Of a DNA stretch of 38,138 nucleotides, positions 1-38,138 are shown piece after piece. Numbering within the stretch: the stretch's first letter is position 1; every line of letters starts with the position of its first letter. The position numbers and the translations under genes were made by a program. Location of the stretch: positions 1-38,138 of the forward strand of contig PABA01000226.1 in NCBI GenBank assembly GCA_002699025.1, read 5' to 3'. The notes under the pieces were generated by a model that was given only the letters and a program-made list of their open reading frames with translations, did no database searches and was not told the DNA's origin. Origin of the DNA: Sandaracinus sp. (lineage in GTDB: Bacteria; Myxococcota_A; Polyangia; Polyangiales; Houyiibacteriaceae).

Positions 1-102
1 GGACGGCCGCCCGACCGCAGGGAGGGCGAACCACGGACGGCCGCCCGACCGCAGGGAGGGCGAACCACGGACGGCCGCCCGACCGCAGGGAGGGCGAATC
101 AC
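1..102. repeat. 34-bp tandem repeat, 3 copies, anchored on the MFS stop codon
   Basis: Three head-to-tail copies lie at 1-34, 35-68 and 69-102, identical except for one base (ACC versus ATC near the end). The third copy contains the stop codon of the minus-strand MFS gene (TCA at 99-101). Read in the gene's direction, the array begins at the stop codon and runs downstream, with the later copies carrying TGG where the gene has TGA. The array runs off the window start, so its full length is unknown. Its internal 13-mer CGACCGCAGGGAG recurs, inverted, in the 120-bp repeat at 19077-19089. Confidence 0.95.
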
Positions 103-1265
103 GTGCGGCGGCCCCAGAGCGCGTAGGCGAGCGCGAAGGGGAGGCCGACGGCCGCCATGGCCCAGAAGACGCCGCCGCCGAGCGCGGCGTAGAGGTTGAT
201 GAAGAGGAGCGGGCCCACGATGGTCATCGTGTCCGTCAGCGTGCTGAGCAGGCCGAAGACGCCGCCGTAGGTGTCGTCGCTCCCCCAAGCCGTCGCCGCG
301 TGCTTCATGGTCGCCGTGAAGATGATCGAGCTGGCGCCGATGTAGCTGCCGTAGGCGACGGCGAAGAGGGTCGCGCTCGAGGCGAAGGCCATGCCGACGA
401 GCGCGGCGAGGAGCGGGGGCGTGAAGAAGAGCGCGACGGAGCGCGCGCGGAAGCGGTCGGCGAGGAAGCCGCCCACCGGCTGGCTGAGCGCGAAGACCAC
501 GCCCGTGAGCACGAAGAGGAGCGTCACGCCCCGGCTCCCGAGGTCGTAGGCGTCCGGCCCGACGAGCGGGAGGAGCCCCTGGAAGGCGCTGAAGGTGAGC
601 TTGTTGAAGGCGATGGGGAGCATGAGCGCGAGGAAGGCCACGTTCCGCGCGAGCCGCGCGAGCTCGCGGAAGGCCTCCCCGGCGGTCGCCGGGCGCTCGA
701 CTTCGGCCCCGGCCCCGGCCCCGGAGGACGCCGGCGGCGCGGGCCGCCAGAAGACCAGCGTCAGCGTCAGCCCCGCGCTCACGATCAGCGCGACGAGCAC
801 CGGCAGGTCGAGGTCGATGGGGGCGAGCAGGCCCCCGAGGGCCGGCCCGACGAGGAGCCCGCTCGTACCCACCCCCGCCACCAGGCCCATGCGCTTGCCC
901 GCCCCCTCCGCCGGCCCGCGCGCCGCCATCGCGAAGACGGCCGGGTACACCAGCCCCGTCGCCGCCCCCTCCACGGCGCGCACCACCGTGAACGCCTCGA
1001 GCCCGACCGGCAGCAGGAAGCCCGCCAGTGAGAGCGTGAAGGCCGCGAGCGCCCAGCGGACGACCTTCTCCGCGCCCACCCGATCGACCCACACGCCCCC
1101 CGGCACCTGGCAGCCGATCTTCGCCGCCGCGTAGCCGGCGTAGACCGCCGAGAGCAGCCCCTCGTCGGTCGCGCCACGCCCGCCCGCCAGCTCCGGGAGG
1201 AGCGGCACGATGACCCCGTAGCCCAGCGAGACCACGAAGAGCGCGAGCGTCGCGACGGCGAGCAC
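99..1265 (-). CDS. MFS transporter
   Basis: Major facilitator superfamily permease of the inner membrane, 388 aa with about 12 hydrophobic segments, a normal size for the family. Residues 1-25 form the first membrane helix. The loop motif GVWVDRVGAEKV (near residues 56-67) is the MFS motif A between helices 2 and 3, and its counterpart GGFLADRFRARS appears in the second half, giving the usual 6+6 pseudo-symmetry separated by a Pro/Ala/Gly-rich cytoplasmic loop (about residues 173-195). The substrate cannot be told from sequence. Efflux of a small molecule or sugar/drug transport are equally possible. The start is GTG at 1265; no ATG or clear ribosome-binding site precedes it. It is divergent from the DprE1-like oxidoreductase gene and shares a 115-bp intergenic region with it. 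Confidence 0.88.
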   Translation of the reverse strand: MLAVATLALFVVSLGYGVIVPLLPELAGGRGATDEGLLSAVYAGYAAAKIGCQVPGGVWVDRVGAEKVVRWALAAFTLSLAGFLLPVGLEAFTVVRAVEGAATGLVYPAVFAMAARGPAEGAGKRMGLVAGVGTSGLLVGPALGGLLAPIDLDLPVLVALIVSAGLTLTLVFWRPAPPASSGAGAGAEVERPATAGEAFRELARLARNVAFLALMLPIAFNKLTFSAFQGLLPLVGPDAYDLGSRGVTLLFVLTGVVFALSQPVGGFLADRFRARSVALFFTPPLLAALVGMAFASSATLFAVAYGSYIGASSIIFTATMKHAATAWGSDDTYGGVFGLLSTLTDTMTIVGPLLFINLYAALGGGVFWAMAAVGLPFALAYALWGRRT

Positions 1266-1356
1266 CGATCCCGGGTGCCCGCTCGCGCCGCCGATGACAA
1301 GCGATATCCGCGCGCCTTCCCGCGCACGTCGACGGGCTCGGCTGGCGGGCCCAGGC

Positions 1357-1376
1357 TATATGCCGCACGCCGAGGA
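1357..1376 (+). promoter_or_regulatory. Putative -10 box and ribosome-binding site of the DprE1-like gene
   Basis: TATATG (1357-1362) resembles a -10 hexamer. GAGGA (1372-1376) is a Shine-Dalgarno four to five bases before the ATG at 1381. The Shine-Dalgarno favours that ATG over the in-frame upstream ATGs at 1294 and 1360. This gene therefore has a very short leader but conventional initiation, unlike many others in the window. Confidence 0.5.
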
Positions 1377-1380
1377 ACGC

Positions 1381-2724
1381 ATGAAGACGATCGAGAAGGA
1401 GCTCGCCGGCTGGGGCAACTACCCCCGCGCCGTCTGCCGCGTCCGCCACCCGGAGACGCGCTCGCAGGTGAAGGACGCGCTGGCCCCCGGCGTCGTCCCC
1501 CGCGGCCTCGGCCGGAGCTACGGCGACCCGGCCGTGAACGAGGGCGGCCTGGTCCTCGACTGCACGGCCCTCGATCGCTACCTCGGCTTCGACGAGGCGA
1601 CGGGCACGCTCACCTGCGAGGCCGGCACCAGCCTCCGGCAGATCATCGACGACTTCGCGCCCCGCGGCTGGTTCCCGATGATCACGCCGGGCACCAAGTT
1701 CGTCACGGTCGGCGGGTGCATCGCCAACGACATCCACGGCAAGGCGCATCACGTCGACGGCACCTTCTCGAGCTGCGTCGACGCGATCACCGTGCTCCTC
1801 GGCGACGGGCAGGTCGTGACGGCGAGCCGGGAGGAGAACGCGGACCTCTTCTGGGCCACCTTCGGCGGCATGGGCCTCGTCGGCGTCGTGCTCACGGCGA
1901 CGATGCGGCTCCGGAAGATCGAGACCACCTACTTCCGCCAGGAGGCGGTGAAGGTGAAGGACCTCGACGCGCTCCTCGAGGCCTTCGAGACCTACGACGC
2001 GAAGTACCCCTACTCGGTCGCGTGGATCGACTCACTCGCCACCGGCGCGCGCCTCGGCCGCGGCGTGCTCACGGTCGGCGATCACGCGTCGCTCGACGAC
2101 CTCCCCACCGGCAAGCGCCGCGACCCGCGGGCGACCACGGCGCCCTCCCCGCTCTTCGTGCCCTTCGACATGCCGGACCAGACGCTGAACGGCCTCACCA
2201 TCCGCGTGCTGAACGCCGTCCTCGACCAGGTCCAGTCGCACGGCGCCGCCATCGCCCACTACGAGAAGTTCTTCTACCCCCTCGACTTCGTCGGCGAGTG
2301 GAACCGCGGCTACGGCAAGCGCGGCTTCACCCAGTACCAGTTCGTCATCCCGCTCGAGGACGGCCCGCGCCGCATCCGCGCGATCCTCGAGAAGATCGCG
2401 ACCAGCGGACAGGCCCCCTTCCTCAACGTGCTGAAGAAGTTCGGCGAGGAGCAAGAGGGCTACCTCTCCTTCCCCTTCGAGGGCTACACCTTCGCCATCG
2501 ACTTCCCGGTGCGCGACGGCCTCCCGGAGCTGCTCCGGGAGCTCGACGGGATGGTCCTCGACGCGGGCGGGCGCATCTACCTCGGCAAGGACGCCTTCCT
2601 CGACGCGCCGACCTTCGAGCGCATGTACCCGCGGCTCGGCGCCTGGCGCGAGGCCAAGGCGAAGTGGGACCCGGAGGGCGTCTTCACGTCGAGCCTGGGC
2701 CGGCGGGTCGGCCTCTCGCGCTGA
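1381..2724 (+). CDS. DprE1-like FAD-dependent oxidoreductase
   Basis: FAD-binding oxidoreductase of the VAO/PCMH class, 447 aa, closest in motif content to DprE1 (decaprenylphosphoryl-beta-D-ribose 2-oxidase). The FAD-binding segment PRGLGRSYGDPAVNEGG lies at residues 40-56 and the DprE1 signature ANDIHGKAHH at about 115-124. The C-terminal block with YLGKDAF (Lys403) and MYPRL...W...DPEGVF matches the family end. At the position of the mycobacterial active-site cysteine (context WNICVDFP) this protein has YTFAIDFP, so Ala372 replaces Cys. No DprE2-like reductase is next door, so the polyprenyl-phosphate sugar substrate is unproven; a related sugar-alcohol oxidase is the alternative. The start at 1381 has a good ribosome-binding site. 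Confidence 0.85.
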   Translation: MKTIEKELAGWGNYPRAVCRVRHPETRSQVKDALAPGVVPRGLGRSYGDPAVNEGGLVLDCTALDRYLGFDEATGTLTCEAGTSLRQIIDDFAPRGWFPMITPGTKFVTVGGCIANDIHGKAHHVDGTFSSCVDAITVLLGDGQVVTASREENADLFWATFGGMGLVGVVLTATMRLRKIETTYFRQEAVKVKDLDALLEAFETYDAKYPYSVAWIDSLATGARLGRGVLTVGDHASLDDLPTGKRRDPRATTAPSPLFVPFDMPDQTLNGLTIRVLNAVLDQVQSHGAAIAHYEKFFYPLDFVGEWNRGYGKRGFTQYQFVIPLEDGPRRIRAILEKIATSGQAPFLNVLKKFGEEQEGYLSFPFEGYTFAIDFPVRDGLPELLRELDGMVLDAGGRIYLGKDAFLDAPTFERMYPRLGAWREAKAKWDPEGVFTSSLGRRVGLSR

Positions 2725-2786
2725 GGGAGCCGGCCCTCTTCACGGGCGTCGGGGGGTCTTCCGCCTTCGGCGACGACCACTCTGCG

Positions 2787-2819
2787 CGGGGGCCGGGGAG
2801 CCCGAGCGCGGAGCCCCCG
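2787..2819. terminator. GC-rich hairpin between convergent genes
   Basis: The 7-bp perfect arms CGGGGGC (2787-2793) and GCCCCCG (2813-2819) could form a hairpin between the convergent oxidoreductase and kinase genes. No U-tract follows on either strand, so this is only a candidate bidirectional terminator. Confidence 0.35.
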
Positions 2820-2842
2820 TGAAGCCCCCGTGAAGCCCCCGT
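2810..2842. repeat. 11-bp tandem repeat, 3 copies
   Basis: Unit GAAGCCCCCGT at 2810-2820 (first copy GGAGCCCCCGT), 2821-2831 and 2832-2842. It lies in the intergenic gap between the convergent oxidoreductase and kinase genes, immediately beside a second, unrelated tandem array. Confidence 0.9.
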
Positions 2843-2851
2843 GAGGGGCTC

Positions 2852-2893
2852 TCAGCCTCCGCCCCTCAGCCCCCGCCCCTCAGCCCCCGCCCC
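2852..2893. repeat. 14-bp tandem repeat, 3 copies, anchored on the kinase stop codon
   Basis: Read on the minus strand the unit is GGGGCGGGGGCTGA, at 2893-2880, 2879-2866 and 2865-2852 (the last with one substitution). The first copy encodes the C-terminal Gly-Gly-Gly and the TGA stop of the kinase gene. The next two are downstream duplicates of that gene end. Confidence 0.93.
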
Positions 2894-4868
2894 AGGGATC
2901 GTGGAGGATCCCCGTCGGGTCCTCCATGGCCGAGCCCGTGGTCTCGCTCGGCTCCATGGTCACCCGCATGACGCTCGGCTCGGTCTCCTCACGCGCCATG
3001 GTCGTGCGGGAGCTCCGCGTCCCGCGGCGGTCGTCACTGCGGCGGTCGGTGCTGCCGCGGTCGGTGCTGCGGCGGTCGGTGCTGACGCGGTCGTCACCGC
3101 CCCGCTCGTCGGGCTCGAGCTCGAGATCGAGCTGGTCGCGGCTCCCGTCGACGCGCACGGTCATCGGCCGGTAACCCCGCGCGGAGATCTGGAGCGTCCA
3201 CACCTCGCCCTCCGGGATGCGCAGCCGGAGCGGGGCGTCCCCGAGGTCGGCGCCGCCGCGCGTCACCCGCGCCGGGGAGGGATCCACGCGCAGCTCCACC
3301 GGGCGCCAGGCGGGCTGGCCCTCCGCGGAGCCCGCCGTCGACCCGGCCGAGCCCGCGGTGGGATCGGACCCTTCCGCGGGCGGCGGGGCCTGCATGGCCG
3401 CGGCGAGGTCCCGCGCGGGCGGCGCGATCCGCGGACGCACCCCGGGGCCCTCGTCGCCCATCGGCAAGAAGAGCGCGGCCGCGACGGCCCCACCGACGAC
3501 GAGCAGGACCAGCACGACGCGGAGGACCCACGCCCCCACGCTCGTCTTGGGCTTCGCCGGGGGCGGCGCCTCGGAGAAGCCCCCCGCGGCCGCCTGCGAA
3601 CTCGAGAGCTGCGAAGGCGCCGGCCCCACCTGCGAGGGCGCCGGCCCCACCTGCGAGGGCGCCGGCCCCACCTGCGAGGGCGCCACCCGAGGGCCCGTGG
3701 CGAGGCTCCGATCCACCCCCGCGGCGGGCGTCGGGCCGAGCCCGAAGGCCACGTCCGGCGTGGTGTCGGGAGCCACCGGGGCCGCGCTCCCCGCACCGCC
3801 TGCCCCCGCACCGCCCGCCCCCGCGCCGAGGCGCACCCGGCCGGCCAGCGCCGACGGCTCGGCCCCCGGCTCGACCATCATGGTCGCCTTCTGGTCCAGC
3901 GCGCTCGCCACCTGCGAGGGCTCGGTCCCCGGGTCGACCAGCATCGTGGCCTTCGCGTCGAGGTCGTCGTCCGTATCCGTCGGCGCGAGCTTGCAGTGCT
4001 CGAGCGCCTCCGTGACCTCGCGCATCGACTGCGGCCGCTCCGCCGGGTCCTTCGCGAGGCAGCGCAGCACGAGCTGCTCGAGCCGCTCGCTCGCCATGCA
4101 GCCCGGGTGGAGCTCGCGCAGCCGGGGCGCCGGCGTGTACACGTGCGCCCGCATCGCCTCGAACTGCGAGCCCGCCGGAAAGGGCGGCTTCCCCGTGAGC
4201 ATGAAGCAGAGCATGGCGCCGAAGGAGTAGATGTCCGCCCGGAAGTCGAGCTCCTTCCCGCGCACCTGCTCCGGCGCCATGTAGCGGGGCGAGCCGAGCA
4301 TGATGCCGCTCTGCGTGAGCTTCGCGCCCTCCTGCTTGGTGACCATCTTCACCAGGCCGAAGTCGAGCACCTTCACGAAGAGCGGGTCCCCGCCGCGGTG
4401 CGAGAGCATGATGTTGCCGGGCTTGAGGTCCCGGTGGATCAGCCCCTGGTCGTGCGCGTCGCCGACCGAGCTCGCGACCTGGAGCCCCACGTGGCAGACG
4501 TCCCAGGGGTCCATGGGGCCGCCCTTGCGCACCGCCGCCGTGAGCGTGCGCCCCTCGACGAACTCCATCGCGAAGTAGAGGTGGTCCCCGTCGCGGCCGT
4601 AGTCGTGGACGACGATGGTGTGCGGGTGGCTCAGGTTCGCCACGGCCGCCGCCTCGAGCAGGAAGCGCTTCGAGAAGTTCTCGTCCATCTTCGGGTCTTG
4701 CGGCTGGCGGAGGATCTTCACCGCCACCGCGCGCCCGAGGGGCACCTGCTCGGCCTTGTAGACGACCCCCATGCCGCCGGCCGCCAGCCGCTTCTCGACG
4801 CGGAAGCGTCCGCCGATGGTCACCCCGATGAGGGGGTCCTCGCTCCCCGACGTGGGCGCGGCCGTCAT
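2880..4868 (-). CDS. Ser/Thr protein kinase with TM segment and PEGA domain
   Basis: Membrane-anchored Hanks-type kinase, 662 aa. The kinase domain (about 20-293) has the P-loop LAAGGMGVVYKAE, Lys51 in VAVKIL, the catalytic loop HRDLKPGN (Asp147), DFG at 169-171 and APE at 198-200, so it should be active. Residues 300-340 hold two KATM(L/M)V motifs, possible phospho-acceptor sites. A Pro/Ala/Ser linker contains GPAPSQV repeats, encoded by a 21-bp DNA repeat at about 3610-3690. One TM helix (about 447-468) leads to a periplasmic PEGA domain (522-587). The tail (590-662) is charged, with STDRR-like repeats. The start at 4868 is preceded by AGGAG. TACACA seven bases upstream is a possible leaderless -10. 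It is divergent from the methyltransferase gene. PEGA domains are thought to bind envelope ligands; targets are unknown. Confidence 0.93.
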   Translation of the reverse strand: MTAAPTSGSEDPLIGVTIGGRFRVEKRLAAGGMGVVYKAEQVPLGRAVAVKILRQPQDPKMDENFSKRFLLEAAAVANLSHPHTIVVHDYGRDGDHLYFAMEFVEGRTLTAAVRKGGPMDPWDVCHVGLQVASSVGDAHDQGLIHRDLKPGNIMLSHRGGDPLFVKVLDFGLVKMVTKQEGAKLTQSGIMLGSPRYMAPEQVRGKELDFRADIYSFGAMLCFMLTGKPPFPAGSQFEAMRAHVYTPAPRLRELHPGCMASERLEQLVLRCLAKDPAERPQSMREVTEALEHCKLAPTDTDDDLDAKATMLVDPGTEPSQVASALDQKATMMVEPGAEPSALAGRVRLGAGAGGAGAGGAGSAAPVAPDTTPDVAFGLGPTPAAGVDRSLATGPRVAPSQVGPAPSQVGPAPSQVGPAPSQLSSSQAAAGGFSEAPPPAKPKTSVGAWVLRVVLVLLVVGGAVAAALFLPMGDEGPGVRPRIAPPARDLAAAMQAPPPAEGSDPTAGSAGSTAGSAEGQPAWRPVELRVDPSPARVTRGGADLGDAPLRLRIPEGEVWTLQISARGYRPMTVRVDGSRDQLDLELEPDERGGDDRVSTDRRSTDRGSTDRRSDDRRGTRSSRTTMAREETEPSVMRVTMEPSETTGSAMEDPTGILHDPWGGG

Positions 4869-4875
4869 CCTCTCC

Positions 4876-4881
4876 TGTGTA
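4876..4881 (-). promoter_or_regulatory. Possible -10 hexamer TACACA, 7 nt before the kinase ATG
   Basis: On the minus strand TACACA ends seven bases before the kinase start at 4868, the same geometry as the leaderless-type sites elsewhere in the window. The intervening bases also contain an AGGAG-like ribosome-binding site, so this gene could use either mode. Confidence 0.35.
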
Positions 4882-4994
4882 CCACAGCGCCGCGGATCCC
4901 CCACCCTCCGCCGGGCAAAGCGCCACGCCGGTCCTTCCCCGGGCATCGGCAGGCCGAGAGCCCCCGCGACCGGCGAGCCCGCGCGGCCCCGGAG

Positions 4995-5000
4995 TATGCT
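4995..5000 (+). promoter_or_regulatory. Leaderless-type -10 box TATGCT, 7 nt before ATG
   Basis: TATGCT ends exactly seven bases before the ATG at 5008. With a usual -10 to +1 distance, transcription would start at or next to the start codon. The only Shine-Dalgarno-like GGAG (4991-4994) is 13 bases from the ATG. Confidence 0.55.
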
Positions 5001-5007
5001 CGCGACC

Positions 5008-5775
5008 ATGCCGAGCGACGCCGAGCGCTCCCTCCGCCGCTTCCACGCCCGCCGCCCCGGAGCGACCGAGCGGAGCATCGGCCTCGGGCGCACCCGCGCG
5101 GGGCAGAGCAGCTACGACCTCCTCCTGGAGCACGTCGACGGCCCCGGCGCGGCGCTGGACGTGGGCTGCGGGGATGGCGGCCTCCTGGCGCGGCTGAGGG
5201 CGCGGGACCCGGATCGCCCCTGCGCCGGCTGCGATCTGAGCGAGGCCGAGCTGGCCGCCGCCCGAGCGCGCCTGGGCGACGGGGTGCCGCTCGCGCAGGC
5301 GCGGGGCCAGGCCCTGCCCCATCCGTCCGGCAGCTTCCCCTGGGTGCTCAGCCACCTCGCGCTGATGCTGATGCCGCTCGAGGCGAGCCTGCGCGAGCTC
5401 CGCCGCGTCGTGACCGAGGGCGGCACCTTGCTCGCCGTGGTCCAGTCGGAGCTGCCCCCGCAGGGCGCGTTCGGCGAGCTCGCGGCGCGAATGGCGGCCG
5501 GCCTCGAGGGGGTCGCGGTGCCGGAGATCGGGGACGCGCGAGCCAGCGATCGCGAAGCGCTCGACGCCCTCCTCGGGGACGCCGGCTTCTCCCAGGTGCG
5601 CTATCGCGACGTGCGGCTCCGCTTCGCGCCGGCGACCTGGTCCCCGCTCTTCGATTCGCTCTACGGCGTCGACCTGCTCCCCGAGGCCGCCCGGGCCCAC
5701 GCGCTCGCGGCGACCGGCGACGAGGGCATGATGGAGGTGCGGCTGGTGCGCGCCGAGGCGACGGCGCGCGGCTGA
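5008..5775 (+). CDS. Class I SAM-dependent methyltransferase
   Basis: Cytosolic Rossmann-fold methyltransferase, 255 aa. Motif I is ALDVGCGDGGLLARL (about residues 48-62), followed by the acidic end of strand 2 (CDLSEAEL) and motifs like FPWVLSHLALMLMP and LRELRRVVTEGGTLLAVV, typical of Methyltransf_11/25 or BioC/UbiE-type enzymes. The acceptor cannot be inferred. The N-terminal extension SLRRFHARRPGATERSIG precedes the fold. Two in-frame ATGs (4996 and 5008) are possible. 5008 is chosen because a TATGCT box ends seven bases before it, and using 4996 would put the start codon inside that box. It is divergent from the kinase gene with 139 bp between starts. Nothing links the two functionally beyond adjacency. 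Confidence 0.85.
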   Translation: MPSDAERSLRRFHARRPGATERSIGLGRTRAGQSSYDLLLEHVDGPGAALDVGCGDGGLLARLRARDPDRPCAGCDLSEAELAAARARLGDGVPLAQARGQALPHPSGSFPWVLSHLALMLMPLEASLRELRRVVTEGGTLLAVVQSELPPQGAFGELAARMAAGLEGVAVPEIGDARASDREALDALLGDAGFSQVRYRDVRLRFAPATWSPLFDSLYGVDLLPEAARAHALAATGDEGMMEVRLVRAEATARG

Positions 5776-5926
5776 GCGGCCGGGCCGGATGAGCCATCAC
5801 GCGGCGTGACGATCGTGCAGGGTCTCGGCCCGTTCTTCGCGAGACGAGGAGCGCTGGCCGGACGTCGGCGAAGCGAGAGCCCGCTGAGGGCCCGAAGGAT
5901 TGCGAGCGCGCCTCGACGGGTGACGA

Positions 5927-5954
5927 GCTCGGGCCGGGGTGTCGAGACCCGAGC
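5927..5954. promoter_or_regulatory. Dyad upstream of a sigma-54 promoter; candidate enhancer or terminator
   Basis: The arms GCTCGGGCC and GACCCGAGC (8 of 9 complementary) are separated by 10 bp. The centre is about 120 bp upstream of the predicted sigma-54 start site, the usual range for an enhancer-binding-protein site. It could equally be the transcription terminator of the methyltransferase gene. Confidence 0.35.
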
Positions 5955-6033
5955 AGCCGGCCCCAGGTCCCGCCGGGCGAGGGCTCCGGTCCCCAGCCGA
6001 AGGCCCGGCTCCCCGCTTTTGGCGACGGATGAG

Positions 6034-6050
6034 CTGGCACCTCCCTTGCT
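6034..6050 (+). promoter_or_regulatory. Sigma-54 (RpoN) -24/-12 promoter
   Basis: CTGGCACCTCCCTTGCT matches the RpoN consensus YTGGCACGN4TTGCW with one deviation. The invariant GG and GC are separated by exactly 10 bases. It sits on the plus strand in a non-coding region, with a predicted start near 6061, giving a leader of about 73 nt to the lipoprotein gene at 6134. Such a promoter requires an AAA+ enhancer-binding protein, of which none is encoded in the window. Confidence 0.75.
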
Positions 6051-6133
6051 ATCCCACCGCAAGATCACGACGAGGCCGCAGCTCCTCCCCCGCCGCCCGC
6101 CTCGAAACGGGATAGACTCGTCGCCACACCCCC

Positions 6134-8623
6134 ATGCTCGACCTCCGCGCCTCCCTCCTCCCCTCCTTCCTCCTGGCCCTCCTCACCGCCTGCTCCTGCG
6201 GTGACGATCCGGACATCGGCAGCTGCGAGACGAGCGCCGACTGCACCGGCACCCGCATCTGCATCGACGGCCGCTGCATGTCGGGGAGCGACGTGGACGG
6301 CGGCCCGGGCGGGGACGCGCCCGCGCTGATGTGCGAGGACGGCCGGGACCCCTGCGGGCTCGGCTCGCTGGCGGCGTGCTGCGGCGCGGAGCAGGTCTGC
6401 CTCGCGAACCGCTGCCAGGAGGACTGCGGCGACCGCGTGCGCTGTGACGGGCTCTGCTGCGAGAGCGGCCAGGAGTGCGTCGAGGGCGCCTGCGTCGTGG
6501 AGTGCGCCGACGAGGCCCAGCGCTGCGGCGCGGCCGGGGAGCTCTGCTGCGCCGACGGCGAGGCGTGCATCTCGGACGCCTGCGTCGAGCTCGGCGACGA
6601 GTGCGAGGCCACCGAGGAGTGCCCGCTCGACTTCCTCTGCGACCCGGTCGTCGGGCGCTGCATCCCGCGCGACGCCGTCGAGGTCTGCGAGTTCCGGCCG
6701 CCCCCGGGCGAGTTCACGCCCGCCGTGGCCTGCCGCTGGCTGCCCGTGGCCGGCGACCGGGTGAACTTCGACGAGGTGGTGATGACCCCCTCGGTCGCCA
6801 ACCTCACCGACGACAACGGCGACGGGCGCACGGACACGAACGACATCCCGGACATCGTCTTCGTGAGCTTCAACCGGCAGGTCGACGGCTGCTGCACCGA
6901 GCGCGGCGCCATCCGCGTCGTCAGCGGGCTCTGCAACGACGACGGCACGGAGAGCACGCCGGCGACCATGAACACGCTGGCGACCCTCGACGAACCCTTC
7001 ATCGACAACTCGACGGGCATCGCGCTCGGCAACCTGCACCCGGACACGATGGACGCCGAGCATCCGCCGGAGATCGTGGCCGTGACCCGCACCGGCGGCG
7101 GCAACGGGGACGTGCTCGCCTACCGGCGGACGGCGGACGACGGGAGCGCCTGGGAGATCCTCTGGCGGGCCGTGGGCGCGATGAACGGCCGCTGGAACGG
7201 CTCGGGCGCGGCGCCCTCCATCGCCGACCTCGACGCCGACGGGCAGCCCGAGGTGATCGTCGGCAACCTGGTGCTGAACGGCCTGACGGGCGCGGTCGTG
7301 TGGGACGGCTTCGACACGGTCGGCGCGAGCGCCGGCATCGGGAACAACGCCTTCCTCGGGCCGACGTCCACCGTCGCCGACCTCGACCTCGACGGCACGC
7401 CCGAGGTGATCGCCGGGAACACGGTCTACGACGGGCCGACGGGCGCCGAGGTCTGGACCTACGAGTTCACGACCAACAACTCGGCCTGCGGCGGCTCGAT
7501 CCGCTGCGACGGCTACAACGCCGTCGGCAACTTCGACGCGGACATGGAGGGCGAGGTCGTCATCGTGCGCCGCGGCGAGGTCTTCGTGCTCGAGCACGAC
7601 GGCGCGCTCAAGCGGCGCGTGGTCATCCCGCGCGACGACTGCGGCAACAACGAGAGCGGCCCGCCCACCGTGGCCGACTTCGACGGGGACGGGCGGGCGG
7701 AGATCGGCACGGCGAGCGCCGACTTCTACGTGGTCGTCGACCTCGACTGCACCGGCGATCCGCTCCCCGCGGAGTGCGCCGAGGAGAACGTGCTCTGGCG
7801 GGTCCCGAACCGGGACTGCTCGAGCCGCTCGACGGGCTCGAGCGTCTTCGACTTCGACGGCGACGGGAACGCCGAGGTCGTCTACGCCGACGAGCAGGAC
7901 TTCTACATCCTCGACGGGCGCAACGGCGACATCCTCTTCCAGGACACGCAGCACGAGAGCAACACGCGCCTCGAGATGCCGATCGTCGTCGACGTGGACA
8001 ACGACGGGAAGAGCGAGGTGCTCGTGCCCGAGGCGCCGCGCGACGAGGGCGCGGGCGTGCGCGAGGGGCTCCTCGTCTGGGCCGACGCGGACAACAACTG
8101 GGTCCGCACGCGGCGCATCTGGAACCAGCACTCCTACCACGTCACGAACGTCACGGAGGACGGCCAGATCCCGCGAAGCGAGGAGCCGAACTGGACCAAC
8201 GGGCGCCTCAACAATTTCCGCCAGAACGTCCAGCCCGGCGGCCTCTTCGACGCGCCCGACCTCTTCATCGTGGAGATCGACGTCGTCGAGTGCGACCCGG
8301 GCGGCACCGTGACCATCGGCGTCACCGTCGGCAACCGCGGCGCCCTCGGCGTGGCCGCGGGCGTGCCCGTGACCGCCTCGGCGACCCCGGAGGGCGGCGA
8401 CCCGGTGAGCCTCGGGGTCGAGCGCACGGCGACCTTCCTGCTCCCCGGTCAGCAGGAGACCGTGCGCTTCACCTGGACGCCGGAGGGCGGCTTCACCTTC
8501 CGGAACTTCACGGTCTCCGCCACCGTCGACGACGACGGCATGGGCGGCAGCGAGTACAACGAGTGCGACGAGGAGAACAACGGCGGCATGTCCGAGGTCC
8601 TCATGACCTGCGACCTCGGCTGA
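6134..8623 (+). CDS. Large VCBS/FG-GAP repeat lipoprotein with CARDB domain
   Basis: Predicted surface or outer-membrane lipoprotein, 829 aa. The signal peptide ends in the lipobox LTAC with Cys20 as lipidation site. Residues about 30-175 are Cys-rich modules (for example CETSADCTGTRICIDGRC) likely disulfide-bonded. The middle (about 200-690) carries many VCBS/FG-GAP-type repeats with Asp-rich calcium loops such as DLDADGQPEV, DLDLDGTPEV, DFDGDGRAEI and DFDGDGNAEV, expected to fold as a beta-propeller. The C-terminus (about 710-829) resembles CARDB, an Ig-like adhesion module. Adhesion or matrix binding is inferred, not shown. The sigma-54 promoter upstream suggests tightly controlled, perhaps developmental, expression. 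There is no convincing ribosome-binding site; TAGACT lies 15 nt upstream of the ATG. Confidence 0.85.
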   Translation: MLDLRASLLPSFLLALLTACSCGDDPDIGSCETSADCTGTRICIDGRCMSGSDVDGGPGGDAPALMCEDGRDPCGLGSLAACCGAEQVCLANRCQEDCGDRVRCDGLCCESGQECVEGACVVECADEAQRCGAAGELCCADGEACISDACVELGDECEATEECPLDFLCDPVVGRCIPRDAVEVCEFRPPPGEFTPAVACRWLPVAGDRVNFDEVVMTPSVANLTDDNGDGRTDTNDIPDIVFVSFNRQVDGCCTERGAIRVVSGLCNDDGTESTPATMNTLATLDEPFIDNSTGIALGNLHPDTMDAEHPPEIVAVTRTGGGNGDVLAYRRTADDGSAWEILWRAVGAMNGRWNGSGAAPSIADLDADGQPEVIVGNLVLNGLTGAVVWDGFDTVGASAGIGNNAFLGPTSTVADLDLDGTPEVIAGNTVYDGPTGAEVWTYEFTTNNSACGGSIRCDGYNAVGNFDADMEGEVVIVRRGEVFVLEHDGALKRRVVIPRDDCGNNESGPPTVADFDGDGRAEIGTASADFYVVVDLDCTGDPLPAECAEENVLWRVPNRDCSSRSTGSSVFDFDGDGNAEVVYADEQDFYILDGRNGDILFQDTQHESNTRLEMPIVVDVDNDGKSEVLVPEAPRDEGAGVREGLLVWADADNNWVRTRRIWNQHSYHVTNVTEDGQIPRSEEPNWTNGRLNNFRQNVQPGGLFDAPDLFIVEIDVVECDPGGTVTIGVTVGNRGALGVAAGVPVTASATPEGGDPVSLGVERTATFLLPGQQETVRFTWTPEGGFTFRNFTVSATVDDDGMGGSEYNECDEENNGGMSEVLMTCDLG

Positions 8624-8666
8624 GCCCGCCGGCCCAACCCGCCACCTCCGCTGCCGTCCTCGGGAC

Positions 8667-8711
8667 GCAGTAGACGAGCCGCTGCAGACGAGCCGCTGCA
8701 GACGAGCCGGT
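8667..8711. repeat. 14-bp tandem repeat, 3 copies (first copy 17 bp)
   Basis: GCAGACGAGCCGCT-type units at 8667-8683 (with an extra TA and one more base), 8684-8697 and 8698-8711, between convergent genes. The first unit, GCAGTAGACGAGCCGC, resembles the 15-bp unit at 12053-12202. Confidence 0.85.
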
Positions 8712-8744
8712 CGGACTCCCTGGGTCCGGCCCACCGGTCTGCCT

Positions 8745-8784
8745 CACGTCCTTCCCCGGCCGCGGCGACCGGGTCGAGGACGTG
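8745..8784. terminator. Inverted repeat between convergent genes
   Basis: The perfect 7-bp arms CACGTCC (8745-8751) and GGACGTG (8778-8784) lie in the 274-bp gap between the VCBS lipoprotein and aconitase-like genes. The loop is long and there is no U-tract, so a terminator role is only possible. Confidence 0.25.
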
Positions 8785-8897
8785 CGCCATCCCGGCTCCC
8801 GCGCAGTCGTTCGTCTCGCTCCCCGGGTCGGCACGAGGAGACGCGGCGAGACGACGGGCTCCCTCGCCCCGCTCCCCCGCCGGCCGGAACCGCCGCC

Positions 8898-10874
8898 CTA
8901 CTCGGCGGCGTCGGCGACCGGGCCGAGGAGCGTGTCGGGCGGGACGATCTTCCCGAAGATGGCGCTCGCGGCGACCGTCAGCGGGCTCGCGAGGTAGACC
9001 TGCCCGGGGCCGCTCCGGCCGGGGAAGTTCCGGTTCTGCGCGCTCACGGAGACCTGCTCCTTCGTGCGCGACGCGCCGGGCCCGGCGTTGATGCAGGCGC
9101 CGCAGCTCGGGTCGATCATCGTGACCCCGGCCTCCTCGAAGACCTTCGTATAGCCCTGCTCCTCGGCGTACTTCCGGATCTGCTGGCTGCCGAACTGGAT
9201 GTAGCACTCGACGCCCTCGGCGACCTTGCGCCCCTGCGCGAGCGCCGCCTTCATGACCCGGGCGTACATGTCCATGTCGCTCTTCTTGCCGCCCGTGCAG
9301 GAGCCGCCGTAGGCGATGTCGATCTTCACCTCGCCGTCGAGCGCGTCCATGGCCACGCCGTTCCGCGGGTCGCCGGGCGTCGCGACCATCGGCGTCACGG
9401 CGCCGAGATCGATCTCGAAGGTCTCGAGGTACTCGGCGTCCGGATCGCTCTGGATCAGCCGCGCCCGGAGCTCCTCCTTCGCGATGCCCCGCTGCTCGTG
9501 GAGGTAGTCCACGATCACCTCGTCGGCCTCGATGATGCCGGTGAAGCCACCGGCCTCCACGGCCATGTTCGTCAGCGTCGCGCGCTCGTCGAGGGAGAGC
9601 CCGGCCACGCCCGGCCCGGCGAACTCGAGCACCTTGCCGATGCCCTTGCTCGTGCGGAAGAAGGGCTGGCTCAGGATGTGGAGCATCACGTCCTTCGCGC
9701 TCACGTCGGGCTTCAGCTCACCCTTCAGCACGAAGCGCACGGACTCGGGCACCCGCACGCGGACGTCCTTCGTGTACCAGCTGTTCGCCATGTCCGTGCT
9801 GCCCACGCCGAAGGCGAAGGCGCCGAGCACGCCGGCCATGCAGGTGTGGCTGTCGGTGCCGATGACCACGTCGCCCGGGAGCGCGAGGTCCTCGATGACG
9901 GCGTTGTGGCAGATGGCCTCCGAGCCGCCGCTCGGGCTCTCGCCGTAGAGCTTCAGCCCATGGCGCTCGCTGAAGCCGGACTGGGTCGTCGCCAGCCCGT
10001 CGGCCTTCTCGAGCAGGCCCATCTTCCGCTTCTCCTCGGGCATGACGTCGCCGAGGAAGGTGAGGTGGTCGCGGAAGGTGAAGACGCTCTCCGGGTCCGT
10101 GACCTCCGCGTCCTCGCCGAGGGCGCTGCGGAAGAGCGCGTCGGCCATGGGCGTGACGTACTCGTGGCTGAAGCGGACGCCGGTCCGCACGAAGAGCGCG
10201 TCGCCCGGCTTCACGGCGGGCACGCCGAGGCGCCCCTCCTTCGCGTCCGCGACCGTGTTCTGCGCGATGATCTTCTCGACGAGCGTCATGGGCCGCGGCG
10301 CCGTCTCGATCGTCGGCGGCGAGACCTCGCCGGCCATGCGCGCCCGGTTGTAGGCGAAGAGGCCGCCGTGGCGGACGATGTCGGCGCTGATCGGATCGAG
10401 CCCCTTCGTGAACTCGTCGATCGAGATGGCCTCGCCCTTCCGGATGCGCTCGATGAGGCCGAAGTCGGTGGAGGTGAGCAGGCCGATGTTCTGGCAGTTC
10501 TGCCCGTAGATCTTCTCGATGCTCTTCGCGATCACGAGCCGGATGCCGGCCGCCTTCTCGCTGAAGGGCGCCGTCTCGCGGGAGGAGCCGCAGCCCTTGG
10601 AGAGGCCGCTGACGATCACGTCGAAGCCGCCGTTCTTCAGGTCGTCGCGCTCGATGACGCCGCCCTTCAGGCCGACCATCGAGTACCGGCCGAGGGTCTC
10701 GTCGTAGTAGAAGCAGACCCAGCCGGGCGTGATCTCGTCGGTGCTGATGTTGTCGCGGAGGGGGCGGTCGGGATCGAAGTCGAGGTCTTCCCCGTCGAGC
10801 TGTCGCCTCAGGAGCTCCGGGTCCTCGGTGAGGTAGAGGATGCGGCCCGTGAAGCGGATCGTGTCGGCTGCCAT
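8898..10874 (-). CDS. Aconitase-family Fe-S hydro-lyase, swivel domain first
   Basis: Hydro-lyase of the aconitase/isopropylmalate-dehydratase superfamily, 658 aa, cytosolic, expected to isomerise a tricarboxylic acid using a [4Fe-4S] cluster. The LeuD/swivel domain is N-terminal (about 1-190): DNISTDEITPG at 41-51 and the substrate-loop GCGSSRE at 94-100. The LeuC-like core follows (about 215-645) with Cys345 in GTDSHTC and Cys591/Cys594 in PSCGAC as cluster ligands, then NRNFPGRSGPG near 614-624. This order is that of AcnB without its HEAT-like N-terminus, and the reverse of AcnA. The substrate (citrate, homocitrate, isopropylmalate or methylcitrate) cannot be assigned. The start is ATG at 10874, preceded by AGGGA. 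It is divergent from the nitronate monooxygenase gene. Confidence 0.88.
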   Translation of the reverse strand: MAADTIRFTGRILYLTEDPELLRRQLDGEDLDFDPDRPLRDNISTDEITPGWVCFYYDETLGRYSMVGLKGGVIERDDLKNGGFDVIVSGLSKGCGSSRETAPFSEKAAGIRLVIAKSIEKIYGQNCQNIGLLTSTDFGLIERIRKGEAISIDEFTKGLDPISADIVRHGGLFAYNRARMAGEVSPPTIETAPRPMTLVEKIIAQNTVADAKEGRLGVPAVKPGDALFVRTGVRFSHEYVTPMADALFRSALGEDAEVTDPESVFTFRDHLTFLGDVMPEEKRKMGLLEKADGLATTQSGFSERHGLKLYGESPSGGSEAICHNAVIEDLALPGDVVIGTDSHTCMAGVLGAFAFGVGSTDMANSWYTKDVRVRVPESVRFVLKGELKPDVSAKDVMLHILSQPFFRTSKGIGKVLEFAGPGVAGLSLDERATLTNMAVEAGGFTGIIEADEVIVDYLHEQRGIAKEELRARLIQSDPDAEYLETFEIDLGAVTPMVATPGDPRNGVAMDALDGEVKIDIAYGGSCTGGKKSDMDMYARVMKAALAQGRKVAEGVECYIQFGSQQIRKYAEEQGYTKVFEEAGVTMIDPSCGACINAGPGASRTKEQVSVSAQNRNFPGRSGPGQVYLASPLTVAASAIFGKIVPPDTLLGPVADAAE

Positions 10875-11060
10875 CTGTGGATCCCTGTGTCGCTGTGTCC
10901 TCGAGCGCCAGTGTCGTCGAGCGCCAGCCCCCCCGCGCCCGGCCGCGCCCGCGGCGCCGCCAGGCGGTGAGGGTCGGAGATCGCGGGGCCGCTTTCCACG
11001 GCCCCCCGTGCGGATCTTCACAGATTCAGCGCTCGGCCTGCCTCGAGGGGCGCGGCGCGC

Positions 11061-11066
11061 TATGAC
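11061..11066 (+). promoter_or_regulatory. Leaderless-type -10 box TATGAC, 8 nt before ATG
   Basis: TATGAC ends eight bases before the ATG at 11075 and no Shine-Dalgarno is present in the interval (GGCGGGCG). It matches the TANNN(T/A/C) pattern seen before several genes in this window, one base further away than the modal seven. Confidence 0.4.
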
Positions 11067-11074
11067 GGCGGGCG

Positions 11075-12067
11075 ATGGAAACCGCCTTCACGAAGCACGT
11101 CGGCATCGAGGTGCCGCTCATCTGCGGGGCCATGTACCCCTGCTCGAACCCGGAGCTCATCGCCGCCGTCTCCGAGGCCGGCGGCATCGGGGTCATCCAG
11201 CCGATCTCCATGCGCTTCGTGCACGGGCACGACCTCCGCGAGGGCATCCGGCTGATGCGGCGCACGACGGACAAGCCCCTCGGCTTCAACGCCATCGTCG
11301 AGAAGAGCTCGGACGTCTACCTGGAGCGCATGAAGCGCTGGGTGGACATCGCCCTCGAGGAGGGCGTGCGCTTCTTCGTGACGGCCCTCGGCAACCCGGA
11401 CTGGGTCGTCGAGAAGGTCCACGCGGTGGGTGGGGTCGTCTACCACGACGTGACCGAGCGGAAGTGGGCGGAGAAGGCGCTCGAGCACGGCGTGGACGGG
11501 CTCATCTGCGTGAACGGGCGCGCCGGCGGGCATGCCGGAGAGCGCACGCCGCGGGAGCTCCTCGAGAGCCTCGGGGACCTCGGCGTGCCGCTGATCTGCG
11601 CGGGAGGCGTGGGCGACCCGGAGACCTTCGCGGCGATGATCGAGATGGGCTACGCGGGCGTGCAGATGGGGACGCGCTTCATCGCGACCCGGGAGTGCAA
11701 CGCGCACGCGGACTACAAGCGCGCCATCGTCGAGGCGAAGGCGCGGGACATCGTGCTGACGGAGAAGATCAGCGGCGTGCCCGTGGCCGTCATCGAGACC
11801 GAGTACATCCGCAAGATCGGCACGAAGGCGAACTTCGTGATGCGGCGCGCGCTCCGGCACCCGAAGCTGAAGCACTACGCGCGCATGTACTACACGATGA
11901 AGAGCATCTGGCAGCTCAAGCAGGCGTCCACGAAGGGCATGACCTACAAGGATTACTGGCAGGCCGGAAAGAGCGTCGAGGGCATCGACGAGATCGAGCC
12001 GGCCGGCGAGGTCGTGCGGCGCTTCGCGCGGGCCCTCGAGGCGAGCGCGGCGACGGCCGCGGAGTAG
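11075..12067 (+). CDS. Nitronate monooxygenase family flavoprotein
   Basis: FMN-dependent TIM-barrel enzyme of the nitronate monooxygenase (2-nitropropane dioxygenase) family, 330 aa, normal length, cytosolic. It should oxidise nitronates such as propionate 3-nitronate to aldehydes and nitrite, or belong to the closely related enoyl reductase/FMN group. Visible features: LICGAMYPCSNPEL at the N-terminus, NGRAGGHAGERTP around residue 147 with the family's catalytic His in GGHAG, the phosphate-binding ICAGGVGDPETF, and MGYAGVQMGTRFIATRECNAH. The C-terminal 80 residues are basic and more variable. The gene ends at the first unit of a ten-copy repeat whose every copy ends in an in-frame TAG. It is followed by the RetSat-like flavoprotein gene in the same direction. 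Confidence 0.9.
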   Translation: METAFTKHVGIEVPLICGAMYPCSNPELIAAVSEAGGIGVIQPISMRFVHGHDLREGIRLMRRTTDKPLGFNAIVEKSSDVYLERMKRWVDIALEEGVRFFVTALGNPDWVVEKVHAVGGVVYHDVTERKWAEKALEHGVDGLICVNGRAGGHAGERTPRELLESLGDLGVPLICAGGVGDPETFAAMIEMGYAGVQMGTRFIATRECNAHADYKRAIVEAKARDIVLTEKISGVPVAVIETEYIRKIGTKANFVMRRALRHPKLKHYARMYYTMKSIWQLKQASTKGMTYKDYWQAGKSVEGIDEIEPAGEVVRRFARALEASAATAAE

Positions 12068-12202
12068 GCGGCCGCGGAGTAGGCGGCCGCGGAGTAGGCG
12101 GCCGCGGAGTAGACGGCCGCGGAGTAGACGGCCGCGGAGTAGGCGGCCGCGGAGTAGGCGGCCGCGGAGTAGGCGGCCGCGGAGTAGACGGCCGCGGAGT
12201 AG
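12053..12202. repeat. 15-bp tandem repeat, 10 copies, anchored on the NMO stop codon
   Basis: The unit is (A/G)CGGCCGCGGAGTAG. The first copy (12053-12067) is the gene's last four codons plus TAG, coding Thr-Ala-Ala-Glu-stop. Nine more copies follow with no gap, differing only at the first base or at GG versus GA. Because 15 is divisible by 3, all ten TAGs are in the same frame as the gene. The array fills most of the 184 bp to the next gene and contains overlapping GCGGCCGC palindromes. Confidence 0.97.
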
Positions 12203-12235
12203 GCGGCGCGGCGGGGAAAGCACGCCCCGCCGGTG

Positions 12236-12241
12236 TAGGCT
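12236..12241 (+). promoter_or_regulatory. -10-like box TAGGCT, 10 nt before the GTG start
   Basis: TAGGCT lies ten bases before the GTG at 12252 and no Shine-Dalgarno lies between (GTCCGGGCGC). A transcript from it would have a leader of only a few bases. The identical hexamer precedes the gene at 15711 with the exact seven-base spacing. Confidence 0.4.
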
Positions 12242-12251
12242 GTCCGGGCGC

Positions 12252-13802
12252 GTGGACTACGACGCCATCGTCATCGGCTCAGGGGTCGGCGGCCTCGCGA
12301 GCGCGGCCCTGCTGGCGAAGGCGGCCGGCTGGCGCGTGCTCGTGCTCGAGCGCCGCTGGCGGGTGGGCGGCTTCACACATGCCTTCCGCCGCGGCGCGTT
12401 CGAGTGGGACGTCGGGCTCCACTACGTCGGCGACCTCCAGGAGGGCGGCGGGACGCGGCGCGTCTTCGACGCCATCGCGGAGGGCCTCGAGTGGGCGCGC
12501 CTGCCCGCGCCCTTCGACCGCTTCGCCTACCCGGACCTGACGGTCGACGTCCCGGACGACCCGGCCGCCCTGCTCACGGATCTCCAGGCGCGCTTCCCGG
12601 CCGAGCGCGAGGGGCTCGAGCGCTTCTTCCGGCTGAGGCAGCGCGCGGCCCACGAGCTCGGCGCGCTCATCGCCGCCAAGCAGCTCCGGCGCCGTCCCGA
12701 GCGGGCCCGGCTCCCCGAGGCGCGCTTCGCGCTGAAGACCACGGCGGAGGTCACGGCGCGCTGCATCCGCGACCCGCGCCTCGCCGCCGCGCTGCTCAGC
12801 CAGTGGGGCGACTACGGCGTCCCGCCAAGGGAGAGCGCCTTCGGGGCCCACGCCGCCGTGAGCGCGCACTACGACCACGGCGGCTGGTACCCGGTCGGGG
12901 GCGGGGGCGCCATCGCCGACGCGATCGTGCCCGCCATCGAGGCGGCGGGCGGCGCGGTCTGGGCGAGCGCGCGGGCGAGCGAGATCCTCCTCGAGGGCGG
13001 GCGGGCCGCGGGCGTGCGCGTCCTGCGGGGGCGCGGCCGGCGCGCGCGGGAGGTCGTCGTCACGGCGCCGCGGGTGCTCTCGAACGCCGGCGCCATGGTG
13101 ACCTTCGGCGAGCTCTTGCCGCGCGAGGCCGTCCCCGAGGGCGTGCTCGCGGATCTCCGCGCGCTCCCGCCGCCGCCGACCGTGGTCACGCTCTACCTCG
13201 GCCTCGCCAAGCCGCCGAGCGCCTTCGGGCTGAGCGGGGGCAACGTCTGGGTCTTCCAGGACCACGACCACGACGCGCCCATCGACCCGCTCGGGGGGCG
13301 CCCGGGCGTCTGCTACCTCTCCTTCCCCTCGGCGCGGAACCCGGCCGTGAAGGCTTCGGCGACGCCGGGGCACACCGCGGAGATCATCATGCCCGCGCCG
13401 GGCGTCTTCGCGCCCTGGGAGGGCACGCGCTGGCGCCGCCGCGGCGAGGGCTACGAGGCGCTCAAGGCGAAGCTCGCGGAGGTGATGCTCGACGCCGTGG
13501 AGCCGCACGCGCCGGGGCTGGGCGACGCCGTCGTGCACCGCGAGCTCTCGACGCCCCTGACCATCCGGGAGCTCATGGGCCACGACCGCGGCGCCATCTA
13601 CGGTCTGCCCGCCGTGCCCGCGCGCTTCCGCCTCCCCTGGCTGCGCGCCCGGACGCCCGTCCCGGGCGTCTTCCTCACCGGGAGCGACGTGGGGCTCCAC
13701 GGCATCGGCGGCGCGCTCATGGGCGGCGTCGTCGCGGCGGGGATGGCGCTCGGCCGCTTCGGCCCGCTGCGCGAGCTGCTGGGCGCGTTGCCCTTCGGCT
13801 GA
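12252..13802 (+). CDS. Phytoene desaturase / RetSat-like FAD oxidoreductase
   Basis: FAD-dependent amine-oxidase-fold protein, 516 aa, of the CrtI / carotenoid isomerase / all-trans-retinol 13,14-reductase (RetSat) branch. The dinucleotide motif GSGVGGLASAALLAKAAG is at residues 9-26, followed by the glutamate of VLVLERRWRVGG and a GGFTHAF substrate-side motif. YPVGGGGAIADAIVPAIEAAGG (about residue 213) and PGVFLTGSDVGLHGIGGALMGG (near residue 470) are the internal FAD-contact and C-terminal FAD-binding motifs of this family. The substrate is uncertain: carotenoid, retinoid or other polyene saturation/isomerisation. No phytoene synthase or other carotenoid gene is nearby, so a biosynthetic cluster is not supported. 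The start is GTG; the reading frame and the FAD motif fix it to within a few codons. Confidence 0.85.
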   Translation: MDYDAIVIGSGVGGLASAALLAKAAGWRVLVLERRWRVGGFTHAFRRGAFEWDVGLHYVGDLQEGGGTRRVFDAIAEGLEWARLPAPFDRFAYPDLTVDVPDDPAALLTDLQARFPAEREGLERFFRLRQRAAHELGALIAAKQLRRRPERARLPEARFALKTTAEVTARCIRDPRLAAALLSQWGDYGVPPRESAFGAHAAVSAHYDHGGWYPVGGGGAIADAIVPAIEAAGGAVWASARASEILLEGGRAAGVRVLRGRGRRAREVVVTAPRVLSNAGAMVTFGELLPREAVPEGVLADLRALPPPPTVVTLYLGLAKPPSAFGLSGGNVWVFQDHDHDAPIDPLGGRPGVCYLSFPSARNPAVKASATPGHTAEIIMPAPGVFAPWEGTRWRRRGEGYEALKAKLAEVMLDAVEPHAPGLGDAVVHRELSTPLTIRELMGHDRGAIYGLPAVPARFRLPWLRARTPVPGVFLTGSDVGLHGIGGALMGGVVAAGMALGRFGPLRELLGALPFG

Positions 13803-13902
13803 GAGGGCGCGAAGAGCCGCGAGCGCGAGCCCCTGCCCTCGCGCGCGGGACACCGTGAGTAGACACAACGCGGGAACGGCGCTGGCCCTCGATAGATCCC
13901 GC

Positions 13903-15522
<1,620 letters not shown>

Positions 15523-15545
15523 GGCGCCGAAGAGCACAGAAGGGC

Positions 15546-15697
15546 GGCCTCCCGTGCCCCCGCCCCTGCCCGTTCGGATCAGGGGAGGAGGGAGCGGCTA
15601 CACCACGGTCGGCGAGCGGGAACCCGTCCCGCGCCTCGAGCAGACGCGGGCGGGGGCGGGGGCAGGGGCGGGAGGTCGCCTCGCGCTCCCGAACGGG
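15546..15697. other. Long G-rich/C-rich inverted repeat in intergenic region
   Basis: A C-rich tract (about 15546-15572) is complementary, with one mismatch and a few inserted bases, to a G-rich tract (about 15648-15681). The next bases, CCCGTTCGG and CCCGAACGGG (to 15697), extend the pairing in a nested way. The second arm ends directly before the TAGGCT -10-like box of the next gene. It may act as a terminator for the P5C dehydrogenase gene or as a structured upstream element. Simple G-richness could exaggerate the match. Confidence 0.4.
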
Positions 15698-15703
15698 TAG
15701 GCT
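15698..15703 (+). promoter_or_regulatory. Leaderless-type -10 box TAGGCT, 7 nt before ATG
   Basis: TAGGCT ends seven bases (CCCGCCC) before the ATG at 15711. There is no purine-rich ribosome-binding site in those bases, so a leaderless transcript is the simplest reading. Confidence 0.6.
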
Positions 15704-15710
15704 CCCGCCC

Positions 15711-16745
15711 ATGGCTCGAATCCTCGTCGTCGGCTGCGGTGCCATCGGCGGCCTCGTCGCCGCGCGCCTCACGGAGCATCAGGGCGCCGAGCACGCGGTC
15801 GAGGCCCTCACCACCAACGACGCCATCGCCCGCGCCATCCAGGAAGACGGTCTCCGGATCGTCGGCGTCGAAGGCGAGAGCGTCGCGCCCGTGCGCTGCG
15901 TGCGCGCCGCGAGCGGGACCTACGACTGGGTGCTCCTCTCCACCCAGCCTCCCCAGGTCGAAGCCGCCGCCCGGGACGCCCTGCCCTTCCTCGCGCCGGA
16001 CGGCGCCATGGTCTGCTTCCAGAACGGGCTCGTGGAGGAGCGCGTCGCGGCCATCGCGGGCGCCGGGCGCGTCCTCGGGGGCGTCATCGCCTGGGGCGCC
16101 TCCGTGAAGGAGCCCGGCGTGGTCGAGCGCACCTCGCACGGCGGCTTCGCCGTCGGGCGCTTCGACGGCCGGGACGACCCGCGCCTTCGCGAGCTCGCCA
16201 CCATGCTCGAGCCCATCGGCCCCGTGGACGTCGAGCCGGACCTCGCGGGCGCGCGCTGGAGCAAGCTCGCGATCAACTGCGCCATCTCCACCCTCGGGAC
16301 CATCGGCGGCGACCGGCTCGGCGCCCTGATGAAGCAGCGCGTGGTCCGCCGCCTCGCCCTCGAGATCATGACCGAGACCGTGCACGTGGCGCGCGCGGAG
16401 GGCGTGGAGCTCCGCAAGGTCAGCGGCACCCTCGATCTGAACTGGCTGGCGTTGAGGGAGAACGAGCGCCGCGGCGGCTCGGCGAGCCTGGTCGCCAAGC
16501 ACTCCCTCCTGCTCGCGGTCGGCGCGCGCTACCGCAAGCTCCGCAGCTCGATGCTCTACGCCATCGAGCGCGGCCGCGCGCCGGCGGTCGACTTCCTCAA
16601 CGGCGAGGTCGTCGAGCGCGGGGCGCGCCACGGGATCGCGACCCCGGTCAACGCCGAGGCCCAGCGCACCGTGCACGCCATCGCCGCCGGCGAGCGTCCC
16701 CCTTCGGCGCAGACCCTCCGCGACTTCGCCGCCCGCGTGCTCTGA
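15711..16745 (+). CDS. Ketopantoate reductase (ApbA/PanE) family protein
   Basis: NADP-dependent reductase of the 2-dehydropantoate 2-reductase family, 344 aa, cytosolic. The Rossmann motif GCGAIGGLVAARL lies at residues 8-20. FQNGLVEERV and GGVIAWGASVKEPGVVERT are the family's active-site region, and WSKLAINCAISTLGTI supplies the conserved Lys-Asn pair. The C-terminal helical domain ends with AVDFLNGEVVERGARHGIATPVN, the standard ketopantoate reductase substrate-binding motif. It may make pantoate for coenzyme A, but myxobacteria carry several paralogues and no pan genes adjoin it, so another 2-keto acid or lactone reductase role is possible. It is about 30 residues longer than E. coli PanE, mainly through insertions in the second half. 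Confidence 0.85.
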   Translation: MARILVVGCGAIGGLVAARLTEHQGAEHAVEALTTNDAIARAIQEDGLRIVGVEGESVAPVRCVRAASGTYDWVLLSTQPPQVEAAARDALPFLAPDGAMVCFQNGLVEERVAAIAGAGRVLGGVIAWGASVKEPGVVERTSHGGFAVGRFDGRDDPRLRELATMLEPIGPVDVEPDLAGARWSKLAINCAISTLGTIGGDRLGALMKQRVVRRLALEIMTETVHVARAEGVELRKVSGTLDLNWLALRENERRGGSASLVAKHSLLLAVGARYRKLRSSMLYAIERGRAPAVDFLNGEVVERGARHGIATPVNAEAQRTVHAIAAGERPPSAQTLRDFAARVL

Positions 16746-16810
16746 TCGGGCGGAGGGGGCTGCGCCACCGACGGGACCGCGCTCCACCACCGCGCCCCTG
16801 AGAGCGCCGC

Positions 16811-16907
16811 CCGCTCCGCGATGACCGCATGGACCGCGGCGGGTTCGCGCCAGCACGGAGGGCGGAGAGCGGACCGCGGACGGCTCCGCGTCCGAAGGGA
16901 GTGCGCC
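16811..16907 (-). repeat. Diverged single copy of the 120-bp dispersed repeat
   Basis: Inverted relative to the array at 18711. It starts with CCGCTCCGCG, has GCATGGACCGC and GCGCCAGCACGG, and ends with GAAGGGAGTGCGCC, corresponding in order to landmarks of the array unit read on the minus strand. It shares GGTTCGCGCCAGCACGG with the copy at 23799, which the array units lack, so these two form a subfamily. Confidence 0.75.
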
Positions 16908-16946
16908 GCGGGGCGGGCGCTGGTACACCCGGCGCGAAGGGGCGTG

Positions 16947-18707
16947 ATGGCGAGACGGAGCGAGACGGTCCTGATCACGGGAGCGACGGGCGGCATCGGC
17001 GAGGCGACGGCCGTCCGACTGGCGACGCGCGGGCATCGGGTCTTCGCGTCCGGGCGCGACGCGGAGCGGCTGCTGCGGACGCGCGAGGCCGTGCGGGACG
17101 CCGGCGGCGACGTGGAGCTCGTGCAGCTCGACGTGACGGACGGCGAGTCGATCGAGGCGGCGCGAGCAGAGATCCTCGAGCGCACGGGCGGCGAGGGGCT
17201 CGGCGCCATCGTGCACGCGGCCGGCTTCGCCGAGCTCGGCCCGCTGATGCTGGTCACGGACGCCGCCCTCGAGCGGCACTTCGAGACGAACGTCTTCGGC
17301 GCCATGGCGGTCACGCGCGCCTTCCTGCCCGAGATGAAGGCCCGGCGCGCCGGGCGCATCGTCCACGTCGGCAGCGTCGTCGACCGGCTGACGCTCGCCA
17401 CCCACGGCGCCTACGGCGCGTCCATGCACGCGCTCCGCGCCCTGAACGACACGCTCCGCCAGGAGCTCGCCCTCTTCGGCGTCGAGGTCGTCCTCGTGCA
17501 GCCGGGCACGGTCCGCACCCCCTTCCTCGACGACGCCTTCCGCGGCCTCGACGCGAAGCGCTGGAGCGGCTCGCGCTGGAACCCGGTCATCGATCGGCTC
17601 CAGGGGCTCGAGCGCTCCATCCGCCGCCTCGGCGTGCCGCCCGAGCGCGTCGCCAAGCTCCTCGGCCGGGCCATCGAGGCCCGCCGGCCGCAGCGGCGCT
17701 ACGTGCTGGCGAACCCCTCGGCCATCACCCAGCTCGCCGCGGCGCGCCTCCTCCCCACGGAGGCCTTCGACGGGCTCGTGCGGGGCACCCTCGGCCTCGC
17801 CCCGCGCCGCCCGGCGCCCGTGGAGCGCACGGTCTACAAGGCCCGCCCGGTCGCGCTGATCACCGGCGCCGGCGGCGGCATCGGGAGCCGCGCCGCCCTC
17901 CGCCTCGCGCGCGCCGGCTACCGCGTCTTCGCCACCGACAAGGACGAGGAGGCGCTCGCGCACCTCGGCGCCGAGGCGGAGGCCGAGCGCCTCGAGCTCG
18001 ACCTCTGGCCCCTGGACGTGACCGACGCCCGGAGCGTCGCCGCGACGCGCCTCCACGTGCGCGAAGCCACCGAGGGGCATGGCGTCGACCTGCTCGTGAA
18101 CAACGCCGGCTACGCGGAGCTCGGGCCGCTCGACCTCGCGGACGGCGACGCCTACCGGCGCCAGTTCGCGGTGAACGTGATCGGCCTGATGCGCATCACC
18201 CGCGGCTTCGCGGCGGCCATGGCGGACCGGCGGAGCGGACGCATCATCAACGTCTCGAGCGTGCTCGGCGTCCTCGCCTTCCCCTTCCTCGGCGTCTACC
18301 AGGCGAGCAAGCACGCGGTGGAGGCGTTGAGCGACGCGCTCCGCCAGGAGCTCGGGCCCTTCGGCGTGGACGTGGTGCTGGTCGAGCCGAGCTTCGTCTC
18401 CACGGGCTTCGCGCAGCGCGCGCGACAGACCCTCGAGCAGTACGACGGCCAGGCCCACGACTGGGGCGCGGCCTTCGCGCGCATGGACGAGATCGAGCGG
18501 CGGCTCACGGCGGTCGGCTGCCGCCCCGAGGAGATCGCCGAGGTGATCCACGAGGCGGCCCGGGCGCCGCGCCCGGAGGCGCGCTACCAGGCGCCGCTGG
18601 CCGCGCGGGTCGCCGTCCGCGCGGCGCCCTGGGTGCCGGCCGCGCTCACGGATCGGCTCCTCCGGCGGGCCTTCGCGCTGGACGCGGTCGAGCGCGACCT
18701 CGACTGA
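16947..18707 (+). CDS. Tandem short-chain dehydrogenase/reductase fusion
   Basis: Two complete SDR domains fused in one chain, 586 aa. Domain 1 (about 6-260): cofactor motif TGATGGIG at 11-18, HAAG at 90-93 where NNAG is usual, Ser143, and Tyr156 in YGASM, so the catalytic Lys of YxxxK is Met160. Domain 2 (about 300-560): TGAGGGIG at 306-313, NNAG at 386-389, Ser437/438 and an intact YQASK (Tyr451, Lys455). Domain 1 therefore probably lacks normal catalysis and may be structural or regulatory; domain 2 should reduce or oxidise a carbonyl/hydroxyl substrate with NAD(P)H. The C-terminus has Arg/Ala-rich amphipathic segments. The start is ATG at 16947 with AAGGGG as ribosome-binding site. It is preceded by a repeat copy and followed after 3 bp by the repeat array. 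Confidence 0.9.
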   Translation: MARRSETVLITGATGGIGEATAVRLATRGHRVFASGRDAERLLRTREAVRDAGGDVELVQLDVTDGESIEAARAEILERTGGEGLGAIVHAAGFAELGPLMLVTDAALERHFETNVFGAMAVTRAFLPEMKARRAGRIVHVGSVVDRLTLATHGAYGASMHALRALNDTLRQELALFGVEVVLVQPGTVRTPFLDDAFRGLDAKRWSGSRWNPVIDRLQGLERSIRRLGVPPERVAKLLGRAIEARRPQRRYVLANPSAITQLAAARLLPTEAFDGLVRGTLGLAPRRPAPVERTVYKARPVALITGAGGGIGSRAALRLARAGYRVFATDKDEEALAHLGAEAEAERLELDLWPLDVTDARSVAATRLHVREATEGHGVDLLVNNAGYAELGPLDLADGDAYRRQFAVNVIGLMRITRGFAAAMADRRSGRIINVSSVLGVLAFPFLGVYQASKHAVEALSDALRQELGPFGVDVVLVEPSFVSTGFAQRARQTLEQYDGQAHDWGAAFARMDEIERRLTAVGCRPEEIAEVIHEAARAPRPEARYQAPLAARVAVRAAPWVPAALTDRLLRRAFALDAVERDLD

Positions 18708-18710
18708 AAC

Positions 18711-19212
18711 GGGCGCGCTCCCTTCGGTCGCTCGGCGGTCCGCTGTCCGCTTTCCGCTGTCCGGGCTGGCGCTCGGCTGCCGCGGTCCATGCCGCTTCGC
18801 GGAGCGGCCGGGGTGTGAGCTGGCGCGGCGAGGTGGGCGCGCTCCCTCCGGTCGCGCGGCTATCCGCCGTCCGCTTTCCGCTGTCCGGGCTGGCGCTCGG
18901 CTGCGGCGGTCCATGCCGCCTTCGCGGAGCGGCCGGAGTGTTGCGGGCCGGGCGCGCTCCCTGTGGTCGCGCGGCTGTCTGCCGTCCGCTTTCCGCTGTC
19001 CGGGTTGCACAGGCTGCGGCGGTCCATGCCGCCTTCGCGGAGCGGCCGGGGGGTGAGCTGGCGCGGGCTGGGCGCGCTCCCTGCGGTCGCGCGGCTGTCT
19101 GCCGTCCGCTTTCCGCTGTCCGGGCTGACGCTCGGCTGCGGCGGTCCATGCCGCGTGCGCGGAGCGGTCGGTCGCACTCGGCGCGGGCCGGGCGCGCTTC
19201 CTGCGGTCGCGC
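18711..19212 (+). repeat. About 120-bp tandem repeat array, 4 full copies and a partial
   Basis: Units begin with GGGCGCGCT(C/T)CCT at 18711, 18835, 18950, 19070 and 19190 (lengths 124, 115, 120 and 120, then about 23 before sequence changes). Conserved landmarks are (C/T)TCCGCTGTCCGGG, GGCGGTCCATGCCGCC (a 5-bp stem with a 6-base loop) and CGCGGAGCGG. The tract lies between the convergent double-SDR and small membrane-protein genes. Units differ by point changes and small indels, so this is an old array. Reading frames across it are repetitive and not protein-like. Confidence 0.93.
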
Positions 19213-19418
19213 GCCACGTCCTCGTGCACGTGCACCATTCGCCTGAAGCAACTCGACCTCCGTCAGATCCGCTCTCCGCAGGTCGACGTTTCGCACGCCC
19301 AGCACTCACGAGATCGACGAGAGGGGCAGATTCGACCCCCCCGAAGCCGCGAGCTCTCCGCCTCCGGAGTTGCTTCAGACGAGTCGTGCACGTCGACGAA
19401 CGTCGACCAGGACGTGGC
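19213..19418. mobile_element. 206-bp inverted-repeat (MITE-like) element
   Basis: The perfect 10-bp ends GCCACGTCCT (19213-19222) and AGGACGTGGC (19409-19418), and the inner perfect 12-bp pair CTGAAGCAACTC (19243-19254) and GAGTTGCTTCAG (19367-19378), show that the roughly 50-bp arms are inverted copies with small indels. The left arm also contains the palindrome GTGCACGTGCAC. Base composition is visibly less GC-rich than neighbours. No transposase and no clear target-site duplication are seen, so the mobile-element reading is tentative; a large cruciform or terminator is the alternative. Confidence 0.45.
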
Positions 19419-19441
19419 GGCTGGGAGCGCCCCCGGAAGGC

Positions 19442-19603
19442 TCAGCGCGGGGCGCGGATCGGGGCGTCGGCCTTGGGCTCGGCGACCTTCGGGAGCCAGG
19501 GCGGGTGGAAGAAGATCCAGCGCCACAGGAGGTAGGTGAGCAGGGCCGCGGGGATGCCCCAGACGAGCACGGGGAACCAGCGGCGCTTCTCCTCCGCGTC
19601 CAC
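19442..19603 (-). CDS. Small single-pass membrane protein
   Basis: 53-aa hypothetical protein. A short charged N-terminus with DAEEKRRWFP is followed by one hydrophobic segment (about residues 10-30, VLVWGIPAALLTYLLWRWIF) and a Pro/Lys/Ala tail (PPWLPKVAEPKADAPIRAPR), probably periplasmic or cytosolic. The start is GTG at 19603, chosen because TATGGT ends six bases upstream and the sequence before it is not protein-like; a longer in-frame start at 19681 would add 26 residues. It lies downstream of the AT-richer lipoprotein gene on the same strand. No family is recognised. Confidence 0.6.
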   Translation of the reverse strand: MDAEEKRRWFPVLVWGIPAALLTYLLWRWIFFHPPWLPKVAEPKADAPIRAPR

Positions 19604-19609
19604 GAGCGC

Positions 19610-19615
19610 ACCATA
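19610..19615 (-). promoter_or_regulatory. Leaderless-type -10 box TATGGT, 6 nt before GTG
   Basis: On the minus strand TATGGT is followed by six bases (GCGCTC) and then the GTG at 19603. No ribosome-binding site lies between. Confidence 0.5.
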
Positions 19616-19714
19616 GCCGGCCGCGGAGGGCACGGGCCCGAAAAGAATGGCTACGCCAGCCCCTTCACTGCTCGCGACCAAGTCATGGAGCCGCTGCGCC
19701 GCAGCACGCAGCGT

Positions 19715-21283
19715 TCACTCCACGTCGCCACCGTCTTCGGTAAGCATGCGGTAGTCGAAGACATCCGATATCCGGCCGTCCCGCCGGTGATTGCAGCCTG
19801 CGTTGAGGCAGCTCTCGTTCGAGACCGTCTCAGTTCCCGTCGCGACAGCGAACGCATAGCGCCCAGCCGCGATGTAGAGGATCCCGCTGGGAGACAGCGC
19901 CATACCATCTCCTGCAGCGTAGACCGGGCGGTCTGACCCCTGCGTGACCCCCCCTCTCCATCCGTCGACGTCGAACTCGACGACGTCGTACTCGGAGGTC
20001 GGCACGTCCGCGTACGGGCCATAGCGGAGCTCCATCCGCTCTCCCTCCGCTCCGAACCAGAACCCCTGCGTAGCTCCCAGAACGAGACTGCGATGCCAGA
20101 ACTCTGGCACCGACACCAACTCCGAACGCACTCCTTCGCCGGAGTACACCGCGACCAGCGGACCGTCCGAAACGTGCAGAGCTCGCCCATCCGGTAGGAG
20201 TCGGAGGTCGCTGGGACCGAAGACCGTCCGAGAGCTCCACTCCTCCGCAGCGACAGATGAACGGTATGCGATCGCTCTTTCTGCGCCACTGAACGTCGAG
20301 CCTATCAGCGCGGCTGACCCATCCATCATTCCGGCGACGATTTCATGCACCACTCTGCCATCATCGCCGTCCGCCAGGATCTCCCCGTTGCGGCCGAGAA
20401 CGACGATACGGGACTGCTCGGGAACTTCACTCCGCACGTGCGCGATCAAGGTCCCTTCGGAGTCGACGAGCAACGTCCGAATACTCGCGAGCTCCACGTG
20501 GGCATCGGCCTGCAATCGCCTGCTCCACATGACGCGGCGCCCCCTGCATGTAGCCACGAGCCGGTCCTCACCAACGACGGTGAACACCATGCCGCGTGGA
20601 CCGATCGCCAAGGAAGGTCGCACCCGGGTCTCATCCAGGCTGGACGCGAGTCTCATCGAGCTCACGCGAGCCACGCCCTCCGAGGTAGCCCGTAGGTTGA
20701 CGATCGATCCGTCCTCGTGTGCGCAGCCGAACCCACAAGGCGCTCCCCTCGGAACTCGAGAAAAGACGGTGCCGTCGGGAGCTGCGGCCAAGGACCCCGC
20801 GACGCCGTCGAGACGGCCTTGGATACGACCATCGCGGATCGCCACCACACCGGGGTTTCCGTAGGCGGGCCCGACCGACCACATCGTCTCATCCACGCCG
20901 ATGACAACCCCACGCAAGGCGCCGACTCCGGTGTCACCACGCCCCAGCGGATCCGCTTCGAGGTCCAATACCCATCGAACAGTCGGACGTCCGACGGGGG
21001 GCTCGGGACTGGGCAAGGGCTCGGGAGGATCGTCCCAGCCGCGGCAACGTTCGCCCGATGAGGCCAGCGGTCCGAACGTCACCCGCCCTTCAGCCGGTCC
21101 AGAGTCGAGTGAAGACCCCACGTCATGCTGTGCGTCCCGCGGACCACCATCCTCCGCGCGCCCAGAGTCGCCGTTCACACCTCCGTCCGAAGCCCCCGCG
21201 TCGCCGCGATCCGAAGGCGCCGAGCATCGAACCGCGCAAACAGCCACCAACATCGGCAGGACGAAACCCAGTCCTTTTCCCAA
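19715..21283 (-). CDS. Putative beta-propeller lipoprotein of atypical base composition
   Basis: 522-aa exported protein of unknown function. The N-terminus (GLGFVLPMLVAVCAVRC) is a signal peptide; Cys20 or Cys16 could be lipidated, though neither has a canonical lipobox. A Gly/Asp/Ser linker (about 21-68, DAGASDGGVNGDSG) is typical of myxobacterial lipoproteins. The rest has repeated beta-rich blades such as GVVIGVDETMWSVG, AAAPDGTVFSRV, LAIGPRGMVFTVVG, LRLLPDGRALHVSD and MALSPSGILYIAAG, consistent with a PQQ- or NHL-like propeller. The start is TTG at 21283, supported by GAGG four bases upstream; ATG at 21253 is the alternative. Codons use A/T at third positions much more than all neighbours, suggesting recent acquisition. 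Confidence 0.8.
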   Translation of the reverse strand: MGKGLGFVLPMLVAVCAVRCSAPSDRGDAGASDGGVNGDSGRAEDGGPRDAQHDVGSSLDSGPAEGRVTFGPLASSGERCRGWDDPPEPLPSPEPPVGRPTVRWVLDLEADPLGRGDTGVGALRGVVIGVDETMWSVGPAYGNPGVVAIRDGRIQGRLDGVAGSLAAAPDGTVFSRVPRGAPCGFGCAHEDGSIVNLRATSEGVARVSSMRLASSLDETRVRPSLAIGPRGMVFTVVGEDRLVATCRGRRVMWSRRLQADAHVELASIRTLLVDSEGTLIAHVRSEVPEQSRIVVLGRNGEILADGDDGRVVHEIVAGMMDGSAALIGSTFSGAERAIAYRSSVAAEEWSSRTVFGPSDLRLLPDGRALHVSDGPLVAVYSGEGVRSELVSVPEFWHRSLVLGATQGFWFGAEGERMELRYGPYADVPTSEYDVVEFDVDGWRGGVTQGSDRPVYAAGDGMALSPSGILYIAAGRYAFAVATGTETVSNESCLNAGCNHRRDGRISDVFDYRMLTEDGGDVE

Positions 21284-21582
21284 ATGACCTCGCTGTCTGA
21301 AGTCGCGGAGGCCAACGGGACAGAGGGAACACTGCAGCCACCGAGGACCCCGGCTTCGGCGCCAGAGTAGCTGACGCAGAGCGCTTCAGAGTAGGCGGCC
21401 TCGGAGTACGGGAAAAGGAGTACGGGAAAGCGGGAGCCCCCGTCTGCGTCTCGGGCGGATAGATCTCCGCACGAGCTGCGACTCTCACTCTTCCCGGTTC
21501 ATCGTAGTCGCAGCGGCCCTGTCGACGTCGCCACGCTCGCGCCCAGACTCCAGTCCTGGGCTGACGTATTGGCCCCGCGGCG
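21284..21582. other. 299-bp intergenic region with a relic of the GGAGTAG repeat
   Basis: No gene is recognised. AGAGTAGGCGGCCTCGGAGTA (21388-21408), then two GGAGTACGGGAAA-like units, resemble the 15-bp repeat unit at 12053-12202 and may be a degenerate copy. The region is less GC-rich near the lipoprotein gene and returns to normal toward the OmpA gene. Confidence 0.5.
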
Positions 21583-23517
<1,935 letters not shown>

Positions 23518-23798
23518 CCCGATCACTCCCTACCTCTCTCGCGCCGCATCGGACCGCATCGCGGCCCTTCCCTGCAAGACCTTCCCGCGCGCCGTCCCAG
23601 GGGGCCACCCACCAGGCCGAACCGGGCCGCGCCAGACGCGGACGGCACAGCAAGGCGCGTGCCCTCCCCGAACACGGGCTCGGCCGCTCGCATGCGAAGC
23701 CCCCGCCGTCCCGGGACGCGGGTCCCCGCCCACGGGCGTGGGGCCGTTCCCACGCCGCGACGAGGGGCCCCGCCGCGGCGCCCCCGGACGCGCGCCAG

Positions 23799-23868
23799 CC
23801 GCTCCGCGAAGGCCGCGTGGACCGCCGCAGGTTCGCGCCAGCACGGGCAGCGGAAGGCGTCGGAGGGC
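23799..23868 (-). repeat. Truncated copy of the 120-bp dispersed repeat
   Basis: It begins CCGCTCCGCGAAGGCCGCGT, continues GGACCGCCGCAG and GGTTCGCGCCAGCACGG, and keeps the CAGCGGAA landmark. It has the same orientation as the copy at 16811 and is opposite to the array at 18711. The last third of the unit is absent and is replaced by a local minisatellite. Confidence 0.75.
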
Positions 23869-23920
23869 GGAGGGTGGAACGCGGCGGAGGGTGGAAGACA
23901 GCGGGGTGCGGAGGGTGGAA
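23867..23920. repeat. 13-bp minisatellite, 3 spaced copies
   Basis: GCGGAGGGTGGAA occurs at 23867-23879, 23884-23896 and 23908-23920 with spacers of 4 and 11 bases. It begins inside the end of the dispersed-repeat copy. Confidence 0.85.
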
Positions 23921-23949
23921 GAGGCCGCAGGGCCGCGCCCGCGCCGCGC

Positions 23950-24216
23950 TCACTCGGACGCGCGCTCGGCGGCCCGCTTCAGCACCTCGCGGGCGAGCCG
24001 CCCCGCGAGCGCGGCCGCCTCTCGATCCCCCAGCCTCGCCCGCGCCTCCCAGCGCGCGTCCACCCGGAGCAGCCGGTGGTGGCGGTCCCAGGCGAAGCGA
24101 AACGGCACCGCCTGCCCGCCGAGCGCGTGCTCCACGAGCACCGGCCAGATCTCCCGCGGCTCTCCGTCGACCTCGACGACGCAGGGCTCGGGCAGCTCTT
24201 GGAAGACCACGCGCAT
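23950..24216 (-). CDS. Small hypothetical protein
   Basis: 88-aa protein with no recognised family. It starts MRVVFQELPEPCVVEVDG and has a beta-rich first half (PFRFAWDRHHRLLRVDARWEARA) and an Ala/Arg-rich helix at the end (REAAALAGRLAREVLKRAAERA). Codon third positions are strongly G/C as in real genes here. ATG at 24216 is chosen because upstream in-frame sequence is not protein-like. No ribosome-binding site is obvious. It is divergent from the HD-GYP gene with 83 bp between starts. No signal peptide, so probably cytosolic. Confidence 0.65.
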   Translation of the reverse strand: MRVVFQELPEPCVVEVDGEPREIWPVLVEHALGGQAVPFRFAWDRHHRLLRVDARWEARARLGDREAAALAGRLAREVLKRAAERASE

Positions 24217-24286
24217 GGGGGATCCGCGAACCAGCCGAGAGGGCCCCACCACGGCAGGGCGCTTCCGCCGTTCACCCGGCCGATGG

Positions 24287-24292
24287 TACCAA
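24287..24292 (+). promoter_or_regulatory. Possible leaderless-type -10 box TACCAA, 7 nt before ATG
   Basis: GGTACCAAT surrounds a hexamer TACCAA that ends seven bases before the ATG at 24300. There is no Shine-Dalgarno in TGGCCCC. The last base is A rather than T, so the match is weaker than at 15698 or 36687. Confidence 0.4.
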
Positions 24293-24299
24293 TGGCCCC

Positions 24300-26030
24300 A
24301 TGGCCGTGTCGCTCGAAGAGAAGGTCGCGCGCCTCGAGTTGCTCCACCGGGTGGGGGTGGCGCTCACCGCCGAGCGCGATCGCGACCGCCTGGTCGAGAC
24401 GATCCTCCTCGAGGCGAAGAAGCTCTGCCACGCCGACGGCGGCACCCTCTACCTGCGCACGGAGGACGATCACCTCCGCTTCGCGATCATGCACACGGAC
24501 TCGCTCGGCATCGCCCTCGGCGGCTCCACCGGCAAGCCCATCGACCTGCCGCCCATCCCCCTCTTCGACGAGGACGGCCGCCCGAACGACAACAACGTCG
24601 CCACCTGCGCCGCCATCCTGAAGAGCTCGATCAACATCCCCGACGCCTACGAGGCCGAGGGCTTCGACTTCTCCGGCACGCAGCGCTTCGACGCCTCGAG
24701 CGGCTACCGCTCCCAGTCCTTCCTCACGATCCCGCTCATCAACAACCAGTACCGCGTGATCGGCGTGCTCCAACTGCTCAACGCGAAGGACCCGCAGACC
24801 GGCGAGGTCGTCCCCTTCGACCCGGAGGAGCAGCGCATCGTCGAGGCCCTCGCCTCCCAGGCGGCCGTCGCCCTCGACAACCAGATGCTCCTCGACGGGC
24901 AGAAGAAGCTCCTCGAGTCCTTCATCCAGATGATCGCGGCGGCCATCGACTCGAAGTCGCCCTACACGGGCGCCCACTGCGAACGCGTCCCGATCGTGAC
25001 GCTCATGCTCGCGGAGGCCGCCTGCGAGGCCACGGAGGGCCCCTTCGCCGGCTTCTCGCTCACGGACGAGGAGTGGTACGAGCTGAAGATCGCGGCCTGG
25101 CTCCACGACTGCGGCAAGGTCACGACGCCGGTCCACGTGATGGACAAGGCGACGAAGCTCGAGACCATCTGGGACCGCATCGACATGGTGCGCGCGCGCT
25201 TCGAGGTGCTCGAGCGGGACGCGCGCATCCGCATGCTCGAGGCGAAGGCGGCGGGCGACGCGGAGGCCGAGGCGCGCTTCGAGGAGGAGGTGAAGGGGCT
25301 CCGCGAGGACCTCGCCTTCCTCGAGCACGCGAACGTGGGGAGCGAGTTCCTCTCGGACGAGGCGAAGGAGCGCATCCGCGCGATCGGCGCGCGCCGCTAC
25401 GTGGAGGGCGGCGAGGAGCGGCCGCTCCTGAGCGAGAACGAGCTCGAGAACCTCTGCATCAGCCGCGGCACGCTCACGGAGGAGGAGCGGCTCATCATCA
25501 ACGGGCACATGGTGCAGACCATCCAGATGCTCGAGGCCCTGCCCTTCCCGCGGCACCTGAGGCGCGTGCCCGAGTACGCGGGCGGCCACCACGAGAAGAT
25601 GGACGGCGGGGGCTATCCGAAGGGGCTCTACGCCGGCGACATGTCCGTGCCGGCGCGCATCATGGCCATCGCCGACGTCTTCGAGGCGCTGACGGCGCAG
25701 GACCGCCCCTACAAGAAGGGGAAGACCCTCTCGGAGACCATGCGGATCATGGGCTTCATGAAGGCCGACAACCACCTCGACCCGGACCTGCTCGACCTCT
25801 TCGTGACGAGCGGCCTGCATCGGAAGTACGCCGACCGCTTCCTCCCGGAGGAGCTGATCGACGAGGTCGACGAGGAGGCGCTCGTGCTCTCGAAGAAGCC
25901 GCGGGCCTTCGAGCCGCCGGACGAGGAGGAGCGCCGCCGCCGCTGGGAGGGCTTTCTGCCCCAGTACGAGAAGCTGCGGGGCTCGGTGATGGGCGAGGCG
26001 GTCGCCGACGACGCCACCCTCGGCGATTGA
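24300..26030 (+). CDS. GAF and HD-GYP domain phosphodiesterase with inserted helical segment
   Basis: 576-aa cytosolic signalling protein. The N-terminal GAF-like sensor spans about 10-195 (GGTLYLRTEDDHLRFAI, LTIPLINNQYRVIGVLQLLN). The HD-GYP domain has His226 in TGAHCERV, HD at 269-270 with Lys273, His403 in NGHM, HHE at 430-432 and DGGGYPKGL at 435-443, then RIMAIADVFEALTAQDRPYK. All metal-ligand and signature residues are present, so c-di-GMP (or related dinucleotide) hydrolysis is expected. Unusually, about 100 residues (roughly 287-387), rich in Glu/Arg/Ala and predicted coiled coil, separate the HD helix from TLTEEE; in standard HD-GYPs this link is only a dozen or so residues. The start is ATG at 24300. 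Confidence 0.9.
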   Translation: MAVSLEEKVARLELLHRVGVALTAERDRDRLVETILLEAKKLCHADGGTLYLRTEDDHLRFAIMHTDSLGIALGGSTGKPIDLPPIPLFDEDGRPNDNNVATCAAILKSSINIPDAYEAEGFDFSGTQRFDASSGYRSQSFLTIPLINNQYRVIGVLQLLNAKDPQTGEVVPFDPEEQRIVEALASQAAVALDNQMLLDGQKKLLESFIQMIAAAIDSKSPYTGAHCERVPIVTLMLAEAACEATEGPFAGFSLTDEEWYELKIAAWLHDCGKVTTPVHVMDKATKLETIWDRIDMVRARFEVLERDARIRMLEAKAAGDAEAEARFEEEVKGLREDLAFLEHANVGSEFLSDEAKERIRAIGARRYVEGGEERPLLSENELENLCISRGTLTEEERLIINGHMVQTIQMLEALPFPRHLRRVPEYAGGHHEKMDGGGYPKGLYAGDMSVPARIMAIADVFEALTAQDRPYKKGKTLSETMRIMGFMKADNHLDPDLLDLFVTSGLHRKYADRFLPEELIDEVDEEALVLSKKPRAFEPPDEEERRRRWEGFLPQYEKLRGSVMGEAVADDATLGD

Positions 26031-26061
26031 CCCCTCCGGCGCGCTCTGGGAAAACGGGCCC

Positions 26062-26502
26062 ATGCGCCCGCTCTCGACGATGACCGCCCTCTCCCTCGCG
26101 CTCCTGCTCGCCTGCGGCGGCGAGGGGGAACCCGGCGAAGGCGAGCCGATGGAGCGCCCCGAGAGCGCCTCCGAGATGCACGGCGAGCACGGCGGGGAGC
26201 ACGGGGGCTCGGCCATGGACGAGGGCGGCGAGCACGCCGGCCACGGCGGCGCGGGCACGGGCGCGATGACCGAGCTCCGCCGCTTCACGGTCGAGGGCGA
26301 CGTGATGCAGATCAGCGACGCCCGCGACCGGATCGACATCGATCACGAGGACGTCGAGGGCTACATGCCCGCCATGACCATGCCCTTCTTCCCGGAAGAG
26401 GCCTCCCTGCTCGAGGGCCTCTCCGTGGGCGACCGCGTGGAGTTCACCTTCGAGCCGCGCGAGGGCGGCCGCCACGTGATCACGGCGATCACGAAGAAGT
26501 GA
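26062..26502 (+). CDS. CusF-like copper-binding lipoprotein
   Basis: 146-aa lipoprotein. The signal peptide ends in the lipobox LLAC with Cys18. A flexible linker (about 19-68) is rich in Gly, Glu, His and Met (SEMHGEHGGEHGGSAMD, EHAGHGG), likely an additional metal-binding stretch. Residues about 70-146 match the CusF/copper-binding fold: IDIDHEDVEGYMPAMTMPF with the Met ligands, then VGDRVEFTFEPREGG. It should bind Cu(I)/Ag(I) in the periplasm and chaperone it, but no CusCBA efflux genes or copper ATPase are in the window, so it is an orphan. It starts 31 bp after the HD-GYP gene on the same strand. No ribosome-binding site is obvious. Confidence 0.88.
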   Translation: MRPLSTMTALSLALLLACGGEGEPGEGEPMERPESASEMHGEHGGEHGGSAMDEGGEHAGHGGAGTGAMTELRRFTVEGDVMQISDARDRIDIDHEDVEGYMPAMTMPFFPEEASLLEGLSVGDRVEFTFEPREGGRHVITAITKK

Positions 26503-26551
26503 CCGGTCCGCTGGGCGCGGTGGGACAGGACCCCGTTCGGCGCCCAGCTCG

Positions 26552-26590
26552 CATCGGGCTGGGACATCGGGCTGGGACATCGGGCTGGGC
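26552..26590. repeat. 13-bp tandem repeat, 3 copies
   Basis: CATCGGGCTGGGA at 26552-26564, 26565-26577 and 26578-26590 (last base changed), in the 205-bp gap after the CusF-like gene. A further partial CGTCGGGCGG follows. Confidence 0.9.
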
Positions 26591-26695
26591 CGTCGGGCGG
26601 AAGGGCCGTGAGGCCGAGCCGAGGCGACCTGATGAGGAAGCCTGAGGAGACCTGAGAATCCGCAGCCCGCGTGGAAAACCGGGCCGCCCGCGGCG

Positions 26696-26701
26696 TACGA
26701 C
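26696..26701 (+). promoter_or_regulatory. Weak leaderless-type -10 box TACGAC, 6 nt before ATG
   Basis: TACGAC ends six bases before the ATG at 26708. The last base is C rather than T. GGAAAA sits about 17 bases upstream. No Shine-Dalgarno is present. Confidence 0.3.
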
Positions 26702-26707
26702 CAGGCC

Positions 26708-27004
26708 ATGCGACACCACCTTCTCGGCCTCTTCGTCCCCGCCCTCCTCCTCGCCGGCTGCGGCGAGACCCACGGCGTCTGCGTCCAGCCGAGCGAGGCC
26801 TTCCAGACCACCGTCTGCGACGGCCCCTCGACCCAGGAGCACTGCACCGGGTACGCCGAGGGTGAGTTCCACGAATACCTGAGCCCGCCGGCGCAACACG
26901 AGTCCGCCGTCGACTGGGCCGGCCCGGTCCGCGAGACCTGCGCCTCCCTCGGCTACCGCACGGAGCGGCTCGCCACGCCGCGCAACGCGACCTACTCGGA
27001 GTGA
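26708..27004 (+). CDS. Small lipoprotein
   Basis: 98-aa predicted lipoprotein: MRHHLLGLFVPALLLAGC gives a signal peptide with Cys18 in the lipobox LAGC. The mature part of about 80 residues has four further Cys (VCVQPSE, TVCDGPS, EHCTGY, ETCASLGYR) that could form two disulfides. No family is recognised. ATYSE at the end precedes the TGA, and only 16 bp separate it from the convergent Cys-rich lipoprotein gene. Confidence 0.75.
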   Translation: MRHHLLGLFVPALLLAGCGETHGVCVQPSEAFQTTVCDGPSTQEHCTGYAEGEFHEYLSPPAQHESAVDWAGPVRETCASLGYRTERLATPRNATYSE

Positions 27005-27020
27005 GCGAGCGTCCGCGACC

Positions 27021-27389
27021 CTATTCGCAGACGCTCTCGCCGCGGCAGTCGGTCTCGCAGCCCCCGCCCGAGCAGGCGAAGGCGCAGCGGGCCTGGTCGC
27101 GGCAGAAGAGCGCGCAATCGCCGCCCTCGCAGTCGAAGGCGCAGTCTGCGCCGCCCGTGCAGGTGAGCGTGCACTCGCCGCCCGCGCAGCTCCCGTCGCA
27201 GACGGCGTCCGCGCAGTAGAAGTTGCAGAAGCCCTCGGGGCACTCGAAGGCGCACTCGTCCCCGCTCCCGCAGCTCGCGTCGATGTCCGAGCCGCAGCCG
27301 GCGACGAGCGAGGCGAGGAGCAGGAGCGGGACGAGGAGCGGGAACGGAAGCGCGCGCTTCTGCGGACGCGCGGAGGCGCTCAGGTCCAA
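27021..27389 (-). CDS. Cys-rich lipoprotein downstream of tdh
   Basis: 122-aa predicted lipoprotein. A basic N-terminus and long hydrophobic stretch ([18 protein letters not shown]) end at Cys32 of the lipobox VAGC. The mature part (about 90 aa) is a run of short modules such as [34 protein letters not shown] and [10 protein letters not shown], with Cys spaced three to five residues, likely a disulfide-rich beta-solenoid or metal-binding rod. Its TTG start (27389) overlaps the last codons and stop of tdh by 10 bp, implying translational coupling; GTG at 27332 is a possible alternative but lies inside the hydrophobic stretch. No function is known and no link with threonine catabolism is evident. 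Confidence 0.7.
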
Positions 27390-28420
27390 TCGAGGACGAC
27401 CTTGCCGCTCTGGCCGCTCCGCATCACGTCGAAGCCCTCCTGGAAGCCCTCGATCGGGTAGCGGTGCGTGAGCAGCGGCGAGACGTCGAGGCCGCTCTGG
27501 AGCATGGAGGCCATCTTGTACCAGGTCTCGAACATCTCCCGGCCGTAGATGCCCTTGAGGATCAGCCCCTTGAAGATGACCTGGTTCCAGTCGATGGAGA
27601 CGTCCTTCGGCGGGATGCCGAGGATGGCCACGCGCCCGCCATGGTTCATGGTCTGGAGGAGGCTCTCGAAGGCGGCGCCGTTGCCGCTCATCTCCATGCC
27701 CACGTCGAAGCCCTCGGTCATGCCGAGCTCGCTCATGGCGTCCTTCACCGGCTCCACCGCCGTCTTCGCGTCGCGCACGTTGATGGCGAGCGAAGCGCCC
27801 ATCTTCCGCGCGAGCGCGAGCCGGTAGTCGTTCACGTCCGTGATGACGACGTGGCGCGCGCCGCAGTGGCGGGCGATGGCGGCGGCCATGATGCCGATGG
27901 GCCCGGCGCCGGTGATGAGCACGTCCTCGCCGACCAGGTCGAAGCTCAGCGCCGTGTGCGCGGCGTTCCCGAGCGGGTCGAGATAGGCGGCGATCTCGTC
28001 GGGGATCGAGGGCGGCAGCTTGAAGGCGTTCTCCGCCGGGAGCTGGAGGTACTCGGCGAAGGCGCCGGAGCGGTTCACGCCCACGCCGACGGTGTTGCGG
28101 CAGAGGTGGCGCTTGCCTGCGCGGCAGTTCCGGCAGTGGCCGCAGGTGATGTGCCCCTCGCCGCTCACCCGGTCGCCGACCGCGAAGCCGCGCACGTGCG
28201 AGCCGACGGCGGCGACCACCCCGGCGAACTCGTGGCCCACGGTCATGGGCACGGGGATGGTCTGCTGGGCCCAGTCGTCCCAGTTGTAGATGTGGACGTC
28301 CGTGCCGCAGATGGCCGTCTTGGCGATGCGGATCAGGAGGTCGTTCGGGCCGACCTCGGGGACGGGCACCTCCTCGAGCCAGATGCCCTCGGCGCGCTCC
28401 TTCTTCACGAGCGCCTTCAT
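27380..28420 (-). CDS. tdh: L-threonine 3-dehydrogenase
   Basis: Zinc-dependent medium-chain dehydrogenase, 346 aa, oxidising threonine to 2-amino-3-ketobutyrate with NAD+. It aligns end to end with E. coli Tdh: Cys38 of TAICGTDVH and the following His as catalytic-zinc ligands, GHEFAGVV, the structural-zinc cluster [15 protein letters not shown], the NAD-binding [50 protein letters not shown] and the end [13 protein letters not shown] at 28420 matches the E. coli start MKAL. An in-frame TTG overlapping the kbl stop is a less likely start. It lies 26 bp downstream of kbl, so the two form an operon; the Cys-rich lipoprotein gene overlaps its 3' end. Confidence 0.97.
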
Positions 28421-28446
28421 GCTCTTCGGGAGCTCGGCCTCGACCC

Positions 28447-29643
28447 TCAAGAGATCACCTCCAGCTCCTTGCCGACGGCGATGAAGGCGTCGATGGCGCG
28501 GTCGAGGTGCGCCCGCTCGAGGCCCGCGCTCATCTGCGTGCGGATGCGCGCCTGGCCCTTGGGCACGACCGGGTAGGAGAAGCCGATCACGTAGATGCCG
28601 CGCTCGAGGAGGAGGTCGGCCATGCGGCTGGCGAGCTTGGCGTCGCCGAGCATGACCGGGATGATCGCGTGGTCGCCGGGGAGGAGCTCGAAGCCGGCGG
28701 CCTCCATCTTCTCGCGGAAGTAGGCGGCGTTCTCCCAGAGCTTCGCGCGGAGCTTCGCGCCCTCGCTCTCGAGGAGGTTCAGCACCTCGATGCTCGTCGC
28801 GGCGATCACCGGCGCGAGCGTGTTCGAGAAGAGGTAGGGGCGCGAGCGCTGGCGCAGCCAGGCCACGATCTCCTTCCGGCCCGCCGTGTAGCCGCCGGAG
28901 GCGCCGCCGAGGGCCTTGCCGAGCGTGCCCGTGATCACGTCGACCCGGCCCTTCACGCCGAGCTTCTCGTGCGTGCCCGCGCCGGTCTCGCCGACGAAGC
29001 CGACGCCATGGCAGTCGTCGACGAAGGTGATGGCGCCGTACTCGTCGGCGAGGTCGCAGATGGCCGGGAGGTTCGCGTAGTAGCCGTCCATGGAGAAGAC
29101 GGCGTCCGTGGCGATGACCTTGAAGCGCGCGTCCTTCGCCTCCTCGAGCTTGGCGCGCAGGTCGTCCATGTCGTTGTTCGCGTAGCGGAAGCGCTGGGCC
29201 TTGCAGAGGCGGATGCCGTCGATGATCGAGGCGTGGTTCAGCGCGTCGCTGATGATCGCGTCCTCGGGGCCGAAGCAGGTCTCGAAGAAGCCGCCGTTCG
29301 CGTCGAAGCAGGCGGCGTAGAGGATGGTGTCGTCCGTGCCGAGGAAGCGGCTGATGCGCGCCTCGAGCTCCTTGTGGACGTCCTGCGTGCCGCAGATGAA
29401 GCGGACCGAGGCCATGCCGTAGCCGTGGTCGTCGATGGCCTTCTTGGCGGCCTCGAGCAGGCGCGGGTGGTTGGCGAGGCCGAGGTAGTTGTTGGCGCAG
29501 AGGTTGATGACCTCCTGGCCGTCGTCGCCCACCTGGATCGCCGCGTCCTGGTGCGAGGTGATGACGCGCTCTTCCTTGAAGAGGCCCTCGTCGCGAAGGG
29601 CGGCGGTCTCCTTGGCGAGGTGATCGAGGAAGGGCTGATGCAT
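28447..29643 (-). CDS. kbl: Glycine C-acetyltransferase (2-amino-3-ketobutyrate CoA ligase)
   Basis: PLP-dependent alpha-oxoamine synthase, 398 aa, the same length as E. coli Kbl. It splits 2-amino-3-ketobutyrate with CoA into glycine and acetyl-CoA, the step after Tdh. Visible motifs: [59 protein letters not shown] with the cofactor Asp and His, and the PLP lysine Lys243 in [15 protein letters not shown]-terminal [20 protein letters not shown] is the standard substrate-site end. It is the first gene of the kbl-tdh unit. The leader of about 66 nt has AGGA ten bases before the ATG. Confidence 0.97.
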
Positions 29644-30034
29644 GGGTCGGTCGTCCTGGCTGCGTCGGGGAAGGGGCGAGGGATTGGCGTGCGGAGCGGG
29701 GCCGCGCGGTCGCGGAGCATATAGGGGCGGCGCGGGCGGCCGGAAGGCGGGTCGTGAGCTTCCGCTCGCGCTCGGAGGCCGAAAACGCCTTTCGTTTCGT
29801 TCGTTTGGGGCGCGACCCGGTGAGCGTTCGGCGAGCCGCGGGGCTCGTTCCAGGAGCGCGAGGAGGGCGCTGTCGGCGGCGCGAGGACGGATCCTCGACC
29901 AGGCCCGCCCGGCGCGCTTGCCGACGCGCTCCCGGCGCGGGCCGGGCGGGGAGCGCGGGAGGCTCGAGCGAAAAAGATCGCGGCCCCGTGACCCGATCCG
30001 CGCGCCGCCCGCCTCTCCTCCGGGCGAGGTGACC
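29644..30034. other. 391-bp divergent intergenic region
   Basis: It lies between kbl (minus) and the DUF1552 gene (plus). It holds the TATATGCT -10-like site for kbl and a short AT-richer tract, TTTCGTTTCGTTCGTTT (around 29790), with no gene recognised. The right edge carries the GAGGTGA ribosome-binding site (30026-30032) of the DUF1552 gene. Confidence 0.6.
29716..29723 (-). promoter_or_regulatory. Putative kbl -10 box
   Basis: On the minus strand TATATGCT contains both TATATG and TATGCT. A start about seven bases downstream would give a leader of about 66 nt to the kbl ATG. No good -35 is visible. Confidence 0.45.
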
Positions 30035-31339
30035 ATGGCGCGACGAACGAGCAATCGACGGCGATTTCTCCGCGGGGCCCTGGCGGGCGCTGCGGCCCTG
30101 CCCTTCCTGGGCGGCCTGGCCGGGCGAGGCGGGGTGCTGGGGCGGAGCCGCACGCAGGCGGACGGACGCGGCCACGCGAAGCGGCTGCTGGTCTTCTTCA
30201 CGCCGAACGGGACCGTGCACCGGCACTGGCGGCCGACCGGCGGCCGCGCGGACTTCGCCTTCCGCGAGGGCGACATCCTCTCGCCGCTGACGCCCTGGCG
30301 GAGCCAGCTCAACGTGATCGACGGCCTGGTCTTCGAGGGCGCGTCCAACCACGAGGGCGGCATGCGCGCCATGCTCACCGGGGGCGGGGACACCTCCATC
30401 GACCAGCACGTGGCGGCGAGCCTCGGCGCGAGCGCGCCCTTCGGCTCCCTCGAGCTCGGCGTCCAGACGAGCGCCTGGGGCGGCAACGTGCAGACGCGCA
30501 TGTGCTACCGGGGCGGCGCCTACGTCCCGCCGAACGACCGGCCGAACGACGTCTACCGGCGCGTCTTCGGGAGCCTCGCGAGCGAGCCCGCGGAGGTCGA
30601 CGCCGTCATGGCGCGGCGGGCGAGCGTGCTCGATCTGCTGCAGGACGAGCTCGCCGATCTGCGCGGCCGGGCCGGGGCGCTCGAGCGGCCGAAGCTCGAC
30701 GCGCACCTCGAGGCGCTGCGGAGCGCGGAGACCTCGCTGATGGTGCCGGGCGCGACGGGCGCCTGCGACGCGCCGGCGGCGGTGATGGAGATGGACCCGA
30801 TGGCGAACGACCACTTCCCGGCGGTCGGGCGCGCGCAGATGGACCTGGCCGTCGCCGCCCTCGCCTGCGGCATGACCCCGGTCGCGTCGCTCCAGTGGTC
30901 GCACACGGTCGGCCCCTTCGTGCCGAGCTGGCTCGGCATCTCCGAGGGGCACCACTCGCTCTCGCACATCGACGACGGGAACCCGGCCGGGATCGCCGAC
31001 TTCGTGGCCATCGAGCGCTGGTTCGCCGAGCAGTTCGCCTACTTGCTGGAGCGCCTCGACGCGACGCCGGACCCGGAGGGCGACGGGACCATGCTGGACC
31101 ACACGCTGGTGATCTGGGCGCAGGAGCTCGGCGATGGGCGCCTGCACGAGTGCGTGGACGTGCCCTTCGTGCTCGCGGGGGCGGCGGACGGGTTCCTCCG
31201 CACGGGGCAGTACCTGCAGACCGGGGGCACCTCGCACACGAAGCTCCTGGTCTCGATCGCGCAGGCCATGGGGCTCGATGACCGGGTCTTCGGTGACCCG
31301 GCGCACGGGACCGGCCCGCTCGAGGGGCTGGCGGCGTGA
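30035..31339 (+). CDS. DUF1552 family Tat-exported protein
   Basis: 434-aa protein of the DUF1552 family, usually found beside DUF1592-type proteins in Planctomycetes and Myxococcota. Residues 5-30 form a Tat signal, [21 protein letters not shown], so it is folded before export to the periplasm. Characteristic segments are [78 protein letters not shown] and [27 protein letters not shown], resembling the alkaline-phosphatase/sulfatase-like DUF1501 group. No biochemical function is established for the family. The start has the best ribosome-binding site in the window, GAGGTGA. It is in an operon with the downstream DUF1592-type gene: a GTG overlaps its TGA. Confidence 0.88.
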
Positions 31340-31365
31340 GGCGGGCGGCGATGGACGCGCGCGCG

Positions 31366-31428
31366 ACGAAGGCCATGGAGATGACGAAGGCCATGGAGAT
31401 GACGAAGGCGACGAAGGCGACGAAGGCG
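31366..31428 (+). repeat. In-frame minisatellite made of start and ribosome-binding-like units
   Basis: Two 18-bp units ACGAAGGCCATGGAGATG (31366-31383, 31384-31401) are followed by three 9-bp units ACGAAGGCG (31402-31428). All lengths are multiples of three and every ATG is in frame with the next gene. AAGG and GGAG motifs are interleaved with the ATGs. Confidence 0.93.
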
Positions 31429-31440
31429 ATGGAGACGACG

Positions 31441-33765
31441 ATGACGCCGCGCCCCCTGGGCATGCTCCTCCTCCTCGGGCTGCTGGGCGCCTGCCAGGGG
31501 CACATCGACGGGCCCGCGGGCCCCGGGGATGGCTCGACGGGACCGGGCGACCCGCCCGGCGAGGATCCGGCCGACGACCTCCCGCCCCCCTGCGACGAGG
31601 AGCTGGTCTGGTTCGAGACGCACCTCTGGCAGCCGCTCCTCTCGGTGCAGTGCGTGGGCTGCCACTCGAGCGAGGGCCCGGCCCGGAACACGCGCCTCGT
31701 GCTCCAGAGCGAGGAGGTCGAGGGCTGGCGCGAGGCCAACTACCTCGCCACGCGCCGGGTCGCCGTGGCCGAGGCCGGCGGCATGCCCCTGCTCCTCCTC
31801 AAGCCGACGGACCTCCACCCGGACGGGCACACGGGCGGCGACCTGGTGGACGTCGACTCCCGCGCGTACCGCGAGCTCGGGGAGTTCAGCGCGAGCGCCG
31901 CGAGCGAGGCCTGCGACGCGCCCGCCGACGCGCCGCCGGCCTGCGACGGGCCGATCCCCGGCCGGCGCCTGCTCCGGCGGCTGACGCCGAGCGAGTACGA
32001 CGCCACCGTGCGCGACCTGCTCGGCGTCGACGCCGCCTACGGGGCGAGCTTCGCCGCGGACGAGGTGGTGCACGGCTTCGACAACCAGGCCGAAGCGCTC
32101 GTCGTCAGCGATCTCCTCGCCGACCAGCTCCGGCTCGCCGCCGAGGACCTCGCCGCGCGCGCCCTGAGCGAGCGCCGCGAGCTCGTGCCCTGCGCGCTCG
32201 CGGCGGGGGACGACGCCTGCGCCGAGCGCTTCGTCCGCGACTTCGGCCGGCGCGCCTTCCGTCGACCGCTCACGGAGACCGAGGTGGGCCGCTACCTGCG
32301 CCTCCACGCGCTCGGCGAGGGCTTCGCGGGCGGCGTCGAGCTGGTGCTCCAGGCCATGCTCCAGTCGCCGAACTTCCTCTACCGGAGCGAGCTCGGCCAG
32401 GCCGGCGCGGACGGCACCTTCACGCTCACGCCCTGGGAGATCGCGACGCAGCTGAGCTACTTCTTCTGGGGCACGCTCCCGGACGACGCGCTCTTCGAGG
32501 CGGCCGAGAGCGGCGCCCTGAGCGACCCGGACGAGCTCGAGGCGCAGGCTCGGCGGCTCCTCGCGGACCCGCGGGCGCGGCCGCAGATCCACCGCTTCGT
32601 GGCCCAATGGCTCGGCACCGACCAGGTGCGCAGCGTGCCCAAGGATCCGGCGACCTACCCGGAGCTCGACGACGCGCTCCGCGCCGCCTTCGCCGCCGAG
32701 GAGGCCGCGCTGGTCGACCACGTGCTCGAGGAGGGAGGCGACTTCCGCGACCTCCTCACCCTGCCCGTGGCCGCCCTCGAGGGTCCGCTCGCGGCGCACT
32801 ACGGGCTCGAGGGGAGCGGCGTGGTGGACGCGCCGCGCCGGAGCGGCCTGCTCACGACCGGCGCCATGCTCACGGTGCACGCGCGCCCGAACAGCTCCTC
32901 GCCGATCCACCGCGGCCTGCTCGTGCGCGAGCGCTTCCTCTGCCAGGAGCTCCCGCCGCCCCCGCCCGGCGTGGTGGCCGAGCCGCCGCCGGTGGACCCG
33001 TCGCTCACGACGCGCGAGCGCTTCGCGGCGCACTCCTCGGAGGAGCCCTGCGTGAGCTGCCACCGGCTCATCGATCCCATCGGCTTCGCCTTCGAGCACT
33101 TCGACGGGGTCGGGCGCTGGCGCGAGACGGACGGCGAGCACGCCATCGACGACCAGGGCGAGATCGTGGCGAGCCGCGCGACCGACGGGCGCTTCGAGGG
33201 CGTGGGCGAGCTGGCCGCGCACCTGAGCGAGAGCCCGGAGGTGCATGGCTGCTTCGCGCGCCAGTGGCTGCGCTTCGGCTACGGCACGGAGGCGGGGGAG
33301 CGGCTGCGCTGCCTGCTCGAGGACGTGCAGGCCCGCTTCGACGCGGCGGACCTCTCCATCGAGGAGCTGCTGATCGCCCTGGCGACGGCGCCGCACGTGC
33401 GCGAGCGGCGCGAAGGCGAGGTCACGACGCCGACGCCCGAGCCGGAGCCCGACCCGGAGCCGGAGCCCGACCCGGAGCCGACCGAGCCCGAGCCCGAGCC
33501 GCCCACGGCGACCGGCGACCTCGAGGTCGAGGACACGATCGACAGCGAGTGGCCGACGGGGGCCTGCCACCAGGTCGTCGTGACGAACGTCGGCGAGGCC
33601 TCCCTGACCTGGTCCTGGGAGACCGACCTGGACGGCAGCATCACGACGCTCTGGAACGCGGAGGCGAGCGGCGAGAGCGGCCGGGTGCGTTTCCGCGGCG
33701 TCGTCTGGAACGCGACGCTGGCCCCGGGTGAGAGCGCCGACTTCGGCTTCTGCGCCCAGCGCTGA
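31441..33765 (+). CDS. DUF1587/1595/1592/1588/1585 lipoprotein with two haem-c motifs and CBM2-like tail
   Basis: 774-aa predicted lipoprotein: [12 protein letters not shown] places the lipid on Cys18. CVGCH at 71-75 is a c-type haem site of the planctomycete cytochrome kind. Then come DUF1587 (about 174-240, [16 protein letters not shown]), DUF1595 (about 258-320), DUF1592 (about 328-455), DUF1588 (about 467-570, including a second haem motif CVSCH at 537-541) and DUF1585 (about 585-655). A Pro/Glu linker (662-690) leads to a C-terminal domain (about 693-774) resembling carbohydrate-binding module 2: [37 protein letters not shown], with Cys709 and Cys771 able to bridge. ATG at 31441 gives a clean signal peptide; upstream in-frame starts back to the GTG at 31336 would add a repetitive stretch. 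Confidence 0.88.
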
Positions 33766-33804
33766 GCGCGCGCCGCGCCTTCGGGCCGCCCGCCGCGCCG
33801 CCTC

Positions 33805-33839
33805 GACGCGGCGTCCTCCGCCGCGGAGGGCGCCGCGTC
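33805..33839 (+). terminator. Strong 15-bp GC hairpin between genes
   Basis: GACGCGGCGTCCTCC (33805-33819) pairs with GGAGGGCGCCGCGTC (33825-33839) through 15 pairs including one wobble, with a five-base loop. It lies 39 bp after the DUF1592 gene and just before the next promoter. There is no U-tract, but stability is very high for so short an element. Confidence 0.6.
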
Positions 33840-33855
33840 CGGCGTCCGCGCGCGG

Positions 33856-33861
33856 TACCCT
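33856..33861 (+). promoter_or_regulatory. Leaderless-type -10 box TACCCT, 7 nt before GTG
   Basis: TACCCT ends seven bases (CTCCAGG) before the GTG at 33869, which begins a perfect signal peptide. A GGTAC context matches other sites of this type. The site follows the hairpin at 33805-33839. Confidence 0.55.
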
Positions 33862-33868
33862 CTCCAGG

Positions 33869-34990
33869 GTGCGTGCCCGCCTCGCCCTCGCTCTCTCGCT
33901 CCCGCTGCTGGCGACGGCGGCGCGAGCGCAGCCGGCGAACGGAGCGCCCGCCCAGGCGGTGGTCGCGGGTCCGCTCCCCGGCGACCTCCGGGCGCGCGTC
34001 GAAGGGCAGACCGGCGACCTCGCCTGGCGGCTCCGCTTCGAGCCTGCGGCGCCGCGCCCGGCGGGTCTGGACGCGGCGGCGCGGGCCTTCCCGGAGGCGC
34101 GGGTGGTCGTCTGGGTGCGCGGAGGCGAGAGCGACGCGCTCCGGCTCTCGCTCGTCGACCTCCGCGACCGGCGCCTCCTCGAGCGGGAGGTCGCGCCCCC
34201 GGAGGGCGAGGCCTTCGCGGCGTCCACGCTCCACGAGACCGCCGCGCTCCTGATCCGCGGCGCGCTCCAGGCGCTCAGCCTCGGCGGCGAGGTCGGCGTG
34301 GCGGTGCCGGCGCCCGCGCCCACGCCGGAGGCCCAGAGGCCGCCCGCCGTGCCGGCCCCTCCCCCACCTCCGCCACCGACCTCGCCCTGGCTCCTCGAAG
34401 CGGAGCTCGGCTGGCTCGCGGCCCTCGACGGCGAGAGCCCGGCCGCGCACGGCCCCCACGCCGGCCTGGCGCTGCGCTGGAAGCGGCTCCGGGTCGGCCT
34501 CGAGGTGGCGACGGGAATCGCCGCGACCCTGAGCGACGCCTTCACCCGCGTGGAGCTCCGCCGGGACGCGCTGGCCCTCTCCCTCGGCGTCGCGCTCCTC
34601 CGCGGCGAGCGCGGCGGCCTCGACCTCGGGCTCCGGCTGGGCGCCGCCCACTGGCAGCGCGGCGCCGTCGAGCTCCGGGCCCCGAGCGCCACGAGCGCGG
34701 CCCCGGCCCGGCACCACTGGAGCGCCCTCGTCGGCGCCGCGCTCCGGCTCACCTGGACGCCCCATCCGCTCGTGGGCCTCCGCCTCGCCCTCGGCGCCGA
34801 CCTCGTCCCCGCCGCCCCCGAGCTGGTCTACGAGGCTCCCGAAGGGGAGCGCCGCCGCAACGCCCTCTGGCTCGCTCAGCCTTTCCTCGGGCTCGCCCTC
34901 GTCGTGCGTACAGCACCGAATACAGGAAGGAATTCGGCGACGCGAGAGCTCGCTCACGCGCCGCGTGCAATTTTCCGGGAGGCGCCGTGA
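33869..34990 (+). CDS. Probable outer-membrane protein upstream of a sigma factor
   Basis: 373-aa exported protein. The signal peptide RARLALALSLPLLATAARAQ is cleaved after ARA. Residues about 25-145 form a soluble domain, predicted alpha/beta, followed by a Pro-rich linker (about 150-170, APAPTPEAQRPPAVPAPPPP). Residues about 172-345 show alternating hydrophobic strands typical of an eight-to-ten-strand beta-barrel, ending FLGLALVV. A further 27 residues (RTAPNTGRN to IFREAP) extend past the barrel. The extension is less GC-rich and ends 40 bp before the sigma gene's start. The start GTG at 33869 is fixed by the signal peptide and the TACCCT box. No family name can be given. The sigma factor and its partner follow. 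Confidence 0.72.
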   Translation: MRARLALALSLPLLATAARAQPANGAPAQAVVAGPLPGDLRARVEGQTGDLAWRLRFEPAAPRPAGLDAAARAFPEARVVVWVRGGESDALRLSLVDLRDRRLLEREVAPPEGEAFAASTLHETAALLIRGALQALSLGGEVGVAVPAPAPTPEAQRPPAVPAPPPPPPPTSPWLLEAELGWLAALDGESPAAHGPHAGLALRWKRLRVGLEVATGIAATLSDAFTRVELRRDALALSLGVALLRGERGGLDLGLRLGAAHWQRGAVELRAPSATSAAPARHHWSALVGAALRLTWTPHPLVGLRLALGADLVPAAPELVYEAPEGERRRNALWLAQPFLGLALVVRTAPNTGRNSATRELAHAPRAIFREAP

Positions 34991-35017
34991 CCCGATCCAC
35001 CGAGCGCGGGCCTCTCT

Positions 35018-35022
35018 GGAGG
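35018..35022 (+). promoter_or_regulatory. Ribosome-binding site that decides the sigma factor start
   Basis: GGAGG at 35018-35022 is only two bases from the ATG at 35025 but eight from the in-frame GTG at 35031. The optimal spacing indicates GTG at 35031 as the start, although ATG at 35025 cannot be excluded. Confidence 0.55.
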
Positions 35023-35030
35023 TGATGCAG

Positions 35031-35597
35031 GTGGCCATCCCGCACGACGACGGCCTCGAGAGCTGGCTCCCCGCGGCGCAGCGGGGAGACCGGCGCGCGG
35101 CCGAGCGCGTGCTGCGGGCGCTGCTGCCGCGGGTCCGCAACCTCGTGCGCTACCTGGTGCGGGGCGACAGCCACGTGGACGACATGGCCCAGCAGGCGCT
35201 GATCGCGATCCTGCGCGGGCTGCCGAGCTACCAGGGCACGGGCTCCTTCGAGGCCTGGGCGGACCGCATCACCGTGCGGGAGACCCTGCGCATCGCGAAG
35301 AAGGAACGCGCGCGGGCGCAGGCGCGGCGGGAGGCGGCGCCGGACCTGCGGGTCGTGCGCGCCGAGGGCGCCCGCCCGGACGCCTACCTCGAGCGGCGGG
35401 AGGCGGCGCGGCTGCTCGACACGCTGCCCGCGGAGCAACGCGAGGCGCTGGTGCTGCACCACGTGCTGGGCATGAGCGTGCCCGAGGTGGCGGAGGCGCT
35501 CGGCGTGCCCTTCGACACGGCCAAGAGCCGGCTCCGGCTGGCGAAGAAGAAGCTGCGCGCGCGCGCCGAGGCGGCGCAGGGGGGACGGGGACGATGA
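35031..35597 (+). CDS. ECF-like RNA polymerase sigma factor
   Basis: 188-aa sigma-70 family regulator with region 2 and region 4 only, the ECF layout. Region 2 (about 17-92) includes VDDMAQQALIAILRGLPSYQG and the -10-recognition helix SFEAWADRITVRETL. Region 4 (about 127-178) has LPAEQREALVLHHVLGMSVPEVAEALGVPFDTAKSRLRLAKKKL, a clear helix-turn-helix for -35 recognition. The final residues are basic. It overlaps by 4 bp (ATGA) with the next gene, a membrane protein that is the likely anti-sigma partner. The target promoter cannot be deduced. A less GC-rich stretch upstream (about 34905-34975, coding for the tail of the preceding gene) may contain its promoter. Confidence 0.9.
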   Translation: MAIPHDDGLESWLPAAQRGDRRAAERVLRALLPRVRNLVRYLVRGDSHVDDMAQQALIAILRGLPSYQGTGSFEAWADRITVRETLRIAKKERARAQARREAAPDLRVVRAEGARPDAYLERREAARLLDTLPAEQREALVLHHVLGMSVPEVAEALGVPFDTAKSRLRLAKKKLRARAEAAQGGRGR

Positions 35598-36448
35598 GCA
35601 GCGACGAGATCGGAGAGCTCTTCCCGCTCGACGACGGGCCGGGGCCCGCGCGGCCCCTCGACGAAGGCGCGGCGGACGCGCTGATCGCCGGCGCCCTCGA
35701 CGCCTGGGAGGCGGGCGAGGCCGAGGCGGCGACGCCGGCGCCGGCGAGCGCGCCCCGCTGGCCCTGGCTGATCGCCGCGGGCGCCCTCCTGGTGGCCGGC
35801 GGCGCGACGGCCGCCTGGCTCGCCTGGCCCGAAGAGACGCCGCCGGGAGAGACGCCGCGGGAAGAGACGCCGCCGGAAGAGACGCCGCCGCCCGCGCCGG
35901 CGGCCCCGGAGCCCGCGCCGCCGCTGCCGGAGGTCGCGCCCACGCCGCCGCGCGCGAGCATGGAGATCGGCGAGGTGCGCGTGGAGCCGGAGGTCGACGA
36001 GGTCGACGAGCCGGAGGCGCCCGAGGCGCGGCGCCCGCGTCGGCGCCCCCGGCCCGTCGCCCCGGCCGAGACCCCGGACGATCTCCTGCGTCGGGCCAAC
36101 GACGCGCGCCGGGCCGCGCGCTGGCGCGAGGCCGAGCGCACCTACGTCGAGGTCACGAGCGCCTACCCGGGCACCCACGCCGCGTACGTGGCGCAGGTCT
36201 CGGCCGCCGCCCTCCGCCTCGAGCACCTGGGCGACGCGCGGGGCGCGCTGCGGCTCTACCGCTCGGCCGTGCGCCACGGCGGGGCCCTGGACGCGGACGC
36301 CCGTCACGGGCTCGCGCGCGCCCATCGCCGCCTCGGCCAGCGCGAGCGGGAGGCGGAGGCGCTCGAGGCGCTGGTCGCGCGCCACCCCGGCTCGCCCTTC
36401 GCGCAGGCGGCGCGGCGGCGCCTCGAGGAGCTGGAGGCCGCGCGCTGA
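35594..36448 (+). CDS. Single-pass membrane protein with TPR-like domain, likely anti-sigma factor
   Basis: 284-aa inner-membrane protein. The cytoplasmic N-terminus (about 1-55) is acidic with ALIAGALDAWEAGEAEA; a TM helix spans about 57-78. A long Pro/Glu linker with ETPPGETPREETPPEETPP (about 80-160) leads to a periplasmic TPR-like domain (about 162-284; LLRRANDARRAARWREAERTYVEV and following pairs). Its ATG overlaps the sigma factor's TGA, so the pair is translationally coupled, the usual arrangement of sigma and anti-sigma factor. No zinc-binding ZAS motif (HxxxCxxC) is seen, so the anti-sigma role is an inference from position. The TPR could instead be an OmpA-, TolA- or YbgF-like module. 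Confidence 0.75.
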   Translation: MSSDEIGELFPLDDGPGPARPLDEGAADALIAGALDAWEAGEAEAATPAPASAPRWPWLIAAGALLVAGGATAAWLAWPEETPPGETPREETPPEETPPPAPAAPEPAPPLPEVAPTPPRASMEIGEVRVEPEVDEVDEPEAPEARRPRRRPRPVAPAETPDDLLRRANDARRAARWREAERTYVEVTSAYPGTHAAYVAQVSAAALRLEHLGDARGALRLYRSAVRHGGALDADARHGLARAHRRLGQREREAEALEALVARHPGSPFAQAARRRLEELEAAR

Positions 36449-36571
36449 GGGGGGAGCCTCCCGCAGAAGAACGCGGCGAGCCCGCGACCCCATCACCGGA
36501 CCCGCGTCCGTCGCTCGACGCCGGTGGGCCTCCGGTGGCCGGGCGGACCGCGCGCGAGTCGCGGCGGGAGC

Positions 36572-36609
36572 CCTCGACGAAGCCCCGCACCGCATCCTCG
36601 ACGAAGCCC
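36572..36609. repeat. 14-bp direct repeat
   Basis: CCTCGACGAAGCCC occurs at 36572-36585 and 36596-36609, in the 251-bp gap between the TM/TPR protein and the last lipoprotein gene. The rest of that gap shows no gene. Confidence 0.8.
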
Positions 36610-36686
36610 TCCTCGGCGTCCTCCTCGCCGCTCCGCTCCGCGCCCTCGTGGAGGCGGCGCCCGGCTCCGCGGCCCCACCACGGCGC

Positions 36687-36692
36687 TAGACT
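36687..36692 (+). promoter_or_regulatory. Leaderless-type -10 box TAGACT, 7 nt before ATG
   Basis: TAGACT ends seven bases (GCACGCG) before the ATG at 36700, which opens a textbook lipoprotein signal peptide. No Shine-Dalgarno is present. Confidence 0.6.
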
Positions 36693-36699
36693 GCACGCG

Positions 36700-38028
36700 A
36701 TGCGGCTCCTCGCGCGCGCCTCTCTGCTCCTCGGCCTCCTCGCGGGCTGCCCGAGCACCGACGTGATCGCGCGCCTCGAGGAGCGCGACGGCGGCGCCGC
36801 CGAAGACGCCGCAGCGATGGACGCAAACGCCCCCGATGGCGGCTTCTGCGCCGGCGAAGGCCCGCTCGTCCTGGTGGGCGACGGGCCACGCACCCGCTGC
36901 GGCGGCAGCGTCGCCGAGACCACCTTCCGCTACGCCATCTGCACCTGCGACGGCCTGGCGCTCTCGACGCCCGTCGAGACCGACGCCTTCGACAGCCGCG
37001 TCGGCCCCTGGGCGCCGGGCGAGGGCGGCGGCTCCGTCGGCACCAATGGAGCGCTCGACATCGCGGCCCGGGCGTCCATCGACGGCAGCCTGATCGGCGC
37101 CGAGCGCTGCCACTTCAGCGTGGAGGGCGGCGTCACCGGGACGCTCCGGAGCGGCGGCGAGCTCGGCGGCGGGGCGCCCGTGGCCGTCGGCAAGGACGCC
37201 TACGTCGCCGGGGACGTGCGATTGAGCGCGCTGGACGTCGGCGGCGTCCTGACCCTGCCGGCGGAGGCGACGCTCGACGTGCCCGCGCTGAGCACGGGCG
37301 AGACCCGGCGCGCGCCGGTGAGCGTCACCGCCCCCTGCGACTGCGCAGAGGAGCGCCTGCTCGACGTCGGGGCGCTGGTGGCGGCCCACGAGGAGGCGAA
37401 CGACGACGCGGCGCTCGGCATCGACCCGGACGACTACGCGAACGGCGGCGCGCGCACGCTCGAGCTCGACTGTGGGAAGGTCTGGCTCTCGCGCATCGGG
37501 GGCGAGGCGCTGACCATCGTGGCGCGCGGGCGGGTCGCGCTCTTCGTCGGCGGCGACCTGGCGCTCGAGGGGCCGCTCGAGGTGCGCACGGAGGGCGAGG
37601 GGGAGATCGACCTCTTCGTGGCCGGGAACGTCGTGGGCGCGGCGCGCTGGATGCTCGGCGATCCGGCGGCGCCGGCGCGGGTGCGGCTCTACGTGGGCGG
37701 GAGCGGCACCGTGGACCTGGCGGGCGGCGGGCTCTTCGCGGGGAACGTCTACGCGCCGCGGGCCGAGCTGGTGACGCCGAGCGAGGTGGAGGTCTTCGGC
37801 TCGCTCTTCGTGCGGCGGCTCGTCTCCTCGGGCGGGCTGCGCGTGCACTACGACCGCGCGGTGCTCGACGCCGGGGACGACTGCGCGCCGAGCGCGACCT
37901 GCACCAGCTGCCTCGACTGCGGCAACCAGGCCTGCGTGGACGGCACCTGCGGCCTCTGCCGGAGCGACGCGGACTGCTGCTCGCCCCTGGTCTGCGCGGG
38001 CGGCGTCTGCGTCCCCGAACCGTTCTAG
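36700..38028 (+). CDS. DUF7305-like lipoprotein with Cys-rich C-terminus
   Basis: 442-aa predicted lipoprotein. MRLLARASLLLGLLAGC places Cys17 in the lipobox LAGC. After an Asp/Ala linker (GAAEDAAAMDANAPDGG) the body (about 48-390) is rich in beta-strand: repeated Gly-rich phrases such as GALDIAARASIDGSLIGAE, GDVRLSALDVGGVLTLPAEA, GRVALFVGGDLALEGPLEV and GGLFAGNVYAPRAELV look like a right-handed beta-helix similar to the DUF7305/bactofilin-like family. The last 50 residues (SATCTSCLDCGNQACVDGTCGLCRSDADCC) are a Cys-rich module like the one in the VCBS lipoprotein at 6134. Function is unknown; surface or envelope location is inferred. The gene is followed by a tandem repeat. Confidence 0.82.
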   Translation: MRLLARASLLLGLLAGCPSTDVIARLEERDGGAAEDAAAMDANAPDGGFCAGEGPLVLVGDGPRTRCGGSVAETTFRYAICTCDGLALSTPVETDAFDSRVGPWAPGEGGGSVGTNGALDIAARASIDGSLIGAERCHFSVEGGVTGTLRSGGELGGGAPVAVGKDAYVAGDVRLSALDVGGVLTLPAEATLDVPALSTGETRRAPVSVTAPCDCAEERLLDVGALVAAHEEANDDAALGIDPDDYANGGARTLELDCGKVWLSRIGGEALTIVARGRVALFVGGDLALEGPLEVRTEGEGEIDLFVAGNVVGAARWMLGDPAAPARVRLYVGGSGTVDLAGGGLFAGNVYAPRAELVTPSEVEVFGSLFVRRLVSSGGLRVHYDRAVLDAGDDCAPSATCTSCLDCGNQACVDGTCGLCRSDADCCSPLVCAGGVCVPEPF

Positions 38029-38040
38029 CGCCAGCCCTCC

Positions 38041-38138
38041 GGACCCCTTCCCGGGTGTCCTGCGGACCCCTTCCCGGGTGTCCTGCGGACCCCTTCCCGG
38101 GTGTCCTGCGGACCCCTTCCCGGGTGTCCTGCGGACCC
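38041..38138. repeat. 23-bp tandem repeat, 4 copies and a partial, hairpin-forming
   Basis: GGACCCCTTCCCGGGTGTCC plus TGC, at 38041-38063, 38064-38086, 38087-38109 and 38110-38132, with the next copy cut at the window end. Each unit is near-palindromic (GGACCCC against GGGTGTCC), so the transcript would form a row of hairpins starting 12 bp after the lipoprotein stop codon. Confidence 0.95.

Follow-up and report, generated by a model that had tools for sequence, protein, structure and literature searches.

The stretch analysed here, referred to below as the window, comprises 38,138 nt of DNA of Sandaracinus sp. (Myxococcota_A; Polyangia; assembly GCA_002699025.1, contig PABA01000226.1, positions 1 to 38,138). 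It contains two genes on the plus strand, the first encoding a DUF1552 protein and the second a DUF1592 lipoprotein ending in a CBM2 module, with the following features:

30035–31339, plus strand: DUF1552 (HXXSHH) gene, 434 aa, Tat-type signal peptide (Pfam PF07586, 2.8e-69)
30056–30073, plus strand: RRRFLR, twin-arginine motif of the DUF1552 signal peptide (sequence)
31441–33765, plus strand: gene of the DUF1592 lipoprotein, 774 aa, with two haem motifs and a C-terminal CBM2
31492–31494, plus strand: lipobox cysteine, LLGAC/Q, residue 18 (sequence)
31591–31950, plus strand: N-terminal haem domain, about residues 51–170, with no Pfam match; sole copy in the genome
31651–31665, plus strand: first CxxCH motif, CVGCH, residues 71–75, invariant in the alignment of relatives
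31975–32166, plus strand: PSD3/DUF1587, residues 179–242 (PF07626, 4e-20)
32218–32391, plus strand: PSD5/DUF1595, residues 260–317 (PF07637, 5.7e-21)
32425–32808, plus strand: PSD4/DUF1592, residues 329–456 (PF07631, 1.3e-41)
32839–33132, plus strand: PSCyt3/DUF1588, residues 467–564, containing the second CxxCH motif (PF07627, 1.8e-34)
33049–33063, plus strand: second CxxCH motif, CVSCH, residues 537–541 (sequence)
33190–33390, plus strand: PSD2/DUF1585, residues 584–650 (PF07624, 1e-10)
33406–33516, plus strand: Pro/Glu/Asp-rich linker, about residues 656–692, mostly Pro/Glu, with low pLDDT in the model
33517–33762, plus strand: CBM2 module, residues 693–774, at the end of the protein, with a W-W-W triad and an internal Cys pair (PF00553 and fold)

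The start of the lipoprotein gene was taken as the ATG at 31441, since it is preceded by a plausible ribosome-binding site (GGAG, 6 bases 5′) and gives a normal lipoprotein signal; an alternative in-frame GTG lies upstream, at 31336, and overlaps the stop codon of the DUF1552 gene. Similar lipoboxes were found with a crude pattern in 34 of 51 fusion relatives. The five PSD/PSCyt domains and CBM_2 all score above the Pfam gathering thresholds; the order of the five, with a CxxCH in PSCyt3, places the protein among the DUF1592 / PSD-PSCyt3 (X132-type) proteins, and the AlphaFold2 model, built on 46 sequences, has a mean pLDDT of 87.8. The initial annotation, made from the letters of the sequence, had described a Tat-exported DUF1552 protein next to a lipoprotein with CVGCH and CVSCH motifs and five linked DUFs, and the Pfam matches, the motifs and the lipobox bear this description out.

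The two CxxCH motifs, the signal peptide and the maturation genes in the genome characterise the lipoprotein as a putative c-type cytochrome; cytochrome c assembly proteins (PF01578) occur three times in the genome, and the presence of genes for c-type haem attachment makes two haems on the lipoprotein plausible. For the N-terminal haem domain, assignments to X183 and PSCyt1 were considered and found no support, there being no Pfam match and no X183 structure found by sequence: a profile search of the domain against the PDB returned no X183 entry and no convincing match to any solved cytochrome, the best match (E 0.016) being to an amine dehydrogenase, in the region of the haem motif. Weak Paired_CXXCH and cbb3 matches to this domain were observed in some relatives. 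The sequence search for a solved structure of the X132 core found none, all matches of the lipoprotein being CBM2-type chains, and the list of structural matches of its model was likewise filled with CBM2 modules.

The C-terminal tail was analysed both within the protein and separately. In the whole protein, CBM_2 matches residues 697–772 (E 7e-14, 52 bits, cut-off 24), and the tail alone matches PF00553 with an E-value of 7.7e-16 (58.7 bits, cut-off 24); in the AlphaFold2 model, it forms a CBM2 β-sandwich with a pLDDT of about 84–95. The best solved matches include the CBM2a of Cex of Cellulomonas fimi (6qfs, Z 10.6, 1.7 Å over 81 residues), and the endoglucanase D CBM2 (3ndy, Z 10.6) and chitin-binding modules are also among the matches listed. 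The proposal of the initial annotation that residues 693–774 are CBM2-like has thus held at the levels of both profile and fold. The tail is short, spanning positions 4–82 of the 101 of the CBM_2 profile before the protein ends, and it departs from the Cex-like CBM2a subtype, defined by about 100 residues and a disulphide joining the ends, in having an internal Cys pair instead; the shortness does not affect membership of CBM family 2, solved xylan-binding CBM2 chains being 87–88 residues long (1e5b, 1heh).

All three binding-face positions of the tail are occupied by tryptophan, and the equivalent residues in the structures 2rtt, 3ndy and 6f7e are W, W and W/Y/H. Across 54 fusions of the same kind, positions 1 and 2 are each tryptophan in 53, and position 3 is W, Y, F or H in 50 and S, Q or E in the remaining four. 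Both internal cysteines are present in 49 of these fusions, neither in five and a single one in none, and this all-or-none pattern in 54/54 fits a disulphide; of 32 further CBM2 proteins from the class, 18 have cysteines at these positions too. The fusion relatives carry differing low-complexity linkers at the same place, and the retention of the binding-face aromatics in nearly all 54 despite the diverged linkers indicates that the module is under selection. Profile, fold and conserved binding-face aromatics together confirm that the tail is a CBM2, and a tether to a polymer is a well-supported prediction from the module.

The DUF1552 protein, which carries the twin-arginine motif NRRRFLRG near its N-terminus, belongs to the family by its match to PF07586 (E 2.8e-69, 234 bits, cut-off 30). 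A sequence search for a solved DUF1552 structure found none. The AlphaFold2 model has a pLDDT of 92.4; a Foldseek search with it revealed similarity to sulfatases (E 5.7e-6), and VIA-align indicated similarity to ENPP/sulfatases with a Z-score of about 16 over 230–260 residues, so that an alkaline-phosphatase/sulfatase/ENPP-superfamily fold is predicted with high confidence. The C/S-x-P/A-x-R formylglycine motif of sulfatases is absent from the DUF1552 protein of the window and no C-x-P/A-x-R is conserved across 46 aligned DUF1552 rows; the fold is therefore sulfatase-like, while the protein is not a canonical S1 sulfatase. The conserved polar residues include H65, D82, H183, H270, H330 and H360 (model numbering), and this His/Asp set, combined with the lack of C-x-P-x-R, makes a metal site differing from that of sulfatases likely.

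The assembly (9.24 Mb, 95.9% complete) encodes 18 DUF1592 proteins, and the CBM2 occurs on one of them, that of the window. A tail shared by many proteins of the genome was considered and rejected, as the tail of the lipoprotein is the sole CBM_2 found there; the N-terminal haem domain of the lipoprotein is likewise single-copy. The other 17 DUF1592 proteins share with it a core of the PSD3-PSD5-PSD4-PSCyt3-PSD2 type and a DUF1552 neighbour; unlike the pair of the window, their genes run DUF1592 then DUF1552, and they lack CBM2 and mostly have a single CxxCH.

The distribution of the fusion was surveyed in 290 genomes of the class, in which CBM_2 matches in long frames were retrieved. CBM_2 was present in 64 genomes, and 38 DUF1592-CBM2 fusions were found in 37 of the 290, with a low-complexity linker followed by the CBM2 at the end of the protein in every case. 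When the protein was searched without its tail, the best matches came from the fusion family and extended over the N-terminal haem domain; most matches outside the family started near query residue 115. Named genomes were scanned as well, and 54 fusions were obtained among the best 80 loci; the carriers are Polyangium, Nannocystis, Sorangium cellulosum, Archangium, Byssovorax and numerous MAGs of Myxococcota. A phylogeny of 75 cores (IQ-TREE, LG+G4, quick search) groups the CBM2 proteins in a single clade (SH-aLRT 90%), and the presence of CBM2 requires three changes on the tree, namely one gain and two losses: G199 (L098/L195) is a close relative in the same family, 57% identical, from which the tail is absent, and G052 (L115/L182) is a clade member with the tail mostly deleted. 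These two losses imply that some lineages can do without the tether. Chance or an assembly artefact as the origin of the fusion is rejected by the 38 fusions in 37 genomes, the 54 named loci and the single clade.

The order of the genes follows the same division. Of the 49 fusion loci with enough flank in the named-genome scan, 48 have DUF1552 as the gene immediately upstream, which supports regarding the lipoprotein and its Tat-exported partner as one unit, as had been proposed initially; for DUF1592 genes with neither the N-terminal haem domain nor CBM2, DUF1552 is downstream in 23 of 23 cases. In five further loci, no tail was detected, yet the N-terminal haem domain and the upstream DUF1552 are present; here, the tail appears to be lost (two loci), cut off by a contig end (two) or located in another frame (one). 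A few fusions are without the extra N-terminal haem domain. Taken together, the tree, the haem domain and the gene order identify an old lineage of the pair that is set apart by three features, namely CBM2, the additional haem domain and the inverted gene order, and the fusion is an old, single-origin variant conserved across many myxobacteria.

The window's own neighbour genes were also searched for in the relatives of this clade. Homologues of an ECF sigma factor and/or of DUF7305 (adhesin/bactofilin-like) adjoin the pair in the window and in eight other clade members, in one of them weakly.

Proteins combining CBM2 with a DUF1587/X132-type haem domain are already known from cellulose-degrading bacteria. 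Cbp2D of Cellvibrio japonicus comprises CBM2, X158/YceI, FN3, X183 and an X132 led by DUF1587; bacterial LPMOs are reduced by its X183 cytochrome, and, according to the authors, X domains of this kind regularly occur together with CBMs (PMC8981238). Mutants deleted for cbp2D or cbp2E grow more slowly on cellulose (PMC12542752). The protein of the window resembles Cbp2D in being secreted, in having two CxxCH motifs, and in joining CBM2 to a DUF1587/X132 haem domain and a second one-haem domain; unlike Cbp2D, it is a lipoprotein paired with DUF1552, has its CBM2 at the C-terminus, shows no Pfam match to YceI/X158 or FN3, has a second haem domain with no sequence match to X183 structures and comes from a genome in which no LPMO_10 was found. 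The best 80 loci of the named-genome scan include none from Cellvibrio, and the parallel with Cbp2D rests on the published descriptions. TERTU_3803 of Teredinibacter turnerae, composed of CBM10, CBM2, X122, X132, X173 and X183 (PMC10916295), likewise combines CBM2 with redox domains, X132/X183 in its case, but is a large protein of many modules from a wood-degrading symbiont, for which the text consulted describes no DUF1552 pair. A CBM2-bearing "DUF1592 domain-containing protein" of Cellvibrio was detected in the secretome of a wheat-straw community (PMC6004670, Table 1); it shares the presence of CBM2 and DUF1592 in one protein and differs in coming from a gammaproteobacterial, strongly cellulolytic genus.

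These descriptions bear on the view, expressed in the initial annotation, that a CBM2 behind DUF1592 is outside the usual architecture. Within the genome, the view stands, one DUF1592 protein of 18 having a C-terminal CBM2; elsewhere, it does not, since the class contains a recurrent, conserved subfamily (38 fusions in 37 genomes) and CBM2-DUF1587/X132 proteins have been published. What appears new here is the myxobacterial fusion lineage with an extra haem domain and reversed DUF1552 pairing, the idea of a redox protein with a CBM2 being already known; among the openly licensed papers searched, none was found to report this lineage, the additional haem domain or the reversed pairing.

Our preferred reading, held tentatively and with a little less than even confidence, is that the pair consists of a surface redox lipoprotein, tethered by its CBM2 to an insoluble polymer, and a DUF1552 enzyme partner. 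The two genes would then encode an exported enzyme and an electron carrier acting together at the cell surface. The DUF1592 lipoprotein is probably located in the outer membrane and would face outwards, and its two putative c-type haem sites would lie in the subfamily-specific N-terminal domain and in PSCyt3. A type-A CBM2 on a flexible acidic linker could dock onto a flat, insoluble cellulose- or chitin-like polysaccharide, and the Tat-exported DUF1552 protein, with its predicted alkaline-phosphatase/sulfatase-type fold, would be the likely catalytic partner; the haems may carry electrons from DUF1552 or from another surface reaction. In favour of this reading are the profile, fold and conserved face of the CBM2, the all-or-none cysteine pair, the lipobox and the Tat signal, the upstream DUF1552 in 48 of 49 loci, the fold predicted for DUF1552, the three cytochrome c assembly proteins and the parallel with Cbp2D. 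The loss of the tail in G199 and of most of it in G052, the missing C-x-P-x-R motif of DUF1552 and the lack of a convincing match between the N-terminal haem domain and solved cytochromes speak against it. The proposal can be extended to a Myxococcota-wide, LPMO-independent surface redox unit, in which a diheme outer-membrane lipoprotein is held on crystalline polysaccharide by its CBM2 together with a non-canonical DUF1552 of the alkaline-phosphatase fold and takes part in extracellular electron transfer. We regard this extension as doubtful, though with an appreciable chance of being right; if true, chemistry on the polymer to which the unit is bound, or on molecules retained at that site, would be coupled to extracellular electron transfer.

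The initial annotation read the module as pointing to an attack on polysaccharides, and the closest published architecture suggests a concrete form of this, namely an oxidative degradation factor similar to Cbp2D, a protein needed for growth on cellulose (PMC8981238, PMC12542752): the haems would feed an LPMO or cut cellulose or chitin by another oxidative route, and the CBM2 would target the substrate. The genomes of the class lend this some encouragement, GH9 occurring in 15 of the 37 fusion genomes vs 62 of 253 others (p 0.047) and weak LPMO_10-like matches in 11/37 vs 31/253 (p 0.01), both of them mild or weak enrichments that ignore genome size and kinship. GH18 has no detectable co-occurrence with the fusion (17/37 vs 94/253), eight of the 37 fusion genomes lack all three of GH9, GH18 and LPMO_10, and the three genomes of the class with a full-length LPMO_10 contain no fusion. 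In the source genome itself, profile searches gave no match to LPMO_10, GH9 or GH18 and two GH5-type matches, so that no encoded LPMO partner could be named, and the X158 and FN3 of Cbp2D are absent from the window protein. A factor of the Cbp2D kind is on this evidence unlikely, and the suggested attack on polysaccharides is not sustained by the gene content; a degradative role of the pair is weakly supported and is one of several live options, polymer degradation being possible, though not needed to explain the tether.

The same scarcity of cellulose and chitin hydrolases in the source genome would suit a CBM2 that binds the cell's own exopolysaccharide, slime or envelope glycan and fixes the lipoprotein in the matrix or in cell-cell contacts instead of on food. 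A lipoprotein anchor combined with a polymer tether is appropriate for a matrix component, and the ECF sigma factor and/or DUF7305 homologues adjoining the pair in the window and eight clade members are in line with it. The binding face, however, is of a type suited to crystalline polysaccharide, and the modules that match best in structure bind cellulose and chitin; no gene cluster for an own polysaccharide was noticed in linkage with the pair. We consider such self-binding unlikely, but by no means negligible. Beta-sandwich folds are often repurposed, and the tail could accordingly be a structural or protein-protein domain, for instance one holding DUF1552, that binds no sugar; the S, Q or E at the third aromatic position in 4/54 fusions and the loss of the module in some relatives would agree with this. 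Against it stand the surface-type aromatics conserved at the CBM2 ligand positions and the long, variable, low-complexity linker, which is more in keeping with a free tether than with a docked subunit; moreover, pairs lacking CBM2 are the majority in the genome, which means that DUF1552 needs no CBM2. A sugar-free function of the tail thus seems very improbable.

DUF1552/DUF1592 pairs are numerous in myxobacteria, as the 18 DUF1592 proteins of the source genome illustrate, and the tailed clade offers the best available hint of what such pairs touch. If cellulose or chitin proves to be the ligand of the module, the theme known from Cbp2D, that of bacterial redox proteins placed on polysaccharide, would reach a phylum made up of predators and scavengers, and also species in which no LPMO_10 is detected. 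In Verrucomicrobia, some PSCyt/PSD proteins carry CBMs, the domains listed being Laminin_G_3, Bac_rhamnosid_N, NPCBM, CBM_6 and PA14, with CBM2 not among them (PMC5615132); as in the window, PSCyt3 and PSD domains are found there beside another gene family of unknown function, with CBMs on some of the proteins (PMC5615132).

The search of the loci encoding DUF1592-CBM2 fusion proteins with the window neighbours of the DUF1552/DUF1592 pair revealed homologues of the ECF sigma factor and/or the DUF7305 protein near the pair in six further fusion loci (L164, L165, L166, L168, L172 and L173), the match in L168 being weak. Such homologues also accompany the pair in the clade's two tail-less members, L182, where CBM2 is mostly deleted, and L195, where it is absent, and the same search found them in none of the 24 remaining non-fusion loci. 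In the relatives, the homologues are located mostly upstream of the pair and on the opposite strand. The ECF sigma factor and the DUF7305 protein are a possible regulator and a possible surface-protein partner of the pair, respectively. The features adjoining the lipoprotein gene are as follows:

31351-31440: short repeat (GACGAAGGCCATGGAGAT-like) containing several ATGs in frame, between the DUF1552 stop codon and the lipoprotein signal
33872-38028: block downstream of the pair, comprising a 372-aa ORF without a Pfam match, the ECF sigma factor, a TPR protein and the DUF7305 protein

The start codon of the lipoprotein gene is ambiguous; besides the ATGs of the repeat, there is a GTG at 31336 that overlaps the stop codon of the DUF1552 gene.

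DUF1552 (30158-31336) is predicted to have an alkaline-phosphatase/sulfatase/ENPP fold, with an invariant histidine at the presumed position of the sulfatase nucleophile, as placed by eye; the CxPxR motif was not found in DUF1552. The DUF1552 family may comprise non-canonical members of this superfamily. The internal cysteine positions of the truncated CBM2 (GxC ... GFC) are occupied by cysteine in 18 of 32 unrelated, non-fusion CBM2 proteins from genomes of the class (L021-L089), which suggests a myxobacterial CBM2 subtype.

Among the 17 DUF1592 paralogues that share the genome with the pair, one (L230, G000:C91:54800-61100) lacks any CxxCH motif, so the PSCyt3 haem is not universal. Two Sorangium genomes (L159, 9387-13980; L162, 9488-14020) carry a local cluster of both kinds: downstream of the fusion pair lie another DUF1592 gene and two further DUF1552 genes.

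The threonine 3-dehydrogenase and glycine C-acetyltransferase genes (tdh-kbl; 27380-29660, minus strand) appear by eye to be complete and adjacent; since a tdh query detected no homologous gene in the regions flanking the fusion loci, they are apparently unrelated to the pair. A small, very cysteine-rich putative lipoprotein with repeated C-x-x-x-C units is encoded at 27021-27389 (minus strand).
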